Shown here piece by piece: positions 1 through 64,000 of a stretch of DNA of 64,000 bases (positions are counted from its first letter, which is position 1; the number at the start of each line of letters is the position of its first letter). A model generated the notes under the pieces. That model was not told the origin of the DNA. It made no database searches and was given only the letters and a program-made list of their open reading frames with translations. The stretch is taken from positions 1 to 64,000 of the forward strand of contig DVKC01000037.1 in assembly GCA_018716295.1 (NCBI GenBank). Direction: 5' to 3'. The position numbers and the translations under genes were made by a program. This DNA comes from Candidatus Avimuribaculum pullicola. GTDB lineage: Bacteria; Bacteroidota; Bacteroidia; Bacteroidales; Muribaculaceae.

Positions 1-151
1 AATGAACATTTGTTCGGCCCTCACCGCATATTGTTTCTTCGACAACAAGCCTGAAGCCCTGCCCGTCCATATCGAAAACACTCCCCAATTAGTCCTTTTT
101 TAACCCAAGCTTATCCCGAACTCACGTAATAATATAGACAATTCCATCACT

Positions 152-2020
152 GTGCGGAATGATGCGAAAGTGCAAATTCTCGTGAACGGCGACCAAGTGT
201 CCACAGGGTACGTCAATGCCCTTTCACTCGACCGCATCGACAAGGTAGAGGTGATATATGCGCCTTCGGCAAGGTTCTCAATGGCTGGTTATAAATATGT
301 AATCGACATAAAATTGAAGCCCGAATACCTCGGTCATGACATTTATGTGGGCAACTTCACCATGATTTCGGCTGGCAACAACAATGGCGACGATGTGGTG
401 GCCAACGAGCAGCCGCAAGCCATGTATATGTATTCGGGCGACAAGGTGGATTTTAATGTTGGCTACGCTTTCGGCGAAATCAACTGGCATTATCCGCTTT
501 CATACACCAAGTCTTACCAGGGCATCAATGAATTTTTCACTGATGAATACAACGAGAAAAATCCCAACGACCACAATAGCAACAGGACGCATGCTGTATT
601 TACAGGCCTCGACTGGCACATAAAATCAGGACATACGCTGTCGGTTCGTGCAATGTATGAAAATACCGATATTGGTCGTCGTTTGGAAAACAGCATTCAC
701 ACTATTGATGCCATGAGAACGGAACGGTTGCAGAGTGAGGCGACTGTCGATAGGCAGCAAGCCGACAATGTTACAGGGGCATTGATTTACCGTGGCAAAT
801 TCAAGGAGAAATGGGATGTGTATGCTTCGTTGGGATATAACCGCCTTAATGCCGATGTCACCAACAGCTATACGTTGCATGGTAGCTATGCAAGCGAATA
901 CTTGTACCGCAATACCCGCGACTACCTGAGTGGCAATTTCGACCTCACATATACTATTAATGATGCAATGTGGTTGAATGCTGGTTACATAGGCACATGG
1001 AATAGGTATGATTCGCATCTTGCTGGCAACGATATGCTTGTATCACGAAGCACCGACAGCCGCCACAATGCTTATGTGTATTACGATTATATGCCACGCC
1101 AAAATATGATGTTGCACATCGGCAGTGGCGTTGAATACATACACCGCACCGACTTGTCGGGCATTGATAAAAGTTATTGGAACTGGCTTCCGCAAGTGAC
1201 ATTTACCTACATGCCGACCGAAAAAGTGCAATTAATAGCCGACTACAAGACCCAAATGGGGTATCCATTGCAGTACCAGTTGTTAACATCGGGCTATGAC
1301 ATCGACAGCTTGATGCGCTATGAGGGTAATCCGTTGCTCGCCCCGTCGCGGACGCATTCGGTATCGTTGTCGGCGAGTGTGGACAATTCGTTTTATGCCG
1401 CATTGGAGTATAACACAACGCACGATTTCATGACCGAGTGGTACACCACAGTTAGCACGGGTAAATTTCTTTCCACTTTTGCTAATGCCCGCTACCATAG
1501 CATCAAGGCAATTGTCGGTTATGACTGGAAAATATCGAAATATGTGATTTGGAGCAATACCGTGCAAGTGAACTTCGACAAAATCAAGTTAGGGAACTTG
1601 GTGAACGATTATACCAATTTCAATATGGTGAGCCAACTGCGCTACTGGCTTGCCCCGTGGAAGATGCAATTCTCGGGAGAATATTGCCGAAACATGATGC
1701 GCGTGCCGCAGCTTCAAGGCTGGAGCGACTATGGTCAAGATATGTGGCAATTAATGGCGCAAAAAGCATTTTTAAACAATCGATTGTCGGTGTCGCTCAT
1801 TTATGTGCCACCGTTGCATCTGGGGGTGCGCACCCACCAACGCAGCTGTGTGGAAACGCCATTCTACCACACGGTTCAGAACCTTAACCTCAAAACCTAC
1901 GACAACATGCTGCTCGTGCGACTGCAATTCCGTTTCAATACAGGTAAATTCCGTCAAGGTGCTTTGCGCGACAATTTCAATGTCACCAAAGAACAAAAGA
2001 AAGACCGCGGCCTGATGTAA
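152..2020 (+). CDS. Outer-membrane beta-barrel protein, TonB-receptor-like, 5'-truncated
   Basis: The first ~60 residues match the late part of a TonB-type plug (VQILVNG, then IDKVEVIYAPSARF, then VIDIKLKPE). The remainder is a long barrel of alternating aromatic strands ending in LVRLQFRFNTGKF. Family members normally carry a signal peptide, a carboxypeptidase-regulatory-like domain and a full plug before this point. Here an in-frame TAA sits at about 101-103, and none of the three frames upstream reads as those domains. The only start in the track is a GTG at 152, placed inside a conserved stretch (NSIT-V-RNDAKV) whose coding resemblance runs back to about 104. I read it as a 5'-degraded gene or one broken near the window edge; a real alternative start cannot be excluded. 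The substrate is unknown. Confidence 0.6.
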   Translation: MRNDAKVQILVNGDQVSTGYVNALSLDRIDKVEVIYAPSARFSMAGYKYVIDIKLKPEYLGHDIYVGNFTMISAGNNNGDDVVANEQPQAMYMYSGDKVDFNVGYAFGEINWHYPLSYTKSYQGINEFFTDEYNEKNPNDHNSNRTHAVFTGLDWHIKSGHTLSVRAMYENTDIGRRLENSIHTIDAMRTERLQSEATVDRQQADNVTGALIYRGKFKEKWDVYASLGYNRLNADVTNSYTLHGSYASEYLYRNTRDYLSGNFDLTYTINDAMWLNAGYIGTWNRYDSHLAGNDMLVSRSTDSRHNAYVYYDYMPRQNMMLHIGSGVEYIHRTDLSGIDKSYWNWLPQVTFTYMPTEKVQLIADYKTQMGYPLQYQLLTSGYDIDSLMRYEGNPLLAPSRTHSVSLSASVDNSFYAALEYNTTHDFMTEWYTTVSTGKFLSTFANARYHSIKAIVGYDWKISKYVIWSNTVQVNFDKIKLGNLVNDYTNFNMVSQLRYWLAPWKMQFSGEYCRNMMRVPQLQGWSDYGQDMWQLMAQKAFLNNRLSVSLIYVPPLHLGVRTHQRSCVETPFYHTVQNLNLKTYDNMLLVRLQFRFNTGKFRQGALRDNFNVTKEQKKDRGLM

Positions 2021-2058
2021 ATAGCTTCATGCAAAATGAAGCAAAAAAACAGGCACTT

Positions 2059-2090
2059 TTTGCTATAAATATAAAAAATTGGTATCTTTG
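2059..2090 (+). promoter_or_regulatory. Bacteroidota sigma-ABfr type promoter for the PpiD-like gene
   Basis: TTTG at 2059-2062, a 20-bp spacer, then TATCTTTG at 2083-2090. This matches the Bacteroidota consensus (TTTG, about 20 bp, TAnnTTTG) exactly. It lies about 90 bp before the start codon, so an untranslated leader of about 80 nt is expected. Confidence 0.75.
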
Positions 2091-2178
2091 TGCGCTTTTT
2101 ATTGAGCATATTTTTGCCAGGCAGCACATTGCATGGCGCGTATTATAGTATAAAATAACAAAAAACATAATAACTTAA

Positions 2179-4236
2179 ATGGCAGCTTTAGAGAAAATTA
2201 GAAGCAAAGCAGTCCTGTTGGTAGTTTTCATCGGTGTGGCTCTTTTGGCCTTTATTTTGACCGACTTCCTTAACTCGGGCAGGGCTTTCTTTGGCGACGG
2301 TAACACCGTTGCCAAGGTGGGAGATACCAAAATCGATGCGCTGGACTTTCAGCGTCGTTATGAAACCATGAGCCAGCAAATGCAGTCGAGCCGCAGCCAA
2401 ATCGATGGCGCGATGCTGCAAAGCGAGGTGATGAACCAAATGATTCAAGAAATATTGCTCAATGATGAGCTTGATGCCTTGGATATCAATGTGAGCGATG
2501 TTGAAATCACTGAAGCTATCATTGGCAACAATGTTCGTCCCGAGGTGTTGCAATTTGTGCGCCAGAGTGGCATGGAATCGCCAGCTGAGATGCGCGACAT
2601 GATTTTCAACCCATCGAAATATGGTATCAGCGAAGCCGATGTAGCCGAAGCTCGTGCCGCTTGGTTGCAACTTGAGGAAAATGTCGAGAATAATATGAAG
2701 CTCGAAAAATTGCAAACACTTGTGATGGGCGCAATTCGTGCCAACGACCTCGACAAGAAAGAAATGGCGGCTGAAAATGCTGTTACAAACACTATACAAT
2801 TTGCTCGTGTCAACTATTCGACATTGAAGAATGACGATTATGAAGTGAGCGATAGCGAGATACAAGCCGAGTATAACAAGCGAAAGGAACTTTACAAGCT
2901 CCCCGAAGAGTTGCGAGTTGCACACATCATTGCTGTGGATATCACTCCATCTACTGCCGATTTGAATCAGGCTCAGTCGTTCATCAATGGCGTTTATACC
3001 AAACTCGTTTCGACCGAGGGCGTTGACGAGGTGCGCAATAATGCCGAACTTACAATCAATGAAAATACAGTGCGCTTGACCGACTTGCGTCAGAATGATG
3101 TACGCGACTTCGTTGCAAAGGCTGCTATCGGAGATGTCACTTCGCCAAAGTTCCAGTCGAATACCTACACAATGACCAAGTTGATTGGCAAAGAAATGGG
3201 CCTTGACTCGGTTAACGTGAGCATGATGAGCATTGCTGGCCCGAAGAATTTGCAAGACTCGGTTCTCAATCTGCTCAATGCTGGCACAGCATACGCCGAA
3301 ATCCAGAAGATACAAGGCACTCAAGGGCAAGAAAACTTTTGGCAGACTCTTATCGGTGCTCCCGACTCGACTATTGCCAAGTTCCGTGCTGCCGGTAAAG
3401 ACTACTTTGTACTTAACCAGTCGGAACAAGGTGCTATTTATGTTAAGATAAACGAGCTTAAGAAGCCGAAACAACTTTACGACGTAGCCCAAATTTCCTA
3501 TACTGTATATCCAAGCACAAAGACTACGCAAGACTTGCGCGATAGCTTGCAATCGTTTATCAACACCAACAACACTGCCGAGCTGTTTGAAAAGAATGCT
3601 GCCCGCGCTGGTTACAATGCCATGTCGGCTCGCGTGATTTCTTCATCGCCGCAAATCAACGGCATCGAAAGTTCGCGCGAGGTTGTAAGATGGCTCTTTG
3701 AGGTTGAGCCAGGAACTGTTTCGCCAATCTTTGACAAGCAGAACAAAGACAAGATGATGGTTGCTTCGCTCGACTATGTGTATAAAGAAGGCTATTTGCC
3801 AGCCAATGCGCCAGAGGTGAAGAATGAACTCACTGCAATCGTGCGCAATAGCAAGAAAGGCGATGCACTGATGGAAAAATTCCAGGGCAAGGCAAGCGAC
3901 ATAGCAGGATATGCCAAGGCAATGGATGTGACTGTTGACACAACGACAGTGACTTTCGGACAGAACTATATCGCAAAAATCGGTTCGCGCGAGGCTGATT
4001 TGACAGCAAGTGTTGCAGCAGCCGATAGCGGCAAAGTCATGGGCCCGCTTAAGGCCAATACATCGCTTGTGGTATATGAAGTAATAGGCCAGGACAAGGC
4101 AAAGCGTGAGCTTACCGACCTTGAAACCGAGCAGCAGTTTGCCCGCACTCGTGGCAACCAAATGGTGATGCAGCAAGCCATCAACATATTGCGCAACGCC
4201 ACCGATGTTGAAAACATGATGATAAGATTCTATTAA
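2179..4236 (+). CDS. PpiD/SurA-like peptidyl-prolyl isomerase family protein
   Basis: This is a 685-aa protein with a single N-terminal membrane anchor (residues ~10-30, VLLVVFIGVALLAFILTDFL). A SurA_N-like chaperone region follows (VAKVGDTKIDALDFQRRYE). A large periplasmic part begins around residue 245 with RVAHIIAVD, which resembles the start of a parvulin domain. Bacteroidota homologues are annotated as peptidylprolyl isomerases and are thought to help outer-membrane proteins fold. The parvulin core is poorly preserved to my eye, so a mainly chaperone role is possible. It has its own promoter upstream and a terminator directly downstream, so it is probably monocistronic. Confidence 0.8.
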   Translation: MAALEKIRSKAVLLVVFIGVALLAFILTDFLNSGRAFFGDGNTVAKVGDTKIDALDFQRRYETMSQQMQSSRSQIDGAMLQSEVMNQMIQEILLNDELDALDINVSDVEITEAIIGNNVRPEVLQFVRQSGMESPAEMRDMIFNPSKYGISEADVAEARAAWLQLEENVENNMKLEKLQTLVMGAIRANDLDKKEMAAENAVTNTIQFARVNYSTLKNDDYEVSDSEIQAEYNKRKELYKLPEELRVAHIIAVDITPSTADLNQAQSFINGVYTKLVSTEGVDEVRNNAELTINENTVRLTDLRQNDVRDFVAKAAIGDVTSPKFQSNTYTMTKLIGKEMGLDSVNVSMMSIAGPKNLQDSVLNLLNAGTAYAEIQKIQGTQGQENFWQTLIGAPDSTIAKFRAAGKDYFVLNQSEQGAIYVKINELKKPKQLYDVAQISYTVYPSTKTTQDLRDSLQSFINTNNTAELFEKNAARAGYNAMSARVISSSPQINGIESSREVVRWLFEVEPGTVSPIFDKQNKDKMMVASLDYVYKEGYLPANAPEVKNELTAIVRNSKKGDALMEKFQGKASDIAGYAKAMDVTVDTTTVTFGQNYIAKIGSREADLTASVAAADSGKVMGPLKANTSLVVYEVIGQDKAKRELTDLETEQQFARTRGNQMVMQQAINILRNATDVENMMIRFY

Positions 4237-4257
4237 AATAACTAAACAACCTGTATA

Positions 4258-4295
4258 AACAAGGGCAGCGGCATTAGAGTGGCACTGCCCTTGTT
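4258..4295 (+). terminator. Stem-loop terminator after the PpiD-like gene
   Basis: AACAAGGGCAG and CTGCCCTTGTT form a perfect 11-bp stem, followed by a T-rich stretch. The right arm runs into the TTTG box of the sufE promoter. Confidence 0.75.
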
Positions 4296-4325
4296 TGCAT
4301 TTTACAGCAAAAATTGTTAATTTTG
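4294..4325 (+). promoter_or_regulatory. Promoter for sufE
   Basis: TTTG at 4294-4297, a 20-bp spacer, and TAATTTTG at 4318-4325. The ATG at 4344 follows by 18 bp, so the leader is very short. The -33 box overlaps the end of the preceding terminator stem. Confidence 0.7.
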
Positions 4326-4343
4326 AGCAATTTATTAAACGTC

Positions 4344-4781
4344 ATGAAAACAATCAACGAAATACAAGACGAAATCATCGAAGAGTTTGAAGGGCTTGCC
4401 GAATGGATGGATCGTTATAGCTACATAATCGACCTTGGCAACTCCCTTGAGCCGCTTGAAGAAAAGTACAAAACTCCAGAATACCTTATCGAGGGCTGCC
4501 AGAGCCGTGTGTGGATAACCGCCAGCGAAGACAGCGACGGTTTGATACACTTCCGTGCCGACAGTGATGCCATCATCGTGAAAGGTATTATATCACTGTT
4601 AATCTCGGTATTGTCGGGGCATACGGCACAAGAAATCTTGGACAGCGACCTTTATTTTATCAAAGAAGTCGGGTTGCAAGAGCATTTATCGCCCACGCGC
4701 AGCAACGGTCTGGTGGCAATGGTGAAGCAGATGCGTATGTATGCAATGGCGTTCCAAGCCAAGGATGGTGCAAATAAATAA
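4344..4781 (+). CDS. sufE: SufE-family cysteine desulfurase activator / sulfur acceptor
   Basis: This 145-aa protein takes persulfide sulfur from the SufS desulfurase and passes it on for Fe-S cluster assembly. The acceptor cysteine lies in EGCQSRVW, the hallmark motif of SufE, and the length is normal. I chose the ATG at 4344 (MKTINEIQDEI) over the TTG at 4314. The TTG lies upstream of the promoter's -7 box, so it could not be translated from that transcript. The gene is separate from the sufBCDS operon at 12.9-17.8 kb. The transporter gene starts 38 bp downstream without a visible promoter of its own, so the two are probably co-transcribed. Confidence 0.93.
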   Translation: MKTINEIQDEIIEEFEGLAEWMDRYSYIIDLGNSLEPLEEKYKTPEYLIEGCQSRVWITASEDSDGLIHFRADSDAIIVKGIISLLISVLSGHTAQEILDSDLYFIKEVGLQEHLSPTRSNGLVAMVKQMRMYAMAFQAKDGANK

Positions 4782-4819
4782 AAAATAATATATAAACACA
4801 CACAACGCATTCATTAATT

Positions 4820-6379
4820 ATGTTCAATCAACCCAAAGGATTAATTCCAGCCGCCCTTTCCAACATGGGCGAGCGCTTTGGCTACTACATCATGAACGCC
4901 GTTTTGTCGCTGTTCTTGTGTTCGAAGTTTGGCCTTAGCGAAGAGATGGGCGGACTCATCTATTCATTTTTCTATGCCGGCATATACGTGCTCAGCTTGG
5001 TGGGCGGGTTTATTGCCGACCGTACACAAAATTACAAAGGGACTATCGCCAACGGTCTTGTGGTGATGTCGCTTGGATATGTTATCCTGTCTATTCCAAT
5101 TTTGTCAACCGACCAAAACATCAGCTGGCTGTTGCCGCTCACATGTTTTGCATTGTTCCTGATAGCATTTGGCAATGGCTTGTTCAAAGGTAACTTGCAG
5201 GCTATCGTAGGACAGATTTACGACAACTATGAAGCCGAGGAGGCAAAGAAAGGTGCCGAGGCACTGGCTGCCGCGCAAAAGAAACGCGACTCGGGTTTCC
5301 AGATTTTTTATGTATTTATTAATATCGGCGGGCTTGTGGCACCGTTTGTAGCACCGTTGTTGCGCAGCTGGTGGCTCAATGTCCACAATTTTGTTTATAA
5401 TGCCGACCTTCCGGCATTGTGCCACAAGTATCTTGATGGCGCAAGCACCATGGCTGCTACCGATCTCGCCAACCTTACCGATCTTGCCTCGAAGGCATCG
5501 GGAACGGCTGTTACCGACATGGCTGCATTCTGTACACAATATTTGGACGTATTCAACACAGGTATCCACTATTCGTTCATAGCATCGGTTGCTGCAATGC
5601 TCATATCGCTTGCCATCTTCCTTGCTACGAAGAAGATTTTCCCGACACCCGGAAAGAAGGCCGAGGCCGCCGTATCGGAGTATTCGACCGAAGAAAAGCT
5701 GGCTATGGCCAAGGAAATCAAGCAACGCATGTATGCACTGTTTGCAGTGCTTGGCATCGTGATTTTCTTCTGGTTCTCGTTCCACCAGAATGGTGTATCA
5801 CTTTCTTATTTTGCCCGCGATTTTGTTGATACATCGCTTATTCCGCCAGAGATATGGCAAGCTGTCAATCCATTTTTTGTGATTGTCCTCACGCCGATTA
5901 TAATGCTTTTCTTCGGCGCATTGTCGCGCAGAGGCAAGGAGATATCCACGCCGCGCAAGATTGCCTATGGTATGGCGATAGCCGGAATAGCCTATTTGTT
6001 CCTTGCCATATACTCGGCATTTATGGGTTATCCGTCGGCCAATGAGTTTACTGGTTTGTCGGAAGCCGAGAAAGTAAAGGCAGGATGGTGGGTGCTGATT
6101 GTCACTTATTTCTTCCTCACTGTGGCCGAATTGTTCATATCCCCGCTCGGGTTGTCGTTTGTTTCAAAAGTCGCTCCTAAGAATATGCTTGGATTGTGCC
6201 AGGGATTGTGGCTTGGGGCAACAGCCGTCGGCAACTTGTTGCTGTGGATTGGCCCGTTGATGTATAACGCATGGCCTATATGGCAATGCTGGAGTGTATT
6301 CTTTGTAGTGTGCATCATCTCTATGGGCGTGATGCTTGGCATGGTCAAGTGGCTCGAACGCATCGTGGCAGGGAAATAA
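4820..6379 (+). CDS. POT/PTR2-family MFS transporter
   Basis: A 519-aa membrane protein with about 12-14 hydrophobic helices. The N-terminus has the POT signature region SNMGERFGYY, and FYVFINIGG matches the FYxxINxG motif, placing it in the proton-dependent oligopeptide transporter family. The usual ExxER motif reads NxxER: the first glutamate, implicated in proton coupling, is replaced by Asn. A hydrophilic loop (~residues 130-160, Ala/Lys-rich) and an extra segment of about 80 residues (~190-260) separate the helical halves. Di- or tripeptide uptake is the family expectation; the altered motif makes the substrate and coupling uncertain. Confidence 0.82.
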   Translation: MFNQPKGLIPAALSNMGERFGYYIMNAVLSLFLCSKFGLSEEMGGLIYSFFYAGIYVLSLVGGFIADRTQNYKGTIANGLVVMSLGYVILSIPILSTDQNISWLLPLTCFALFLIAFGNGLFKGNLQAIVGQIYDNYEAEEAKKGAEALAAAQKKRDSGFQIFYVFINIGGLVAPFVAPLLRSWWLNVHNFVYNADLPALCHKYLDGASTMAATDLANLTDLASKASGTAVTDMAAFCTQYLDVFNTGIHYSFIASVAAMLISLAIFLATKKIFPTPGKKAEAAVSEYSTEEKLAMAKEIKQRMYALFAVLGIVIFFWFSFHQNGVSLSYFARDFVDTSLIPPEIWQAVNPFFVIVLTPIIMLFFGALSRRGKEISTPRKIAYGMAIAGIAYLFLAIYSAFMGYPSANEFTGLSEAEKVKAGWWVLIVTYFFLTVAELFISPLGLSFVSKVAPKNMLGLCQGLWLGATAVGNLLLWIGPLMYNAWPIWQCWSVFFVVCIISMGVMLGMVKWLERIVAGK

Positions 6380-6399
6380 AGAAAGAGTCTTAACTTATC

Positions 6400-6431
6400 G
6401 AGGGGAGGCGGAGATATTGCCACCTCCCCTC
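6400..6431 (+). terminator. Stem-loop terminator after the POT transporter
   Basis: GAGGGGAGG pairs with CCTCCCCTC across a 14-nt loop and is followed by TTCTGTTTT. It lies between the transporter stop and the DUF418 start. Confidence 0.6.
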
Positions 6432-6445
6432 ATTCTGTTTTATAT

Positions 6446-7627
6446 ATGTCAACCAACATTATTAGCGATGGCCGCATACAGGCGGTCGATGCGCTGCGCG
6501 GATTTGCCGTGATGGGCATCATACTGCTACACAATATAGAGCATTTCAACTTCTATTCGTTCCCCGAAACCACAGGGGCATTGCAGGCTCTCGACAGCAC
6601 TATCTGGGATTTCTTGTTTTTCACATTCTCGGGCAAGGCATACGCCATATTTGCGTTGTTATTTGGCTTCACATTCTACTTGCAAAGCCGCAGCAGCGAA
6701 CGCCGTGGAGAGGATTTCAAGAACCGTTATATGTGGCGTCTGGTGCTGCTGCTTTTGTTCGGATTTATAAATGCATCGTTTTTCCCCGGTGAAATATTGG
6801 TGCTGTATGCCATTTTGGGCTTTGTGCTTGTGCCAGTAAGGCATGTGAGCAACAAGGCATTGTTCATAACCCTGGCCATACTCATGCTCCAGCCAGTGGA
6901 ATGGGGCAAGGTGGTGTATGCCGCACTCAATCCTGCGGCCAATCCCGAGCAGACGATTTATTCGCTCGTTGATGTATATCCCCAACTTGGCGGCAGCGAT
7001 TTCATCGAGATGGTGAAAGTGAACTTTGTCACTGGGCAGCTTGCCAGCCTCAATTGGGCATGGTGCTATGGCCGGGTGTTCCAGACGTGCGCACTGTTTA
7101 TGCTCGGGCTGTTGCTTGGGCGCAAAGGGCTGTTTTCGTCGGCCGACGATGAGGCTTTGGCACGTTCGCGCCGTTTCTGGACGCGAGTGGTGTGCCTTGC
7201 CCTGCCATCGGCATTGCTGATGTATTTTGCCAAACAATTCATATACACGCAGATTCCCAATCCATTCATGCTCGCATCGGTCGAAACTGTCCTAAACTCG
7301 TGGTACAATCTTGCATTTATGCTTGCCATGACGGGGGCGTTCTTGTTGCTCTTTTGGACTTTCAATGGTGCCGTGCTGCGCATTCTTGCCCCATACGGGC
7401 GCATGAGCCTCACCGACTATATCACGCAATCGATTATTGGCAGTTTCCTGTATTATGGCTACGGACTGGCATTGCACACGGTGTGCAGCCATACCTATAG
7501 TTTCCTTGTCGGCGTGGCTATGCTGGCGGCACAAATGATATTTGCGCACTGGTGGTTCAGGCACTTCCGCCGAGGCCCGCTTGAAACCATTTGGCACCGC
7601 CTCACGTGGATTGGAGCGAAACGTTAA
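6446..7627 (+). CDS. DUF418-family integral membrane protein
   Basis: A 393-aa multi-helix membrane protein. The start RIQAVDALRGFAVMGIILLHNIEHFN and the C-terminal block YGRMSLTDYITQSIIGSFLYYG, ending in WWFRHFRRGPLETIWH, are the recognisable signature of DUF418 proteins (YeiB-like). The biochemical function of the family is not known; resemblance to acyltransferase-3-like membrane proteins has been noted for the N-terminal segment. A terminator-like stem precedes it and I see no clear promoter, so it may depend on read-through from the transporter gene. Confidence 0.85.
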   Translation: MSTNIISDGRIQAVDALRGFAVMGIILLHNIEHFNFYSFPETTGALQALDSTIWDFLFFTFSGKAYAIFALLFGFTFYLQSRSSERRGEDFKNRYMWRLVLLLLFGFINASFFPGEILVLYAILGFVLVPVRHVSNKALFITLAILMLQPVEWGKVVYAALNPAANPEQTIYSLVDVYPQLGGSDFIEMVKVNFVTGQLASLNWAWCYGRVFQTCALFMLGLLLGRKGLFSSADDEALARSRRFWTRVVCLALPSALLMYFAKQFIYTQIPNPFMLASVETVLNSWYNLAFMLAMTGAFLLLFWTFNGAVLRILAPYGRMSLTDYITQSIIGSFLYYGYGLALHTVCSHTYSFLVGVAMLAAQMIFAHWWFRHFRRGPLETIWHRLTWIGAKR

Positions 7628-7683
7628 ATGCACCGCAAAGTGCCTTTTCGGCTTATTGACGTGAAACTTCGGTGGTTTTTATA

Positions 7684-7691
7684 TAAATTTG
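7684..7691 (+). promoter_or_regulatory. Putative -7 box for panB
   Basis: TAAATTTG matches TAnnTTTG 25 bp before the panB ATG. There is no TTTG at the expected distance; the nearest is ATTG at 7655-7658 with a spacer of about 25 bp. The call therefore rests on the -7 element only. Confidence 0.45.
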
Positions 7692-7716
7692 CACCAACTT
7701 TTAAACAACATAAATT

Positions 7717-8538
7717 ATGTCAACTTATACAGCTGAAGATAAACGCAAAGTCACCACGCACCGCCTCATCGAGATGAAGCAGCGCGGCGAAAAGATTTCG
7801 ATGCTCACGGCATACGACTATTCGATGGCCAAGCTCATCGACGAGGCAGGAATGGACGTGATACTCGTGGGCGACTCGGCCTCGAATGTCATGGCCGGCA
7901 ATATCACAACGTTGCCAATGACGCTCGACCAGATGATTTATCACGGCAAGTCGGTGGTGAAGGCTGTCAACCGTGCCTTGGTGGTGGTGGATATGCCTTT
8001 CGGCACGTATCAGGGCAATCCGTTGGAGGCATTGTCGTCGGCAGTGAGAATCATGAAGGAAACTCATGCCGACTGCGTGAAAATCGAGGGTGGCGTGGAA
8101 ATTCGCGATTCGATTGAGAAGATACTGTGTGCCGGTATTCCCGTAATGGGGCATTTGGGGCTTACGCCGCAGTCGATTAATAAGTTTGGCACTTATGCAG
8201 TGCGTGCTCGTGAGAAAGCCGAGGCCGACAAGCTTATCAGCGATGCCCGTATGTTGCAAGAAGTGGGCTGCTTTGCTCTCGTGCTTGAGAAAATTCCCGC
8301 CGTGCTGGCCAAGCAAGTAGCCGATGAACTGGAAATTCCGGTAATCGGCATTGGTGCTGGCGGAGGCGTTGACGGCCAAGTGCTGGTAATGCACGACATG
8401 TTGGGCATTAACATGGGATTTTCACCGCGCTTCTTGCGCCGTTATGCATCGATTGGCTCTACGATAATCGAAGCTGTGGGCAACTATATCAATGATGTCA
8501 AGAGTGGAGATTTCCCCAACGAGAAGGAACAGTATTGA
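7717..8538 (+). CDS. panB: 3-methyl-2-oxobutanoate hydroxymethyltransferase
   Basis: PanB (273 aa) adds a hydroxymethyl group from 5,10-methylene-tetrahydrofolate to ketoisovalerate, the first step of pantothenate synthesis. Diagnostic blocks are [25 protein letters not shown] (metal and substrate site), VKIEGG and the C-terminal [22 protein letters not shown]. Length and start are standard. It stands alone between the DUF418 gene and a strong terminator. The window also holds coaX (34.7 kb), a later step towards coenzyme A, but the two are not linked. Confidence 0.96.
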
Positions 8539-8584
8539 TAAAACGTTCGTGGGATAAATCACGACAAAAAAATGTATTTATGTT

Positions 8585-8626
8585 ATTGCGCAAACTGCCA
8601 CGGCAATGTATGGCGGTTTGCGCAAT
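8585..8626 (+). terminator. Stem-loop terminator after panB
   Basis: ATTGCGCAAACTGCCA pairs with TGGCGGTTTGCGCAAT along 16 bp with one G-T pair, followed by CTTTTAATTATT. The right arm contains the TTTG box of the next promoter. Confidence 0.7.
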
Positions 8627-8648
8627 CTTTTAATTATTCGTAACTTTA
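8617..8648 (+). promoter_or_regulatory. Promoter for the YfhO-type gene
   Basis: TTTG at 8617-8620, a 20-bp spacer, and TAACTTTA at 8641-8648 (last base A instead of G). The ATG is 25 bp downstream. The -33 box lies inside the right arm of the panB terminator. Confidence 0.55.
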
Positions 8649-8673
8649 CGGCGCACATATTACGATAAATTTC

Positions 8674-11202
8674 ATGGAGAAAGATAATGTAACGAACAAG
8701 GGTGGCTTCGCGGCTTGGCTCAAGAGGTCGCAAGCTGTGTACATGGTCATTGCCGTGGTGGTAATGGCTGTAATTTCGGTGGCGTTTTTTTACCCCGATG
8801 ATATTGAGGGCAACGTATTGCGACAGAGCGATATAGTGCAAGGCGTGGCAAACGGACAGGAAGCCCAGGCGTTCAAGGCTGAAACTGGCGAAACCACATG
8901 GTGGACCAACTCGCTATTCTCGGGTATGCCAATGTTCCAGATAGCCCCTTCATACGGAAGCAGTGCGTTGTTGTCGTGGATTAATGGCGTGTATGGCTTG
9001 TGGTTGCCGTCACCAGCCAACTTGTTGTTTATGATGATGATAGGCTTCTTCATATTGATGCTTGCGTGCCGTGCCAGGTGGCATATAGCCCTTATTGGAG
9101 CCGTTGCCTATGCTTTCTCGTCATATTTTATCATTATTATAGGTGCGGGCCATATATGGAAATTTCTGACGCTCACATACGTGCCGCCGACTATTGCCGG
9201 CATTATATGGTGTTATCGTGGGCGTTACCTCACGGGAGGTGCTGTGGCCGCGTTGTTTGCAGCGATGCAAATTTCGTCGAACCATCCGCAGATGACATAT
9301 TATTTCCTGTTCCTCATAGTGGCACTTGCTATAGGTTACCTTGTCAAGGCTGTGCGCGAAAAGCATGTTAAACAATGGGGAATAGCTACAGCTTCGCTGG
9401 TCGTGGCAGCCGTGCTTGCCGTGCTTGCTAATTCTCCCAATTTGTATAACACGTATGAGTATAGCAAGGAAACGATGCGAGGGGGGCATTCCGAGCTTGC
9501 AACGGCTACGCCTAATTCTACCAGTGGGGGGCTTGACAAAGATTATATTACAGCCTGGAGCTATGGCAAGTCGGAAACATGGACGTTGCTCATACCCAAT
9601 GTTGACGGTGGGGCAACGCTGAAGCCTGTTGACGGTAATAATATGATGCTGACACTTGCCGACACCGAACATGCCAAGCAGATGCTTAATAACGGTGAGC
9701 TGTCGGGGCAAGATTATCAATATCTCATGCAGTTCCCGCAATACTTTGGCGACCAACCGATGACCAATGGCCCTGTTTATGTGGGCGCACTTATTTTTGC
9801 ACTCTTTATCGTGGGTTGCATTATTATCAAGGGGCCAGTGAAGTGGGCGTTGCTTATCGCCACGATTATCACGGTTCTGCTGTCGTGGGGGCACAATTTT
9901 ATGTGGCTTACCGACTTGTTTATCGACCATTTCCCGCTTTACAATAAGTTCCGCACTGTTTCGAGTATCCTTGTGGTAGCTGAGCTTACCATGCCGTTGC
10001 TGGCACTGCTGGCACTGCAAAAGGTGATTTTCGACAAGGATTTGCAGCCGTGGCAACGGACTGCCACATACGTCACGCTTGGCGCGTGTGCGTTGATATG
10101 CCTTGTGGTCTATTGGTTCCCTGGTATTTTCAACCTATATTCCGAGCAAGAGGGCGAATTGCTTAAACAAGGGTTTGCACAGCAATTGCCGACATTGTTT
10201 TCAGCAATCGAAGAGATTCGCAGCAGCATGATTTCGGCCGATGCGCTACGCAGTTTTGTCGTGATTGTTGTGGGCATGGGTGTGATATTTGTAATGCAGG
10301 CTGGCAAGATTAAGCCAGTTGTCGCTACGGCATTGATTGGATTGGTTGTGCTTATCGACTTGTACAGTGTCAATAAGCGTTACCTTAGCACCGAGTCGTT
10401 TACACGTCCGTTGGCTACAGGCGAGCAACAATTTGCCATGCGTCCTGTGGATGAAGCTATTTTGCAAGACACGGCGATGAACTACCGGGTACTCGACATA
10501 CCACACTTCGAGGATGCCATGCCGTCGTATTACCATAAAGCCGTTGGTGGCTATCATGCTGCTAAGTTGACTCGTTACCAAGACTTGATGAGCTATCAAA
10601 TGGATGTCCGTAATGGAGATATCAACATCGAGGTGTTGAATATGCTTAACACCAAGTATGTAGTCACAGGCGATACGTCGGTTTCGGTCAATCCTGGGGC
10701 TATGGGTAATGCTTGGTTTGTTGACCGCATTGACTATGTAGCATCACCTGCCGAGGAAATGCAATATCTCGACAGTTTCACACCTGCTATTGAGGCTGTT
10801 GCCGACAAGAAATTTGAAGCAGTGCTTGGGGGCGGGGCTGTGCCAGCCAAGATGCCAGGCGACACAATATTTGAAACATCGTATGCGCCTAACCGGCTCA
10901 CTTACCATGCCAATAGCCAAAATGGCGGTTTGGCTGTGTTCTCGGAGATTTATTTCCCATGGGGGTGGAATGCTACTATCGATGGTGCACCTGCCGAGAT
11001 AGGACGTGTGAACTATGTGCTACGCGCACTGCGCATTCCAGCCGGCAGCCACACAATTACGTTTAGTTTTGAGCCTAAATCGGTCAGCGTTACCGAAACT
11101 CTTGCTTATATTTCCATAGTGGTTATATTCCTTGCCGTGTTGGCAGCGGTGGCTGTGAATGTGGTAGGCAATAAATCGGTAAAACGTGAGGAGGCATTGT
11201 AA
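8674..11202 (+). CDS. YfhO-family large membrane protein
   Basis: An 842-aa polytopic membrane protein. The N-terminus has one helix (~25-45) and a conserved luminal loop with WWTNSLFSGMPMFQI. Alternating hydrophobic helices run to residue ~570, and a soluble C-terminal region contains YHAAKLTRYQDLM and NMLNTKYVV. A final helix lies near the end. This layout matches YfhO proteins, which resemble GT-C glycosyltransferases; in Bacillus YfhO is linked to lipoteichoic acid glycosylation. Its substrate in Bacteroidota is unknown. The next gene starts 4 bp after the stop, so the pair is an operon. Confidence 0.82.
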   Translation: MEKDNVTNKGGFAAWLKRSQAVYMVIAVVVMAVISVAFFYPDDIEGNVLRQSDIVQGVANGQEAQAFKAETGETTWWTNSLFSGMPMFQIAPSYGSSALLSWINGVYGLWLPSPANLLFMMMIGFFILMLACRARWHIALIGAVAYAFSSYFIIIIGAGHIWKFLTLTYVPPTIAGIIWCYRGRYLTGGAVAALFAAMQISSNHPQMTYYFLFLIVALAIGYLVKAVREKHVKQWGIATASLVVAAVLAVLANSPNLYNTYEYSKETMRGGHSELATATPNSTSGGLDKDYITAWSYGKSETWTLLIPNVDGGATLKPVDGNNMMLTLADTEHAKQMLNNGELSGQDYQYLMQFPQYFGDQPMTNGPVYVGALIFALFIVGCIIIKGPVKWALLIATIITVLLSWGHNFMWLTDLFIDHFPLYNKFRTVSSILVVAELTMPLLALLALQKVIFDKDLQPWQRTATYVTLGACALICLVVYWFPGIFNLYSEQEGELLKQGFAQQLPTLFSAIEEIRSSMISADALRSFVVIVVGMGVIFVMQAGKIKPVVATALIGLVVLIDLYSVNKRYLSTESFTRPLATGEQQFAMRPVDEAILQDTAMNYRVLDIPHFEDAMPSYYHKAVGGYHAAKLTRYQDLMSYQMDVRNGDINIEVLNMLNTKYVVTGDTSVSVNPGAMGNAWFVDRIDYVASPAEEMQYLDSFTPAIEAVADKKFEAVLGGGAVPAKMPGDTIFETSYAPNRLTYHANSQNGGLAVFSEIYFPWGWNATIDGAPAEIGRVNYVLRALRIPAGSHTITFSFEPKSVSVTETLAYISIVVIFLAVLAAVAVNVVGNKSVKREEAL

Positions 11203-11206
11203 GGAA

Positions 11207-11929
11207 ATGGGAAAATTTGAGAAAATCGGCTCGGCGTTGTCGCGTTATAAGGCAAGTAAGGGGTTTGGTGTGCATTCACCGTTTGCATATAGCTTTATAA
11301 CCGATGTCCTTGATGAGAAATATGGCTACTACAGCTATGAAACGTTGCAGCAATTACGTAATGAGGTGGTTGAGCGCACTCGCAATGAGCAGGGCTATAA
11401 GCCACATGTGATTTCTCTCACCGAGTCGGCTGTGTTGTTCCGTGTTGCCAATCGTTACAATCCATCGTTATTCATGTCGGTAGGCGTCAGCTACGGAGTG
11501 GCAATTGCAAGTATGCTCATGGTGTCACATCGCAGCCGCGTAGTAGTCAGTGGGTATGAACCAGGTGGAAATGCAGCTGCCGATGAAGTGATTGCTTCGT
11601 ATGGCGAGCGTGTTGTTTCACGTGGAAGCATAAGTGAAGCATACACCTCTTACATCGACATGCTTGCCGATGGGGAGAATTGCTTTGTTGTCATCAACCA
11701 CGTGTCGATGGCTGAAATGGCCGAGGCTGCTGAGCTTGTTGATAAAATGGTGTCGAAGACCGGTGTATTGGTTCTGCGCAATATTGACAAGTTGAACACA
11801 GCCTCGATGCTATGGGAGCAGTGCCGAGCTGCAATGCACTATGGCATGACGTTCACCAATGGCAAAATGGCTGTGGTGGTATTAAATCCCAAGCTTCCAC
11901 GACAAGATTTTGGCATTTGGCTTTCATAG
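11207..11929 (+). CDS. Diverged class I SAM-methyltransferase-like protein
   Basis: A 240-aa protein starting GKFEKIGSALSRYKASKGFGVHSPFAYSFI. HSPFAY is typical of a Bacteroidota family annotated as class I methyltransferases. The expected SAM-binding block (E-GTS-G type) reads LFMSVGVSYGVA, so the acidic residue is missing. Later blocks (CFVVINHVS, LVLRNIDK, then QDFGIWLS at the end) keep the order of the family. Loss of the acidic residues suggests weak or no catalysis, or a changed ligand. The upstream ATG at 11186 overlaps the YfhO gene by 17 bp; I prefer the ATG at 11207, just after its stop. Confidence 0.6.
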   Translation: MGKFEKIGSALSRYKASKGFGVHSPFAYSFITDVLDEKYGYYSYETLQQLRNEVVERTRNEQGYKPHVISLTESAVLFRVANRYNPSLFMSVGVSYGVAIASMLMVSHRSRVVVSGYEPGGNAAADEVIASYGERVVSRGSISEAYTSYIDMLADGENCFVVINHVSMAEMAEAAELVDKMVSKTGVLVLRNIDKLNTASMLWEQCRAAMHYGMTFTNGKMAVVVLNPKLPRQDFGIWLS

Positions 11930-12163
11930 TACCCTTGGATTTACCCCCAAAACGGTAATAGAAAATCATAATCTATAGAATGCGAAGCGGGTGTGGCAAA
12001 TTAGATAAATGGTTGTACACTGTTTGCAGAATGTAAGTTAAGTTATAGTAATTGCACTATGCTTAACCGGCTGGTGGAGTGAGCGATAGCGAACGTAACC
12101 TGCGGGAAGACTGATATATACACTAAGCGGCTTTGGAGATGCCATACACCAATAGTTGTGTAG
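11930..12163. other. Intergenic stretch with no recognisable gene
   Basis: No open frame resembles a protein I know and no terminator is clear. The composition is mixed, and the segment leads into the recombinase remnant. It probably belongs to the same decayed insertion, but I see no flanking direct repeat. Confidence 0.4.
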
Positions 12164-12333
12164 CATTTCCGCAGCCACTCGTTTGCCGTGAATATCCTTA
12201 ACAACGGACGAACATCAAGACGGTTGCGAACCTTTTAGGTCATAGCGGACTGAAACATACGGAAAGATACACCCGTGCGGTGGACAAGCTGAAAGAGAAA
12301 GCGATAAACAGTCTGCCGGAATTAAAGTTTTAA
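12164..12333 (+). pseudogene. Tyrosine recombinase/integrase C-terminal remnant (frameshifted)
   Basis: Reading from 12164 gives HFRSHSFAVNILNNGR. After a shift of frame near 12211 it continues IKTVANLLGHSGLKHTERYTRAVDKLKEKAINSLPELKF and stops at 12331-12333. Together these are the last blocks of a tyrosine recombinase: the RHSFA-like box, the LLGH histidine box and the ERYTR tyrosine nucleophile. The two parts lie in different frames, and stops close both ends, so only about 55 residues survive of a protein normally ~300-400 aa long. It marks an old integrative element at this site. Confidence 0.8.
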
Positions 12334-12345
12334 CCACAAAAGGAT

Positions 12346-12353
12346 TATCTTTG
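12346..12353 (+). promoter_or_regulatory. -7 box before the YhcG remnant
   Basis: TATCTTTG fits TAnnTTTG and ends 5 bp before the ATG at 12359. The transcript would be almost leaderless. No TTTG lies 19-20 bp upstream. Confidence 0.4.
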
Positions 12354-12358
12354 CAACC

Positions 12359-12850
12359 ATGAACTTTGAAGCATTAGTAAAACATATCAGCACGATACAA
12401 AGCACGTTGCAGGCGCAAGCAGCACATGCTGTAAATCTTGCCCTGACAGCCCGCAACTGGCTCATGGGCTGCTACATTGTGGAGTTTGAACAGAACGGGG
12501 AAGACCGTGCCACATACGGTGAACAATTGTTAAAGAAGCTGGAACAGCGGCTGAACGTCAAGGGACTGAACGAGCGCAGGTTTCGTGAGTTCCGACGGTT
12601 GTATCTCGTTTATCCACAACTGAAAGAGCCTATCGCATTGTATCTGACATAGCAAATTCAGTACGCACTGTCCTCCGAATTCACAGACCCAATTCGGCGG
12701 TTGTTGACCGCCAAATCTGATAATGAAATTCGGCGGTTGTCAACCGCCGAATCCACTCAACACATTCAATCGGCTCAAAACAAATGGATTACCCCACCCG
12801 AAAAATTGTTTAGCCGCCTATCCTCCACCCATTTGAATATCCCTAGTTAA
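12359..12850 (+). pseudogene. YhcG/DUF1016 nuclease-family gene, N-terminal remnant with internal stop
   Basis: The first 97 codons (SLT-like block NLALTARNWLMGCYIVEFEQNGEDRATYG, then FREFRRLYLVYPQ) are the DUF1016 N-terminal domain. A TAG at 12650-12652 ends that frame. The same frame then stays open and still resembles the family: a short repeat (IRRLLTAK, IRRLSTAE) and QNKWITPPEKLFSRLSSTHL, which normally leads into the linker of these proteins. It stops at about 12848. The C-terminal PD-(D/E)XK nuclease domain is absent. YhcG-type proteins usually travel with mobile elements and restriction loci; the integrase remnant upstream fits that. It is dead unless the N-terminal fragment acts alone. 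Confidence 0.82.
12691..12752 (+). repeat. Short direct repeat with 12-bp palindrome inside the YhcG remnant
   Basis: ATTCGGCGGTTG occurs at 12692-12703 and again at 12728-12739. The second copy forms a palindrome with CAACCGCCGAAT (12741-12752) across one base. In frame it encodes IRRLLTAK/IRRLSTAE, so it looks like a coding repeat rather than an attachment site. Confidence 0.6.
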
Positions 12851-12919
12851 TAAGCAACATAGAAATAGTATGGTTGATACGATTTTGTTCATTCCTTGAT
12901 GTTTGTGCAGGTTTTTTTA

Positions 12920-14140
12920 TTACTTGCGGAACATGGCTGTAGCACGTTTTACTGCTGCGATGAAGCGTTCGACCTCTTCACGGGTATTATAGACGGCAAA
13001 TGAAGCGCGTACAGTTCCCTCTATGCCCAGCGAGGTCATTAAAGGTTGTGCGCAGTGGTGTCCTGTGCGCACGGCGATGCCCATCTTGTCCAAAAGCATG
13101 CCCATATCGTAGTGGTGTATCCCATCAACGAGGAACGATATCACACCTTCCTTGCCAGCCGATGTGCCATAAATTTTCATGCCAGGGATTTCCATCAATC
13201 CGGCTGTGGCAGCGATAAGCAATTCACGTTCATGGGCGGCAATGTTGTCGATACCTATGCGGTTGATATAGTCAATGGCTGCCGACATTGCAGCTACGCC
13301 GACATAGTCGGGTGTACCTGCTTCAAACTTGAAAGGCAGGTCGGCAAAGGTGGTTTTCTCGAATGTCACATGGCCTATCATCTCACCGCCACCTTGGTAT
13401 GGAGGCAGTGTTTCGAGCCAGCGGCGTTTGCCATATAGCACGCCTACTCCGACAGGGCCATACATTTTGTGGGCCGAGAATGCGTAGAAATCGGCATCAA
13501 GGTCGGTCACGTCGATGCGGCGGTGTGCTACGGCTTGCGCCCCGTCGATGAGTACAGGCACACCATGGCGGTGCGCTATTTCTATCATCTGCTTGATGGG
13601 ATTGACCGTCCCGAGCACGTTTGACACGTGTGCGAGTGCCACAAAGCGAGTGTTGTCGGTAAACAAGTCTTCGTAGGCATCGAGCATTATATCACCATGG
13701 GCATCAATAGGAACCACTTTCAACACCACGCGGCAATAACGTTGCAGCAGTTGCCAAGGCACGATGTTGGAATGGTGTTCGGCAACGGTCACGATTATTT
13801 CATCGCCATTGCACAGCGAGTTGCCGAATGTTGATGCTACAAGGTTGATGCCTTCGGTTGTGCCGCGAGTGAAGATTATTTCTTCGGTTGAACCTGCATT
13901 TATGAATTCTTTCACTTTGAGGCGAGCATCTTCTACACGGTCGGTAGCTTCTTGCGAGAGGGTGTGTACGCCACGGTGTACGTTGGCCTTGTGTTCATAA
14001 TACATTCGGCAGATGCTATCGACCACGCAGCGCGGTGTTTGCGAGGTGGCTGCGTTGTCGAGGTACACAAGCGGGTTTCCCTCTACCGTGCGGTGCAGGA
14101 TTGGAAACTCTTCCCTTATTTTATCAATATCGAGTGACAT
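12920..14140 (-). CDS. sufS: Cysteine desulfurase SufS
   Basis: A 406-aa PLP enzyme that removes sulfur from cysteine and leaves a persulfide for SufE. The PLP lysine lies in FSAHKMYGPVGVGVLYG, and the active-site cysteine in VRTGHHCAQPLM near residue 365, as in group II desulfurases. The track shows a longer frame from 14281; I chose MSLDIDKIREEFP at 14140, which follows the sufD stop by 13 bp and gives the family length. It is the last gene of the cvpA-sufBCDS operon. Confidence 0.95.
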   Translation of the reverse strand: MSLDIDKIREEFPILHRTVEGNPLVYLDNAATSQTPRCVVDSICRMYYEHKANVHRGVHTLSQEATDRVEDARLKVKEFINAGSTEEIIFTRGTTEGINLVASTFGNSLCNGDEIIVTVAEHHSNIVPWQLLQRYCRVVLKVVPIDAHGDIMLDAYEDLFTDNTRFVALAHVSNVLGTVNPIKQMIEIAHRHGVPVLIDGAQAVAHRRIDVTDLDADFYAFSAHKMYGPVGVGVLYGKRRWLETLPPYQGGGEMIGHVTFEKTTFADLPFKFEAGTPDYVGVAAMSAAIDYINRIGIDNIAAHERELLIAATAGLMEIPGMKIYGTSAGKEGVISFLVDGIHHYDMGMLLDKMGIAVRTGHHCAQPLMTSLGIEGTVRASFAVYNTREEVERFIAAVKRATAMFRK

Positions 14141-14153
14141 GTTGCGTGTGGAA

Positions 14154-15518
14154 TTATTTTTTCTTGATTTTGGTGTGGCACGACTGTGACGCAGTGCAGT
14201 TGCGGCACTGGGCCAGGGTGCCGGCGAAACGTTTCTCGACGAGGTGGCGTAGGCGGTCGCGTAATGCTTCGAGCCTGACACCGTCGATGATGTCGCTCAT
14301 GAATGCTTGCATCAGCAGTGTGCGTGCTTCCTGGCACGATATGCCGCGCGTCTGCATGTAGAACATTGCATCTTGGTCAAGTTGCCCGACAGTTGCGCCA
14401 TGGCCGCATTTTACGTCATCGGTGTAAATTTCGAGTTGTGGCTTGGTGTACATTTTTGCGCGGTTGCTGGCGCAAATGTTGCGGTTGCTTTGGTAGGCCT
14501 CGGTGCGTGGCGAATCTGGTGCAACGAGTATTTTGCCCGTGAAAGCACCTACAGCATCATCGTCAAGCACATACTTGAAAAGTTCGTTGCTATGGCAGTA
14601 GCCCACGTTGTGACCTATGTAGGTGTGGTTGTCGATGTGTTGTGTGTTGCTTGCGATTGCCATGCCCAGCAGCGTGGTTTCGGCATGTTGCCCGTCGATG
14701 TCGATGTGGTAGTTGTTGCGTGTGATGCCGTTCATCAGCGTGATGCCGTTAATGAGCACATTGCTGCTGGCGGCCTGCCGTACCCACATCGATGATACTC
14801 GGTGGGTCTTTTCGCTTGCTTCTTCGAGGTCGTAGTAGTCGAGTGTAGCACCTTCACCCACAAAGACTTCAACAACTTGCGTGTTAAGGAAATCGGTGTC
14901 GTGGCTTTGTGTGTGGTCGCATACCAATATTTTCACTTGTGCGCCAGCTTCGGCAACGACGAGTACACGGCGGTTGGTCATTAACGGGCTATTGGCACGC
15001 AGTAAATTTACGAGTTGGATAGGGCGTTCAACCACGACTCCTGCTGGTATGTAAACCAGCAACCCGTCTTGGGCAAGCAACGAGTTGAGTGCCACTTGTG
15101 GGTCGCTTATTGGAGCTATAGTACCATAATAGCGGCTCACGATTTCATTGCAAGCGCTGTCGTTCATCGAGGCGACAATTACACCGTTGGGCAATTGCGC
15201 TTGTGGATTGCCTTGGTATGTGTCGTTGAAGACATAGTACAGGCTTGTGCTGAGGTTTGGCACGTCGCAACGGAAAGGCTCGCTGATGTCGGCTGTGGCT
15301 GTCAGGCGGTCGATGTTGATGCCATAGTCGGGGGCATATAATGCTTCAAGGTCGCTCACTTCGTAGTTTTCATCGCCCTTGGTTGGCATTTGTCGGCCGT
15401 CAAGTGCCGCAAGTGCGGCAGGACGCAAAGCATTGAATACTGGAGATGACGCATTGTCGATGCGTTTCCCCAGTTGTTTGTATATGTCGATATATTGTTG
15501 AATAGAAGACATAAGCAT
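14154..15518 (-). CDS. sufD: Fe-S cluster assembly scaffold protein SufD
   Basis: A 454-aa beta-helix protein that pairs with SufB and SufC in the scaffold complex. The C-terminal block CGHGATVGQLDQDAMFYMQTRGIS is the SufD signature, and the middle part holds the expected beta-helix. The start codon overlaps the sufC stop in a TAATG arrangement, indicating translational coupling; an alternative ATG lies two codons further in. The C-terminus ends in a lysine-rich tail (TKIKKK) after several cysteines (CRNCTASQSC), which is slightly unusual. Confidence 0.94.
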   Translation of the reverse strand: MLMSSIQQYIDIYKQLGKRIDNASSPVFNALRPAALAALDGRQMPTKGDENYEVSDLEALYAPDYGINIDRLTATADISEPFRCDVPNLSTSLYYVFNDTYQGNPQAQLPNGVIVASMNDSACNEIVSRYYGTIAPISDPQVALNSLLAQDGLLVYIPAGVVVERPIQLVNLLRANSPLMTNRRVLVVAEAGAQVKILVCDHTQSHDTDFLNTQVVEVFVGEGATLDYYDLEEASEKTHRVSSMWVRQAASSNVLINGITLMNGITRNNYHIDIDGQHAETTLLGMAIASNTQHIDNHTYIGHNVGYCHSNELFKYVLDDDAVGAFTGKILVAPDSPRTEAYQSNRNICASNRAKMYTKPQLEIYTDDVKCGHGATVGQLDQDAMFYMQTRGISCQEARTLLMQAFMSDIIDGVRLEALRDRLRHLVEKRFAGTLAQCRNCTASQSCHTKIKKK

Positions 15519-16279
15519 TAGCCATTTAAGCCGTCAAATTCTTGTTTAATCCAGTCATACCCTTTTTCTTCAAGCACTAAGGCTAATTGCGGGCCATCGG
15601 TCTTTACGATACGTCCTTTGTAAAGGACGTGTACGAAGTCGGGTTTGATATAATCGAGCAGCCTCTGGTAGTGTGTGATGACAATTGTGGCGTTGTTGTC
15701 GGTTTTCAACTTGTTTACGCCGCCAGCCACAGTGCGCAGTGCATCGATGTCGAGTCCGCTGTCGGTTTCGTCGAGTATCGACAGGCGCGGTTCGAGCATT
15801 GCCATTTGGAAGATTTCGTTGCGTTTTTTCTCTCCGCCAGAAAAGCCTTCGTTTACCGACCGTGAGGCAAGTTTGTTGTCGAGTTCCACGATTGAACGCT
15901 TTTCACGCATCAACTTCAGGAAGTCGCTTGCGCTTAGTGGCTCTTGTCCGTAATATTTACGCTTCTCGTTGATGGCTGCACGCATGAAATTCACCATCGA
16001 CACTCCAGGGATTTCAACTGGATATTGGAAACTGAGGAACAGCCCTTCGTGTGAGCGGTCTTCGGGCGGCATGGCCAGCAAATCTTTGCCGTAGAATGTA
16101 ACACTACCGCCTGTGACTGTAAATGCAGGGTTTCCTGCGAGGACCGAAGCCAGAGTGCTTTTCCCCGACCCGTTTGGTCCCATGATGGCATGAACTTCAC
16201 CTGGCTTGACAGTCAAGTTGATACCTTTCAATATTTCTTTGCCCTCAATCTGGGCATGTAAATCTTTTATTTCGAGCAT
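15518..16279 (-). CDS. sufC: Fe-S assembly ATPase SufC
   Basis: An ABC-type ATPase of 253 aa that drives the SufBCD scaffold. The Walker A is GPNGSGKST. The signature FSGGEKKRNEI has the SufC-specific KKRNE wording, and the Walker B is LSILDETDSGLDIDAL. It sits 43 bp after sufB and overlaps sufD by the TAATG junction. Confidence 0.97.
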   Translation of the reverse strand: MLEIKDLHAQIEGKEILKGINLTVKPGEVHAIMGPNGSGKSTLASVLAGNPAFTVTGGSVTFYGKDLLAMPPEDRSHEGLFLSFQYPVEIPGVSMVNFMRAAINEKRKYYGQEPLSASDFLKLMREKRSIVELDNKLASRSVNEGFSGGEKKRNEIFQMAMLEPRLSILDETDSGLDIDALRTVAGGVNKLKTDNNATIVITHYQRLLDYIKPDFVHVLYKGRIVKTDGPQLALVLEEKGYDWIKQEFDGLNG

Positions 16280-16322
16280 TGTAAACTATATTTTGCAAGT
16301 TAAGATATTTGTTTGGGTGGGG

Positions 16323-17777
16323 TTATCCGATGCTGCCTTCGAGGGAGATTTGCAGCAGCTTTTGTGCCTCAACGGCAAATTCCATCGGGAGCTTGGTGAG
16401 GACTTCCTTGGCGTAGCCGTTGACGATGAGTCCTATGGCATCCTCGGTTGTGAGCCCTCGTTGGTTGCAGTAGAATATCTGTTCTTCATTGATTTTCGAT
16501 GTGGTAGCCTCGTGTTCCACTACCGAGCTGTCGTTGCGCACGTCGATGTATGGGAATGTGTGGGCCCCGCTGGTAGAACTGAGCAGCAAGCTATCACATT
16601 GTGTGTAGTTGCGGCTATTAGTGGCTCCCGCCGCCACACGCACCAGTCCGCGGTAGCTGTTTTGGCTGTGTCCGGCCGAGATGCCTTTCGACACTATTGT
16701 GCTGCGCGTGTTTTTGCCGATGTGTATCATCTTTGTGCCAGTGTCGGCTTGTTGGTAGTTGTTGGTTAGGGCTACGGAGTAGAACTCGCCCACCGAGTTA
16801 TTGCCTGACAGGACGCAGCTGGGATATTTCCACGTTATTGCCGAGCCTGTTTCGACCTGAGTCCACGACAATTTGGAGAAGTCGCCACGGCACAGGCCGC
16901 GCTTGGTGACGAAGTTGTAGATGCCGCCCTTGCCATCCTTGTCGCCTGGATACCAGTTTTGTACAGTCGAGTATTTTACCATAGCGTGGTCTTCGACAAC
17001 AATCTCGACGATGGCGGCGTGGAGCTGGTTCTCATCGCGCATGGGGGCTGTGCAGCCTTCGAGGTATGACACGTAGGCTTCATCGTCGGCCACGATGAGT
17101 GTGCGTTCAAACTGTCCTGTGTCGGCTGCATTGATGCGGAAATATGTTGATAGTTCCATGGGGCAGCGCACACCCTTGGGTATATATACGAATGAGCCAT
17201 CTGAAAATACTGCCGAGTTGAGTGCGGCATAGAAATTATCGGTGTAAGGAACTACTGTCCCGAGGTATTTTTTCACCAAGTCGGGATAGTCGCGCACAGC
17301 CTCGCTGATCGAGCAGAATATCACGCCCAGTTCGGCCAAACGTTCCTTGTAGGTTGTCTTCACGCTCACACTGTCCATTACTGCATCGACAGCCACGCCC
17401 GACAGCCGCATTTGTTCTTCGAGCGAAATGCCCAGCTTGTCGAAGGTCTTGCGCAGCTCGGGGTCAACATCGTCGAGGCTTTTTGGCCCTTCTTTTTGTT
17501 TGGGTGCGGCATAGTAGCTTATGGCATTGAAGTCGATGGGAGGAATGTCGAGGTGTGCCCATTGCGGCATGGGCAACGTCAACCAGTGTTTGTAGGCTTT
17601 CAAGCGGAAGTCGAGCAACCATTGTGGTTCACCCTTGATGCTTGATATGTAGCGTATCACCTCCTCGTTAAGACCTTTGGGGATGATATGGGTTTCGATG
17701 TCGGTCACGAAGCCATATTTGTACTCGCTTGTTGTGGCTTCGTCAATTATGCTTTTGCTTTCTATCTCTTTCTCCAT
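16323..17777 (-). CDS. sufB: Fe-S cluster assembly scaffold protein SufB
   Basis: A 484-aa scaffold subunit. Conserved blocks are [47 protein letters not shown], and [22 protein letters not shown] near the C-terminus; the last holds the residues that bind nascent clusters with SufD. Length and start are normal. It follows cvpA by 15 bp on the same transcript. Confidence 0.97.
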
Positions 17778-17792
17778 AATAGTTTCTCGTTC

Positions 17793-18329
17793 TCAATTGT
17801 TGTTGTTGCTCATGGCATCGCTCAGGTCATCGAACATTTGTGGCAATGAGTTGGCTCCAAGCAGTGTCGGCGTGATGTTCATAGTCCAGCGAGTGAGTGC
17901 ATTGCCCGAGTTGGCGAATGAAGCTGCCGAAGGGAAGAACACAAATGCAATGTTAAGCACAATGCTCACCACCAGCAGATATTTGAATGCGCAGAATAGT
18001 GAGCCAGCTAAGCGGTCGAACAGGTTGAGGTGCAACGTTTTCAATACCGATTTGAACATCATTCCCACGAGCTTTATGCTCAGGAACACTATCAGGAACA
18101 GTACAATATTGGCTATTGCGCTGGTAGTGTATTCAGGCATGGGCCATCCCGCCGATTCTGGGACAATTTCCACCAATATGCTTGTGGCCCAGTCGCCAAA
18201 CATGTTGCAGACGATGATACCCAACACAATGCCACATATAGTGGAGAGTTGCCCCACAAACCCTTTCATGTAGCCAAGTATAAGTCCCAAGATTGCTACA
18301 ATAAGTATGATGATGTCGATTAAGCCCAT
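17793..18329 (-). CDS. CvpA-family membrane protein
   Basis: A 178-aa protein with four hydrophobic helices. It starts MGLIDIIILIVAILGLILGYMKGFVGQLS, the CvpA pattern, where FVGQL follows the first helix. The track frame from 18533 is too long; its first 68 codons cross the promoter, so I chose the ATG at 18329. CvpA is needed for colicin V production and purF expression in E. coli, and its role elsewhere is unclear. Here it opens the suf operon. Confidence 0.85.
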   Translation of the reverse strand: MGLIDIIILIVAILGLILGYMKGFVGQLSTICGIVLGIIVCNMFGDWATSILVEIVPESAGWPMPEYTTSAIANIVLFLIVFLSIKLVGMMFKSVLKTLHLNLFDRLAGSLFCAFKYLLVVSIVLNIAFVFFPSAASFANSGNALTRWTMNITPTLLGANSLPQMFDDLSDAMSNNNN

Positions 18330-18353
18330 TTTATAGTAGAATATTGCAACTCG

Positions 18354-18361
18354 CAAAGGTA
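18354..18361 (-). promoter_or_regulatory. -7 box for the cvpA-sufBCDS operon
   Basis: On the minus strand TACCTTTG fits TAnnTTTG, 25 bp before the cvpA ATG. At the -33 position there is TATG in place of TTTG at 19-bp spacing, so the upstream box is weak. Confidence 0.55.
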
Positions 18362-18424
18362 CAACTTTTTCACGACTTTTCATATAGCCCCACGGGTGGG
18401 CAAAATGCCAGGTGTAAAAAAGTT

Positions 18425-18457
18425 TTCCCCAAGCAGCAAAGAGGCTCGCTTGGGGAA
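18425..18457 (-). terminator. Stem-loop terminator after the YwqG gene
   Basis: TTCCCCAAGC and GCTTGGGGAA form a perfect 10-bp stem with a 13-nt loop. On the minus strand it is followed by AACTTTTTTAC. It separates the YwqG cassette from the suf operon. Confidence 0.75.
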
Positions 18458-18498
18458 GATGTTCTTGTATGGCATGCCGCGCGTATGGGTGGGATTGT

Positions 18499-19149
18499 TT
18501 ATGTCGATAGCACAATGGCTCGAACATTGTCAAAACGGTGGTTGCGCAAGTCGTCGGGTGAAATCAAGAAGTCAAGTACACCCCAGTCCAAGAAGTTGAG
18601 GTGGAAGTCATCGCCTTCGTCAGAGTCGATTTGCAACAATATCTGCCAGTCTTCGTATGGCGGATCCCATGTTTCCCATTCTCGGTGGTTGGGTGGGGCG
18701 AGCAGTGCATGGTCGCTGCCATATTGTTTGTTGCTGTGGGCAAAGTTGATTTTCAGTTCCATGGGGTTGACTTGTTCGTCGTCATCGTCAATCAAGACTA
18801 TTTCTTGGAATGTGTCGTCAACTTCGGGAAAGAACAGCACTTTCACATCGTCGGTGTCGCTTATATAGCCGCTTACGCCAGGGTCGTTGTCGAAATTGCC
18901 CATGTAATAATCTATTTTTGCGAAAAACGACAGTAGCCCCTTATGTGGCAATATGCCCTCGGTGTCGAGTGCGGCAATGTCGGCAAGGTTGATTTGGCAC
19001 ACGAACTCGTAGTGGTATTCTTCGCCATCTTCATCGGTATAGGTAGGGTAGTCTGTTCCATTGGGCAGGTCGGGATTGCCCCAGAATCGAGAACTGCCTG
19101 TCGGCAATTTGTCGGCCGGTTTTGATAAATTTAGATATATTGGTTTCAT
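18499..19149 (-). CDS. YwqG/DUF1963-family protein
   Basis: A 216-aa acidic protein without signal peptide. The order of blocks fits YwqG: SRFWGNPDLPNGTDYP near the start, a CQINLADI segment, LPHKGLLSFFAKID, a DPGVSGYI segment, then HALLAPPNHREWETWDPP, LLQIDSDEGDDFHLNFLDWGVLDFLI at the core and a short C-terminal strand. In Bacillus ywqG lies beside a secreted-toxin locus, and related folds include immunity proteins, but no activity is established. Its start overlaps the stop of the upstream gene (TAATG), so it is co-translated with it. It is the last of three cassette genes. Confidence 0.75.
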   Translation of the reverse strand: MKPIYLNLSKPADKLPTGSSRFWGNPDLPNGTDYPTYTDEDGEEYHYEFVCQINLADIAALDTEGILPHKGLLSFFAKIDYYMGNFDNDPGVSGYISDTDDVKVLFFPEVDDTFQEIVLIDDDDEQVNPMELKINFAHSNKQYGSDHALLAPPNHREWETWDPPYEDWQILLQIDSDEGDDFHLNFLDWGVLDFLISPDDLRNHRFDNVRAIVLST

Positions 19150-19832
19150 TAGTCAAACATTACACGTGGGTTCATAATTGCCGGGCTGCGCCATGCAAAC
19201 CCGAATTCTTTTTCAAGCACTTCGGAACGTTCATACCAGAAAGCGTGGCAAAATCCCATTCCGCGCGGATGGTCGGCGAGCCGTTCATATACGATTTTAT
19301 CGGCCTTGTCGATGATTTCTTCCCATCGGGCAGTCCATTCCACTGGGTCGTGCTTGATGTGGCCAGTGGCGGATATTTCGTCCAATTTGCCATTGTCGGC
19401 GAGGGCGATATTGTGGTTTAACTCGTCGATTTCCATTGCTATGTCGTCCGGGTCGTCGTGTTTGTCACATTTATCCCCGTTAAGGTTCTCTAATCGTTGG
19501 GCTACCGACAGGTAAAATTTTAGTAGCTCGACTTTCAGCCGTGGATGTTCATACAGTGTTTTTGCCATTCGCGAGGCGGCCTGGCATAGCAAGTCGAGCA
19601 TGCTGTCATGCTTTTCAAGTGGCCGTGCATAATGCAGGAATTCACGTGTAAGGTCGGCTATTTCCCATTGCCAGTTTTGCTCCCGTATGGCAAGCTCGGC
19701 AGCCAGTACATCGCCGCATGCAACTTCCCAATAGGCGTTGATTTCATCGCTGTCGCCTGTCAACTTGGGAATTTTTGCGGCGCGTGTTCTTGCCGCTTCA
19801 AGTTCTTTTCTGATGTCGATTTCTTGATCCAT
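19149..19832 (-). CDS. Unrecognised helical acidic protein (cassette gene 2)
   Basis: A 227-aa protein, mostly predicted helix, with no membrane segment. The C-terminal block HPRGMGFCHAFWYERSEVLEKEFGFAWRSPAIMNPRVMFD looks like a conserved family signature, which I recall from uncharacterised Bacteroidales proteins. The middle contains an Asp-rich patch (DKHDDPDD). I do not recognise a function. It overlaps the YwqG gene by TAATG and follows the first cassette gene by 20 bp, so the three products are probably made together. Confidence 0.65.
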   Translation of the reverse strand: MDQEIDIRKELEAARTRAAKIPKLTGDSDEINAYWEVACGDVLAAELAIREQNWQWEIADLTREFLHYARPLEKHDSMLDLLCQAASRMAKTLYEHPRLKVELLKFYLSVAQRLENLNGDKCDKHDDPDDIAMEIDELNHNIALADNGKLDEISATGHIKHDPVEWTARWEEIIDKADKIVYERLADHPRGMGFCHAFWYERSEVLEKEFGFAWRSPAIMNPRVMFD

Positions 19833-19852
19833 ATATGAGAAGTATTAAGATT

Positions 19853-20446
19853 TCATGCGTATGCGTCATATCGGCCATCATCACCGCGGTAATAGTCGGC
19901 GAGCCAGTCTTGAGCATCTTTGCAGCCCAATGATGCGGCGTGTGCCATGTACCGGCTGATTATTTCGAGCGACTCGGGCAGTTGTTCGGCAACCTCGTCG
20001 GCCACGGCTTGTGCCGCTTTTGGGTCGTCGTTCAATGCGTTTTCCCAGTCTTGGTCGTCAACGTAGAAATATTTTGTAGTTTCTTCAAAGTCGTCATATT
20101 CTTCAACTTTCAAGGTATAGGAACGCAAACTGAGTGATAATATCGCTGGCTTCTCGGGGTCACCGATGGCAATGTCGATGCCGTCGGGGTCTTCAATGTC
20201 GAGTGTGAAGATGTTCATGTCGTCGCTATCGGGGTCGTAAGTTACATTTACCCTGACATAGGTTTCTTCGGCAGCCAGTATCACGACCTTGGGCCAAAAG
20301 TTGTCACGGTTGTAATTCCGCCGCAAGCTCAATAGCTCGTCGCCGGCAGAAAGTTCCTCGCGTTGATAATTGGTGGTAACAACGCCGCCACCGTAAACGT
20401 GCCATCCCATGCTGAGCATGTCCCATATACGTGTAGTCTTAGCCAT
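19853..20446 (-). CDS. Unrecognised acidic protein with Sel1-like tail (cassette gene 1)
   Basis: A 197-aa strongly acidic protein. The first ~120 residues look like beta-strands (VVILAAEETYVRVNVTYDP; ILSLSLRSYTLKVEEYDD). Residues ~125-150 are a helical segment rich in Ala and Glu. The end, YMAHAASLGCKDAQDWLADYYRGDDG, resembles a Sel1/TPR-type repeat. There is no signal peptide. It is the promoter-proximal gene of the three-gene cassette. The function is unknown. Confidence 0.65.
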   Translation of the reverse strand: MAKTTRIWDMLSMGWHVYGGGVVTTNYQREELSAGDELLSLRRNYNRDNFWPKVVILAAEETYVRVNVTYDPDSDDMNIFTLDIEDPDGIDIAIGDPEKPAILSLSLRSYTLKVEEYDDFEETTKYFYVDDQDWENALNDDPKAAQAVADEVAEQLPESLEIISRYMAHAASLGCKDAQDWLADYYRGDDGRYDAYA

Positions 20447-20538
20447 GATTCTTTATTTGTTGTTAATAGAGGATTTTAGAATTGGTTTTAAGGCAATATT
20501 GCAATTTAATGTCTTGGTTTCACGACTCGATTATGTCA

Positions 20539-20569
20539 CAAATATAGCGAAATGATTTGCAATCTCAAA
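20539..20569 (-). promoter_or_regulatory. Promoter of the three-gene YwqG cassette
   Basis: On the minus strand: TTTG (20566-20569), a 19-bp spacer, and TATATTTG (20539-20546). The first cassette ATG is about 93 bp downstream. Confidence 0.7.
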
Positions 20570-20685
20570 ATTCAAGCATATTAAATGTCCTTGCTGCCCA
20601 TAAAAAAATACGTGTGCGTCCCTACATTGTGGGTGTTTATGGCAATGCCTGTCGAGTTACGTGCCAGTATTGGTGATATATGAAA

Positions 20686-20718
20686 AAGGATGCCATAGGC
20701 TCGCGCCCGGGCATCCTT
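20686..20718 (-). terminator. Stem-loop terminator after lpxA
   Basis: AAGGATGCC pairs with GGCATCCTT. On the minus strand the stem is followed by TTTCATATA. It ends the RND-lpxA operon. Confidence 0.6.
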
Positions 20719-20774
20719 CTGCATTTATACGTAACAATAAAAATCAGTGTAGATGTTTTTGTGTGTATTGTGTG

Positions 20775-21569
20775 TTAGTCGAGTACATCTTCGTGGCTTG
20801 GCACTGCGACAATGCGCAATTCGTGATGGCGGATAAAGTCGGTGATTTTGTCGCGTTCTACCGACGGTTTCACGTCGTTTTCTATGCGCCGCAATGCGTT
20901 GAACACCGATGTGTTGCATTGGTAAACGTGCCTGTAGGCCTTGGCAACGTCATCGATGATTTCGTCGGAGAACCCTTTGGCTCGCATGATGTAGGCGTTA
21001 ACGCCATAATAGCTGATGGGGTTGTGCGCCATGATGACGAAGGGTGGTACATTGCCATTCACACGGCAGCCGCTCTTTATCATGGCCCATTCGCCCACTT
21101 CGCTGCCAGGGTGCAGCATCACCGACGAGCCAAGAATGACACATGTGCCAACTTTGCTGTCGTATGATATGTTGCTACCATTGCCGACAATCACATTGTC
21201 GCTGATCTGGGCATCGTGCATGATGTGCGACTCGGCCATGATGAATACGTCGTTGCCTATGCGTGTGGCACTGCCATCGTATATGCCACGATTGATGATG
21301 GTGTGTTCGCGCACACGGCAGTTATTGCCGATGACCACAAACGATGGTTCGCCTTTCCAGCGCAGGTCTTGTGGCTCTGCGCCGATGATGGCACCATTGT
21401 AGATTTTGCAGTTGTTGCCAATGCGAGTGCCGTTGAGGATGCTCACAAAGGGGTAAATGGTGCAGTTGTCGCCAATCTCGACATTCTTGCTGATGAACGA
21501 GAATGGGTGGATAGTTACGTTTTTCCCTAATTTAGCTTCGGGATCAACGTGTGCTAATGGACTAATCAT
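20775..21569 (-). CDS. lpxA: Acyl-ACP--UDP-N-acetylglucosamine O-acyltransferase (LpxA)
   Basis: LpxA (264 aa) puts the first acyl chain on UDP-GlcNAc in lipid A synthesis. The first two thirds are left-handed beta-helix hexapeptide repeats (IGDNCTIYPFVSI, IGNNCRVREH). SHIMHD contains the catalytic histidine equivalent to E. coli His125, and a helical C-terminal region follows. In Bacteroidota lpxA usually sits beside lpxD and the lpxC/fabZ fusion; here it is alone, 34 bp after the efflux outer-membrane gene and without its own promoter. It may be a second copy. Confidence 0.88.
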   Translation of the reverse strand: MISPLAHVDPEAKLGKNVTIHPFSFISKNVEIGDNCTIYPFVSILNGTRIGNNCKIYNGAIIGAEPQDLRWKGEPSFVVIGNNCRVREHTIINRGIYDGSATRIGNDVFIMAESHIMHDAQISDNVIVGNGSNISYDSKVGTCVILGSSVMLHPGSEVGEWAMIKSGCRVNGNVPPFVIMAHNPISYYGVNAYIMRAKGFSDEIIDDVAKAYRHVYQCNTSVFNALRRIENDVKPSVERDKITDFIRHHELRIVAVPSHEDVLD

Positions 21570-21603
21570 GGTTAATGAAATTTAAATTGTTGTCAAGTGT
21601 GTG

Positions 21604-22989
21604 TTAACGTCCGCCACCCAACGATTGGTAAAGGTTGATGGCTGCCTGATTGATGGTCAGGTCGGTGTTCAGCAGCGAAACTTGGCTGTTGAGCAGCGAT
21701 TGCTGAGCCGTCAATACTTCAAGGTAAGTGGTAGTGCTCAATTGCAACAAGTCTTGGTTGTATTCCACGGCTTTTTGCAATTTTTCCACTTGCAGTGCTA
21801 TGTTTTGTCGCATTTCTTGCGATTTTTCCATTGTCACCAATGCATTGCTCACTTCGGCCGAGGCGTTAAGTACGGCACTCTCAAACGTGTTCAATGCTTG
21901 TTGCTGTGCAGCCTTGGCGGCTTTGAGCGAAGCAATGTTTTGTCCGCTGTTGAACAATGGCAGTGTCAACTGTCCAGCCAGGTTGATAAACCAGCGGGCG
22001 GGGTCGAGGATGGTGCTTCCCATGAGTGTGCCATAGCCGCCGTTTGCCGACAGCGTGATGTTGGGATAGAATGCCGTGCGGGCAAGGTTGGTTGCATAGT
22101 AGGCGGCTGCAAACTGGTATTCGGCGGCACGCACGTCGGGACGTGCTGCGAGGTAGCTCATCGGTACGCCATATTCCAGCTTGGCTGGCAATACTATCAT
22201 CGACTCGGTGTTGATTTCCCATGTTTGCGGCTCCACGTTGAGCAGTAGCGACATGGTATTGTTCAACTCGTTGATGGCCATTTCTACTTGTGGAATTGCC
22301 GACAAGACGCTGTAATAGTTGGCTTCGCTTTGCACGATTGCCACTTCGTTGTAACGGCCGGCTTCTTTCATGTCGCGCATCACTTGCACGGTTTGTTTCC
22401 ACAGCTCGGCAGTTTCGCGGTATAGCACAAGTTGCTTGTTGTATGAAACCAACGAGTAGTAGCAGTTGGCTACCGCACCGATGATTTGTGAACGGGTGGC
22501 TTGTTCGTAAGCCTCGGTTTGCTTCAAGTTAACTTGGGCTTGGCGTTTGCTATTAAGCTTTTGCCCGAAGATATCGATTTCCCAGCTTACTGACAATGGC
22601 AACTGGTATCCCCAGTCGAGGTCGTTGACTTTGAATATCTTGGAACCCGAGCCATTGGGGGCGAAAGTAATCGACGGCAGGTAGGAGAGGCGTGCGCCGA
22701 GCAATTGTGCATGGGCTATGTCAACGTTCAGCTTGGCATTCTGCAAGTCAACGTTGTTGTCCAATGCCATTGTGATGAGTGCTTGCAACTGCGGGTCGGT
22801 GAAGATTTCGTCCCACTGCAAGTTGCCAAGTGCCGACGAGTCAACAGGTTGTTCAAGGGCTTCCTTGTACTTCATTGATTGAGTGCTGTCGTCGGGCAAG
22901 TCATATTTCTTGTAGATGTGGCAGCTGCCCATCACTGTGGCAAAAACCACAGTGACGAGAAGCAACCGTATATTTCGTAATATATTCAT
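21604..22989 (-). CDS. RND efflux outer-membrane lipoprotein (OprM/NodT family)
   Basis: A 461-aa outer-membrane channel of the tripartite efflux pump. The signal peptide ends in a lipobox (VMGSC, Cys ~23). The two repeated coiled-coil halves of the TolC fold are visible: ALDNNVDLQNAKLNVDIAHAQLLGARLSYLPSI and later AARPDVRAAEYQFAAAYYATNLARTAFYPNITL. It starts 18 bp after the pump gene in the order adaptor, pump, channel. Substrates are unknown. Confidence 0.93.
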   Translation of the reverse strand: MNILRNIRLLLVTVVFATVMGSCHIYKKYDLPDDSTQSMKYKEALEQPVDSSALGNLQWDEIFTDPQLQALITMALDNNVDLQNAKLNVDIAHAQLLGARLSYLPSITFAPNGSGSKIFKVNDLDWGYQLPLSVSWEIDIFGQKLNSKRQAQVNLKQTEAYEQATRSQIIGAVANCYYSLVSYNKQLVLYRETAELWKQTVQVMRDMKEAGRYNEVAIVQSEANYYSVLSAIPQVEMAINELNNTMSLLLNVEPQTWEINTESMIVLPAKLEYGVPMSYLAARPDVRAAEYQFAAAYYATNLARTAFYPNITLSANGGYGTLMGSTILDPARWFINLAGQLTLPLFNSGQNIASLKAAKAAQQQALNTFESAVLNASAEVSNALVTMEKSQEMRQNIALQVEKLQKAVEYNQDLLQLSTTTYLEVLTAQQSLLNSQVSLLNTDLTINQAAINLYQSLGGGR

Positions 22990-23007
22990 ATCCGATTAAA
23001 TGAGTTG

Positions 23008-26000
23008 TTAGATTGAAAATTGTTCGAGTTCGTTCTTCATGCCCGAGTTGTCGGTGTCTTTCCACTTGATTGGCGAGAACTTCTCTTGGAGTGCCTGGCA
23101 CATCACAAACAAGCATGGAACGATGAGCAGCTGGAATATCATACCGATCAACATACCACCCACGGCACCTGTACCGAGTGCGCGGTTACCGTTGGCACCA
23201 ACGCCCGAGGCAAACATCAACGGCAACAGACCGATGATAAGTGCCAACGATGTCATCAAGATAGGACGCAGACGAGCCGATGCTCCGGATACTGCCGACC
23301 CGATGATTGACATACCTGTCATGCGGCGTTCGAGTGCGTACTGAACGATAAGGATGGCGTTCTTGGCAAGAAGACCGATAAGCATGATGAGCGCAATCTT
23401 GAGGTAGATGTTGTTGTCGATGCCGAACATACGTGCGAAGACGAATGTACCGAACAGACCGAACGGAATTGACAGGATTACCGACAGCGGCAAGATGTAA
23501 CTTTCATACTGGGCACTCAAGATGAGGTAAACGAATACCAAGCAGAGCAAGAAGATGAGAGCCGTTGCCGAGCTTGATGTGCTTGCTTCCTCGCGTGTAA
23601 GACCCGAGAACTCGTAGTCGTAGCCTTGCGGCAACACCTGTGCGGCAACTTCACGGATTGCCTCGATGGCTTGACCCGAAGAGTAGCCGGCGTTTGGCGT
23701 ACCAGTTACCGACATTGATGTGTACATATTGAAGCGGTTGATAACGTCGGGACCGTAAACGCGCGACAGTGTGATGAAGTCGCTGATTGGTGCCATACCT
23801 GACGAGGTGCGCACTTTCACATTTTTCAGTGTTTCGGGCGATACGCGTGATTCGGGTGCAGCTTGCATCATTACACGATAGAGCTTACCGAAACGGTTGA
23901 AGTTGCTTATGTACATACTACCGTAGTAGCCTTGTAGTACGGTCAGTACATTCGATGGCGAGATACCTGCGCGTTTGGCTTTTGCCACGTCAACGTCAAC
24001 GAGGTATTGAGGATATGTCGGGTTGAATGCCGAGTATGCCATCTGTATTTCGGGACGTTGGTTGAGGGCGGCAAGGAATTGCTGTTGAATGCTGAAGAAC
24101 TTGTTCAAGTCGCCACCAGTCTTGTCTTGCAATTGTACTTCAAAACCGCTCGATACCGAGTAACCCGAAATCATAGGAGGTGCAAAGAACATGATTGTTC
24201 CATCTTTTATCTTCATGGCGGTTGCACCATAAAGTTTCTTGATGGTGTTTGAAACGCTTTCGTCGTCGGTACGCTCTTCCCAGTTTTTCATCTTGATGAT
24301 GACCGAACCGTAGCTGCTACCTTGACCTGCGATGAAGTTGTAACCCTGGATTACAGTACGCATGCTGACGCCTGGCATTTGCGCGATAATTGCGTCGAGG
24401 CTGTCGAGCACTTCTTGAGTGCGCTCTTGCGATGTTGCAGGAGGCATTGACACGACACCCATTATGGTTCCTGTATCTTCATCGGGCACAAGACTGTTAG
24501 GTGTGGTTGACATGAGCCAAACGAGTACGCCGACAGATGCTGCCACAATAGCTCCCGACACCCATTTAGCTTTGATGAAGAAGCGTACTGCGCCAGAATA
24601 TTTCTTGAGCACAACATTGTAGCCTGCGTTGAAACCTGCATGGAAACGGTCGATGAACGACATTTTCTTCTCTTTGCCTTCTTGGTGAGGCTTCAGGAAC
24701 AGTGCGCAAAGTGCCGGAGAAAGAGTCAATGCGTTGATAGCCGAGATACCGATGGCGGCAGCCATGGTCAAACCAAACTGGCGGTAGAATACACCCGAGG
24801 TACCAGGCATGAACGACACTGGGATAAACACAAGCATCATCACAAGTGTGATTGACACGATGGCGCTACCGATTTCACCCATTGCATCGATTGATGCTTG
24901 TCGCGGTGAATGGTAGCCTTCATCGAGTTTGGCATGGACTGCTTCGACGACCACAATGGCGTCGTCCACCACAATGGCAATCGCAAGTACGAGAGCCGAG
25001 AGGGTGAGGAGGTTGAGCGAGAACCCGATGAGGTAAATGACGAAGAATGAACCGACGAGAGCCACAGGAATGGCAATGATGGGCACAAGTGTCGAGCGGA
25101 AGTCTTGCAGGAAGACATAAACCACGATTGCTACAAGGATGAATGCCTCGATAAGGGTCTTGATAACTTCGTTGATTGAGGCATCAAGGAACTCGTTGGT
25201 GTTCATCGGCACATCGAAGCGCAAGCCTTCAGGCAGTGATTCCTTGGCATTGTCGATTACACCGAGCACGTTGTTGATAACCTCTGATGCATTGGAGCCG
25301 GCCGACTGGAACACGATACAAGTCACACCGGTGTGACCGTTTACACGGTTGGCAAATCCATAGTCAAGACGTCCGAGTTCGAGGTCGGCAACATCTTTGA
25401 GGTATAATATATTGCCGTTGTTGTCGGCTCGTATTATGATGTCGCCAAATTCTTCGGCAGTCACCAAACGGCCTTTGTAGCGCATTACGTATTGGAAACT
25501 TTGGTTTCCTTGTTCGCCGAATTGGCCAGGAGCGGCTTCGATGTTCTGTTCGGCAAGTACGGCTGATATGTCGCTTGGCTCAAGGTTATATTGGGCCATT
25601 ACGTCGGGCTTGAGCCATATACGCATCGAATAGTCCGACGACAATGCAAATGCTTCACCTACACCGGCAACACGCTTGATTTCAGGCAAAACGTTGATTG
25701 ACATGTAATTTTCGATAAATTCCACGTCATAGCGTTCGTCGGGAGATGACAGCGTTACGCCGATAAGCATTGAGCTTTGCCGCTTGCGAGTGATCACACC
25801 CACACGTGTAACTTCGGCAGGCAACTGCGACTGTGCTTGTGCCACACGGTTCTGCACGTCAACGGCGGCCATGTCGGGGTCGTATCCTTCCTTGAAGTAT
25901 ATGGTGATGGTGGCACTACCAGTGTTGGTGGCCGATGATGTCATGTAGGTCATGTTGAGCGCACCGTTGATTTGGTCTTCAAGAGGCGCGATCACCGAGT

Positions 26001-26178
26001 TAAGCACAGTTTGTGCGTTGGCACCTGTGTAAGATGTTGACACCGAGATTGTAGGCGGCGCGATGTTGGGGTACTGCTCCAGTGGGAGGGCAGCAAGCCC
26101 GATGCCACCGAGTATAACGATGAATACCGATATTACGGTGGACAGAACAGGTCGTTTTATAAATGTACTTAAATTCAT
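23008..26178 (-). CDS. RND efflux pump inner-membrane transporter, HAE1/AcrB family
   Basis: A 1056-aa proton-driven transporter. The N-terminus MNLSTFIKRPVLSTVISVFIVILG is typical. The proton-relay aspartate pair lies in TM4 (AIAIVVDDAIVVVEA) and the partner lysine in TM10 (LLAKNAILIVQYA). Two large periplasmic loops follow TM1 and TM7. The length is normal for the HAE1 (hydrophobe/amphiphile efflux) group. It follows the adaptor gene by 45 bp. No regulator gene lies next to the operon. Confidence 0.96.
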   Translation of the reverse strand: MNLSTFIKRPVLSTVISVFIVILGGIGLAALPLEQYPNIAPPTISVSTSYTGANAQTVLNSVIAPLEDQINGALNMTYMTSSATNTGSATITIYFKEGYDPDMAAVDVQNRVAQAQSQLPAEVTRVGVITRKRQSSMLIGVTLSSPDERYDVEFIENYMSINVLPEIKRVAGVGEAFALSSDYSMRIWLKPDVMAQYNLEPSDISAVLAEQNIEAAPGQFGEQGNQSFQYVMRYKGRLVTAEEFGDIIIRADNNGNILYLKDVADLELGRLDYGFANRVNGHTGVTCIVFQSAGSNASEVINNVLGVIDNAKESLPEGLRFDVPMNTNEFLDASINEVIKTLIEAFILVAIVVYVFLQDFRSTLVPIIAIPVALVGSFFVIYLIGFSLNLLTLSALVLAIAIVVDDAIVVVEAVHAKLDEGYHSPRQASIDAMGEIGSAIVSITLVMMLVFIPVSFMPGTSGVFYRQFGLTMAAAIGISAINALTLSPALCALFLKPHQEGKEKKMSFIDRFHAGFNAGYNVVLKKYSGAVRFFIKAKWVSGAIVAASVGVLVWLMSTTPNSLVPDEDTGTIMGVVSMPPATSQERTQEVLDSLDAIIAQMPGVSMRTVIQGYNFIAGQGSSYGSVIIKMKNWEERTDDESVSNTIKKLYGATAMKIKDGTIMFFAPPMISGYSVSSGFEVQLQDKTGGDLNKFFSIQQQFLAALNQRPEIQMAYSAFNPTYPQYLVDVDVAKAKRAGISPSNVLTVLQGYYGSMYISNFNRFGKLYRVMMQAAPESRVSPETLKNVKVRTSSGMAPISDFITLSRVYGPDVINRFNMYTSMSVTGTPNAGYSSGQAIEAIREVAAQVLPQGYDYEFSGLTREEASTSSSATALIFLLCLVFVYLILSAQYESYILPLSVILSIPFGLFGTFVFARMFGIDNNIYLKIALIMLIGLLAKNAILIVQYALERRMTGMSIIGSAVSGASARLRPILMTSLALIIGLLPLMFASGVGANGNRALGTGAVGGMLIGMIFQLLIVPCLFVMCQALQEKFSPIKWKDTDNSGMKNELEQFSI

Positions 26179-26223
26179 TTCTCGATAATTAGTTAGGTTA
26201 AACTATCCTGTATAGGGACATGA

Positions 26224-27384
26224 TTATTGTTGTGCTGCTGGGGCTGCTGCGTTGCGTGGAGCAATGAGAGTGCCGGCACGAACCGAAGTACCTACGCCCT
26301 CGGTAACAATCACGTCGCCAACTTTCAATCCCGAAGTAACGATGTAGGATTGTCCGTTGTTGACGGGCGAAACTGTGATATTGGTCGAAACGGCCTTGCT
26401 TGAGTCGTTTACAAGATATACGTATATGCGGTCTTGGATTTCGTAAGTAGCCTTTTGCGGGATTATCAGCAAGTTGTTCGACGGCTGGGGAACGAGTATC
26501 TGTCCTGTCAATCCACTACGAAGCATGCTGTTGGTATTCTTGAACAATGCACGAACCGATGCTGTGCCAGTCGAGTTGTCGAGTACGCCCGAAACGGTCG
26601 AAACCTTGCCAGGCAGAGGGTAGCGGGTACCATTGGAGAGTTCAAAATATACTTCTGGCATTTCCTTGATAGCCTGGTTGATTGTCTGGCTGCCATTGTC
26701 GCTCATGTTGATGATGTCTTTCTCGTTGAGCGAGAAGTAGGCATATACTTCCGAGATATCAGAAACTGTTGTCAGTGCTTGTGCCGACGACGGGCTTGCA
26801 AGCGAACCTTCACGGTTGGGGATAGTGCCCACAACGCCATCTGAAGGAGCTACCACCTCGGTATATTCGAGGTTGCGCTGTGCGTTTACAAGGCTTGCTC
26901 GTGCTTGGTTGAGGCTTGCTTCGGCCGAGCGCAGGTTCAGCACGGCAGTTTCATATTCATAGTCGCTGATGATGTTCTTATTGTGCAGCTTCTTTTGGTT
27001 TTCTTCTGTGAGGCGTGCGGTTGCCACTTGGCTTTCGGCTGCGGCTACAGCGGCTTCGGCCGAGCGCACGGCTGCTTCATATTGTACTTGGTCGATAGTG
27101 AACAGCAATTGACCTTTTTTTACTGCTTGTCCTTCGTCAACGTGGACTTTTGTGATGAATCCCGAAACTTGCGGGCGTATTTCAATGTCGGTTTTGCCTT
27201 TTATTGTTGCAGGATAGCTCTCATATAGAGTCATGCTGTCGAGAGCCACGGTGAAAGTCTCAACTTGCGTCGGCATCGCGCCTTGCTGTTGGCTGTCGCC
27301 GCCACAAGAGGTCAAAAAACCTGTTATCGCCACAAAGAAAGCGCACGGCTTGACGAGCGATAAAAACATCTCTTTTCTTGTCAT
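26224..27384 (-). CDS. RND efflux periplasmic adaptor (AcrA family)
   Basis: A 386-aa membrane-fusion lipoprotein linking pump and channel. The lipobox is FLTSC (Cys ~27). The lipoyl halves are IEIRPQVSGFITKVHVDEGQAVKKGQLLF and NLEYTEVVAPSDGVVGTIPN, separated by an Ala/Glu-rich hairpin. A beta-barrel and a membrane-proximal domain follow. It is the first gene of the operon adaptor-pump-channel-lpxA. Confidence 0.94.
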   Translation of the reverse strand: MTRKEMFLSLVKPCAFFVAITGFLTSCGGDSQQQGAMPTQVETFTVALDSMTLYESYPATIKGKTDIEIRPQVSGFITKVHVDEGQAVKKGQLLFTIDQVQYEAAVRSAEAAVAAAESQVATARLTEENQKKLHNKNIISDYEYETAVLNLRSAEASLNQARASLVNAQRNLEYTEVVAPSDGVVGTIPNREGSLASPSSAQALTTVSDISEVYAYFSLNEKDIINMSDNGSQTINQAIKEMPEVYFELSNGTRYPLPGKVSTVSGVLDNSTGTASVRALFKNTNSMLRSGLTGQILVPQPSNNLLIIPQKATYEIQDRIYVYLVNDSSKAVSTNITVSPVNNGQSYIVTSGLKVGDVIVTEGVGTSVRAGTLIAPRNAAAPAAQQ

Positions 27385-27493
27385 AATGAATTTGATTTTA
27401 ATTTTATTGTTATAATAATGCTATGTTTTGTTTTTTTGTCGTATATGTTGTTTATAGACCGTATTATCACATTACATCAATGAAATTTTGATG

Positions 27494-27501
27494 CAAAATT
27501 A
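27494..27501 (-). promoter_or_regulatory. -7 box upstream of the RND operon
   Basis: On the minus strand TAATTTTG fits TAnnTTTG, about 110 bp before the adaptor ATG. There is no TTTG at the expected spacing. The leader is AT-rich. Confidence 0.4.
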
Positions 27502-27592
27502 CTAATTATGGTTGGTGTATTTTGTACTATTTACGCCGAATGTTGGTAAAAATCGCCATTACCATATTAAAAAACATGAATATAAAGCAATA

Positions 27593-28477
27593 TTAACAGT
27601 GTGGCGTATTTTGGTGCAACAAGTTGTCGGCAGCTTGGCGCACTTGTTCCATAAGCCAGCGAGGCGTGGAAGTGGCTCCGCAGATGCCTATTTTTTCTTT
27701 CCCATTGAGCCATGACGGGTCGATCTCGTCGGGCGACGAGATTTGGTAGGAGCTGGGATTGGCTCGGCGGCATTCTTCATAAAGTACTTTCCCGTTGCTG
27801 CTTTTGTTGCCGCATACAAACAGTATAATGTCGTGTGAGCGAGCAAACTCGCGTATGCATGGCATTCGATTGGCCACTTGCCGGCAGATGGTGTCGAAAT
27901 ATTCAAATCCTGCCTGTCGCCGACGGGAAATTTCATCGACCATTGCGGCGAAGCCCTGTAGCGACTTGGTGGTTTGTGAATATAAGTATATGTCGCGTGT
28001 GAAGTCGATTTTGTCGAGTTCGTCAAGGCTTTCGACCACTATGGCTTCGCCATTGGTCTGCCCAACAAGTCCGTTCACCTCGGCATGTCCTTTTTTGCCA
28101 TATATCACTATTTGCGGGTGCGACCCGTCGGGCAGCACCTCGTGGTATCGGGCATTGATGCGGCGTTGCAGCTGTAGTACCACCGGGCATGTGGCATCGA
28201 TGATGTTGATGCCGTTTCGGGCGGCTGTGCGGTATGTTTCGGGCGGCTCGCCATGGGCACGTAGCAGCACTGTCACGTTGTGCAGGTTGAGCAGGTCGTC
28301 GTGGGTGATTGTTTGCAACCCCTTTGATTCGAGGCGTTCCACTTCGTTGGAATTGTGCACGATGTCGCCCAGGCAGTATAATTTGCCCGACTTCTCCAGT
28401 TCTTCCTCGGCTTTGCGTATGGCAGTCACTACGCCGAAGCAGAATCCCGAGCCGTTGTCGATTTCAATTGTTGCCAT
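27593..28477 (-). CDS. ispH: 4-hydroxy-3-methylbut-2-enyl diphosphate reductase
   Basis: A 294-aa iron-sulfur enzyme that performs the last step of the MEP isoprenoid pathway, making IPP and DMAPP. The three cluster cysteines lie in GFCFGVV, DATCPVV and ICGATSTP; an additional DTICRQ block is present. Substrate residues lie in RAHGEPPE and [10 protein letters not shown]. The start overlaps the end of cmk by 14 bp, so the genes are translationally linked. The length is typical. Confidence 0.95.
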
Positions 28478-29183
28478 CGTTTGTACCCTCCGAAATTTTG
28501 TCGTAGAGGTCGATCAACCATTGGTCTTGTTCGGCGATGGTCATGTGTGAGTTGTCGAGGGTGTAGGCATCGTCGGCTTTGCGCAGGGGGCTTTCGGCGC
28601 GGGTCGTGTCGATGCGGTCGCGTTCCATCACGTTGTGCAGCACTTCCTCGTAAGTGGTGCTTGTGTCGCCTTTTGCCACGAGTTCGTCGTGTCGGCGGTG
28701 TGCGCGGGTTTCGGCCGATGCCGTCACATATACCTTCATCTCGGCATCGGGGAATACAACTGTGCCTATGTCGCGTCCATCCATTACAATGCCCTTACTA
28801 CGCCCCATGGCTTGCTGCTGTGCCACGAGAGCGCGGCGCACTGCGGCAATTTTTGCCACTTGGCTCACCATCGACGACACACGCATGCTGCGTATTTCAC
28901 GTTCCACGCATTGTCCGTTGAGATAGGTTTCCGACTGGCCTGTGGTGGGGTTTACATTGAATGTGATGGCGATTTCGCCCAACTGGGCGGTGAGTGCCGT
29001 TTCATTGACTGTTCCGTCGCCGTTTGTGAGCCCGTTGTCAAGGGCGAAAAGTGTCACGGCTCGGTACATTGCGCCAGTGTCGATGTAGGCATAGCCGATA
29101 CGCCGTGCCAAAGTCTTTGCCATGGTGCTTTTCCCTGTCGAGGAAAAGCCGTCGATTGCTATGATGATGCGTTTGCGTTCCAT
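28464..29183 (-). CDS. cmk: Cytidylate kinase
   Basis: Cmk (239 aa) phosphorylates CMP and dCMP. The P-loop is [18 protein letters not shown], in the wording common in Bacteroidota (FSS-GKS). [10 protein letters not shown] and [31 protein letters not shown] are the NMP-binding and core signatures. It is the first gene of the cmk-ispH operon, with a complete promoter just upstream. Confidence 0.96.
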
Positions 29184-29202
29184 AAAAAGTGTGTTTTATC
29201 CA

Positions 29203-29234
29203 CAAAAGTAACAAACCCACCCAACTAAAACAAA
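29203..29234 (-). promoter_or_regulatory. Promoter of cmk-ispH
   Basis: On the minus strand: TTTG (29231-29234), a 20-bp spacer, and TACTTTTG (29203-29210). The cmk ATG at 29183 is 20 bp downstream. The promoter fills the short gap after the methyltransferase gene. Confidence 0.75.
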
Positions 29235-29261
29235 TTTTTTGCCAATGAGCTACGGCATCGC

Positions 29262-30773
29262 TTATATGCAGTCAAACAAACGCATGGCTTGGTGTGTAGA
29301 TGTCGGTGTGTTCCTGTCCCAATCATTTTCATCGAACACGCCTGTCGATACTATGGCTTGCGCCAGCATCTTCACAACTGGAACGGCAACGCTGTTTCCA
29401 ATCAGTTTCATCCACCGAGAACGTGCGGTAGGTAGGATGAAGTCGGGCGGGAAGCCTTGTATGCGGCATGCTTCCGACTTGGTAATCTGCCTATACTTGT
29501 GCTTGTAGTATATTTCTTTCATGAATGTTGCTCGCCATTCTTCAGTTGTTGTTGCCTTGATTGGAACGGTTGTAATATAATCGTTTGTATCACTGGCAAC
29601 TAATGTAGGGTATATTTTTGATGTCGGCAGAAAAATGCGGTTCACTCCGTTCAGCCCAGTGCTTATTTTTGTGTTTTTGAAGTCATATCTTATTTCGGCG
29701 CATTTGATGATGCCGTTTTGTTCAAGTCTGTGCAGCGATTGCGAGATCTTTATTTTCCTTTTCTTTATCTCTTTGTTGATTTTAAGCTCGTCAACGATTA
29801 TAGTCCCACATCTGGCAAGTGACAGCAAGAAGCGATCGTCTTCTGGTAAGCAGCTTGTGTCGCCTGTGATTACGTATTTGTAAGGGCACGTTTTCAGTAT
29901 GCCCATTGCTACAAGATCTTCAATTTCACAGAGTTGTATCGATGGGTCGATCTGTCGGAAGTGGTTCAATGCCATGGCGTTACCGTCAAGTATTCCATAA
30001 ATGCTTTTCCTGCGATTTTGCAGAAGCATATAGCATATATATTTCTGCCGGTCGGTGGTCGGGATTATATCCCATGAGTGTATGGTGGTGTGGCCGTTGC
30101 GCAAGTCGTTGAAAAGGAAATAATCATTGAATCCTTGTTCGTTGCACGACAAGCTCCACCGCGATTTTGTGTTGCTGTTGTTCCTGTCGCAAAGGTCATA
30201 ATCATCGAGAATATCACCAAGCTGTACGCTTCCTGGTGCTGGCGATGGGATTACGAGCCGGTCTAAATATTTCTTTTCCTTGAATCCGACAATGTATATA
30301 CGAACTCTTGTTTGAGGTACACCATAGTCGTAAGCGTTGAGTACGAATGGTTGTGCATAATATCCAGCTTGGGCAATCCTGTCCAGAATGTAATCGAGGG
30401 CCTTTTTGTTGCGAGGGTCGGTCAATCCTTTGACGTTCTCAAATATAAAAGTCTTTGGTCTTGATTCGTTGAGCAAGAACAAAGTATCGTTCCACAGCTG
30501 TCCACGGTCATCGTCAAATCCTAAGTTCTTCCCTGCGATTGACCAGCTTTGGCATGGTACGCCGGCAGTCATGAAATCATGTTTGGGCAATGAAGTTAAT
30601 TTGGTTATATCCCCAAAGTTGTGTTCTTCCGTAATATTGTAATTGGTGCAGTAAGCCTTAATGGCATCGGGTGCAATTTCACTGAAACCGCAGCACGTTC
30701 CGCCGATGCTTTCCAATGCTAAATGAAAGCCGCCAATTCCCGCAAAAAGGTCGATGTACGTAAATTTTGCCAT
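29262..30773 (-). CDS. C5-cytosine DNA methyltransferase of a type II restriction-modification system
   Basis: A 503-aa DNA methyltransferase. The C5-cytosine motifs appear in order: SAM site DLFAGIGGFHLALES, catalytic cysteine GVPCQSWSIAG, FENVKGL, the QTRVR block YGVPQTRVRIYIVGF, then the late IQGFPPDF and GNSVAVPVV. Between the middle and late motifs is an unusually long region (~residues 200-400) with a winged-helix-like stretch (SLARCGTIIVDELKINKEIKKRKIKISQSLHRLEQNGIIKCAE), likely the target-recognition part. It overlaps the nuclease gene by TAATG. This is probably a horizontally acquired pair between housekeeping genes. Confidence 0.93.
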   Translation of the reverse strand: MAKFTYIDLFAGIGGFHLALESIGGTCCGFSEIAPDAIKAYCTNYNITEEHNFGDITKLTSLPKHDFMTAGVPCQSWSIAGKNLGFDDDRGQLWNDTLFLLNESRPKTFIFENVKGLTDPRNKKALDYILDRIAQAGYYAQPFVLNAYDYGVPQTRVRIYIVGFKEKKYLDRLVIPSPAPGSVQLGDILDDYDLCDRNNSNTKSRWSLSCNEQGFNDYFLFNDLRNGHTTIHSWDIIPTTDRQKYICYMLLQNRRKSIYGILDGNAMALNHFRQIDPSIQLCEIEDLVAMGILKTCPYKYVITGDTSCLPEDDRFLLSLARCGTIIVDELKINKEIKKRKIKISQSLHRLEQNGIIKCAEIRYDFKNTKISTGLNGVNRIFLPTSKIYPTLVASDTNDYITTVPIKATTTEEWRATFMKEIYYKHKYRQITKSEACRIQGFPPDFILPTARSRWMKLIGNSVAVPVVKMLAQAIVSTGVFDENDWDRNTPTSTHQAMRLFDCI

Positions 30774-31615
30774 TATCTCAATGTGTTGTTTTCAAATCCC
30801 ATAGGCGGCTCAATGCCAAGGAATTCCCGATATATGCGTTCTTTGTATGAAATACCAAGTTTGTTTATTTCATCTATGAAACTTTGGTATGCGCCAGGCC
30901 CTCCGACTAAATCCCAAAATTCATCTCCTATAAGTACAACTTCATCATTTACCATATCAAACCATCTTTGAGGGAATGACCAAGCATAGTCGGTTTTATG
31001 TTTGCCATAAGGGTTGTAAACTAAAGCGTAATAAGCGTTGGTGACGATGTGTTCGTTCATCGCGAGAAGTTTAAACATTTTTTCTTTGCTTACTTTCGTT
31101 TGGTCGCTATTCGGCAGAGGTGCTTTTAGTTCAAAGGCGTATGTTGCATTTGTGCGTTTACTGTTGATTAGAATATCGCACGTAATGCTTATTGGAACTG
31201 GGTTGCCTCCACCAGCTTTTATGTAAGTTAGTTCTTTTTCCCAATTTGGACGTATTTTCTTTTTTCCTCTTACACTGTGTTCCAATTTGTTTAATACTTC
31301 TTGTATCCTTCTAAGGCTTTCATCTCCGATGGTGCCTTCCACTGAAGCTCCTTGTTTACAGTGGCCATGGTATGCTATTGCGACTTGCGTTGCTAACTTT
31401 TCCCAAGCCGAGCCAAATGGAGTTACAAATCTTCTTTCAAAATGTGAGCCTTTGAATATTTCGTCGGGGACTAATGCTGCATATAATGGTTTGTTGGCGT
31501 GATGCTTTTCGACAATGAAAGGGTCAGAAATAAGGACTTTATCCATTACTTTGTCCATCATGGATGTTATTACGTTAAGGATTGCAGTTCTTATATCGTC
31601 ATGTTTATTGTCCAT
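30773..31615 (-). CDS. Type II restriction endonuclease, TdeIII-like
   Basis: A 280-aa protein encoded directly before the methyltransferase. The PD-(D/E)XK pattern is visible as CDILI (Asp ~147) and YAFELKAP (Glu ~162, Lys ~164). PLPNSDQTKVSKEKM follows, wording I associate with the TdeIII family. Members I recall cut GGNCC-type sites, so that specificity is an inference only. The nuclease comes first in the operon and the methyltransferase is translationally coupled to its stop, an order that makes dosage control interesting. Confidence 0.8.
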   Translation of the reverse strand: MDNKHDDIRTAILNVITSMMDKVMDKVLISDPFIVEKHHANKPLYAALVPDEIFKGSHFERRFVTPFGSAWEKLATQVAIAYHGHCKQGASVEGTIGDESLRRIQEVLNKLEHSVRGKKKIRPNWEKELTYIKAGGGNPVPISITCDILINSKRTNATYAFELKAPLPNSDQTKVSKEKMFKLLAMNEHIVTNAYYALVYNPYGKHKTDYAWSFPQRWFDMVNDEVVLIGDEFWDLVGGPGAYQSFIDEINKLGISYKERIYREFLGIEPPMGFENNTLR

Positions 31616-31707
31616 ATTTGTAATTATCTGTGGTAAAATGGGGGAAGTTTATAATGCGATTTATTAATGTGGTGTAGCATCGGTGTTAAGTGGTGATGCT
31701 GAGTATG

Positions 31708-31739
31708 CAAAAGTAATAATCGCAGACGAGAAAAACAAA
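31708..31739 (-). promoter_or_regulatory. Promoter of the restriction-modification pair
   Basis: On the minus strand: TTTG (31736-31739), a 20-bp spacer, and TACTTTTG (31708-31715). The nuclease ATG is about 93 bp downstream. Confidence 0.7.
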
Positions 31740-31826
31740 TTGCGCATCTCAGAGTCGTGGTCGTGATAACCTTATGCCGGCTGCCTTTTTGCTTGCTATC
31801 TGTAGTTGGCAGGGTACAAAAAAAAA

Positions 31827-31849
31827 GCACGCTCCGTGGTGGGGCGTGC
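31827..31849 (-). terminator. Bidirectional-looking terminator after gapA
   Basis: GCACGCTCC pairs with GGGGCGTGC (one G-T pair). The stem is flanked by an A-run on its left and a T-run on its right. On the minus strand it ends gapA. Confidence 0.8.
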
Positions 31850-31877
31850 CTTTTTTCCAGTTTTCGGGTTGTGATGA

Positions 31878-32930
<1,053 letters not shown>

Positions 32931-33046
32931 TTATTCCTTGCTATTGTTTTGTACCACTTAGGGGTATATGCGCCATTTTCCACGTTTTTCCGGCAAACTT
33001 GGTGCGGCACTGGAAGATGGTGCGGCACACCCTCATTGTATCACCG

Positions 33047-33054
33047 CAAAAGTA
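33047..33054 (-). promoter_or_regulatory. -7 box upstream of gapA
   Basis: On the minus strand TACTTTTG fits TAnnTTTG about 158 bp before the ATG, so the leader would be long. No clear -33 TTTG is present. Confidence 0.45.
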
Positions 33055-33110
33055 ATATATTTTTTTGGAAAATTGTTAAGTGGCATAGTGAAATAATGGA
33101 AAAATTTCCT

Positions 33111-33118
33111 TAATTTTG
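33111..33118 (+). promoter_or_regulatory. Possible -7 box for mscL
   Basis: TAATTTTG lies 46 bp before the mscL ATG. No TTTG lies at the right distance. It is back-to-back with the gapA promoter region. Confidence 0.3.
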
Positions 33119-33164
33119 ATTTATAGTTTTAAAGGCCGGATTTGACATTAATATTTATTGAGTT

Positions 33165-33602
33165 ATGAATTGTAAGTTTCTTAAAGATTTCAAGGATTTC
33201 GCCATGCGTGGCAACGTGCTTGACATGGCTGTGGGTGTGATTATCGGCGGAGCGTTCGGGAAGATTGTCACATCGCTTGTCAACAACGTGGTGATGCCGT
33301 TGCTTGGTATGCTTGTTGGCGGTATCGACTTTACTTCGCTCGAACTGGAGCTGTCGCCAGCCGAGGTGGCTGCCGACGGTTCGGTGGTGAAGGAAGCAGT
33401 GGCGTTGCAGTATGGAGTGTTTATACAGAACACGTTTGATTTCATTATAATTGCATTCTGCATTTTCTTGTTTGTGAGGCTTGTTGCCAAGTTGTCGCAA
33501 CGCAAGAAGGCCGAAGAGGCTAAACCTGCCGCGCCGCCCGAGCCAAGTGCCGAGGCAAAATTGCTTGCCGAGATACGCGACTTGTTGCGCGAGCGCAAGT
33601 GA
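33165..33602 (+). CDS. mscL: Large-conductance mechanosensitive channel
   Basis: A 145-aa membrane channel that opens at high turgor to release solutes. The N-terminal helix [44 protein letters not shown] is the conserved S1-TM1 segment with the constriction residues. The second helix is [17 protein letters not shown], and a charged C-terminal bundle follows ([17 protein letters not shown]). The periplasmic loop is acidic. It is a stand-alone gene. Confidence 0.97.
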
Positions 33603-33664
33603 TGCTGGTGCACTGCCAGCTGGTAGTGGTGCGGATTTCACATTTTATTAACAGTGGTGGCGTT

Positions 33665-33695
33665 TTTGTGCTTTGAAAATAAATTTGTTACTTTG
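33665..33695 (+). promoter_or_regulatory. Promoter of the divIC-like gene
   Basis: TTTG (33665-33668), a 19-bp spacer, and TTACTTTG (33688-33695, second base T instead of A). The ATG at 33724 follows 28 bp downstream. Confidence 0.5.
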
Positions 33696-33723
33696 CAATC
33701 GGTAATTGCAAGTAAAGATTAAG

Positions 33724-34038
33724 ATGGCTAACAATGCTAACAAAACTGGTCACCCGATGTGGATGCGCGTGTTGTTCAACCTGCCGCTGATTGTGGTGGT
33801 GGGTGTGATACTCGTGTCGATAATGTGGGGTGAGAATAGTTATATCAAGCGGCTTGGCTACCAGAGCCGCATTCACCAGCTTGAAAGCGAGATAAAGCGG
33901 TATAATGATTCTTCGTCGTTGTACATGCACCGTGTCATTGAAATAAATGCCGATCCCGAAGCAATCGAGAAAGTGGCACGTGAGCAATATGGCATGAAGC
34001 ATGAGAATGAAGATGTGTTTGTAACTGACATTAAATAA
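33724..34038 (+). CDS. DivIC/FtsB-like septum formation protein
   Basis: A 104-aa bitopic membrane protein: a short cytoplasmic start, one helix (LFNLPLIVVVGVILVSIMW), then a periplasmic coiled coil (YQSRIHQLESEIKRYNDSSSLY). The final segment EKVAREQYGMKHENEDVFV is the block shared by FtsB and DivIC, which link late division proteins at the septum. I chose ATG 33724 over the TTG at 33706. The next gene is 21 bp downstream and probably co-transcribed. Confidence 0.85.
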   Translation: MANNANKTGHPMWMRVLFNLPLIVVVGVILVSIMWGENSYIKRLGYQSRIHQLESEIKRYNDSSSLYMHRVIEINADPEAIEKVAREQYGMKHENEDVFVTDIK

Positions 34039-34059
34039 AAAGCTAAGGAGGAATTATAG

Positions 34060-34461
34060 ATGGACAAAAGGACTAAGATATTGGGAATTGTACTCTCGGT
34101 GTCGATGCTCATGATAATGATTCCGGTTCTTCTCAACTTGCTGATGTTTCGCTATCCGTGGCTCAATTATGCGTTTGCAGTAGGGGCTATCGGTACGCTT
34201 GTGGTGCGTCTGCTCGACAAGTATCAAGGCGACAACATGCGCATCAAGCGGTTGTATCGCATATCCACGGTGTCGGCAATCTGTTATTGCCTCTCGGCAT
34301 ATTTGAAATTTTCGGCCGAGTTGCACTTTTTCCCATACGCCACTGGTTACGACTGGCTCGGCTTCTTGATGGCGGGGGCGGCGTTGCAGATATATACGGC
34401 CTTTGTGATAGGTTATGTCGAGAAGAAGGAATTGAAAAATAAAATGAAAAATAGGGAGTAG
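34060..34461 (+). CDS. Small four-helix membrane protein of unknown function
   Basis: A 133-aa protein with four hydrophobic helices (~8-28, 35-52, 68-85, 102-122) and a lysine-rich tail. There is no motif I recognise. An unusually good Shine-Dalgarno sequence (GGAGG, 8 bp before the ATG) is present, a rarity in this phylum. It follows the DivIC-like gene by 21 bp, which suggests an envelope or division role, but this is context only. Confidence 0.7.
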   Translation: MDKRTKILGIVLSVSMLMIMIPVLLNLLMFRYPWLNYAFAVGAIGTLVVRLLDKYQGDNMRIKRLYRISTVSAICYCLSAYLKFSAELHFFPYATGYDWLGFLMAGAALQIYTAFVIGYVEKKELKNKMKNRE

Positions 34462-34482
34462 TGCAATTTGCATGGTATTAGG

Positions 34483-34583
34483 GCTTGTTTAAATTTATTC
34501 GTTATTTTATTTCCTATAAATAAATCTCAAATATCCTTGAGAAAAATTTAAATAGCTTCTCAACATAGGCAAAAAACGCCTAT
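34483..34583 (+). repeat. AT-rich imperfect inverted repeat and hairpin
   Basis: GGCTTGTTTAAATTT (from 34483) faces AAATTTAAATAGCTTC (34544-34559) as an imperfect inverted repeat. A small hairpin ATAGGC/GCCTAT (34565-34583) follows. The right arm nearly matches the arms of the element at 40222-40273, so the two may belong to one intergenic repeat family or be related terminators. Confidence 0.5.
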
Positions 34584-34641
34584 TGCGTCGTGCGATAAGC
34601 TAAAAAATAGGAAAGATTAGCTACAATTGCCGTGTAATTTG

Positions 34642-34649
34642 TAATTTTG
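34642..34649 (+). promoter_or_regulatory. -7 box for the coaX operon
   Basis: TAATTTTG fits TAnnTTTG, 50 bp before the coaX ATG. No TTTG lies 19-21 bp upstream. Confidence 0.45.
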
Positions 34650-34699
34650 CGCCCAGATGCCATGCTGATATGGCATCTGACGAGAGAAATTAATTTTTT

Positions 34700-35431
34700 A
34701 TGAATCTCACAATCGATCAGGGGAATTCCTCGGCCAAGGTGTCGGTGTTTGACGGCAACGACATGGTGGCTGTCGCTCGGTTTGACTTGTTGTCCATTTC
34801 GGCGTTGGCAAGGATAATCAAGAGCTATGGCGTGAATGCCGCTGCATATTCGTCGGTGCGGCGTCCCGATGCCCGCATTATCGAGCTGTTGAGGAAACGG
34901 GTGAAGAAATTCATCTGCCTCGACCATAACACGCCGTTGCCTGTGGTCATCGATTACGACTCGCCGTGTACGCTGGGGCAAGACCGCGTGGCTGCCGCTG
35001 TAGGTGCTGCCACCTGTGCCCCGGGACGTAATGTGTTGATAGTGGATGCAGGCACAGCCGTAACACTCGACATAGTTACTGCCGATGGCCATTTCCTCGG
35101 AGGCAACATTTCGCCTGGCTTGCACATGCGGTTTGAGGCATTGAACAACTACACAAGCCGCTTGCCGCTTGTCGATTACAATGGTGAAGTGCCTCTTATC
35201 GGGCACAATACCGTGACTGCTATCCGTGCTGGTGTCGTCGGCGGGTTGGTATCGGAGATTGAGGGGTATATCGACAAGATTGCCGCCAAGATGGGAAACG
35301 ACCTGGTGGTCATTGTCACTGGTGGCGACAGCAATTATCTGGCATCGCGCCTGTCGCGGAAGGTGAGTGTGGTGGGCAACTTGCTTTCGATTGGACTAAA
35401 TAGAATATTAATATATAATGAAAACATATAA
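34700..35431 (+). CDS. coaX: Type III pantothenate kinase
   Basis: CoaX (243 aa) phosphorylates pantothenate at the start of coenzyme A synthesis. The phosphate-binding start is MNLTIDQGNSSAKVSVFDG (normally D-GN-T-K). LGQDRVAAAVGA, VDAGTAVTLD and GGNISPGLHMRFEAL are the other conserved blocks, and TGGDSNYL is near the end. It opens an operon with an outer-membrane protein, lptC and an oxidoreductase. Its 3' end overlaps the next gene by 14 bp. Confidence 0.94.
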   Translation: MNLTIDQGNSSAKVSVFDGNDMVAVARFDLLSISALARIIKSYGVNAAAYSSVRRPDARIIELLRKRVKKFICLDHNTPLPVVIDYDSPCTLGQDRVAAAVGAATCAPGRNVLIVDAGTAVTLDIVTADGHFLGGNISPGLHMRFEALNNYTSRLPLVDYNGEVPLIGHNTVTAIRAGVVGGLVSEIEGYIDKIAAKMGNDLVVIVTGGDSNYLASRLSRKVSVVGNLLSIGLNRILIYNENI

Positions 35432-36674
35432 GAAGCTGATTTTTGCCATCGTGCTGGCGCTGGGTTGCGTAGCAGGGTTGATGGCTCAAAATGGGGAGTC
35501 GAGTCCTTATTCGATGTTTGGTTACGGCTCATTGAGTGATTATTCGTCGAGTTCCCAACGTTCGATGGGCGGTGTGGGGTATGCCACTAACAATGGCCGC
35601 CAAATTAATGTCAAGAACCCGGCTTCATACGCCCATTGCGATTCGTTGACGTTCCTGCTCGACTTCGGGATGGATTTCACTGGCATAGTGACAACTGAGA
35701 ATGGTGTGTCGGGCAAGAGTTTCGGTGGAGGCCTTGACTATGTGACCATGCAGTTCCCATTGAGCAAGAAAGTGGGTGGCAGCCTTGGTTTGTTGCCATA
35801 TTCATCGGTAGGCTATTCATTTGGCGGTGTTTCAGATGATGGCGGCGATGCGCGTGGCGGTGCTGGTGGCATCAATATGCTTTACTTGGGCTTGTCTTAT
35901 ATGCCATTCAAGAATTTCTCGATAGGAGCTAATGTGTCTTATAACTTTGGCACTATCACCCACGATACGTATGCCACGTCGTCGGATGATATGTCAACGC
36001 AATCGCTCTTTGAGCGTGAGTTGAAAATACGCGACTGGGGAATACAGTTTGGTGCGCAATACACCATTGACATTAATAAGAATAATGCATTGACTGTCGG
36101 CATGGTATATGTGCCAGCCAAGTCGTTGCATGGTACGGCACTCGGACGTAAATATGATGCCGAGAATGATGCTTCGGCGGCTATCGACACCGTCAGCAAT
36201 GTGCCAATGAAAGACCGTTTCACTACGCCTATGACACTTGGCGGAGGCTTGTCGTGGACTCATGCCAATCGATTGACCGTTGCGGCTGATTTCACCTACC
36301 AAAATTGGGCCGATGCGAAGTATGAGAACCTTGAGAATTACGAAAATATGCAGTTTGAAAACCGTTGGAAGGTTGCCGCAGGTGTTTCTTATACGCCCAA
36401 TGTGCGTGGTAGTTATTTCCAGCGTGTGACTTACCGATTTGGTGGGCATTTCAACCGCGACTATGTGAAAGTGCTTGGCAACAATGTGCGCGATTATGGC
36501 GTTTCATTCGGTTTCGGTTTCCCTGCACCGTCGAGCAAGACGATTATCAACATAGGGTTTGAGTATAAGCATCGTGCCGCCTATCCGGCCAATCTGGTGT
36601 CGGAGAATTACTTCAACATTACGTTTGGATTGAATTTCAACGAAATGTGGTTCTGGAAAAACAAGATTAGATAA
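35418..36674 (+). CDS. Outer-membrane beta-barrel protein of the coaX-lptC operon
   Basis: A 418-aa protein with a signal peptide (FAIVLALGCVAGLMAQ) and then SSPYSMFGYGSLSDYSSSSQRSMGGVGYA. The remainder is amphipathic beta-strands ending in aromatic residues, resembling FadL/PorV-type barrels. Bacteroidales often keep this gene between coaX and lptC, which suggests a role linked to the outer membrane or LPS. The substrate is not known. Its start overlaps coaX and it ends 6 bp before the next gene. Confidence 0.82.
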   Translation: MKTYKKLIFAIVLALGCVAGLMAQNGESSPYSMFGYGSLSDYSSSSQRSMGGVGYATNNGRQINVKNPASYAHCDSLTFLLDFGMDFTGIVTTENGVSGKSFGGGLDYVTMQFPLSKKVGGSLGLLPYSSVGYSFGGVSDDGGDARGGAGGINMLYLGLSYMPFKNFSIGANVSYNFGTITHDTYATSSDDMSTQSLFERELKIRDWGIQFGAQYTIDINKNNALTVGMVYVPAKSLHGTALGRKYDAENDASAAIDTVSNVPMKDRFTTPMTLGGGLSWTHANRLTVAADFTYQNWADAKYENLENYENMQFENRWKVAAGVSYTPNVRGSYFQRVTYRFGGHFNRDYVKVLGNNVRDYGVSFGFGFPAPSSKTIINIGFEYKHRAAYPANLVSENYFNITFGLNFNEMWFWKNKIR

Positions 36675-36680
36675 TAGTAA

Positions 36681-37373
36681 GTGCAGAGCTTGGAGAAGGC
36701 GCGTAATATATTGTTGGCACTTGTGGCGTGCATCGTTGTCGTGGCTTGCCGCGACGAGGTGAAAAGCGTTGTCGAGCATGATACCGATCCTGAAACTACA
36801 CCGACGATGACCACCGATAGCGTTTATACGTTGGTTAGCGACTCGGGTATTACCAAATATCGCATCACGGCACAATTGTGGCTTATGTATGAAGAAGCCA
36901 AGAAACCGTTTTGGCGTTTCCCGCAAGGGTTGATGCTTGAGCAGTTTGACTCGGTTTTCAATGTCGCAGCTTCCATTATTTGCGATTCGGCAACTTATTT
37001 CAAAGATGACCAGTTGTGGCGTCTTGATGGTAATGTGAATATCGAAACGGCGCGTAATGAATTGATATTGACCAATCAACTATTTTATTCGCAGCGTCGC
37101 AACGAGATATATTCCGATTCGTTTGTGCATATTGAAAAGGCCGACCGTGTTATTGAAGGGTACGGATTTGTGTCGAATGATCGTATGACTACCTACAGCC
37201 TTGATAGTGTGAGCGGTATATTCCCTATTGAAGAACGGGCTTCGTCGCCTCGCCGCGCTGCCGCCGATTCGACTGCTGCTGCCGATAGCGTACCGGGTAC
37301 CGACTCGCTGCCACCTGTGAATCGTCGTCAACGCATGGTGGGTGATATGCAAAAAGAACGCCAGAGCCTATGA
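36681..37373 (+). CDS. lptC: LptC-like LPS export protein
   Basis: A 230-aa protein with an N-terminal hydrophobic segment and a possible lipobox (VVVAC). A periplasmic beta-jellyroll follows: YRITAQLWLMYEEAKKPFWRFPQGLMLEQFDS, ATYFKDDQLWRLDGNVNIETARNELILTNQLFYSQRRNEIYSDSFVHI. This repeat pattern is that of LptC, which passes LPS from LptB2FG to LptA. The start is a GTG. The C-terminus has an Ala/Asp/Pro-rich tail of ~45 residues that is unlikely to be part of the fold. Confidence 0.85.
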   Translation: MQSLEKARNILLALVACIVVVACRDEVKSVVEHDTDPETTPTMTTDSVYTLVSDSGITKYRITAQLWLMYEEAKKPFWRFPQGLMLEQFDSVFNVAASIICDSATYFKDDQLWRLDGNVNIETARNELILTNQLFYSQRRNEIYSDSFVHIEKADRVIEGYGFVSNDRMTTYSLDSVSGIFPIEERASSPRRAAADSTAAADSVPGTDSLPPVNRRQRMVGDMQKERQSL

Positions 37374-38311
37374 ATAAGGCAGTTATTGACAGCTTGCTTG
37401 AGGCTGCGATTACAGCTCCGTCGGGGCATAATACCCAGCCGTGGTTTTTTGAAATTGCCGATGATTGCATACGTGTATTGCCTGATTTCTCACGTCGGCT
37501 TCCTGCCCTTGATCCCGATGACCGTGAATTGTATATATCAATAGGCTGTGTAATCGAGAATATATGCATTGCTGCCCCGCAGTACAGGTTGTCGTGTAAT
37601 GTGAAGCCGTACAGGCATGATGGGGTCGAAATTTCATTAAAGGAAGAGGCTGAATGTGAGGTTTCTCCGCTTGCTGCCGCGATACCGCAACGCCACACTA
37701 ACCGTAATTTGTATGATGCCACTGCTTCGTTGCCATCGCAAGTGGTCGGTGAGCTTGAAGCCTGTGGAGCAAAGATATATATGCGGCAGTCGCCAGAATT
37801 TGAGATTATAAGAAACGGTGTAGTAGCGGCTAACAAGGTTATTTATGGCAATAGCCAAAATAAGAATGAACTTAAAGGGTGGATTAGATATAATAGCCGT
37901 GAAACGCATGACAAGATGGACGGTTTGGGCTATGATGTGCTTGAAATGCCAGGTTTGCCAGTATGGATTTCACGTGCCGCCACATCGGTGGCACTAAATG
38001 CATCGATACAAAGCCGCAGTGATGTGAAAAAACTTATGTCGGCAGCATGTGTCGCGCTGTTTGCCTCATGCAATGATATTGCAGGATGGATAGAATGCGG
38101 CCGCCATTTGCAACGCTTTTTGCTCACGGCAGCTTTGCGTGGTGTAGCTTGCGCATTTGTATGCCAGCCATGTGAGGTCGAAAGTGTCGCTGCCAGTATT
38201 GCGTTGCAATTAGGAGTGCCAAGTAGGCCACAGGTGCTGTTGAGGCTTGGTTATGCAGCCCCGCCACCAGCTTATTCTCGCCGTCGCCCCCTTGAGAGTT
38301 TCAAAAAATGA
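37370..38311 (+). CDS. Acg-family nitroreductase-like FMN-binding protein
   Basis: A 313-aa protein that starts at an ATGA overlap with lptC. The N-terminal block APSGHNTQPWFFEIADDCIRVLPDFSRRLPALDPDDRELYISIGCVIENICIAA is the Acg-type (nitroreductase fold) signature. In Mycobacterium, Acg sequesters FMN rather than reducing nitro compounds. The C-terminal LQLGVPSRPQVLLRLGYAAPPP is also typical. The enzymatic role here is unknown. Confidence 0.82.
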   Translation: MNKAVIDSLLEAAITAPSGHNTQPWFFEIADDCIRVLPDFSRRLPALDPDDRELYISIGCVIENICIAAPQYRLSCNVKPYRHDGVEISLKEEAECEVSPLAAAIPQRHTNRNLYDATASLPSQVVGELEACGAKIYMRQSPEFEIIRNGVVAANKVIYGNSQNKNELKGWIRYNSRETHDKMDGLGYDVLEMPGLPVWISRAATSVALNASIQSRSDVKKLMSAACVALFASCNDIAGWIECGRHLQRFLLTAALRGVACAFVCQPCEVESVAASIALQLGVPSRPQVLLRLGYAAPPPAYSRRRPLESFKK

Positions 38312-38343
38312 AAAAAATTAAAGTTTTGAAACCTCAATGAATT

Positions 38344-38787
38344 ATGAAACTGATACACCGTCCGTTATATTTAGATAGAATCAAGAGCTTGAAAGGTTCG
38401 CCTGACATTAAAATAATCACAGGTATTCGTCGGTCGGGTAAATCAAAGTTGATGCAGGCTTTTATTCGTCATATTGAAGAAACTGAACCTGAAGCAAATA
38501 TCATATATATTGATTTCACGAGGCTAAAGTATGAGCATCTCAAGGAATATCATGCATTTAATGATTATGTAGAGGAAAACACAAAACATGGCAGCGACAA
38601 GATGTATGTGCAAGTGAGCGACAATATTGCAGAACCTGCTACACTGGAACGCGAACTCGACCCGTTGAGGAGAATCAAGGACGCTTATCCCAAGATCTTG
38701 TTGGCTCGTACGAGGCATCAAAGATATGACTGTGATGGCATTCATGTTATTGATATTGCCGAGTGGTTGTATGGCCGGGAGGCATGA
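38344..38787 (+). pseudogene. AAA_14/DUF4143 ATPase with internal deletion
   Basis: The first ~78 residues are the start of an AAA_14 ATPase: LDRIKSLKGSPDIKIITGIRRSGKSKLMQAF (Walker A) and IIYIDFTRLKYEHLKEYHAFNDYVEE. They join directly to the C-terminal end of the same family, YVQVSDNIAEPATLERELDPLRRIKDAYPKILLARTRHQRYDCDGIHVIDIAEWL. Intact members have ~380-420 aa, so about 240 residues with Walker B, the sensors and most of DUF4143 are missing. The deletion kept the frame. It should be non-functional as an ATPase. Confidence 0.82.
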
Positions 38788-38825
38788 TTGTGCCGCCAGT
38801 TGATGAGGAGGCGGGGGTGGATAAA

Positions 38826-38866
38826 AACTGCCTCGCTGAGCCGTTGTGAGGCTGGGTGGGGCAGTT
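38826..38866 (-). terminator. Stem-loop terminator after the alternative glmU
   Basis: AACTGCC pairs with GGCAGTT, and CTC/GAG pairs inside. On the minus strand the stem is followed by TTTTATCC. Confidence 0.6.
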
Positions 38867-38889
38867 GTGTTATTTGTTATATGGCCGGT

Positions 38890-40089
38890 TTATTTGTAGC
38901 TTTCGGCAATAGATTGTATGGCAAGGAAAATATCTTTGTCGATGTCGCTTAATTCGACGTGTCGGCGTGCCATCACACGCTTGGCGGTTTCAAAGAATTT
39001 TGTCATCGGCACATCGGTAAACCCGGCTGTGGAGCCTTCGGAGAACGAAGCGACAAAATTGCGTGGAAATCCTGCACCGTGGATATTTACCCCCACGCCA
39101 ATCACTGTGGCAGTGTTGAACATGCAGTTGATGCCAGCCTTGGAATGGTCGCCCATTATCAATCCACAGAATTGCAACCCTGTCTTGAGAAAACGGTGTG
39201 CGGGGTAGTTCCACAACTTGATTTCGGTGTAGTCGTTTTTAAGGTTGGATGCAGTGGTGCCGCCACCCAGGTTACACCATTCGCCGATTACGGCATTACC
39301 GAGGAAGCCGTCGTGGGCCTTATTGCTGTAGCCCATCATGACCACGTTGTTCAGTTCTCCACCCACTTTGCAATATGGGCCGAGCGTTGTCGCGCCATAT
39401 ATTTTTGCGCCCATGTTGACTTGGCTATGTTCGCAAGCTGCAAATGGAGCACGAATGCATGAACCTTCCATGATGGTTGCGTCGCGTCCGATGTATATAG
39501 GGCCATTTGTGACATTTATTATTGCGCCCTCGATAGTCGCGCCTTCTTCGATAAAGTATCTCGATGTGCCATCGTCAAATTCGTGGTCGCCGATAAGGCG
39601 GTTTGTCGGGCTTAATGATTGTGATTTGCGCCCGGCTGTGAGTCGGCGGAAGTCGAGGTTCAGTTGCTCGTCATTGTGCAGGAATATGTCGTACAGCCAG
39701 TGTAGCTGTTTGGGTTCTTCGCCATATTTTACCGATGCTGAAAATCTTTTCTTGTCGAAATCTTCCATAGTGCCGTGGAAGGCAATCAGCTGCTCGCTTG
39801 GCGAGATTAGTGCTTCGCCCTTGTCGAGCCTGAAGATGGCCTCAATTAAAGCGTCGCAAGGGTATATGTGGCCTGCGATGAAATAATTTTCATCAGTGAT
39901 GGTTGTTGGAAATTTTTTCATCAAGTAGGGATCGACAAGAGTGCTGAACCCTGCATCGGGGATGAAGTATTGCCATTTTTCGTAAATAGTGGTTATGCCC
40001 ACGCGTATGTATGATACAGGTCGCGTGTAGGTGATCGGCAGCAAGTTCATGTGCATTGCTGGATCGTCGAAAATGATGATGTTCTTCAT
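38890..40089 (-). CDS. Alternative GlmU-family sugar nucleotidyltransferase/acetyltransferase
   Basis: A 399-aa protein of the Bacteroidota-type GlmU family. The N-terminal half starts NIIIFDDPAMHMNLLPITYTRPVSYIRVGI in place of the usual LAAG-GTRM nucleotidyltransferase start. The C-terminal half is a left-handed beta-helix with hexapeptide repeats (IYIGRDATIMEGSCI, KIYGATTLGPYCKVGGE, AVIGEWCNLGGGTTASNL). The expected role is making UDP-GlcNAc for peptidoglycan and LPS. It lies downstream of the sialidase gene on the same strand but has its own promoter. Confidence 0.85.
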   Translation of the reverse strand: MKNIIIFDDPAMHMNLLPITYTRPVSYIRVGITTIYEKWQYFIPDAGFSTLVDPYLMKKFPTTITDENYFIAGHIYPCDALIEAIFRLDKGEALISPSEQLIAFHGTMEDFDKKRFSASVKYGEEPKQLHWLYDIFLHNDEQLNLDFRRLTAGRKSQSLSPTNRLIGDHEFDDGTSRYFIEEGATIEGAIINVTNGPIYIGRDATIMEGSCIRAPFAACEHSQVNMGAKIYGATTLGPYCKVGGELNNVVMMGYSNKAHDGFLGNAVIGEWCNLGGGTTASNLKNDYTEIKLWNYPAHRFLKTGLQFCGLIMGDHSKAGINCMFNTATVIGVGVNIHGAGFPRNFVASFSEGSTAGFTDVPMTKFFETAKRVMARRHVELSDIDKDIFLAIQSIAESYK

Positions 40090-40180
40090 AAATATGCTCA
40101 GAGTTGTATTATGCGAATGTGTTTCATAGGCGGCGTGGTGGCTATTGTCTTCGTGTCATTCGTCGCCGTTGTTCAAAGTA

Positions 40181-40188
40181 CAAAGTTA
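40181..40188 (-). promoter_or_regulatory. -7 box for the alternative glmU
   Basis: On the minus strand TAACTTTG fits TAnnTTTG about 92 bp before the ATG. No TTTG lies at the expected spacing. Confidence 0.45.
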
Positions 40189-40221
40189 GCTTAATTTGCG
40201 GAAAACCGTACTGGGAAAATT

Positions 40222-40273
40222 AAGAAGCTGTTTAAATTTTGCCCAAGGTGGGGTGGAATTTAAACAGCTTCTT
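40222..40273 (-). terminator. Perfect 17-bp inverted repeat after the sialidase gene
   Basis: AAGAAGCTGTTTAAATT and AATTTAAACAGCTTCTT are exact complements with an 18-nt loop. It lies between the sialidase stop and the glmU promoter, so it probably ends sialidase transcription. Its arms resemble the element at 34483-34559. Confidence 0.65.
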
Positions 40274-40303
40274 GCATTTTTTTGTCGGTTTCGTTGTACT
40301 TGG

Positions 40304-42169
40304 TTATGGAACGGCAATCTTTTTCACTGTCGTGCCAGCCTTGACGATATATATACCCGATGGAACTTCAATTGTGTTGCAGCCTGCCATCAATTCAGAA
40401 CTTCTCACAAGCATGCCGTCGGTGGTGTATATATTGGCTGAGGTCTGTTCGTTGCCTGTTATCTCGATGCTTCCTTTGGCCGAATTGATGTTTATGCCAT
40501 CGTTGGCGGTGACGTTGCCGACGCTCACTGATGGGGCGGTGTAGGTGTCTTCACCGTCGGTGAGCCACGATAAAGTGAAGCGCATGAAGTAGCAGCTGGT
40601 CACATTGCCTGGCTGGTCTTCGGCATATACGGCTATTGTGCCGTCGGGCAGCTTGACCATTGTCGAGTAGGCCGATGGCCCTGAGAATAATTGTTTTTTC
40701 AGTTCCCACGTTTGGCCCTCGTCATAGCTCAAGTACATCGATATTTTGGCGCGTTGTTTTGAGCCGTCGTTGGTGGGCAGTGAGTGCAGTGTGCGGTTTT
40801 TGTCGTATCCGTCGGCGATGGCTGTATATTCCAGTATGTCGCCGTTACATGCGTTTACGTTGAGGTCGCTCCAAGTGCCTTGCTCGGTCCATGTTTCACC
40901 GCCATCGGTCGATTTTGCATAGCCGCGGCAACCGTTGCTGTTGCGCACACTCATCAGTATCGTGCCATCATTTAATTCGGCAACCTTTGACTCGTCGCCT
41001 TTGCTGAATGCGAGTTCCGATACTTTCCATGTGTGGCCATTGTCGTCGGAGTAAACGGTGTAGTTGTATAGCGAACCTTCATATAGCACACCAGTCACGA
41101 ACATGATGCGTCCGTTTTTGCTTGCATTCTCACCTGTTTGGCGTGAAAGGCACAATCCGCGTCCCGAGCCGAAGAATGCGGCTGTCCCTTGTCGGCGGAT
41201 ATCGTCGCCTTCGCATTTCGAACCCCATATTTGTGAAGTGATGTCGCCTTCCCCTCCTTCAGCGATTGGAGTCCAGGTCTTGCCGCCATCGGTCGAGCGG
41301 CTGATGAACGATGATATTGGGTCGGCTTCGGTTGAGTTCCACAAGCTGTTGCCGCCTACGAAGGCAGCAATAATGTCGCCATTGGCAGCTACGACCAATG
41401 CGCAGTCGCCGCGACCGTTGTCGGCATCCGACGCCTCGGCAATGGTATATTCCTCGCTCCAAGTGTATCCGCCATCTTCGCTGATGCGTGCAATGATGTC
41501 GATGCGGTTGGCCAAGTCGGCTTCGCTATTCCAGCGGCGGTCGATGGCTGTCACGATGTTGCCGTTGGGGAGCACCACCATGGCCGGAATGCGGTAGGCC
41601 ACCGAGCCGTTGTCGCCGGGGGCGTACATCAGCTTGCGTAGCATGATTACCTCGCGGGCTCCGTCGGGCGCGCCGTTTTGCACGGTGTAGGTTTCGTTGT
41701 CGGTCGTGAGCGATACCACTGTCGCATCGAGTTTGTTGCCTTCCTTGGCATCATCGGCAACCTCGGCGACGATGTAGAAGTAGTTGAACCTCCCCGATAG
41801 CGATATATCGGTAGTCAGGTCGCAGGTCATTGTTCCTGGTTGCGGGTCATATTCACCGAGCAATGTTGCGCCCTCGGCGTTCCTTTCGTCGAATCGGTTC
41901 AACGGGTCGGTTCCGTTGTAATATACTTTGACCTTTTTGTAGTCGTTGAGGTCGGTTGTGCCGTCGAGTGTGAAGTCGATAGATTTCAGGTTTACCGCAT
42001 CGCCCGATATTCCGAGCATTATTTGCAGTATTTTTTCGTTTGGGTTTCCGGGACCAGTGCAGCTGGCGTCTTGTGTGATAGATGCATTGCGAATCTTGCC
42101 AGGTGCGGCAAGTAGCTGCATGGCGCACACAAGTGTTGCCAATAAGGCGAGCGTAATTTTTTTGTTCAT
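40304..42169 (-). CDS. Secreted exo-alpha-sialidase with BNR-associated N-domain and T9SS-like tail
   Basis: A 621-aa protein with a signal peptide (ALLATLVCAMQLLAAPG). An N-terminal BNR-associated domain follows (~residues 25-175), then a six-bladed sialidase propeller. YRIPAMVV holds the RIP arginine. Five Asp boxes are visible: SEDGGYTW, STDGGKTW, SDDNGHTW, STDGGETW, SYDEGQTW. The last ~60 residues (IYTTDGMLVRSSELMAGCNTIEVPSGIYIVKAGTTVKKIAV) resemble a type IX secretion sorting domain. It should release terminal sialic acid from glycans outside the cell. No nan genes are nearby. Confidence 0.93.
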   Translation of the reverse strand: MNKKITLALLATLVCAMQLLAAPGKIRNASITQDASCTGPGNPNEKILQIMLGISGDAVNLKSIDFTLDGTTDLNDYKKVKVYYNGTDPLNRFDERNAEGATLLGEYDPQPGTMTCDLTTDISLSGRFNYFYIVAEVADDAKEGNKLDATVVSLTTDNETYTVQNGAPDGAREVIMLRKLMYAPGDNGSVAYRIPAMVVLPNGNIVTAIDRRWNSEADLANRIDIIARISEDGGYTWSEEYTIAEASDADNGRGDCALVVAANGDIIAAFVGGNSLWNSTEADPISSFISRSTDGGKTWTPIAEGGEGDITSQIWGSKCEGDDIRRQGTAAFFGSGRGLCLSRQTGENASKNGRIMFVTGVLYEGSLYNYTVYSDDNGHTWKVSELAFSKGDESKVAELNDGTILMSVRNSNGCRGYAKSTDGGETWTEQGTWSDLNVNACNGDILEYTAIADGYDKNRTLHSLPTNDGSKQRAKISMYLSYDEGQTWELKKQLFSGPSAYSTMVKLPDGTIAVYAEDQPGNVTSCYFMRFTLSWLTDGEDTYTAPSVSVGNVTANDGININSAKGSIEITGNEQTSANIYTTDGMLVRSSELMAGCNTIEVPSGIYIVKAGTTVKKIAVP

Positions 42170-42216
42170 GACTTATTAATGTTAGGGTCTATGTGTTAAT
42201 GGGTATTTATAATTTC

Positions 42217-42247
42217 CAAATGTATGAATTAAATGCCACAATGCAAA
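42217..42247 (-). promoter_or_regulatory. Promoter of the sialidase gene
   Basis: On the minus strand: TTTG (42244-42247), a 19-bp spacer, and TACATTTG (42217-42224). The ATG is about 48 bp downstream. The -33 box is part of ATGCAAA, the left arm of an inverted repeat with TTTGCAT at 42264-42270. Confidence 0.65.
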
Positions 42248-42276
42248 TAGGACTGTGTGTTTTTTTGCATTTTTAG

Positions 42277-42284
42277 TAATTTTG
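42277..42284 (+). promoter_or_regulatory. -7 box for rfbC
   Basis: TAATTTTG fits TAnnTTTG, 22 bp before the rfbC ATG. No TTTG lies at 19-21 bp. It is divergent from the sialidase promoter. Confidence 0.5.
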
Positions 42285-42306
42285 CACAGCATAAACAGAT
42301 TAGGAG

Positions 42307-42855
42307 ATGAAATTTGTCGAGCAATATATTAAGGGCGTGTGGCTTATCGAGCCAGTAAGGCACGGTGATGCCCGTGGATATTTTTGTGAAAGTTTCAAGC
42401 GTGGCGACTTTGAACGTGCCATAGGCAAGGTCGATTTCTTGCAAGACAACGAGTCGCTTTCATCGCGCGGCGTGTTGCGTGGATTGCATTTCCAGCGAGG
42501 CAGCTACAGCCAAGCCAAGTTGGTGAGGGTGTCGCAAGGTGCGGTGTATGATGTCGTGGTGGATTTGCGCAAGGGTTCTCCCACATTCGGGCGGCACGTT
42601 GCTGTGGAATTAAGCCAAGAAAATGGTCGCCAATTGTTTGTGCCGCGTCACTTTGCTCACGGTTTCCTAGTGCTGAGCGAGTTTGCACAATTCCAGTACA
42701 AAGTCGATAATGTGTATGCACCTCAAGCCGAGGCGACATTGCAATATGACGACCCTGCGCTTGGAATCGAGTGGCCTGCTGTTGATGGTGAGTTGTTGCT
42801 TTCCGAGAAAGATCGCAAAGGGCTACCGTTAAGTGAAATATTGTTAACTATATAA
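42307..42855 (+). CDS. rfbC: dTDP-4-dehydrorhamnose 3,5-epimerase
   Basis: RfbC (182 aa) epimerises dTDP-4-keto-6-deoxyglucose on the way to dTDP-rhamnose. The catalytic histidine lies in SSRGVLRGLHFQRGSYSQAKLV. VSQGAVYDVVVDLRKGSPTFG and VPRHFAHGFLVLSE are the conserved cupin blocks. The other rml genes are absent from this window. A Shine-Dalgarno-like GGAG precedes the ATG by only 2 bp. It stands alone just before the ribosomal cluster. Confidence 0.95.
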   Translation: MKFVEQYIKGVWLIEPVRHGDARGYFCESFKRGDFERAIGKVDFLQDNESLSSRGVLRGLHFQRGSYSQAKLVRVSQGAVYDVVVDLRKGSPTFGRHVAVELSQENGRQLFVPRHFAHGFLVLSEFAQFQYKVDNVYAPQAEATLQYDDPALGIEWPAVDGELLLSEKDRKGLPLSEILLTI

Positions 42856-42950
42856 AAATAAACAAAACGACACAGGCCGTGCAATATCGTTGTGATGGGC
42901 ATAATAGCCTGAAAATGTGCTTTTACCTTGTAAAATGTAGCATTAAAACA

Positions 42951-42982
42951 TTTGGTAGTTAGAATATTAGTGCTTATCTTTG
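42951..42982 (+). promoter_or_regulatory. Main promoter of the ribosomal cluster
   Basis: TTTG (42951-42954), a 20-bp spacer, and TATCTTTG (42975-42982), a perfect consensus. It gives a leader of about 120 nt before rpsL. I found no other convincing promoter up to rplQ. Confidence 0.8.
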
Positions 42983-43015
42983 CACAGTTTTTCAGACAAC
43001 ACCACAACAAATTAT

Positions 43016-43038
43016 GCGCTAAATGATTGATTTGGCGC
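43016..43038 (+). promoter_or_regulatory. Hairpin in the rpsL leader
   Basis: GCGCTAAAT pairs with ATTTGGCGC (one G-T pair) around a 5-nt loop, in the untranslated leader. It is a candidate site for feedback control; no protein partner can be named. Confidence 0.35.
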
Positions 43039-43112
43039 GTGTTGATGTCGGTAATAACTGGATTTTGATTATAACGAACATAACGAATTTTTAATAAACA
43101 AAAAGAACTAAG

Positions 43113-43499
43113 ATGCCTACAATTCAACAATTGGTAAGAAAAGGCCGTGTAGCACTGGTTGACAAGAGCAAGTCGCCAGCATTGGATTCGTGCCCACAAC
43201 GCCGTGGCGTGTGCGTGCGTGTTTACACTACTACGCCTAAGAAGCCTAACTCGGCAATGCGTAAGGTTGCACGTGTGAGGTTGACTAATGGTAAGGAGGT
43301 AAACTCTTATATCCCGGGAGAAGGTCACAACTTGCAGGAACACTCGATCGTGATGGTCAGGGGTGGACGTGTTAAAGACCTCCCAGGTGTACGTTATCAC
43401 ATTGTACGCGGTACGCTCGATACAGCAGGTGTAGCTGGTCGCACACAACGTCGCTCGAAGTACGGTGCAAAACGTCCAAAAGCAGGTGCCAAGAAGTAA
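43113..43499 (+). CDS. rpsL: 30S ribosomal protein S12
   Basis: A 128-aa decoding-centre protein. [19 protein letters not shown] and [19 protein letters not shown] are the universal loops. Lysines are present at both positions where streptomycin-resistance changes occur, so the wild-type form is kept. It is the first gene of the cluster and is followed by an unusually long 264-bp gap. Confidence 0.98.
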
Positions 43500-43763
43500 A
43501 ACGGCTCTTGCCACTCACACACAAGAGTAGTGCTGCGTGAGAAAGCAGTCGCACTACCTTTCTAAAAAAAAACAAAGCCGCGCCAAGCGGCCCTCTGCGA
43601 GGCAGGGGCGGCAAGCGTGAAACAAAAAAAGACAAGTATCAAACTTAGTTTTTGCTTTTATTGGAATTGGATATTACGGTTGAGTAAATGGCGCATTGGA
43701 GTATGCCCATTGAAGATGTAAGACAACAACCAAGCGAACAAAAACGCAACTTTTAAAATTGAA
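43500..43763 (+). promoter_or_regulatory. Structured rpsL-rpsG spacer
   Basis: These 264 bp hold no gene. GTAGTGC/GCACTAC (about 43528-43558) and GCCGC/GCGGC hairpins with a CCCT/AGGG pairing near 43580-43615 can form. In E. coli the S12-S7 spacer is the S7 repressor site, so an analogous element is plausible here. Confidence 0.35.
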
Positions 43764-44240
43764 ATGAGAAAGGCAAAACCAAAGAAGAGGATCGTATTGC
43801 CCGATCCCGTATTCAGTGATGTAAAAGTTTCTAAATTTGTAAATCACTTGATGTATGACGGTAAGAAGAACACGTCATATAAGATATTTTATACCGCTCT
43901 CGATTTAGTTAAGAAGAAATTGCCAAACGAGGAAAAGAGCGCCCTCGAGATTTGGAGAAAAGCTTTGGAAAACATTACTCCGCAAGTGGAGGTTAAGTCG
44001 CGCCGCGTGGGTGGTGCAACATTCCAAGTGCCTACCGAAATTCGTCCCGACCGCAAGGAGTCGATATCAATGAAAAATCTTATCTCATTCGCACGCAAGC
44101 GTGGCGGCAAGACTATGGCCGACAAGCTGGCATCGGAAATCGTTGATGCTTATAACGAACAAGGCGGCGCATTCAAGCGCAAGGAAGACATGCACCGCAT
44201 GGCCGAGGCTAACCGCGCATTCGCACACTTCAGATTTTAA
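43764..44240 (+). CDS. rpsG: 30S ribosomal protein S7
   Basis: A 158-aa head-assembly protein that nucleates the 3' domain of 16S r[26 protein letters not shown] and [28 protein letters not shown] are the conserved blocks. It is likely the autoregulator of this part of the operon, as in E. coli. fusA starts 27 bp later. Confidence 0.98.
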
Positions 44241-44267
44241 CCAATAGAGAAAAGATAGACTGAAAAA

Positions 44268-46394
44268 ATGGCTACAACTGACGCACAATTAGTTTTTACG
44301 CGCAACATCGGTATCATGGCTCACATCGATGCCGGAAAGACAACCACGTCGGAGCGTATCTTGTTCTACACCGGTTTGACCCACAAGATTGGTGAGGTTC
44401 ACGACGGTGCCGCCACTATGGACTGGATGGAACAAGAGCAAGAGCGTGGTATCACTATTACTTCGGCTGCAACTACCACTTTCTGGAACTACAACGGCAA
44501 GAAGTACAAAATCAACCTGATTGACACCCCGGGACACGTTGACTTCACTGTGGAAGTTGAACGTTCGCTTCGTGTGCTTGATGGTGCAATCGCCACTTTC
44601 TGTGCTGTGGGTGGTGTTGAACCGCAATCTGAAACTGTTTGGCGCCAAGCCGACAAATATAACGTGCCGCGCATCGGCTATGTAAACAAGATGGACCGCT
44701 CGGGTGCCAATTTCTTTGAAGTTGTGCGCCAGATGAAGGAAATCCTCGGTGCCAATCCTTGCCCGATACAAGTGCCAATAGGCGCTGAAGAAACTTTCAA
44801 GGGCGTTGTTGACCTGATTTCGATGGAGTCGCTCATTTGGCACGATGAAACAATGGGTGCCGAATATACTCGCGGCCCCATACCCGATAACATGGTTGCC
44901 GAGTGCGAGGAATGGCGCGACAAGATGCTTGAGAGCATCGCCGAATTCGACGACGACTTGATGACCAAGTATTTTGACGACCCATCTACGATTACCGTAG
45001 AGGAAATCAAGCGTGCATTGCGCGCCGCCACACTGAAGATGAGCATCGTGCCTATGCTTTGCGGTAGCTCGTTCAAGAACAAGGGTGTGCAGACGCTGCT
45101 CGATGCCGTGTGCGCATATTTGCCAAGCCCCGAAGACTCAGCCGAGGTTGTGGGACACGCAATTGACGACCCCGATACAGTGGTTACCCGCAAGCCTTTG
45201 TTTGAAGAACCTATGTGCGCACTTGCATTTAAGATTGCAACTGACCCGTATGTAGGCCGTCTGGTATTCTTCCGCGTATATTCGGGCAAGATTGACGCCG
45301 GTAGCTACGTGCTCAACTCTCGCTCGGGCAAGAAAGAACGCATCTCGCGTTTGTTCCAGATGCACTCAAACAAGCAGAACCCGATGGAAACTATCGGTTG
45401 CGGCGACATCGGCGCAGGTGTAGGTTTCAAGGATATTCGCACTGGCGACACTCTTTGCGACGAAAACAACCCGATTGTACTCGAAGCTATGGATTTCCCG
45501 GAACCGGTTATCGGTATTGCCGTAGAGCCTAAGACGCAAAAAGACCTCGACAAGCTCGGCGTAGGTTTGCAGAAGTTGGCCGAAGAAGACCCGACATTCC
45601 GTGTTGCCACCAACGAAGAAACAGGCCAAACTGTCATCAGCGGTATGGGTGAACTTCACTTGGATATCATCATCGACCGCTTGCGCCGCGAGTTCAAGGT
45701 TGAATGTAACCAAGGCCGTCCGCAAGTAACTTACAAGGAAGCCATTACAAAACCTGTGGAATTGCGTGAAGTGTTCAAGAAACAGACTGGTGGTCGTGGT
45801 AAATTTGCCGACATCATCGTCCGTGTTGAACCGGTTGACGAAGGTTTTGAAGGCAACTTGCAATTTGTTGACGAGGTCAAGGGCGGTAACATTCCAAAGG
45901 AATTTATCCCTGCAATCCAGAAAGGTTTCACCACTGCCATGAAGAACGGCGTGCTTGCCGGCTTCCCGGTTGAACACCTCAAGGTGACCGTTATCGATGG
46001 TTCGTTCCACCCGGTTGACTCCGACCAGTTGTCATTTGAACTTTGCGCCATCCAGGCATTCAAGAAGGCATGTGAAAAGGCTGGCCCAGTGTTGCTCGAA
46101 CCTATCATGAAGGTAGAAGTCGTTACTCCCGAAGAAAGCATGGGTGATGTGATTGGCGACCTTAACAAGCGTCGTGGCCAGGTAGAAGCCATGGAATCGA
46201 GCCGCAGTGGCGCACGCATCGTCAAGGCTAAGGCTCCGCTTGCCGAAATGTTTGGTTATGTGACCGCTTTGCGTACCATTACATCGGGTCGTGCAACATC
46301 AACGATGTCGTTCTCGCACTATGCCGAGGTAAGCACCTCGATCGCCAAGCAAGTACTCACCGAATGCGATGGCCGCGTTGACTTATTGAAGTAA
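44268..46394 (+). CDS. fusA: Elongation factor G
   Basis: A 708-aa translocation GTPase. The G-domain motifs are [18 protein letters not shown] and NKMD, and the switch I region is ERGITI. Domains II-V follow, with [18 protein letters not shown] in domain III and [24 protein letters not shown] near the end. The tuf gene that usually follows fusA in other phyla is absent; rpsJ comes next. Confidence 0.98.
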
Positions 46395-46417
46395 AAAAAT
46401 ATTTATCTTAACGAGAT

Positions 46418-46723
46418 ATGAACCAAAGAATAAGAATCAAATTGAAATCTTACGATCACAACTTGGTTGACAAGTCGGCCGAGAAGATCGTTAAGACAGT
46501 GAAAGCTACTGGAGCTGTGGTTAGCGGCCCGATACCATTGCCAACGCACAAGCGTATCTTCACCGTGAACCGCTCGACTTTCGTCAACAAGAAGTCGCGT
46601 GAACAGTTCCAACTGTCGTCGTTCAAGCGCCTTATCGACATCTACAACAGCACCGCCAAGACAGTCGATGCCCTCATGAAGCTCGAATTGCCCAGCGGCG
46701 TGGCAGTTGAAATCAAGGTGTAA
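46418..46723 (+). CDS. rpsJ: 30S ribosomal protein S10
   Basis: A 101-aa 30S head protein, also a transcription-antitermination factor (NusE) in bacteria. [38 protein letters not shown] and HVN-loop-like [10 protein letters not shown] are present. It opens the S10 part of the cluster 23 bp after fusA. Confidence 0.97.
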
Positions 46724-46786
46724 TCAACGTTCGGCAACCCTTGTGATAATAAACAATCAAGAGAAGAAACATTTAAATTAAGAGAA

Positions 46787-47404
46787 ATGCCAGGATTATT
46801 AGGAAAGAAAATCGGAATGACATCCGTATTCAGTGCCGACGGTAAGAGCATACCGTGCACTGTTATCGAAGTAGGTCCTTGTGTAGTTACTCAGGTTAAG
46901 ACTTTGGAGACTGATGGTTACGAAGCACTCCAACTCGGTTTCATCGAGAAGAAGGAGAAGCACACCACCAAGCCTATGCAAGGTCACTTCAAGAAAGCCG
47001 GCGTGACTGCGCAGCGACACTTGGCCGAGTTCAAAGGTTTCGAAGGCGAGTACAAATTAGGCGATACGATCACCGTTGACTTGTTTGCCGATGCCGAATT
47101 TGTCGATGTAATCGGCACATCGAAGGGACATGGTTACCAAGGTGTTGTAAAACGCCACGGTTTTGGCGGTGTCGGCCAATCGACACACGGACAGGATGAC
47201 CGCTTGCGCGCCCCAGGTTCAATAGGTGCTTGCTCGTACCCTGCAAAGGTGTTCAAGGGCATGCGCATGGCTGGCCACATGGGCAACGAGCGCGTGACTG
47301 TGCAAAATCTACAAGTTGTTAAGGTTATGCCCGAAAACAACCTTTTGGTCATCAAGGGTTCGATACCGGGTTATAAAGGTTCAATCGTATTAATTGAAAA
47401 ATAA
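46787..47404 (+). CDS. rplC: 50S ribosomal protein L3
   Basis: A 205-aa early-assembly protein. [13 protein letters not shown] at the start and the peptidyl-transferase-reaching loop [23 protein letters not shown] are conserved. The stop overlaps the rplD start by one base. Confidence 0.97.
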
Positions 47405-48027
47405 TGGAACTCGCAGTATATAACATAAAAGGAGAAGATACCGGCAAGAAGGTGACGCTCAATGATGAAGTTTTCGCCATTGAAAACCCCAACCAGCACG
47501 TCATCTACCTCGCCGTTAAGCAATACCTTGCCAACCAACGCCAAGGTACGGCCAAGGCCAAGGAGAGAAGCGAAGTTTCGGGTAGTACCCGCAAGCTCGG
47601 TCGCCAAAAGGGCGGCGGCGGTGCACGCCGTGGCGATATCAACTCGCCGCTGTTGTCGGGTGGCGCACGTGTTTTCGGTCCGCGTCCACGCGATTACCGC
47701 TTCAAGCTCAACAAGAAGACCAAGGAACTTGCCCGTCGTTCGGCTTTGACACTCAAGGCAGCCGATAACGAGATTTTGGTTGTAGAAGACTTCACATTTG
47801 AAGCCCCAAAGACAAAAGATTTCATAAATGTTGCTAATAATCTTAAAATTAACGGCAAGAAATCGACTTGGGTTTTAGCAGACCAGAATAAAAACGTATA
47901 TTTGTCGGCTCGTAATATCGAGGGTGTGAGAATAGCAACTGCGTCAGACTTAAATACTTATGTAATCCTTGACAACAAGGTGCTGGTATTGAGCGAAAGC
48001 GCAGTGGCAGTAGTAAACGAATTTTAA
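47404..48027 (+). CDS. rplD: 50S ribosomal protein L4
   Basis: A 207-aa protein. The exit-tunnel loop is visible as [42 protein letters not shown], the site of macrolide-resistance changes elsewhere. In E. coli L4 represses its own operon; no comparable leader is seen before rpsJ here. Confidence 0.97.
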
Positions 48028-48033
48028 CTTACA

Positions 48034-48038
48034 GGAGG
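48034..48038 (+). promoter_or_regulatory. Strong Shine-Dalgarno sequence before rplW
   Basis: GGAGG lies 8 bp before the rplW ATG. Bacteroidota genes mostly lack such sequences, and most neighbours here do too. Confidence 0.7.
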
Positions 48039-48046
48039 TATAAACA

Positions 48047-48340
48047 ATGGACATAATGATATTACCGGTAGTCACTGAAAAGGCCAACAACCTTAGTGCC
48101 AAGAGGAACCAGTTTACGTTCAAAGTTTCCCCCAAGGCCGACAAGGCGCAAATCAAGAGCCTTGTAGAGGATCTTTATGGAGTTAAGGTCGTTTCAGTCA
48201 ACACAATGATATGCCGCGGCAAGAGGAAAAACCGCTACACCAAGGGCGGGCTCATCAAGGGGCGCACGGCTTCTTTCAAGAAAGCTATCGTGACACTTGC
48301 CGAGGGCGACACTATTGATTTTTATAGTAACATACAATAA
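48047..48340 (+). CDS. rplW: 50S ribosomal protein L23
   Basis: A 97-aa tunnel-exit protein and docking site for trigger factor and SRP. ILPVVTEKANNLSAKRNQFTFKVSPKADKAQIKSLVEDLYGVKVVSVNTM and RTASFKKAIVTLAEGDTIDFY fit the family. Its ATG has a strong Shine-Dalgarno sequence. Confidence 0.97.
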   Translation: MDIMILPVVTEKANNLSAKRNQFTFKVSPKADKAQIKSLVEDLYGVKVVSVNTMICRGKRKNRYTKGGLIKGRTASFKKAIVTLAEGDTIDFYSNIQ

Positions 48341-48343
48341 AAA

Positions 48344-49168
48344 ATGGCAGTAAGAAAATTTAAGCCCACAACACCGGGGCAAAGGCACAAGGTTATTGGT
48401 GTATTTGACAACATCACTACGCGTACACCAGAGAAATCTCTTACGGTCGGCAAGAAATCGACAGGCGGTCGCAACAACGAGGGTCACCGCACCATGCGCT
48501 ACATGGGCGGCGGCCACAAGCGCAAATACCGCATCATCGACTTTAAGAGAAACAAGGACGGTGTGTCGGCAAAAGTAAAGCAAATCGAGTACGATCCCAA
48601 CCGTTCGGCTCGCATCGCGTTGCTTTATTATGTCGATGGAACAAAGGCTTACATCATCGCACCCAACGGCTTGGAAGTTGGCGCTACGGTAATAAGCGGC
48701 AAGGATGTTGCGCCTGAAGTAGGCAATGCGCTTCCGCTTAGCAACATACCTATTGGTACCTTAATTCACAACATCGAATTGCGTCCTGGCCAAGGAGCAT
48801 CGATGGCACGCAGCGCCGGCACGTTTGCCCAGCTCGTGTCGCGTGAAGGCGACTACGCAATTGTCAAATTACCCTCGGGAGAAACCCGCAAGATCTTGGC
48901 AGCATGCCGTGCCACAGTGGGTGTCGTAGGCAACAGCGACCATGCGCTTGAGCGTTCGGGTAAGGCTGGACGCAGCCGCTGGCTCGGTCGTCGCCCGCAC
49001 AACCGCGGTGTGGTAATGAACCCAGTCGATCACCCAATGGGTGGTGGCGAAGGACGTCAGTCGGGAGGTCATCCACGTTCACGCAAAGGCTTGTATGCTA
49101 AGGGCTTGAAGACACGTTCTCCGAAGAAGCTGTCTTCTAAATACATTATCGAAAGAAGGAAAAAGTAA
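48344..49168 (+). CDS. rplB: 50S ribosomal protein L2
   Basis: A 274-aa core protein close to the peptidyl-transferase centre. [24 protein letters not shown] and [29 protein letters not shown] are universal; the latter holds the key histidine. It starts 3 bp after rplW. Confidence 0.98.
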
Positions 49169-49188
49169 TTTGATTAATTAAGTAACTT

Positions 49189-49458
49189 ATGAGTCGATCA
49201 TTAAAAAAAGGCCCATTTATCAGCGTGAAGTTGGAGAAGAAGGTAGCCGAAATGGAAAAGAGCGGCAAGAAGCAAGTAATCAAGACATGGTCGCGCGCTT
49301 CGATGATTTCGCCCGATTTCGTGGGGCACACTTTCGCAGTCCACAATGGTAATAAGTTTATTCCCGTGTATGTTACTGAAAACATGGTAGGTCACAAGCT
49401 GGGTGAGTTTGCCCTCACCCGCACCTTCCGCGGTCACTCAGGCAACAAGAAGAAATAA
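49189..49458 (+). CDS. rpsS: 30S ribosomal protein S19
   Basis: An 89-aa head protein that pairs with S13. [68 protein letters not shown] is a full match. Confidence 0.98.
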
Positions 49459-49505
49459 GCACACCGGGCCAACGGGAAGAATAAATAGAAAAAGAATTAA
49501 GAACA

Positions 49506-49928
49506 ATGGGTAAAAGAAAAAGAATAGCAGCCGAAGCGATTAAGGCAGAACGTAGCACCCAAAGCTTCGCAAAATTGAGGAACATCCCTTCTTCGCCACG
49601 CAAGATGCGCTATGTAGTTGACTTGGTGCGCGGTGTCGAAGTCTTCAAGGCTTTAGGCATTCTTCACTTCACCAAGAAAGAAGCAGCATTGAAGGTGGAG
49701 AAGTTGCTCCGCTCGGCCATTGCCAACTGGGAACAGAAGAACGGGCGCAAGGCCGAGAATAACGAGTTGTACATTAAGACAATCTATGTTGATTGTGCTC
49801 CCATGTTGAAACGTTTGCGCACTGCGCCTCAAGGTCGTGGATACCGTATCCGCAAACGCTCTAACCATGTGACATTGTACGTAGATACTATCCAAAATAC
49901 TAACGCAAACGCAGTAGAGAACGCTTAA
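49506..49928 (+). CDS. rplV: 50S ribosomal protein L22
   Basis: A 140-aa exit-tunnel protein, longer than the E. coli form (110 aa) because of an N-terminal lysine/alanine-rich extension ([19 protein letters not shown]). [20 protein letters not shown] and the hairpin [29 protein letters not shown] are conserved. rpsC starts 1 bp after its stop. Confidence 0.96.
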
Positions 49929-49929
49929 T

Positions 49930-50661
49930 ATGGGACAAAAAGTTAATCCAGTCAGCAATCGCCTGGGAATTATCCGTGGTTGGGATTCCAACTGGTATTT
50001 CGGAAAGAATTATGGCGACACATTGCTTGAGGACAGCAAGATAAGGAACTACCTCAATACCCGCCTGGCCAAGGCCAGCGTGTCGCGCATCGTCATTGAG
50101 CGCACGTTGAAGCTGGTGACAATCACCGTGTGCACTTCGCGCCCGGGCTTGATTATCGGCAAGGGTGGTGCCGAGGTTGACCAGCTCAAGGAAGAGTTGA
50201 AGAAAGTGACCGACAAGGACGTTCAGATCAACGTGCACGAAGTTAAGCGTCCCGAACTCGATGCCGAGATCGTTGCCACCAACGTGGCTCGCCAGATTGA
50301 GGGCAAGATCGCTTACCGCCGTGCCGTGAAGATGGCTATTGCTGCCACCATGCGTTCGGCCGAGGGTATCAAGATCCAAGTGAGCGGCCGCTTGAACGGC
50401 GCAGAAATGGCTCGCTCGGAGATGTTCAAGGAAGGCCGCACACCGCTGCACACTTTCCGTGCCGACATCGACTATGCTCTCGTTGAGGCACACACCAAGG
50501 TGGGTGTAATCGGCGTGAAAGTGTGGATCTGCCGTGGCGAAGTTTACGGCAAGCGCGATTTGGCTCCGCAGTTCACCTCGAATGCTAAGGAAAACCGTGG
50601 CGGCAACAATGCCGGCGGGCAACGCCGTGGCGGGTTCCGTAACAAGAAGAACAATCGTTAA
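49930..50661 (+). CDS. rpsC: 30S ribosomal protein S3
   Basis: A 243-aa mRNA-entry protein. The KH domain GxxG lies in [23 protein letters not shown], and the C-terminal half has [24 protein letters not shown]. The last ~20 residues form an Asn/Gly/Arg-rich tail. Confidence 0.98.
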
Positions 50662-50684
50662 ACGCCAATTGAATTTGCAAGACA

Positions 50685-51116
50685 ATGTTACAACCTAAGA
50701 AAGTTAAATATAGGAGACCGCAAAAGGGCGTCAGCAAAGGTTTCGCCCACCGTGGCTATGAACTGGCCCACGGTTCGTTCGGAATAAAGACGCTTCAGAC
50801 GAGGTGGATCACCGCCCGCCAGATTGAAGCCGCTCGTGTGGCCGTTACCCGCTATATGCAGCGTGAAGGCCAGATATGGATAAGGATCTTCCCCGACAAG
50901 CCTATTACCAAGAAGCCTGCCGATGTGCGTATGGGTAAAGGTAAAGGTGCTCCCGAGGGATTTGTGGCCCCGGTAACCCCAGGCCGTATCCTCATCGAGG
51001 TTGACGGCGTTAGCTACGACGTGGCCAAGGAAGCATTGCGCCTCGCTGCGCAAAAGTTGCCCGTGACCACCAAGTTTGTGGTGCGCCGCGATTACGACGA
51101 ATCTCAAAACGTGTAA
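50685..51116 (+). CDS. rplP: 50S ribosomal protein L16
   Basis: A 143-aa protein near the A and P sites. [69 protein letters not shown] matches the family, and [27 protein letters not shown] holds the conserved loop. Confidence 0.98.
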
Positions 51117-51141
51117 CTAAAGCCTATCAGACAGAGAGAAC

Positions 51142-51339
51142 ATGAAGAAGGAAGAAATAAAAGAATTGAGCGACAAGGAACTCAAGGATCGCTTGGAAAC
51201 GATGGAGCGCGAATACCTCCAGATGAAGATGAATCATTCTATCAGCCCTCTTGATAGTCCCGCAAAGATTACACAAGACCGTCGAATGATTGCGAGAGTG
51301 AAAACCGAATTGCGCGCCCGCGAGCTGAAAAACAAGTAA
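51142..51339 (+). CDS. rpmC: 50S ribosomal protein L29
   Basis: A 65-aa helical hairpin protein beside the exit tunnel. [62 protein letters not shown] is typical in length and pattern. Confidence 0.96.
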
Positions 51340-51353
51340 TCGTAACTGAGGTT

Positions 51354-51617
51354 ATGGAAGAGAAAAAGAGAAATTTAAGAAAAGAAAGAATCGGGATCGT
51401 GACCAGCAACAAGGCCGACAAGACCATTACGGTCACTGTCAGGTGGAAGGAAAAACACCCGATATATGGTAAATTCGTCAACAAGTCGAAGAAATACCAT
51501 GCCCATGACGAGAAGAACGAATGCAGCATCGGCGACAAGGTGCGCCTGATGGAAACTCGTCCTCTGAGCAAGACTAAGAGATGGAGATTAGTGGAAATAA
51601 TCGAAAAAGTTAAGTAA
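51354..51617 (+). CDS. rpsQ: 30S ribosomal protein S17
   Basis: An 87-aa OB-fold protein. [74 protein letters not shown] is a full family match. Confidence 0.97.
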
Positions 51618-51622
51618 GAGTT

Positions 51623-51988
51623 ATGATACAGACTGAAAGCCGATTAACAGTTGCAGATAACAGTGGCGCCAAGGAGGTGCTGTGCATCCGCGTGTTGGGT
51701 GGCACTGGTCGCCGTTACGCCTCGTTGGGGGACGTGATCGTTGTTACAGTAAAAAGCGCTATCCCTTCGTCGGACGTGAAGAAAGGTACTGTATCGAAAG
51801 CTGTGATAGTTAGAACCAAGAAGGAAGTACGTCGCCCCGACGGGTCTTATATCCGCTTTGACGACAACGCCTGTGTTTTGTTGAACAACGCTGGCGAGCT
51901 GCGTGGCACTCGTATCTTCGGCCCTGTGGCCCGTGAATTGCGTGCCACTAACATGAAGATTGTTTCGCTCGCTCCCGAAGTACTATAA
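51623..51988 (+). CDS. rplN: 50S ribosomal protein L14
   Basis: A 121-aa protein at the subunit interface. [57 protein letters not shown] and [13 protein letters not shown] are invariant blocks. Confidence 0.98.
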
Positions 51989-52020
51989 AAACAAGTAAAG
52001 CACAAAAGAGTAGAAAAACA

Positions 52021-52341
52021 ATGAACAGTTTACACATAAAAAAGGGTGACACCGTCTATGTGAACGCCGGCAACGACCGTGGCAAGACTGGCCGCGTGGT
52101 GCGTGTAATCGTGAAGAAGAACCGTGCCGTGGTTGAAGGCATCAACATGGTGTCGAAGAGCGTGAAGCCCAGTGCAAAGCACCCGCAAGGTGGCATTATC
52201 AAGATGGAAGCACCGATACATGTTTCCAACTTGAGTTTGATCGACCCCAAGAGCGGCAAGCCAACGCGTGTCGGCTACCGTTTTAACGAGGAAGGTAAGA
52301 AGGTACGTTATTCTAAAAAATCAGGAGAGGAGATTAAGTAA
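52021..52341 (+). CDS. rplX: 50S ribosomal protein L24
   Basis: A 106-aa assembly initiator. The KOW segment is [24 protein letters not shown], followed by [48 protein letters not shown]. The stop overlaps the rplE start (TAATG). Confidence 0.97.
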
Positions 52342-52889
52342 TGAGTTCAACAAGTCTTAAAAAGGATTATGCCGAGAGAATTGCACCTGCTCTCATGAAG
52401 AAGTTTAACTACACTTCGACAATGCAGGTTCCCCGCCTCTTGAAGATTGTCATCAACGAGGGTCTTGGCGAGGCTACTGGTGACAAGAAAATCATCGAAA
52501 CTGCCATCAACGAGCTCACGGCAATCACTGGCCAAAAGGCTGTTGCCACGCTGTCGCGCAAGGACATTTCTAACTTCAAGGTGCGCAAGAAGATGCCTAT
52601 CGGCGTATGCGTAACTTTGCGCCGCGACCGCATGTATGAGTTCATGGAACGTTTCGTCCGCATCGCTTTGCCGCGTATCCGCGACTTCAAGGGTATCGAG
52701 AGCAAGCTCGACGGTCACGGCAACTATACCGTGGGCATCACCGAGCAGATTATCTTCCCTGAGATTAACATCGACTCGATCAGCAAGTTGATGGGTATGA
52801 ACATCACTTTCGTGACTTCGGCCAACACCGACGAGGAAGGTTACGCTTTGTTGAAAGAGCTTGGGCTCCCATTTAAAAACGCTAAATAA
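52341..52889 (+). CDS. rplE: 50S ribosomal protein L5
   Basis: A 182-aa protein that binds 5S r[66 protein letters not shown] and [14 protein letters not shown] are conserved. Confidence 0.98.
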
Positions 52890-52901
52890 TAGGAAAGAGA
52901 T

Positions 52902-53171
52902 ATGGCAAAAGAATCGATGAAAGCCCGCGAGGTGAAGCGCGCAAAGTTGGTTGCAAAATATGCCGCCAAGAAAGCCCAACTCAAGGCAGAGGGCAACTAT
53001 GAGGCTCTGCAATTGATCCCGCGCAACGCCAGCGCAGTGCGCTTGCACAACCGCTGCAAGATTACCGGCCGTCCAAAGGGATATATCCGCCAATTTGGCA
53101 TCTCGCGTATCCAATTCCGCGAAATGGCATCAAAGGGTCTTATCCCAGGCGTAAAGAAGGCAAGCTGGTAA
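52902..53171 (+). CDS. rpsN: 30S ribosomal protein S14, zinc-free form
   Basis: An 89-aa protein of the long class without the CxxC zinc ribbon. [27 protein letters not shown] and LPRNA-type [52 protein letters not shown] fit. Only one cysteine remains (NRCKITGRP). A 187-bp gap follows. Confidence 0.97.
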
Positions 53172-53358
53172 AAAGGCGGCAACGTTCCCACCTCGGTGTG
53201 CAGCCGTCGGGCGGTTGCCCACAGAGGGAATCAACGAGTTATTAAAGAAAAAATACACAATAAAATAACTTAGTATTAAATATTGTTCGGCCACAAAGGG
53301 CAGGCCGGCCGCGCAAGGCGGACATGCCACGCTGAATCAATTTAAACAAATTATTTTT
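53172..53358 (+). promoter_or_regulatory. Structured rpsN-rpsH spacer
   Basis: The gap holds no gene. A long hairpin can form at 53185-53230: TTCCC/GGGAA, TGTG/CACA and CAGCCG/CGGTTG are nested around a 5-nt loop. A second GC-rich CGGCC/GGCCG pairing lies near 53290-53315. No TAnnTTTG box is present, so an RNA-level control element is more likely than a promoter. Confidence 0.35.
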
Positions 53359-53757
53359 ATGACTGATCCAATAGCAGATTATCTGACAAGACTGAGGAAT
53401 GCGATCAAGGCCCAGCACAGGGTCGTTGAAATCCCTTCTTCAAAAATGAAAAAGGAGATCACCAAGATCCTTTTTGAAAAGGGCTACATCTTGAACTACA
53501 AGTTTGTAGATGACGGAACTCCATCGGGAGCCATCAAGATAGCCTTGAAATACGACCCAGTTGACAAGGTCAACGCAATCAAGTGCTTGACGCGTGTTTC
53601 GCGTCCCGGATTGCGCCAGTACACCGGCTACAAGAATATGCCGCGCGTGTTGAATGGTTTAGGTATAGCTATCCTTTCTACTTCTAAGGGCATCATGACC
53701 AACAAGGAAGCCCTTGCACAGCAGATTGGTGGCGAAGTATTGTGTTACGTTTATTGA
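53359..53757 (+). CDS. rpsH: 30S ribosomal protein S8
   Basis: A 132-aa protein binding the central domain of 16S rRNA. TDPIADYLTRLRNAIKAQHRVVEIPSSKMKKEITKILFEKGYI and RVSRPGLRQYTGYKNMPRVLNGLGIAILSTSKGIMTNKEA are conserved. In E. coli S8 represses the spc operon; here it lies directly after the structured spacer. Confidence 0.98.
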   Translation: MTDPIADYLTRLRNAIKAQHRVVEIPSSKMKKEITKILFEKGYILNYKFVDDGTPSGAIKIALKYDPVDKVNAIKCLTRVSRPGLRQYTGYKNMPRVLNGLGIAILSTSKGIMTNKEALAQQIGGEVLCYVY

Positions 53758-53759
53758 TA

Positions 53760-53764
53760 GGAGG
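53760..53764 (+). promoter_or_regulatory. Shine-Dalgarno sequence before rplF
   Basis: GGAGG lies 9 bp before the rplF ATG at 53774, right after the rpsH stop. Confidence 0.6.
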
Positions 53765-53773
53765 GTACGAGAT

Positions 53774-54328
53774 ATGTCAAGAATAGGAAAATTGCCAATT
53801 GCAATACCCGCTGGAGTAGAAGTAACAATAGAGAATAATGTAGTCAGCGTCAAGGGCAAGCACGGCTCGTTGTCGCAGGCAGTGCACAGCGACATAACTG
53901 TTGTCAAGGAAGGCAACGAAATCCATGTTCGCCGTCCGAGCGACGACCGCATACACCGTGCACAGCATGGCTTGTACCGCGCGCTTATCCACAACATGGT
54001 GGTTGGCGTGAGCGAAGGCTACAGGAAAGAAATGGAATTAGTAGGTGTGGGTTACCGCGCAGCCGCTACAGGACAAGTGCTGGAGTTGGCATTGGGATAT
54101 TCACACGCTATATATATCAAGCTTCCTAACGAAGTGAAAGTGGAAGCAAAGAGCGAGCGTAACAAGAACCCGCTTATCATCCTCACCTCGTGCGACAAGC
54201 AGTTGCTCGGTCAGGTGTGTGCCAAGATACGCTCGTTGCGCAAGCCCGAGCCTTACAAGGGTAAAGGTATTAAGTTTGTGGGCGAAATTATTCGTCGTAA
54301 ATCTGGTAAATCGGCATCTGCCAAATAA
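53774..54328 (+). CDS. rplF: 50S ribosomal protein L6
   Basis: A 184-aa protein near the sarcin-ricin loop. MSRIGKLPIAIPAGVEVTIENNVVSVKGKHGSL at the start and the C-terminal RKPEPYKGKGIKFVGEIIRRKSGKSA are diagnostic. I moved the start from 53714 to 53774, where homology and a Shine-Dalgarno sequence begin. Confidence 0.97.
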   Translation: MSRIGKLPIAIPAGVEVTIENNVVSVKGKHGSLSQAVHSDITVVKEGNEIHVRRPSDDRIHRAQHGLYRALIHNMVVGVSEGYRKEMELVGVGYRAAATGQVLELALGYSHAIYIKLPNEVKVEAKSERNKNPLIILTSCDKQLLGQVCAKIRSLRKPEPYKGKGIKFVGEIIRRKSGKSASAK

Positions 54329-54343
54329 TTAATTTGATGAGTC

Positions 54344-54685
54344 ATGGCAACTAAATTAGAAAGAAGACAGAAAATCAAAACCCGCATTCGTGGGAAAATT
54401 TCCGGCAGTGCCGCACGCCCTCGCATGACGGTATTCAGAAGCAACAAGCAAATTTACGTGCAATTTGTTGACGACACCACTGGCCACACTTTGGCTTCGG
54501 CTTCGTCCAAGGGGATGACCGAAGGCACCAAGTGCGAAATCTCTGAGAAAGTGGGCGAGCTGGCTGCAAAGAAAGCGATGGAAGTGGGTATCACCACAGT
54601 GGTTTTCGACCGCAACGGTTACCTGTACCATGGGAGAGTGAAATCAGTAGCTGAGGGTGCCCGCAAGGCCGGACTTAAATTTTAA
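54344..54685 (+). CDS. rplR: 50S ribosomal protein L18
   Basis: A 113-aa 5S rRNA-binding protein. [48 protein letters not shown] and [32 protein letters not shown] match well. Confidence 0.97.
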
Positions 54686-54691
54686 TGTGTT

Positions 54692-55210
54692 ATGGTAAAG
54701 AAAAATAATAGAGTAAAATCGACTAACGATATAGAACTCAAGGATCGCCTCGTGGCCATCAACCGCGTGACCAAAGTTACCAAGGGTGGCCGCACGTTTA
54801 CCTTTGCCGCAATCGTGGTTGTCGGCAACGAAGACGGCATCATCGGCTATGGCCTCGGCAAGGCCAACGAAGTGACAGCCGCTATCGCCAAGGGTGTTGA
54901 GGCTGCCAAGAAGAACCTGATACGTGTCCCCATCAACAAGGGTACTGTGCCACACGAGCAAGAAGCTAAGTTTGGCGGTTCGCGCGTGATTATCCGTCCT
55001 GCATCGGCCGGTACTGGTGTTAAGGCTGGTGGTGCTATGCGTGCCGTGTTTGAAAGCGTGGGCATTACCGACGTGCTTGCAAAGTCGAAAGGCTCGTCCA
55101 ACCCGCACAACCTCGTGAAGGCAACTTTCGAGGCTCTCGGCGAGATGCGCAGCCCCGAAACCATTGCTCGCCAAAGGGGCATATCGTTGGAAAAAGTGTT
55201 TAAAGGATAA
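54692..55210 (+). CDS. rpsE: 30S ribosomal protein S5
   Basis: A 172-aa protein acting in decoding accuracy and mRNA unwinding. [65 protein letters not shown] and the second domain with [43 protein letters not shown] are conserved. Confidence 0.98.
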
Positions 55211-55226
55211 GCAAATTTTGACGAAC

Positions 55227-55403
55227 ATGGCAACTATAAAGATAAAGCAAGTAAAGAGCCGCATCAAATGCCCGGCTGTCCAAAAGAGAACTCTTGACTC
55301 CCTGGGGTTGAGGAAGATGAACCAAGTGGTTGAGAAGGAAGATTGCCCTACTATCAGGGGCATGGTTAACAAGGTTCGCCACCTGGTAGAGATAGTTGAT
55401 TAA
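55227..55403 (+). CDS. rpmD: 50S ribosomal protein L30
   Basis: A 58-aa protein. [57 protein letters not shown] is a complete L30. The track frame begins inside rpsE; I chose the ATG at 55227. Confidence 0.97.
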
Positions 55404-55431
55404 TCTGAACGAAAAAAACTATTTAGAAACT

Positions 55432-55884
55432 ATGGATTTAAGCAATTTACAACCCGCAGCAGGTTCAAATAAGAAAGGTAAAAGGCTGGGCCGTGGAGCT
55501 GGCTCGGGCAAAGGAGGCACCTCAACTCGTGGCCACAAGGGTGCAAAGTCGCGCTCGGGATATTCGGCCAAGGTGGGTTTCGAAGGCGGACAGATGCCAT
55601 TGCAACGCCGTGTGCCTAAGTTTGGTTTCAAAAACAGGAACCGTGTGGAGTACAAGGCCGTGAACCTTGATGCGCTGCAGGCTTTGGCCGAAAGCAAGCA
55701 ATTGACCAAAATCACTGTTGCCGACATCGTCGCTGCAGGCTATGCCGACAGTAAGCAATTGGTGAAAGTGCTTGCCAATGGTGAATTGAAAACTAAGGTG
55801 GACGTTGAAGCCCATGCTTTCTCGAAGAAGGCAGAAGAGGCAATCATCGCTGCCGGTGGAACTATCCAAACTGTTAAGAAATGA
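55432..55884 (+). CDS. rplO: 50S ribosomal protein L15
   Basis: A 150-aa protein. MDLSNLQPAAGSNKKGKRLGRGAGSGKGGTSTRGHKGAKSRSGYSAKVGFEGGQMPLQRRVPKFGF is diagnostic. The start was moved from 55396 to 55432. Its stop overlaps secY by ATGA. Confidence 0.97.
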   Translation: MDLSNLQPAAGSNKKGKRLGRGAGSGKGGTSTRGHKGAKSRSGYSAKVGFEGGQMPLQRRVPKFGFKNRNRVEYKAVNLDALQALAESKQLTKITVADIVAAGYADSKQLVKVLANGELKTKVDVEAHAFSKKAEEAIIAAGGTIQTVKK

Positions 55885-57209
55885 AATTTATCGATACAGT
55901 TAAGAATATTTGGAAGATTGATGATTTGCGGAAACGAATCACGATAACACTCTTGCTGGTGCTTGTGTACCGGTTTGGATGTTACGTGGTTCTTCCGGGA
56001 ATCAGCCCTTCTGAAATCGATGCCCTGCGCAGCTTTGCCAGCGGCGGGTTGATGCAGCTGCTCGACATGTTCTCGGGTGGCGCATTTTCGCAAGCATCAA
56101 TCTTTGCCCTTGGTATCATGCCCTATATCACGGCATCGATTATTATCCAGTTGCTCGGCATGTTCCTGCCACAGTTCCAGAAGATGCAGCGCGAGGGCGA
56201 GAGCGGGCGAATGAAACTCAACCAATACACCCGCTATCTCACTGTGCTCATTCTCTTGTTGCAAGGGCCTGCCTACCTCATCAACTTGCAGGTGCAGGTT
56301 AACGCAGCTGGCGGAGCCGCCCATTTCGGCTTTTGGACGATGACCTACTTGACAATAATACTTGCCGCTGGCAGTATGTTCATCATGTGGCTTGGAGAGA
56401 AGATTACCGACCGCGGTATCGGCAACGGTATCTCGTTCATAATCTTGGTGGGTATCATTGCCCGTTTCCCAGGTGCCATCGTGCAAGAATTTACCAATCG
56501 TCTGACTACTGCAGAGGGTGGCTTGGTTATGTTCATTGTTGAAATCGTGATTCTTTTCGCTGTAATCGCAGGTGCGATATTGCTTGTGCAGGGTACGCGC
56601 AGGGTTCCTGTTCAGTATGCCAAGCGCATCGTCGGCAACAAGCAATATGGTGGTGTGCGCCAATACATTCCATTGAAAGTGAATGCTGCTGGTGTGATGC
56701 CTATCATTTTTGCCCAGGCGATTATGTTTATTCCTATCACGCTGATGGGCTTCGGTGCCAACCAGAACCCGTCGGGATTCTTCCGCGCCTTCTCCGACAT
56801 GAACAGCTTCTGGTATAATGCTGTGTACTTCATCATGATTGTAGTGTTCACTTATTTCTACACGGCAATCACTGTGCGTCCCACTCAGATGGCCGACGAC
56901 ATGAAGCGCAACAACGGTTTCATACCAGGCATCAAGCCGGGCAAGAAGACGGCTGACTATCTTGATTCGATTATGTCGAGGATTACTTTCCCCGGCTCGT
57001 TGTTCCTTGGGTGTGTGGCTATTTTGCCGGCTTTCGCAAATGTATGCGGCATTAACCACAATTTCGCCCAATTCTTTGGCGGCACATCGCTGTTGATTCT
57101 TGTTGGTGTCGTGCTCGACACGTTACAACAAATCGAGAGCCACCTGAAGATGCACCATTACGATGGGTTGATGAAGTCGGGCAAGATTGCAGGTCGTTCG
57201 GGCATTTAA
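55881..57209 (+). CDS. secY: Protein translocase subunit SecY
   Basis: A 442-aa inner-membrane channel with 10 hydrophobic helices. It starts FIDTVKNIWKIDDLRKRITITLLLVLVYRFGCYVVLPGI. MPYITASIIIQLLGMFLPQFQ is TM2, and the C-terminal FLGCVAILPAFANVC and LILVGVVLDTLQQIESHLKMHHYDG are typical. It overlaps rplO by 4 bp. adk, which follows secY in many bacteria, is missing and map comes next. Confidence 0.98.
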   Translation: MKFIDTVKNIWKIDDLRKRITITLLLVLVYRFGCYVVLPGISPSEIDALRSFASGGLMQLLDMFSGGAFSQASIFALGIMPYITASIIIQLLGMFLPQFQKMQREGESGRMKLNQYTRYLTVLILLLQGPAYLINLQVQVNAAGGAAHFGFWTMTYLTIILAAGSMFIMWLGEKITDRGIGNGISFIILVGIIARFPGAIVQEFTNRLTTAEGGLVMFIVEIVILFAVIAGAILLVQGTRRVPVQYAKRIVGNKQYGGVRQYIPLKVNAAGVMPIIFAQAIMFIPITLMGFGANQNPSGFFRAFSDMNSFWYNAVYFIMIVVFTYFYTAITVRPTQMADDMKRNNGFIPGIKPGKKTADYLDSIMSRITFPGSLFLGCVAILPAFANVCGINHNFAQFFGGTSLLILVGVVLDTLQQIESHLKMHHYDGLMKSGKIAGRSGI

Positions 57210-57229
57210 TATTACAGGAGTAAGAATTG

Positions 57230-58012
57230 ATGATTTACCTAAAGACTGACGAAGAAATTGAGCTTGTAAGAGCCGCCAACATGGTGGTGGCACGCACGCT
57301 GGGCGAGGTGGCTAAATACATCGCACCAGGTGTGACTACGTTGAAGTTGAACCAAGTGGCCGAGGACTATATCCGCTCGCAAGGTGCGGTGCCTGGTTTC
57401 CTGGGTTATGCGGGTTATCCCTACACGCTGTGCGTGTCGGTCAACGAAAATGTGGTGCATGCGTTCCCGTCGAACTATGCGTTGCGCGAGGGCGACATTG
57501 TGTCGGTTGACTGCGGCGCGGTGATTGACGGTTTCAACGGTGACTCGTGTTATACATTCCCTGTCGGGGAAGTGTCGGACGAGGTGATGCGTTTGCTCAA
57601 GACTACCAAAGAGTCGCTTTACGTGGGTATTGAAAAAGCTGTGGCTGGCAACCGCATCGGCGACATCGGCCACGCGATACAGGAATATTGCGAGAAGCGC
57701 GGCTACAGCGTTGTGCGCGAGCTTTGCGGTCATGGTATAGGCAAGGACATGCATGAGGATCCCGATGTGCCCAACTATGGGCGACGCGGTACTGGGCCGC
57801 TTATCAAGAACGGCATGTGCATAGCCATTGAACCGATGATAAACCTTGGCAGCAAGAATATCGTCATGGAAGCCGATGGGTGGACGTGCCGCACAAAGGA
57901 TCGCAAGCCGTCGGCACATTATGAGCACACGGTGGCAATCAAGAACGGCAAAGCCGATATATTGTCGTCGTTCCAATTTGTTGAAGAAGTATTAGGTGAT
58001 AAATCAATTTAA
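57230..58012 (+). CDS. map: Methionine aminopeptidase type I
   Basis: A 260-aa enzyme that removes the N-terminal methionine from new proteins. The metal ligands lie in VSVDCGAVIDGFNGDSCYTF (two Asp), CGHGIGKDMHEDP (His), IAIEPMI (Glu) and YEHTVAI (Glu). The track starts at a TTG (57227); I chose the ATG at 57230, which has GGAG 9 bp upstream. Confidence 0.97.
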   Translation: MIYLKTDEEIELVRAANMVVARTLGEVAKYIAPGVTTLKLNQVAEDYIRSQGAVPGFLGYAGYPYTLCVSVNENVVHAFPSNYALREGDIVSVDCGAVIDGFNGDSCYTFPVGEVSDEVMRLLKTTKESLYVGIEKAVAGNRIGDIGHAIQEYCEKRGYSVVRELCGHGIGKDMHEDPDVPNYGRRGTGPLIKNGMCIAIEPMINLGSKNIVMEADGWTCRTKDRKPSAHYEHTVAIKNGKADILSSFQFVEEVLGDKSI

Positions 58013-58021
58013 AGTAATAGT

Positions 58022-58240
58022 ATGGCAAAACAGACCGCAATCGAAATAGACGGAGTAATCGTAGAGGCGTTGTCCAACGCCATGTTCCGCGTGGAACTTG
58101 AAAACGGGCATGAAATCACCGCCCACATTTCGGGCAAGATGCGCCTGCATTATATCAAGATTCTGCCTGGCGACAAGGTGAAAGTGGAAATGTCGCCCTA
58201 CGACTTGACTAAAGGAAGAATTGCTTTTAGATATAAATAA
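58022..58240 (+). CDS. infA: Translation initiation factor IF-1
   Basis: A 72-aa OB-fold factor. [71 protein letters not shown] is the full family sequence. Confidence 0.98.
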
Positions 58241-58257
58241 AAAAGAAAATACGCTAT

Positions 58258-58374
58258 ATGAAAGTAAGAGCCTCAATAAAGAAACGTTCGGCCGATTGCA
58301 AGATAGTACGTCGCAAAGGCCGCTTGTATGTGATTTGTAAGAAGAACCCTAAGTTTAAACAACGCCAAGGATAA
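58258..58374 (+). CDS. rpmJ: 50S ribosomal protein L36
   Basis: A 38-aa protein too short for the ORF track: [19 protein letters not shown] followed by [19 protein letters not shown]. In the zinc form four ligands are present (CxxC, C, H). Here the first Cys is Ser and the His is Phe, and two cysteines remain, so the zinc ribbon is partly lost. It sits between infA and rpsM, as in most Bacteroidota. Confidence 0.96.
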
Positions 58375-58442
58375 TGTTCTCCTCTCCCCGCGTAGTGTGG
58401 TGGAGGCATTGTACAAAGCAAAAAATAACATAAGTTAAGAAT

Positions 58443-58823
58443 ATGGCAGTAAGAATAGTTGGGGTGGACTTGCCCCAAAACAAGAGAGGTGAAATTGCCT
58501 TAACCTATATCTTCGGCATCGGTCGTAGCTCGGCAAACAAGATACTTGCCAAGGCCGAAATCGACAAGGATATAAAAGTTAAGGACTGGACTGACGTTCA
58601 GGCCGCCAAAATTCGTGAAATTATCGGTAGCGAGTACAAGGTGGAAGGCGACTTGAGAAGCGAGGTTCAGTTGAACATCAAGCGCTTGATGGATATCGGT
58701 TGCTACCGTGGCATCCGTCACCGCCTGGGCTTGCCAGTACGTGGCCAAAGCACAAAGAACAATGCGCGTACTCGCAAGGGTAAGAAGAAAACAGTTGCTA
58801 ACAAGAAGAAAGCTACTAAATAA
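58443..58823 (+). CDS. rpsM: 30S ribosomal protein S13
   Basis: A 126-aa head protein. [33 protein letters not shown] and [39 protein letters not shown] are conserved, including the basic tail reaching the P site. Confidence 0.98.
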
Positions 58824-58832
58824 TAATAAAGT

Positions 58833-59222
58833 ATGGCAAAGAAGACAGTCGCAGCAAAGAAGAGAAATGTCAAAGTTGACGCCGCAGGCCAACTTCATGT
58901 ACACTCGTCTTTCAACAACATTATCGTGTGCCTCACCAATAGCGAGGGTCAAGTCATTTCATGGTCGAGCGCCGGCAAGATGGGTTTCCGCGGGTCGAAG
59001 AAAAACACCCCTTATGCAGCCCAGATGGCAGCCCAAGACTGCGCCAAGGTGGCTTATGACCTGGGTTTGCGCAAGGTGAAAGCTTATGTGAAAGGGCCAG
59101 GAAACGGACGTGAGTCTGCTATCCGCACGGTGCATGGTGCAGGTATCGAGGTAACCGAGATAATCGACGTTACTCCGCTTCCGCACAATGGATGCCGTCC
59201 TCCAAAGAGAAGAAGGGTTTAA
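58833..59222 (+). CDS. rpsK: 30S ribosomal protein S11
   Basis: A 129-aa platform protein. [48 protein letters not shown] and [42 protein letters not shown] are diagnostic. A 148-bp gap follows. Confidence 0.98.
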
Positions 59223-59370
59223 TTACTATCACAACTCAGAACTTCTGATTTTTACATTACAAGAATTTCGAGGCTTTCATAGTGAATAGATTACATTCTT
59301 ACCAACCTCTCTGTAATCGCGGCTGCACTTGAAAGTGTCAGTTTAAATTATTAAAAGTAAAAAAACAGCA
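59223..59370 (+). promoter_or_regulatory. rpsK-rpsD spacer with inverted repeats
   Basis: No gene. GATTACA (59289-59295) and TGTAATC (59312-59318) form a 7-bp stem. A short TCAGA/TCTGA palindrome before a T-run lies near 59235-59255. S4 autoregulates through mRNA structures in several bacteria, so an S4 site is a reasonable guess. Confidence 0.3.
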
Positions 59371-59979
59371 ATGGCTAGATATACTGGACCAAAAAGTAGA
59401 ATTGCCCGCAAATTTGGCGAGCCAATCTTCGGAGAAGACAAGGTTCTTGCAAAGAAGAATTACCCGCCGGGTCAACATGGTGTAAACAAGAGAAGGAAAC
59501 TCTCGGAATATGGCGTACAGTTGCGTGAAAAGCAAAAAGCCAAATACACTTATGGTGTGCTTGAACGCCAGTTCCGCAACCTCTTTGAAAAAGCCAAACG
59601 CTCGAAAGGCGTAAAGGGCGAGGTGCTTCTGCAACTGCTTGAAGCTCGCTTGGACAACGTTGTTTACCGCTTGGGTATCGCGCCCACTCGTGCTGCAGCA
59701 CGCCAGTTGGTGTCGCACCGCCACATCACTGTAAACGGCAAGGTTGTGAACATTCCATCTTACTCGGTAACCCCGGGTGAAGTAGTGGCAGTTCGCGAGA
59801 AGAGCAAGTCGCTCGAAGTGATTGCCGCTGCACTTGCCGGCTTCAACCACAGCAAGTATCCTTGGATTGAATGGGACGAAAACGTTAAGGGCGGCAAGTT
59901 GTTGCACCTGCCACAACGCGAAGACATCCCTGAAAATATCAAGGAGCAGTTAATTGTGGAATTGTATTCAAAACAATAA
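59371..59979 (+). CDS. rpsD: 30S ribosomal protein S4, zinc-free form
   Basis: A 202-aa assembly initiator. [20 protein letters not shown] begins without the cysteine cluster. [35 protein letters not shown] and [41 protein letters not shown] (S4 RNA-binding domain) follow. Confidence 0.98.
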
Positions 59980-59994
59980 AATTAATAACGATAC

Positions 59995-60987
59995 ATGGCT
60001 ATATTAGCATTTCAAAAGCCCGACAAAGTATTAATGTTGGAAGCCGACAATTTCTTCGGCAAGTTCGAGTTCCGGCCATTGGAGCCGGGGTATGGCGTTA
60101 CTATAGGCAATGCCTTGCGCCGTATCTTGCTTTCATCGCTCGAAGGGTTTGCAATCTCGTCGATCCACGTCGATGGCGTGAAACACGAGTTTGCCACTAT
60201 ACCGGGTGTTAAGGAAGATGTTACCAACATTATCCTTAACCTGAAGAAAGTGCGCTTGAAACGTATCGTCGAAGACACCGAGGCCGAAAAGGTTACTGTG
60301 AAAGTTTCGGGTCAAGACGTGTTCAAGGCTGGTGACATTAACAAGGCATTGACGGGTTTTGAAGTCCTTAACCCGGATTTGGTTATCTGCCACTTGGATC
60401 CTACCACTGGTTTCCAAATCGACCTGACTATCAACAAGGGTCGTGGGTATGTGCCCGCCGAGGAAAACCAGAATCCGAACGATGCCATTGACGTTATCGC
60501 TATCGATTCTATTTACACTCCTATTGTTAATGTCAAGTACGCCATTGAAAGCTATCGCGTAGAACAGAAGACCGACTACGAGAAGCTCGTGCTTGAGATC
60601 ACTACCGATGGTTCAATCCTCCCGAAGGATGCCCTTAAGGAGGCTGCGAAGATACTTATCCACCACTTTATGCTTTTCAGCGATGAGAAAATCGCGCTCG
60701 AAACACCCGAAAACGAGGAAAACGAGGAATTCGACGAGGAAGTGCTGCACATGCGCCAGTTGTTGAAGACCAAGCTTGTCGATATGGATTTGTCGGTGCG
60801 CGCGCTTAATTGCTTGAAGTCGGCCGAAGTTGAAACGCTTGGCGAATTGGTAGTATTTAACAAAACCGACTTGTTGAAGTTCCGTAACTTCGGCAAAAAG
60901 TCGCTTACTGAACTTGACGAGTTGCTTGCCAACCTGAACCTTTCGTTCGGTATGGACATCTCTAAGTATAAATTGGATAAAGAGTAA
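59995..60987 (+). CDS. rpoA: DNA-directed RNA polymerase subunit alpha
   Basis: A 330-aa subunit. The dimerisation domain has [32 protein letters not shown]. An acidic linker ([14 protein letters not shown]) leads to the C-terminal domain ([47 protein letters not shown]) that contacts promoters and activators. Confidence 0.98.
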
Positions 60988-60992
60988 TAACG

Positions 60993-61517
60993 ATGAGACA
61001 TAATAAAAAATTCAACCACCTCAGCAGGAAGAAAGGCCACCGCGACGCTATGTTGGCCAACATGACTATCTCCCTGATACAGCACAAGAGGATTTTCACC
61101 ACTTTGCCTAAGGCCAAGGCTCTGAGGGTTTATGCCGAGCCGCTTATCAACCGTGCCAAGACCGACAGCACGGCAAACCGCCGCTTGGTGTTCAGCTACT
61201 TGCAAAACAAGGAAGCTATCAAGGAGCTTTTCAACGAGATTTCTCAAAAGATTGCCAACCGTCCTGGAGGCTACACACGTATCCTCAAAACAGGTTTCCG
61301 CAGAGGTGACGGTGCCGCTACTTGCTTCATCGAGCTTGTTGACTACAACGAAAACATGCTTGCTGCCGGCAAGGAGAAGAAAGGTACTTCGCGTACTCGC
61401 CGTTCGCGCCGCAAGTCGGCTGCCGAAAAGGCTGGTGCCGCAGCAACCGAAACTGCAACAACAGCAACGGCCGAAGAAGCCGCTCCTGCTGCAGCCGAGG
61501 AAGCTAAGGCTGAGTAA
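60993..61517 (+). CDS. rplQ: 50S ribosomal protein L17 with C-terminal extension
   Basis: A 174-aa protein. The first ~120 residues are standard L17 ([73 protein letters not shown]). The last ~50 residues are a basic stretch ([11 protein letters not shown]) followed by an Ala/Glu/Thr-rich tail, absent in E. coli but common in Bacteroidota. It is the last gene of the cluster. Confidence 0.97.
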
Positions 61518-61577
61518 GTGGAATAATACCATGCAGCGCGTGATGCGCTATTAGAAGTCATAATTATTAAAAGAGGA

Positions 61578-61623
61578 AGTGGAGATGTGCCGCATATAGT
61601 TGCGGTGACATTTCCACTTTTTT
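61578..61623 (+). terminator. Terminator of the ribosomal cluster
   Basis: AGTGGA-ATGT-CCGCA pairs with TGCGG-ACAT-TCCACT through three stem blocks, followed by six T residues. It is a strong intrinsic terminator. Confidence 0.88.
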
Positions 61624-61767
61624 GTCGTATTTGGTAGGAAAAGCTTGAAACAAAATGGGATTTGGTATATGGCAATGTCGCGTGTTAAAATATCTGTATT
61701 TGGCTCGCTGTTTCGATTATGCAATGAATTTGGCAAAATTGTATTACTTGTGCTTGTGATGATTGGC

Positions 61768-61775
61768 TAATTTTG
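61768..61775 (+). promoter_or_regulatory. -7 box for the alpha-galactosidase gene
   Basis: TAATTTTG fits TAnnTTTG, 45 bp before the ATG at 61821. Only a TTG at 17-bp spacing (61748-61750) lies upstream, so the -33 box is weak. Confidence 0.5.
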
Positions 61776-61820
61776 TGCAGTTATTTAAATTTATAAACCT
61801 AAAAACAAAAGATAAATAGC

Positions 61821-64000
61821 ATGATGAAAAAAGCATTGTTTGCAGCACTGCTGGCATGTGCAGTGGGCGGAAGTGGTTCTGCCGCCTATGCCCAGGATGT
61901 GCTTATTTCTACTCGCAACACTTCATTGTTGCTGCGGGCTGTTGAAGGTGAGCCTTTGAAGATTGCTTATTACGGCACACACATCGATAATGCTGAGGTG
62001 GCTCAAGTGTGGGCATCGGGGTTGGCATTCAATCGTCCGGCCTATCCATCGTTTAATACGTGGCCGCTTGATGAGGCTGCCATAGAAGTGGAACATTCCG
62101 ATGGCAGCATATCTCTTGATTTGGTAGTGGACGATGTGTCGCGTGAAGCCACAAGTAATGGCGAGGTAGTGCGTATTTTAACCCGTGACAAGGTTTATCC
62201 TTTCGAAGTGGTGAACTGCTACCGTTCCTACACCAATTCCGATGTGATAGAGGTGTGGAGCGAAATCTCGCATAACGAGAAGAAAGGCGACGTGAAGCTG
62301 GCACAGTTCGCATCGGCCTATATGCCTGTGCATGGCGACCAAGTGTGGCTGTCGCACTTGCATGGCTGCTGGGCCAACGAGGCCAACCTGTATGAAGAGC
62401 CGCTCACGGCTGGCATGAAAGTGATAAAGAACCGCGATGGTGTGCGCAATGGCATGAGCGACATGCCTGAGATTATGCTCTCGCTCGATGGCAAGCCTGC
62501 CGAACTGTCGGGGCGCGTGATTGGTGCGGCATTGTGCTACTCAGGCAATTATGAGCTGCGCATCGACACCGACATCGACGGCAAGTATCTGCACCATTTC
62601 CTTGCTGGTATCGACGAAACGGCATCGCAATATTACTTGAAAGCTGGCGAAACGTTTGTAACGCCCGAGGTGGCTTTCACTTATAGCGAGGAGGGCAAGA
62701 GTGGCGTGAGCCGCAACTTCCACAACTGGGCACGCCGTGACGGCAAGCTGCACAATGGCACAGCATTGCGCGATGTGTTGCTTAACAGCTGGGAAGGTGT
62801 GTATTTCGATGTTAATACCGAGCGCATTGTGAAGCTTATACAGGGCGCAGCCGAGCTGGGCGGAGAATTGTTTGTGATGGACGACGGCTGGTTTGCCAGT
62901 GATAAATATCGTCGTTTGACCGATAATGCTGCACTTGGCGACTGGACTGTTGACCGCCAGAAGTTGCCTGATGGCATACAGCCGTTAATCGACGAGGCAA
63001 AGGCTCATGGGCTTAAATTCGGTATATGGATTGAGCCTGAAATGGGCAACTGGAAGGCGAGTGAACTTTATGAGAAACACCCCGACTGGTTCTTGCAAAA
63101 TCATGGTCGCGAGCCGCGGTTGGGACGTGGTGGTACACAGATGGTGCTCGACCTTGCCAATCCCGATGTGCAGGACTTTGTGTTCTCGATTGTTGATAAC
63201 TTGATGACCGATTACCCCGAGATAGCCTATATGAAATGGGATGCCAACGCGAGCCTTGCCAATTACGGCTCTCCCTACTTGCCCAAGAACCGCCAGTCGC
63301 ACATCTACATCGAGTACCACAAGGGCTTGCGCAACGTGGTAGAGCGCATTCGTGCCAAGTATCCCGACCTCGTGTTGCAGGCTTGTGCCAGCGGCGGTGC
63401 GCGTGCCGGGTATGGTGTGTTGCCATATTTCGATGAGTTCTGGACGAGCGACGACACCGATGCGCTACAACGCATATATATGCAGTGGGGTATGTCGATG
63501 TTCTTCCCAGCTGCCGCAATGGCTTCGCACGTCAGCACAGTGCCCAATCATCAGACTGGCCGTGTGGTGCCGCTCAAGTTCCGCTTTGATGTGGCCATGC
63601 AGGGCCGCCTCGGCATCGAGATGAGGCCGTCGGACTTTACACCCGAGGAACTCGCATTTGCCAAGCAAGCAGTTAACGATTACAAGCGTCTGCGCGAACT
63701 TATCCAGCAGGGCGACCTGTACCGTCTTCACTCGCCCTACGAGGGCAAAGGCGACGTGGCATCGCTGATGTATGTTTCGCCCGACAAGCAGAAAGCTGTG
63801 TTCTATGGCTATAAGTTGAAGCACTTTGCCGGACACACAGTGCCGCCGTTCCGCATGGCTGGCCTCGATCCCGACAAGAATTACCGTTTGCATGAGCTTA
63901 ATGTTGCCGATGACGGCATGAAGTCGATGGAAGGCGCTGTAATATCTGGCCGCCTGCTCATGTCGCAAGGCATCAGGTTGGTGCTTGCCACGGAGTATTC
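61821..64000 (+). CDS. Secreted GH36 alpha-galactosidase (3' end beyond the window)
   Basis: This 726-codon frame is open at the right edge and absent from the ORF track because it has no stop. The signal peptide is MMKKALFAALLACAVGGSGSAAYAQ. A beta-sandwich N-domain follows (to ~residue 290), then a TIM barrel: LLNSWEGVYFDVN, FVMDDGWFASDK, GLKFGIWIEPEMGN. The nucleophile aspartate lies in YMKWDANAS and the acid/base aspartate in WTSDDTDALQR. This is the GH36 arrangement, which cleaves terminal alpha-galactose. It starts a new unit after the ribosomal terminator. Confidence 0.93.
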   Translation, partial: MMKKALFAALLACAVGGSGSAAYAQDVLISTRNTSLLLRAVEGEPLKIAYYGTHIDNAEVAQVWASGLAFNRPAYPSFNTWPLDEAAIEVEHSDGSISLDLVVDDVSREATSNGEVVRILTRDKVYPFEVVNCYRSYTNSDVIEVWSEISHNEKKGDVKLAQFASAYMPVHGDQVWLSHLHGCWANEANLYEEPLTAGMKVIKNRDGVRNGMSDMPEIMLSLDGKPAELSGRVIGAALCYSGNYELRIDTDIDGKYLHHFLAGIDETASQYYLKAGETFVTPEVAFTYSEEGKSGVSRNFHNWARRDGKLHNGTALRDVLLNSWEGVYFDVNTERIVKLIQGAAELGGELFVMDDGWFASDKYRRLTDNAALGDWTVDRQKLPDGIQPLIDEAKAHGLKFGIWIEPEMGNWKASELYEKHPDWFLQNHGREPRLGRGGTQMVLDLANPDVQDFVFSIVDNLMTDYPEIAYMKWDANASLANYGSPYLPKNRQSHIYIEYHKGLRNVVERIRAKYPDLVLQACASGGARAGYGVLPYFDEFWTSDDTDALQRIYMQWGMSMFFPAAAMASHVSTVPNHQTGRVVPLKFRFDVAMQGRLGIEMRPSDFTPEELAFAKQAVNDYKRLRELIQQGDLYRLHSPYEGKGDVASLMYVSPDKQKAVFYGYKLKHFAGHTVPPFRMAGLDPDKNYRLHELNVADDGMKSMEGAVISGRLLMSQGIRLVLATEY

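Follow-up and report, generated by a model that had tools for sequence, protein, structure and literature searches.

A co-inherited gene trio of Bacteroidales combines a short DUF1963/TYPP protein with two orphan families and has homologues in kinase/AAA+ operons

On the minus strand of the 64-kb window, by which we mean the whole stretch of DNA analysed here, three open reading frames lie between lpxA (21569-20775) on one side and cvpA and suf genes on the other (Table 1). An earlier note, made from the letters alone, had placed a tightly packed three-gene cassette here, and its coordinates prove exact: genes A and B are spaced by 20 bp, and genes B and C overlap in the pentamer TAATG. The complete promoter that it proposed is also present, as a perfect match to TTTG-N19-TATATTTG, which we take to be the Bacteroidota-type promoter consensus; the window holds seven such sites when both strands are counted, whereas shuffled sequence yields about 0.4 on each strand. 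The claim of a strong terminator holds in part. A hairpin 3' of gene C (CCCCAAGC...GCTTGGGG, -21.4 kcal/mol when folded) is followed by AAAACTTTTTT, but it went unlisted in a consensus terminator scan because the T run begins several bases past the stem, a spacing that leaves an intrinsic terminator plausible rather than proven.

Table 1. Coordinates of the trio and its associated elements in the window
Feature	Position	Strand	Description
Gene A	19853..20446	-	197 aa, pI 4.1; orthologues in genus
Gene B	19149..19832	-	227 aa, all-helical (predicted), pI 4.9
Gene C	18499..19149	-	216 aa, short DUF1963/TYPP (YwqG); domain 18517-19092
A tail domain	19856..20113	-	~85 aa, helical (predicted), Sel1/TPR-like
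B signature domain	19152..19379	-	DPVE...GMGFC..W...GI.WRSP..MNP..FD
Promoter TTTG-N19-TATATTTG	20539..20569	-	exact match to presumed Bacteroidota sigma consensus
Probable intrinsic terminator	18416..18455	-	hairpin 18455-18427, then AAAACTTTTTT

As the earlier note had it, the three products are acidic (C, like A, has a pI of 4.1) and none begins with a hydrophobic stretch when judged by eye; acidity in itself, which had been read as a mark of immunity proteins, says little. Comparison with orthologues from the genus gives dN of 0.11-0.30 and dS of 1-2.6 where computable, dS being saturated for B against two of its orthologues. This low dN against dS confirms that A, B and C are real genes under purifying selection and not chance reading frames.

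Gene C is the one member of the trio with a known domain. Its product matches DUF1963 (PF09234) at E 2.9e-25 and 90.4 bits, against a Pfam cut-off of 23, and, by profile, PDB 1PV5, Bacillus subtilis YwqG, at E 7e-14 with both repeats aligned. Across our alignment of C (A4), Q52, Q173 and P26/P29 are invariant and G24 nearly so; by the criteria of PMC4275035, C thus keeps both TYPP glutamines and a GxP-like motif. By sequence, C is a member of the YwqG branch of DUF1963/TYPP, and the name YwqG-like given to it earlier was apt. Bacteroidales DUF1963 proteins fall, when split by eye, into a long form, as a rule of about 276-317 aa, and a short form of about 200-225 aa, one short-form protein being fused to give 314 aa. 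Compared with the long YwqG of the order, C is some 80 aa shorter and sits in a short acidic subfamily that travels with A and B, whereas the long form was never seen beside A or B among the DUF1963 proteins of 295 Bacteroidales genomes. For the TYPP superfamily a chaperone-like role has been proposed, in which a groove or pocket receives peptides that are extended or poorly folded (PMC4275035), and the eukaryotic members Tsr4/PDCD2 are reported to chaperone ribosomal protein uS5 (PMC6648895, PMC13127195); by analogy, C may share with these relatives the binding of peptide or protein.

Protein B, by contrast with C, was left unassigned by Pfam, NCBIfam, PADLOC and PHROGs, and in the searches with A and B the matches to DUF1737 and DUF7503 were below cut-off and set aside as chance. 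Its predicted model is all-helical (pLDDT 84.8, pTM 0.83). Foldseek returned no significant relative among PDB and viral models, the weak, non-significant fold matches being mostly designed repeat, TPR and 14-3-3 proteins, and a sequence search of the PDB gave chance matches only. A domain of 75 residues at its C-terminus carries an almost invariant signature, in line with the strong C-terminal conservation that the earlier note reported; the domain is in no library searched, and in other genomes it is joined to several different N-terminal parts, in proteins of 229 to 664 aa. We found no match to B in phages and no confirmed one in viral contigs, and a plasmid search gave one match at the first threshold, so that an origin in phages, plasmids or viral contigs was rejected. 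A weak Escherichia coli plasmid match (H7) was dropped, as it falls in unannotated DNA between cbpA and agp. A Parabacteroides plasmid record carries a 100-aa version of the B domain among small genes without assigned function. Separately, locus L060 (genome G647, contig C195; features at 120-5641 and 12598-13149) encodes a distantly related B-domain protein that contains a hydrophobic stretch; about 7 kb away on the contig are genes that by eye resemble those for an SNF2-type helicase, a DUF1016-type nuclease and a DUF1156-type methylase.

Protein A is likewise absent from Pfam, NCBIfam, PADLOC and PHROGs, its PDB sequence search gave chance matches only, and profile comparison shows A and B to be unrelated to one another. 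Its tail, which the earlier note had called Sel1-like, is modelled over residues 131-187 as four short helices (pLDDT ~60-85, the remainder of A being poorly modelled), and this helical pattern is kept in relatives, where in other genera the tail also occurs as a stand-alone protein of 85-88 aa. Pfam Sel1, however, matches neither A nor the stand-alone tails, for which the best Pfam match is TPR_20 at E 0.05, below cut-off; the label is only loosely right, and we use it to denote a loose resemblance in the predicted helices. No family library searched names either A or B, and as far as the papers we searched show, this combination of one known domain and two orphan families has not been reported.

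The three genes are inherited together. B is present in six of nine genomes of the genus, always within an A-B-C trio of constant order, and is missing from the other three at the threshold used. Most of these carriers have the trio next to lpxA. G001 has it at another site, and in this genome, as in the three without B, other genes follow lpxA. Of 295 Bacteroidales genomes, 11 have B, 7 have A and 20 have a DUF1963 protein. Six of the 295 have A together with B (p 4e-9) and nine have B together with short C (p 9e-13), while B and long YwqG coincide in one, which is not significant; both positive associations stay significant when counted by genus, and since the tests treat related genomes as independent, adjacency is the stronger evidence. 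Outside the genus, B stands beside C (once one gene apart) in 13 loci from at least seven other genera, and a sample of the family gave seven B matches from other genera, six of them with C as neighbour, in one of these six across an intervening Sel1-like gene. B adjoins C in Bacteroidales contig L003 and in G029, G143, G219, G240, G245 and G301; in G109, G217 and G294 the neighbour of C is A or an A tail; and B is found alone in L004-L008, G114, G159 and G217. B-C is the commonest pair. The genes are thus conserved, co-inherited and contiguous, which supports the self-contained unit of the earlier note, and its proviso that the genes might never occur together in other genomes is answered by these loci.

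Such a unit might do lineage-specific housekeeping that has nothing to do with conflict or signalling, for example by helping to assemble a single cytosolic complex or ribosomal protein. Its own promoter and probable terminator, its low dN/dS and its fixed position beside lpxA agree with this, as does the ribosomal-protein chaperoning ascribed to eukaryotic TYPP proteins. Yet the three genus genomes without B, at the threshold used, and the lack of the whole set in most Bacteroidales mark the trio as dispensable, and housekeeping leaves unexplained why its homologues recur in signalling operons; we consider it decidedly improbable.

Those operons provide the strongest context found for the trio in other genomes. 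In three genera, homologues of A, B and C belong to an operon encoding a Hanks-type kinase, a CbxX-type AAA+ ATPase, a zinc-ribbon/FHA protein and a PP2C phosphatase, with domains assigned by Pfam for G245 and part of G029 and by sequence likeness for the rest. The order in G029 is TPR - B-like protein - A tail - zinc ribbon - kinase - AAA+ - AAA - FHA - PP2C - C - B; in G245 it is zinc ribbon - kinase - AAA+ - FHA - PP2C - A - B; and in G743, the seventh family match, it is B - zinc ribbon - kinase - AAA+ - FHA - PP2C, then several other genes, then C - Sel1-like. Related arrangements include TPR - A tail - zinc-ribbon AAA - C - B (G143 and G240) and B - C - DUF4062 protein - AAA+ (G219), and in G217 a TIR-Sel1 protein lies ~2.8 kb from C-A. 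The window differs, with no kinase and CbxX-type AAA+ operon beside the trio or anywhere else within it, and AAA_lid_6, the CbxX-type lid, was found in none of the nine genus genomes (our own genome being 83% complete), so that in this genus the trio is found by itself. Further AAA_lid_6 proteins about 1,100 aa long (G018, G114, G130, G147, G268, G298 and a second copy in G029) were set aside, being outside this type of operon and having no A, B or C near.

The genus has also undergone an expansion of Hanks-type kinases, with 13 Pkinase matches in our genome, 14 in G004, 11 in G006 and 7 in G008 against 0-3 in its other members. In our genome (G000) they lie on contigs C4, C6, C16, C20, C21, C26, C27, C42, C43 and C47, and one inspected copy, on C43, is fused to an FGE-sulfatase (SUMF1-like) domain. 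A link between this expansion and the trio was rejected, as G001 has the trio and no Pkinase match and G006 has its 11 matches and no B.

One reading of the operons is that the kinase/AAA+/FHA/PP2C set, or elsewhere the DUF4062 or TIR-Sel1 protein, is the sensor or effector of an intracellular conflict or anti-phage system, of which the trio would be a regulator or leftover part. The composition of the G029, G245 and G743 operons, the neighbours in G219 and G217 and the patchy presence of B (11 of 295 Bacteroidales genomes and 11 of 94 from the family) favour this reading. There is a thematic likeness, too, to the NTP-dependent conflict systems of Kaur et al. 2020 (PMC7159879) in the AAA+/STAND NTPases, kinase, PP2C, FHA and Sel1; those systems, in contrast, are mostly vWA-MoxR or GTPase based and come from multicellular bacteria, and we saw no vWA gene in the A/B/C operons of relatives. 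Weighing further against this reading, PADLOC, with the threshold relaxed to E 1, has no match for A, B or C and gives generic kinase and AAA matches for the operon, the phage and viral-contig searches with B came back without a confirmed match, and no such effector adjoins the trio in the window's genus. We judge it unlikely.

The earlier note had leaned towards toxin immunity, with acidic proteins that bind and block competitors' toxins in the manner of orphan immunity genes. Like the products of orphan or acquired immunity arrays, the trio proteins are small, acidic and cytosolic, and a few distant loci could be read the same way. On a Janthinobacterium plasmid, a 119-aa protein ending in the B signature sits in an array of Tdi1-type, CDI and TsiV-type immunity genes with PAAR and VRR-NUC genes; an RHS-repeat protein and an Imm33-like gene precede a Priestia YwqG; and the neighbours of a Subdoligranulum YwqG are, by eye, ankyrin- and SUKH-like. 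These are distant single search finds and not a counted enrichment. The case for immunity draws on these distant relatives only; in closer ones the strongest context is the kinase/AAA+/FHA/PP2C operon, beside single cases next to a DUF4062 protein and near a TIR-Sel1 protein. Nor does an immunity or defence role as originally put find backing at home: the trio has neither toxin nor immunity genes as neighbours in the window and no toxin gene beside it in the genomes of the genus, where its other neighbours are also non-toxin genes, and PADLOC is silent. The trio also keeps to fixed locations: in most carriers of the genus it is next to lpxA, and another genus has it next to galM/pckA-type genes. 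A fast turnover is usual for immunity genes, whereas the trio evolves slowly and preserves its motifs. The available part of a polymorphic-toxin survey (PMC3482391) does not mention DUF1963/YwqG. Toxin immunity is, in our estimate, a rather doubtful account of the trio. On the same Janthinobacterium plasmid (NZ_CP049829.1, locus L112), two identical copies of a 91-aa gene, at 3442-3717 and 6666-6941, stand in the immunity-type array.

The explanation that we tentatively prefer, at a little below an even chance, is that A, B and C form a cytosolic adaptor or chaperone module that binds and holds a client protein and that phospho-signalling AAA+ machines can use. By analogy with its superfamily, C would offer, through a TYPP fold with two invariant glutamines, a groove or pocket in which an extended or poorly folded peptide could lie; the helical body of B could serve as scaffold and its invariant C-terminal signature as a docking site for C or the client, with the Sel1/TPR-like tail of A providing a further surface for contacts. 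In relatives, the FHA protein might sense phosphorylation and PP2C reverse it, and this switch would gate transfer of the client to the AAA+ ATPase, while in the window's genus, which lacks the CbxX-type AAA+, the trio alone may act as a holdase-type adaptor. Counting against such an adaptor are the lack of a significant fold relative for B, the poor modelling of A and the presence of B alone in several genomes. Because none of the nine genus genomes has the AAA+ partner by its AAA_lid_6 and one trio genome has no Pkinase match, coupling to these machines is not required and may be incidental. A more committed version, in which the trio is the recurring core of a Bacteroidales system whose kinase/FHA/PP2C switch and CbxX-type AAA+ act on clients recognised by B-C (and A), the window's trio being a free-standing version for defence or toxin neutralisation, seems to us improbable.

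These results give three orphan protein families a common, testable context, in which a B-C pair recurs across many Bacteroidales genera and has been recruited to kinase/FHA/PP2C/AAA+ operons. If the adaptor explanation is true, the short DUF1963/TYPP branch, whose eukaryotic relatives are ribosomal-protein chaperones, would gain a bacterial function, and the trio would represent the part that recognises clients in an as yet uncharacterised, phospho-regulated AAA+ machine of gut bacteria.

Three further features, two of them in the window, were noted. In the window, a DNA cytosine methyltransferase-like gene (503 aa) abuts a gene for a 280-aa putative partner restriction enzyme, the two (29262-31615, about 9 kb from the trio) being likely, from sequence likeness, to form a restriction-modification pair. 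A 97-aa reading frame at 12359-12652 matches only the N-terminal part of DUF1016, the YhcG nuclease family, at E 2.6e-12 and is probably a truncated remnant. Downstream of the trio in G002 (locus L043, contig C20, 902-7461), several tandem related genes for proteins of about 215-250 aa with signal-peptide-like starts appear to form an expanding secreted family.

Follow-up and report, generated by a model that had tools for sequence, protein, structure and literature searches.

The rpsN–rpsH spacer and the hairpin before rpsH

The S10–spc–alpha cluster of ribosomal protein genes is oriented from left to right in the window (the whole 64,000-nt stretch of DNA analysed here), and a search with its S8 protein gave Candidatus Sodaliphilus among the nearest named relatives of this Muribaculaceae source. 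The spacer between the rpsN stop codon, which ends at 53171, and the rpsH ATG at 53359 is 187 nt long. This gap had been called unusual in the first-pass annotation and the gene cluster bears this out, since it is the longest of the 31 spacers in the 32-gene ribosomal cluster rpsG-rplQ, where the median is 17 nt. The second-longest (148 nt) lies between rpsK and rpsD and contains a match to the S4-Bacteroidia leader (Rfam RF03139) at 59289-59325 of the forward strand (44.6 bits, E 5.6e-6). The genes rplX and rplE overlap by 1 nt in the window, and a crude scan of the window saw no helix-21-like site at rplE. A group II intron match (RF00029, 45.7 bits) was also noticed near ribosomal protein genes in a contig of a Muribaculaceae isolate (L077:143-243).

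Spacers were gathered from 80 named Bacteroidales contigs and many further genomes. Some have almost no length and others extend over several hundred nucleotides, and their 5' part is not conserved even within the genus. By the S8 start codon, the comparison revealed the motif UUAAAUAUUGU-YCGG-loop-CCGR-AUYAAUUUAA. The consensus of the element is UUAA-AU-AUUG-UYCGG…CCGRA-UY-AAUUUAA. In it two helices flank an asymmetric core that hardly varies, and the whole measures 40–45 nt in most species. In the window the covariance model built for it (R1) matched with 48.6 bits (E 3e-7, model flanks 53271-53350). Between the end of the element and the start codon of rpsH lie 13 nt, and in most relatives the base of the hairpin is likewise found 10–15 nt before the AUG. 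The parts are listed in Table 1, with motif positions numbered as in the text below.

Table 1. Coordinates of the element, its parts and the neighbouring genes
Feature	Position	Strand	Basis or remark
rpsN, ribosomal protein S14, upstream neighbour	52902..53171	+	ORF
Conserved hairpin element, S8 leader candidate	53276..53345	+	covariance model R1, 257 loci
Outer helix 5' arm UUAA, positions 6-9	53276..53279	+	pairs with 53342-53345
5' bulge AU, positions 10-11, preferred register	53280..53281	+	may alternatively pair with 53340-53341
Core AUUG, positions 12-15	53282..53285	+	pairs with 53339-53341 and 53337
Inner helix 5' arm UUCGG, positions 16-20	53286..53290	+	pairs with 53332-53336, one G.U
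Variable apical domain, 41 nt	53291..53331	+	contains the second GC-rich hairpin of the first-pass annotation
Inner helix 3' arm CUGAA, positions 26-30	53332..53336	+	covariation as for 5' arm
Core 3' side U-C-AAU, positions 31-35	53337..53341	+	base counts
Outer helix 3' arm UUAA, positions 36-39	53342..53345	+	covariation
A/U-rich tract from hairpin to start codon, 13 nt	53346..53358	+	distance distribution
rpsH, ribosomal protein S8, directly behind the hairpin element	53359..53757	+	ORF and S8 searches
Second element (genus g199)	roughly 110-285 nt before rpsH		L023, L042, L047, L077, L137, L218, L312-L319

As judged from the aligned sequences, the best-supported structure has pairs 6-39 to 9-36, a bulge of A10 and U11, pairs 12-35, 13-34, 14-33 and 15-31, a bulge at 32, pairs 16-30 to 20-26 and the loop. 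A simple six-pair outer helix in which 11 pairs with 34 was replaced by this register, because the genomes L071 and L085 (A13–U34) and the Muribaculaceae genus g199 (C13–G34) all keep the pair 13-34 and 11-34 breaks in one of these lineages. The alternative pairs 10-35 and 11-34 may nevertheless form, so that both registers might exist. The core bases A12, U14 and G15 are invariant and the bulge at 10-11 is AU in 146 of 148 distinct arm combinations. U31 pairs with G15 as G·U (G–C in one genus), and the bulged position 32 can be C, U, A or G. The apical loop has 4–41 nt across loci and 4-6 nt in most relatives; in L168 (G559) it has grown to about 165 nt with both arms intact.

Covariation and single-sequence folding

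Covariation was evaluated in 45 sequences which had been chosen by sequence anchors, without a pairing criterion. In this set 98.2% of the cells were paired and 56 cells were double-changed (shuffles: 14.4), and all slid controls did far worse. With the refined structure these values became 98.8% and 58 (14.3 in shuffles). For the larger set of 257 element-bearing loci, which represent 200 distinct sequences, the parser applied a mild pairing criterion; when this criterion was removed, no inner position had more than three unpaired cells among 246 loci.

A phylogeny-aware null was also used, in which columns were simulated independently (300 simulations) on a tree of four neighbouring proteins with 142 taxa. 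Against it no column pair scored higher than the inner-stem pairs 18-28, 17-29 and 19-27, and 8-37, 20-26 and 13-34 each lay above all 300 simulations. Pair 8-37 switches from A-U to U-A (z = 39) and pair 13-34 is seen as U-A, A-U or C-G. A small number of non-stem pairs, most of them between neighbouring columns such as 40-41 and 2-3, also exceeded the null, with z of about 4–10 as compared with 18–39 for stem pairs, which indicates that the tree null is imperfectly conservative. Pairs 9-36, 12-35 and 14-33 never vary and are therefore simply consistent with the structure.

Two variant lineages, namely g199 (L137, L183, L229, L235, L238) and L071 with L085, read TACTGACGGG..CCCGTCGAG and AACAATG..ATAATTTTAA. 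Both have compensatory changes at 13-34, and g199 also has them at 16-30. Moreover, departures from pairing in the inner helix are nearly all G.U and not A.C on the coding strand, which speaks for this strand. The element thus has the conserved, covarying secondary structure by which ribosomal leaders are recognized, and it is practically certain that 53276–53345 is a conserved RNA element.

Folding of the single sequence gave a different picture. The fold of the whole spacer was not significant when compared with shuffled sequence (z = -1.48). The long hairpin proposed in the first-pass annotation at 53185-53230 does fold, no better than shuffles do (z = -1.37; 17 of 200 shuffles equally good), and most other species of the genus lack it in their spacers; as a functional hairpin it was rejected on these two grounds. 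A comparable GC-rich stretch with GTTCCC..GGGAA arms exists only in the closest sister genome (L090), and for this reason the hairpin is taken as a young lineage-specific insertion. The second GC-rich hairpin of the same annotation (~53290-53315) lies inside the conserved larger one and is itself only its variable apical part, not significant when folded alone (z = -0.43). The AU-rich arms had gone unmentioned there. They form the strongly non-random frame (53276-53290 and 53332-53345), which can be detected only by comparison of relatives. The idea of a structured spacer therefore survives for a smaller element by the start codon and not for the long hairpin; covariation and conservation of the stems in relatives, which had been named as the deciding observation, were found, though for 53276-53345. 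A repeat or mobile element in the spacer was rejected, as there is no second copy in the genome and the other matches are short chance ones of 14–45 nt.

Distribution in the Bacteroidales and a second element in one genus

The element is found in Bacteroides, Prevotella, Tannerella, Coprobacter, Paludibacteraceae, Dysgonomonadaceae and Muribaculaceae. In the genome to which the window belongs, R1 has exactly one match. Of 15 genomes from the same order 13 have a single match each, and about 380 genomes belonging to other orders of the class have none. In 46 of 247 genomes from across the order the model found a single match, in a heuristic search which may miss diverged copies and in which many records were metagenome-assembled; true copies below the reach of the scan were spotted by eye in G630, in G559 and in the genus of G520. 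All 46 matches are placed directly before rpsH on the same strand, with the model match ending 1–12 nt before the start codon. Such a constant place directly upstream of a ribosomal gene is a further characteristic of ribosomal leaders. In the inspected genomes of the other Bacteroidales families, which do not have the element, the rpsN–rpsH spacer is mostly short (15–55 nt), and it is longer in a few of them (G283, G498, G580).

Among the Muribaculaceae the element is present in 98 of 103 sampled genomes. The other five have lost it, from which it follows that the element is not essential. Loci without it are L013/L210, L035/L245, L077/L304, L305 and L218. The spacers of L013/L210 and L035/L245 have just 45-49 nt, and this suggests a clean deletion.

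In g199 a second conserved element was found in the same spacer, in single copy and in 10 of 11 genomes. Its consensus is GGTCCNYCGGGTAAGCCC(N)TCTGCGGGACCCCCCGR and it has no match in Rfam. In a by-eye comparison without statistics, its UAAG/AC part agrees with the S8 site in 16S rRNA at five of the seven nucleotides that are conserved there. L304, L305 and L218, all of g199, have lost the main element and kept the second one or a variant of it. If the second element binds S8, it would mark the spacer independently as a region of S8 control.

A candidate S8 leader and its relation to known systems

S4 and S8 are primary 16S-binding proteins with an autoregulatory role. The element is likely a cis-regulatory ribosomal leader, whichever its ligand. 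In E. coli S8 binds at rplE and is the proven autoregulator and repressor of the spc operon (PMC10931766). The first-pass annotation had pointed out that the spacer precedes the gene of this known autoregulator; the position and the E. coli precedent make S8 a plausible ligand. On this analysis the element is probably an intra-operonic leader by which S8 represses its own translation and that of the downstream genes. The S4 gene offers the same design, as the known leader RF03139 is found directly before rpsD in the second-longest spacer, and the S8 element fits this arrangement. Against S8 stand the core, which does not reproduce the helix 21 S8 site (5' AAG / 3' A-C-U), and the five of 103 Muribaculaceae that do without the element.

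In the proposed mechanism the mRNA would fold into the hairpin with its base 13 nt upstream of the rpsH AUG. Free S8, present when the protein outnumbers 16S rRNA, would bind the nearly invariant AU/G core and lock the hairpin, and the 30S subunit would be blocked from the A/U-rich start region of rpsH. Translation of rpsH and of the coupled genes rplF, rplR, rpsE, rpmD, rplO and secY would then fall. The ribosomes of Bacteroidota work without Shine–Dalgarno pairing (PMC9976891), so that the openness of the A/U-rich tract probably sets initiation, and a protein that stabilises the hairpin would be expected to hinder 30S loading.

The same structural and positional evidence would also suit a leader with another ligand from the operon, for example L6, L18, S5, L15 or S14, or a protein complex, and the core is unlike the S8 rRNA site. 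This explanation is rather unlikely, given that S8 is the product of the immediately downstream gene and the sole proven repressor of the spc operon. A hairpin for processing or stability, which parts rpsN and the upstream mRNA from rpsH and the downstream mRNA so that they decay differently and no protein is sensed, would agree with the intra-operonic position and with the long variable spacers that uncouple both genes. Nevertheless, a simple stability hairpin has no need of a nearly invariant internal core or of a spacing from the S8 start codon that is so tightly fixed, and we regard it as improbable.

The outer arms make an inverted repeat, as could be expected for a DNA-level signal (operator or promoter), an intrinsic terminator or an attenuator. 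These are disfavoured and very improbable, since the apical spacing differs between loci (4 to 41 nt), with the far larger insertion in L168, and G.U pairs are seen on one strand only. Promoter and terminator were rejected on counts. The Bacteroidota promoter pattern (TTTG, about 20 nt, TANNTTTG) was present in two of 288 upstream regions, and instead of a GC-rich stem followed by a U run there is an outer stem of A/U only, with mostly short T runs behind it (the longest of three or fewer in most loci). A chance structure in a long AU-rich spacer, with nothing functional in it, would explain why the single-sequence folding is not significant, but it is scarcely credible for 53276-53345, where covariation refutes it and where conservation and positional constancy speak against it as well; for the 5' hairpin at 53185-53230 it is probably right. 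S8 control of the element remains the preferred explanation. There is about an even chance that the element represents an undescribed RNA class through which the S8 of Bacteroidales acts at its own gene to control the distal half of the operon, with a core unrelated to the rRNA site.

Bacteroides is a tractable and abundant gut genus. In it the element would be a concrete, small and strongly conserved candidate S8 site. The state of this regulation in subtilis or in species beyond E. coli and Vibrio is unknown, and phylogenetic studies are not advanced (PMC10931766).

The comparison with known ribosomal leader families, which had been suggested as a check, gave no match in the spacer, and no family of Rfam 15 matches the main element above its gathering score. 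RF03139, whose only hit is the one before rpsD, was found neither in the S8 spacer nor in those of 20 relatives. The 20 new leaders in Table 1 of Eckert and Weinberg 2020 do not include one for S8, those of Bacteroidia being for S4 and L13 (PMC7247131), and a search of the open-access literature gave no description of a structured element upstream of rpsH in Bacteroidota. We rate the element as a ribosomal leader whose structure and whose place in the spc operon are both unlisted. The GUCCY-hairpin (Weinberg 2010), rated as uncertain and reported from Bacteroidetes and Proteobacteria (PMC2864571), is likewise a Bacteroidetes hairpin, and some copies of the element read GUCCG or GUCCC. It is not in Rfam, and an overlap with the element is unlikely.

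Close in design is the S4-Bacteroidia leader, also a short hairpin in the same cluster and lineage, whose next gene likewise encodes a primary 16S-binding protein. According to its describers it bears no meaningful resemblance to rRNA (PMC7247131), and the S8 element, too, has no obvious likeness to rRNA. The two differ in sequence and structure, as the S4 leader consists of a AGAUUGCA hairpin and a conserved 3' tail. The L13 leader of Bacteroidia and the S4 leader of Flavobacteria are likewise lineage-specific ribosomal leaders of Bacteroidota, with other genes and other structures.

The E. coli S8 operator, placed at the start of rplE, copies helix 21 of 16S rRNA (PMC10931766). It shares with the element the operon, the likely regulator and a translational site inside the operon and not at its 5' end. 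In contrast, the element is found before rpsH, two genes later and away from the rplE initiation region, and does not have the core A595 A596 G597 / A642 C643 U644 between two helices. Its own core, AUUG/UYAA, compares with UAAGUC/GAAACU in Bacteroidales 16S, and the resemblance to the rRNA site of S8 is weak. Mimicry of rRNA had been considered for the GUC/GAU shared with E. coli helix 21 and for a similar two-bulge topology. It was dropped as evidence because the 16S rRNA of Bacteroidales has GAAAC at this place, and because the element lacks the A595/A596 and A642–C643–U644 parts. If S8 is indeed the ligand, the element would be a convergent solution with the same likely regulator, a different RNA and another location in the operon; in that case two distinct RNA shapes would be recognised by S8, and control of the spc operon would have been re-invented elsewhere within it.
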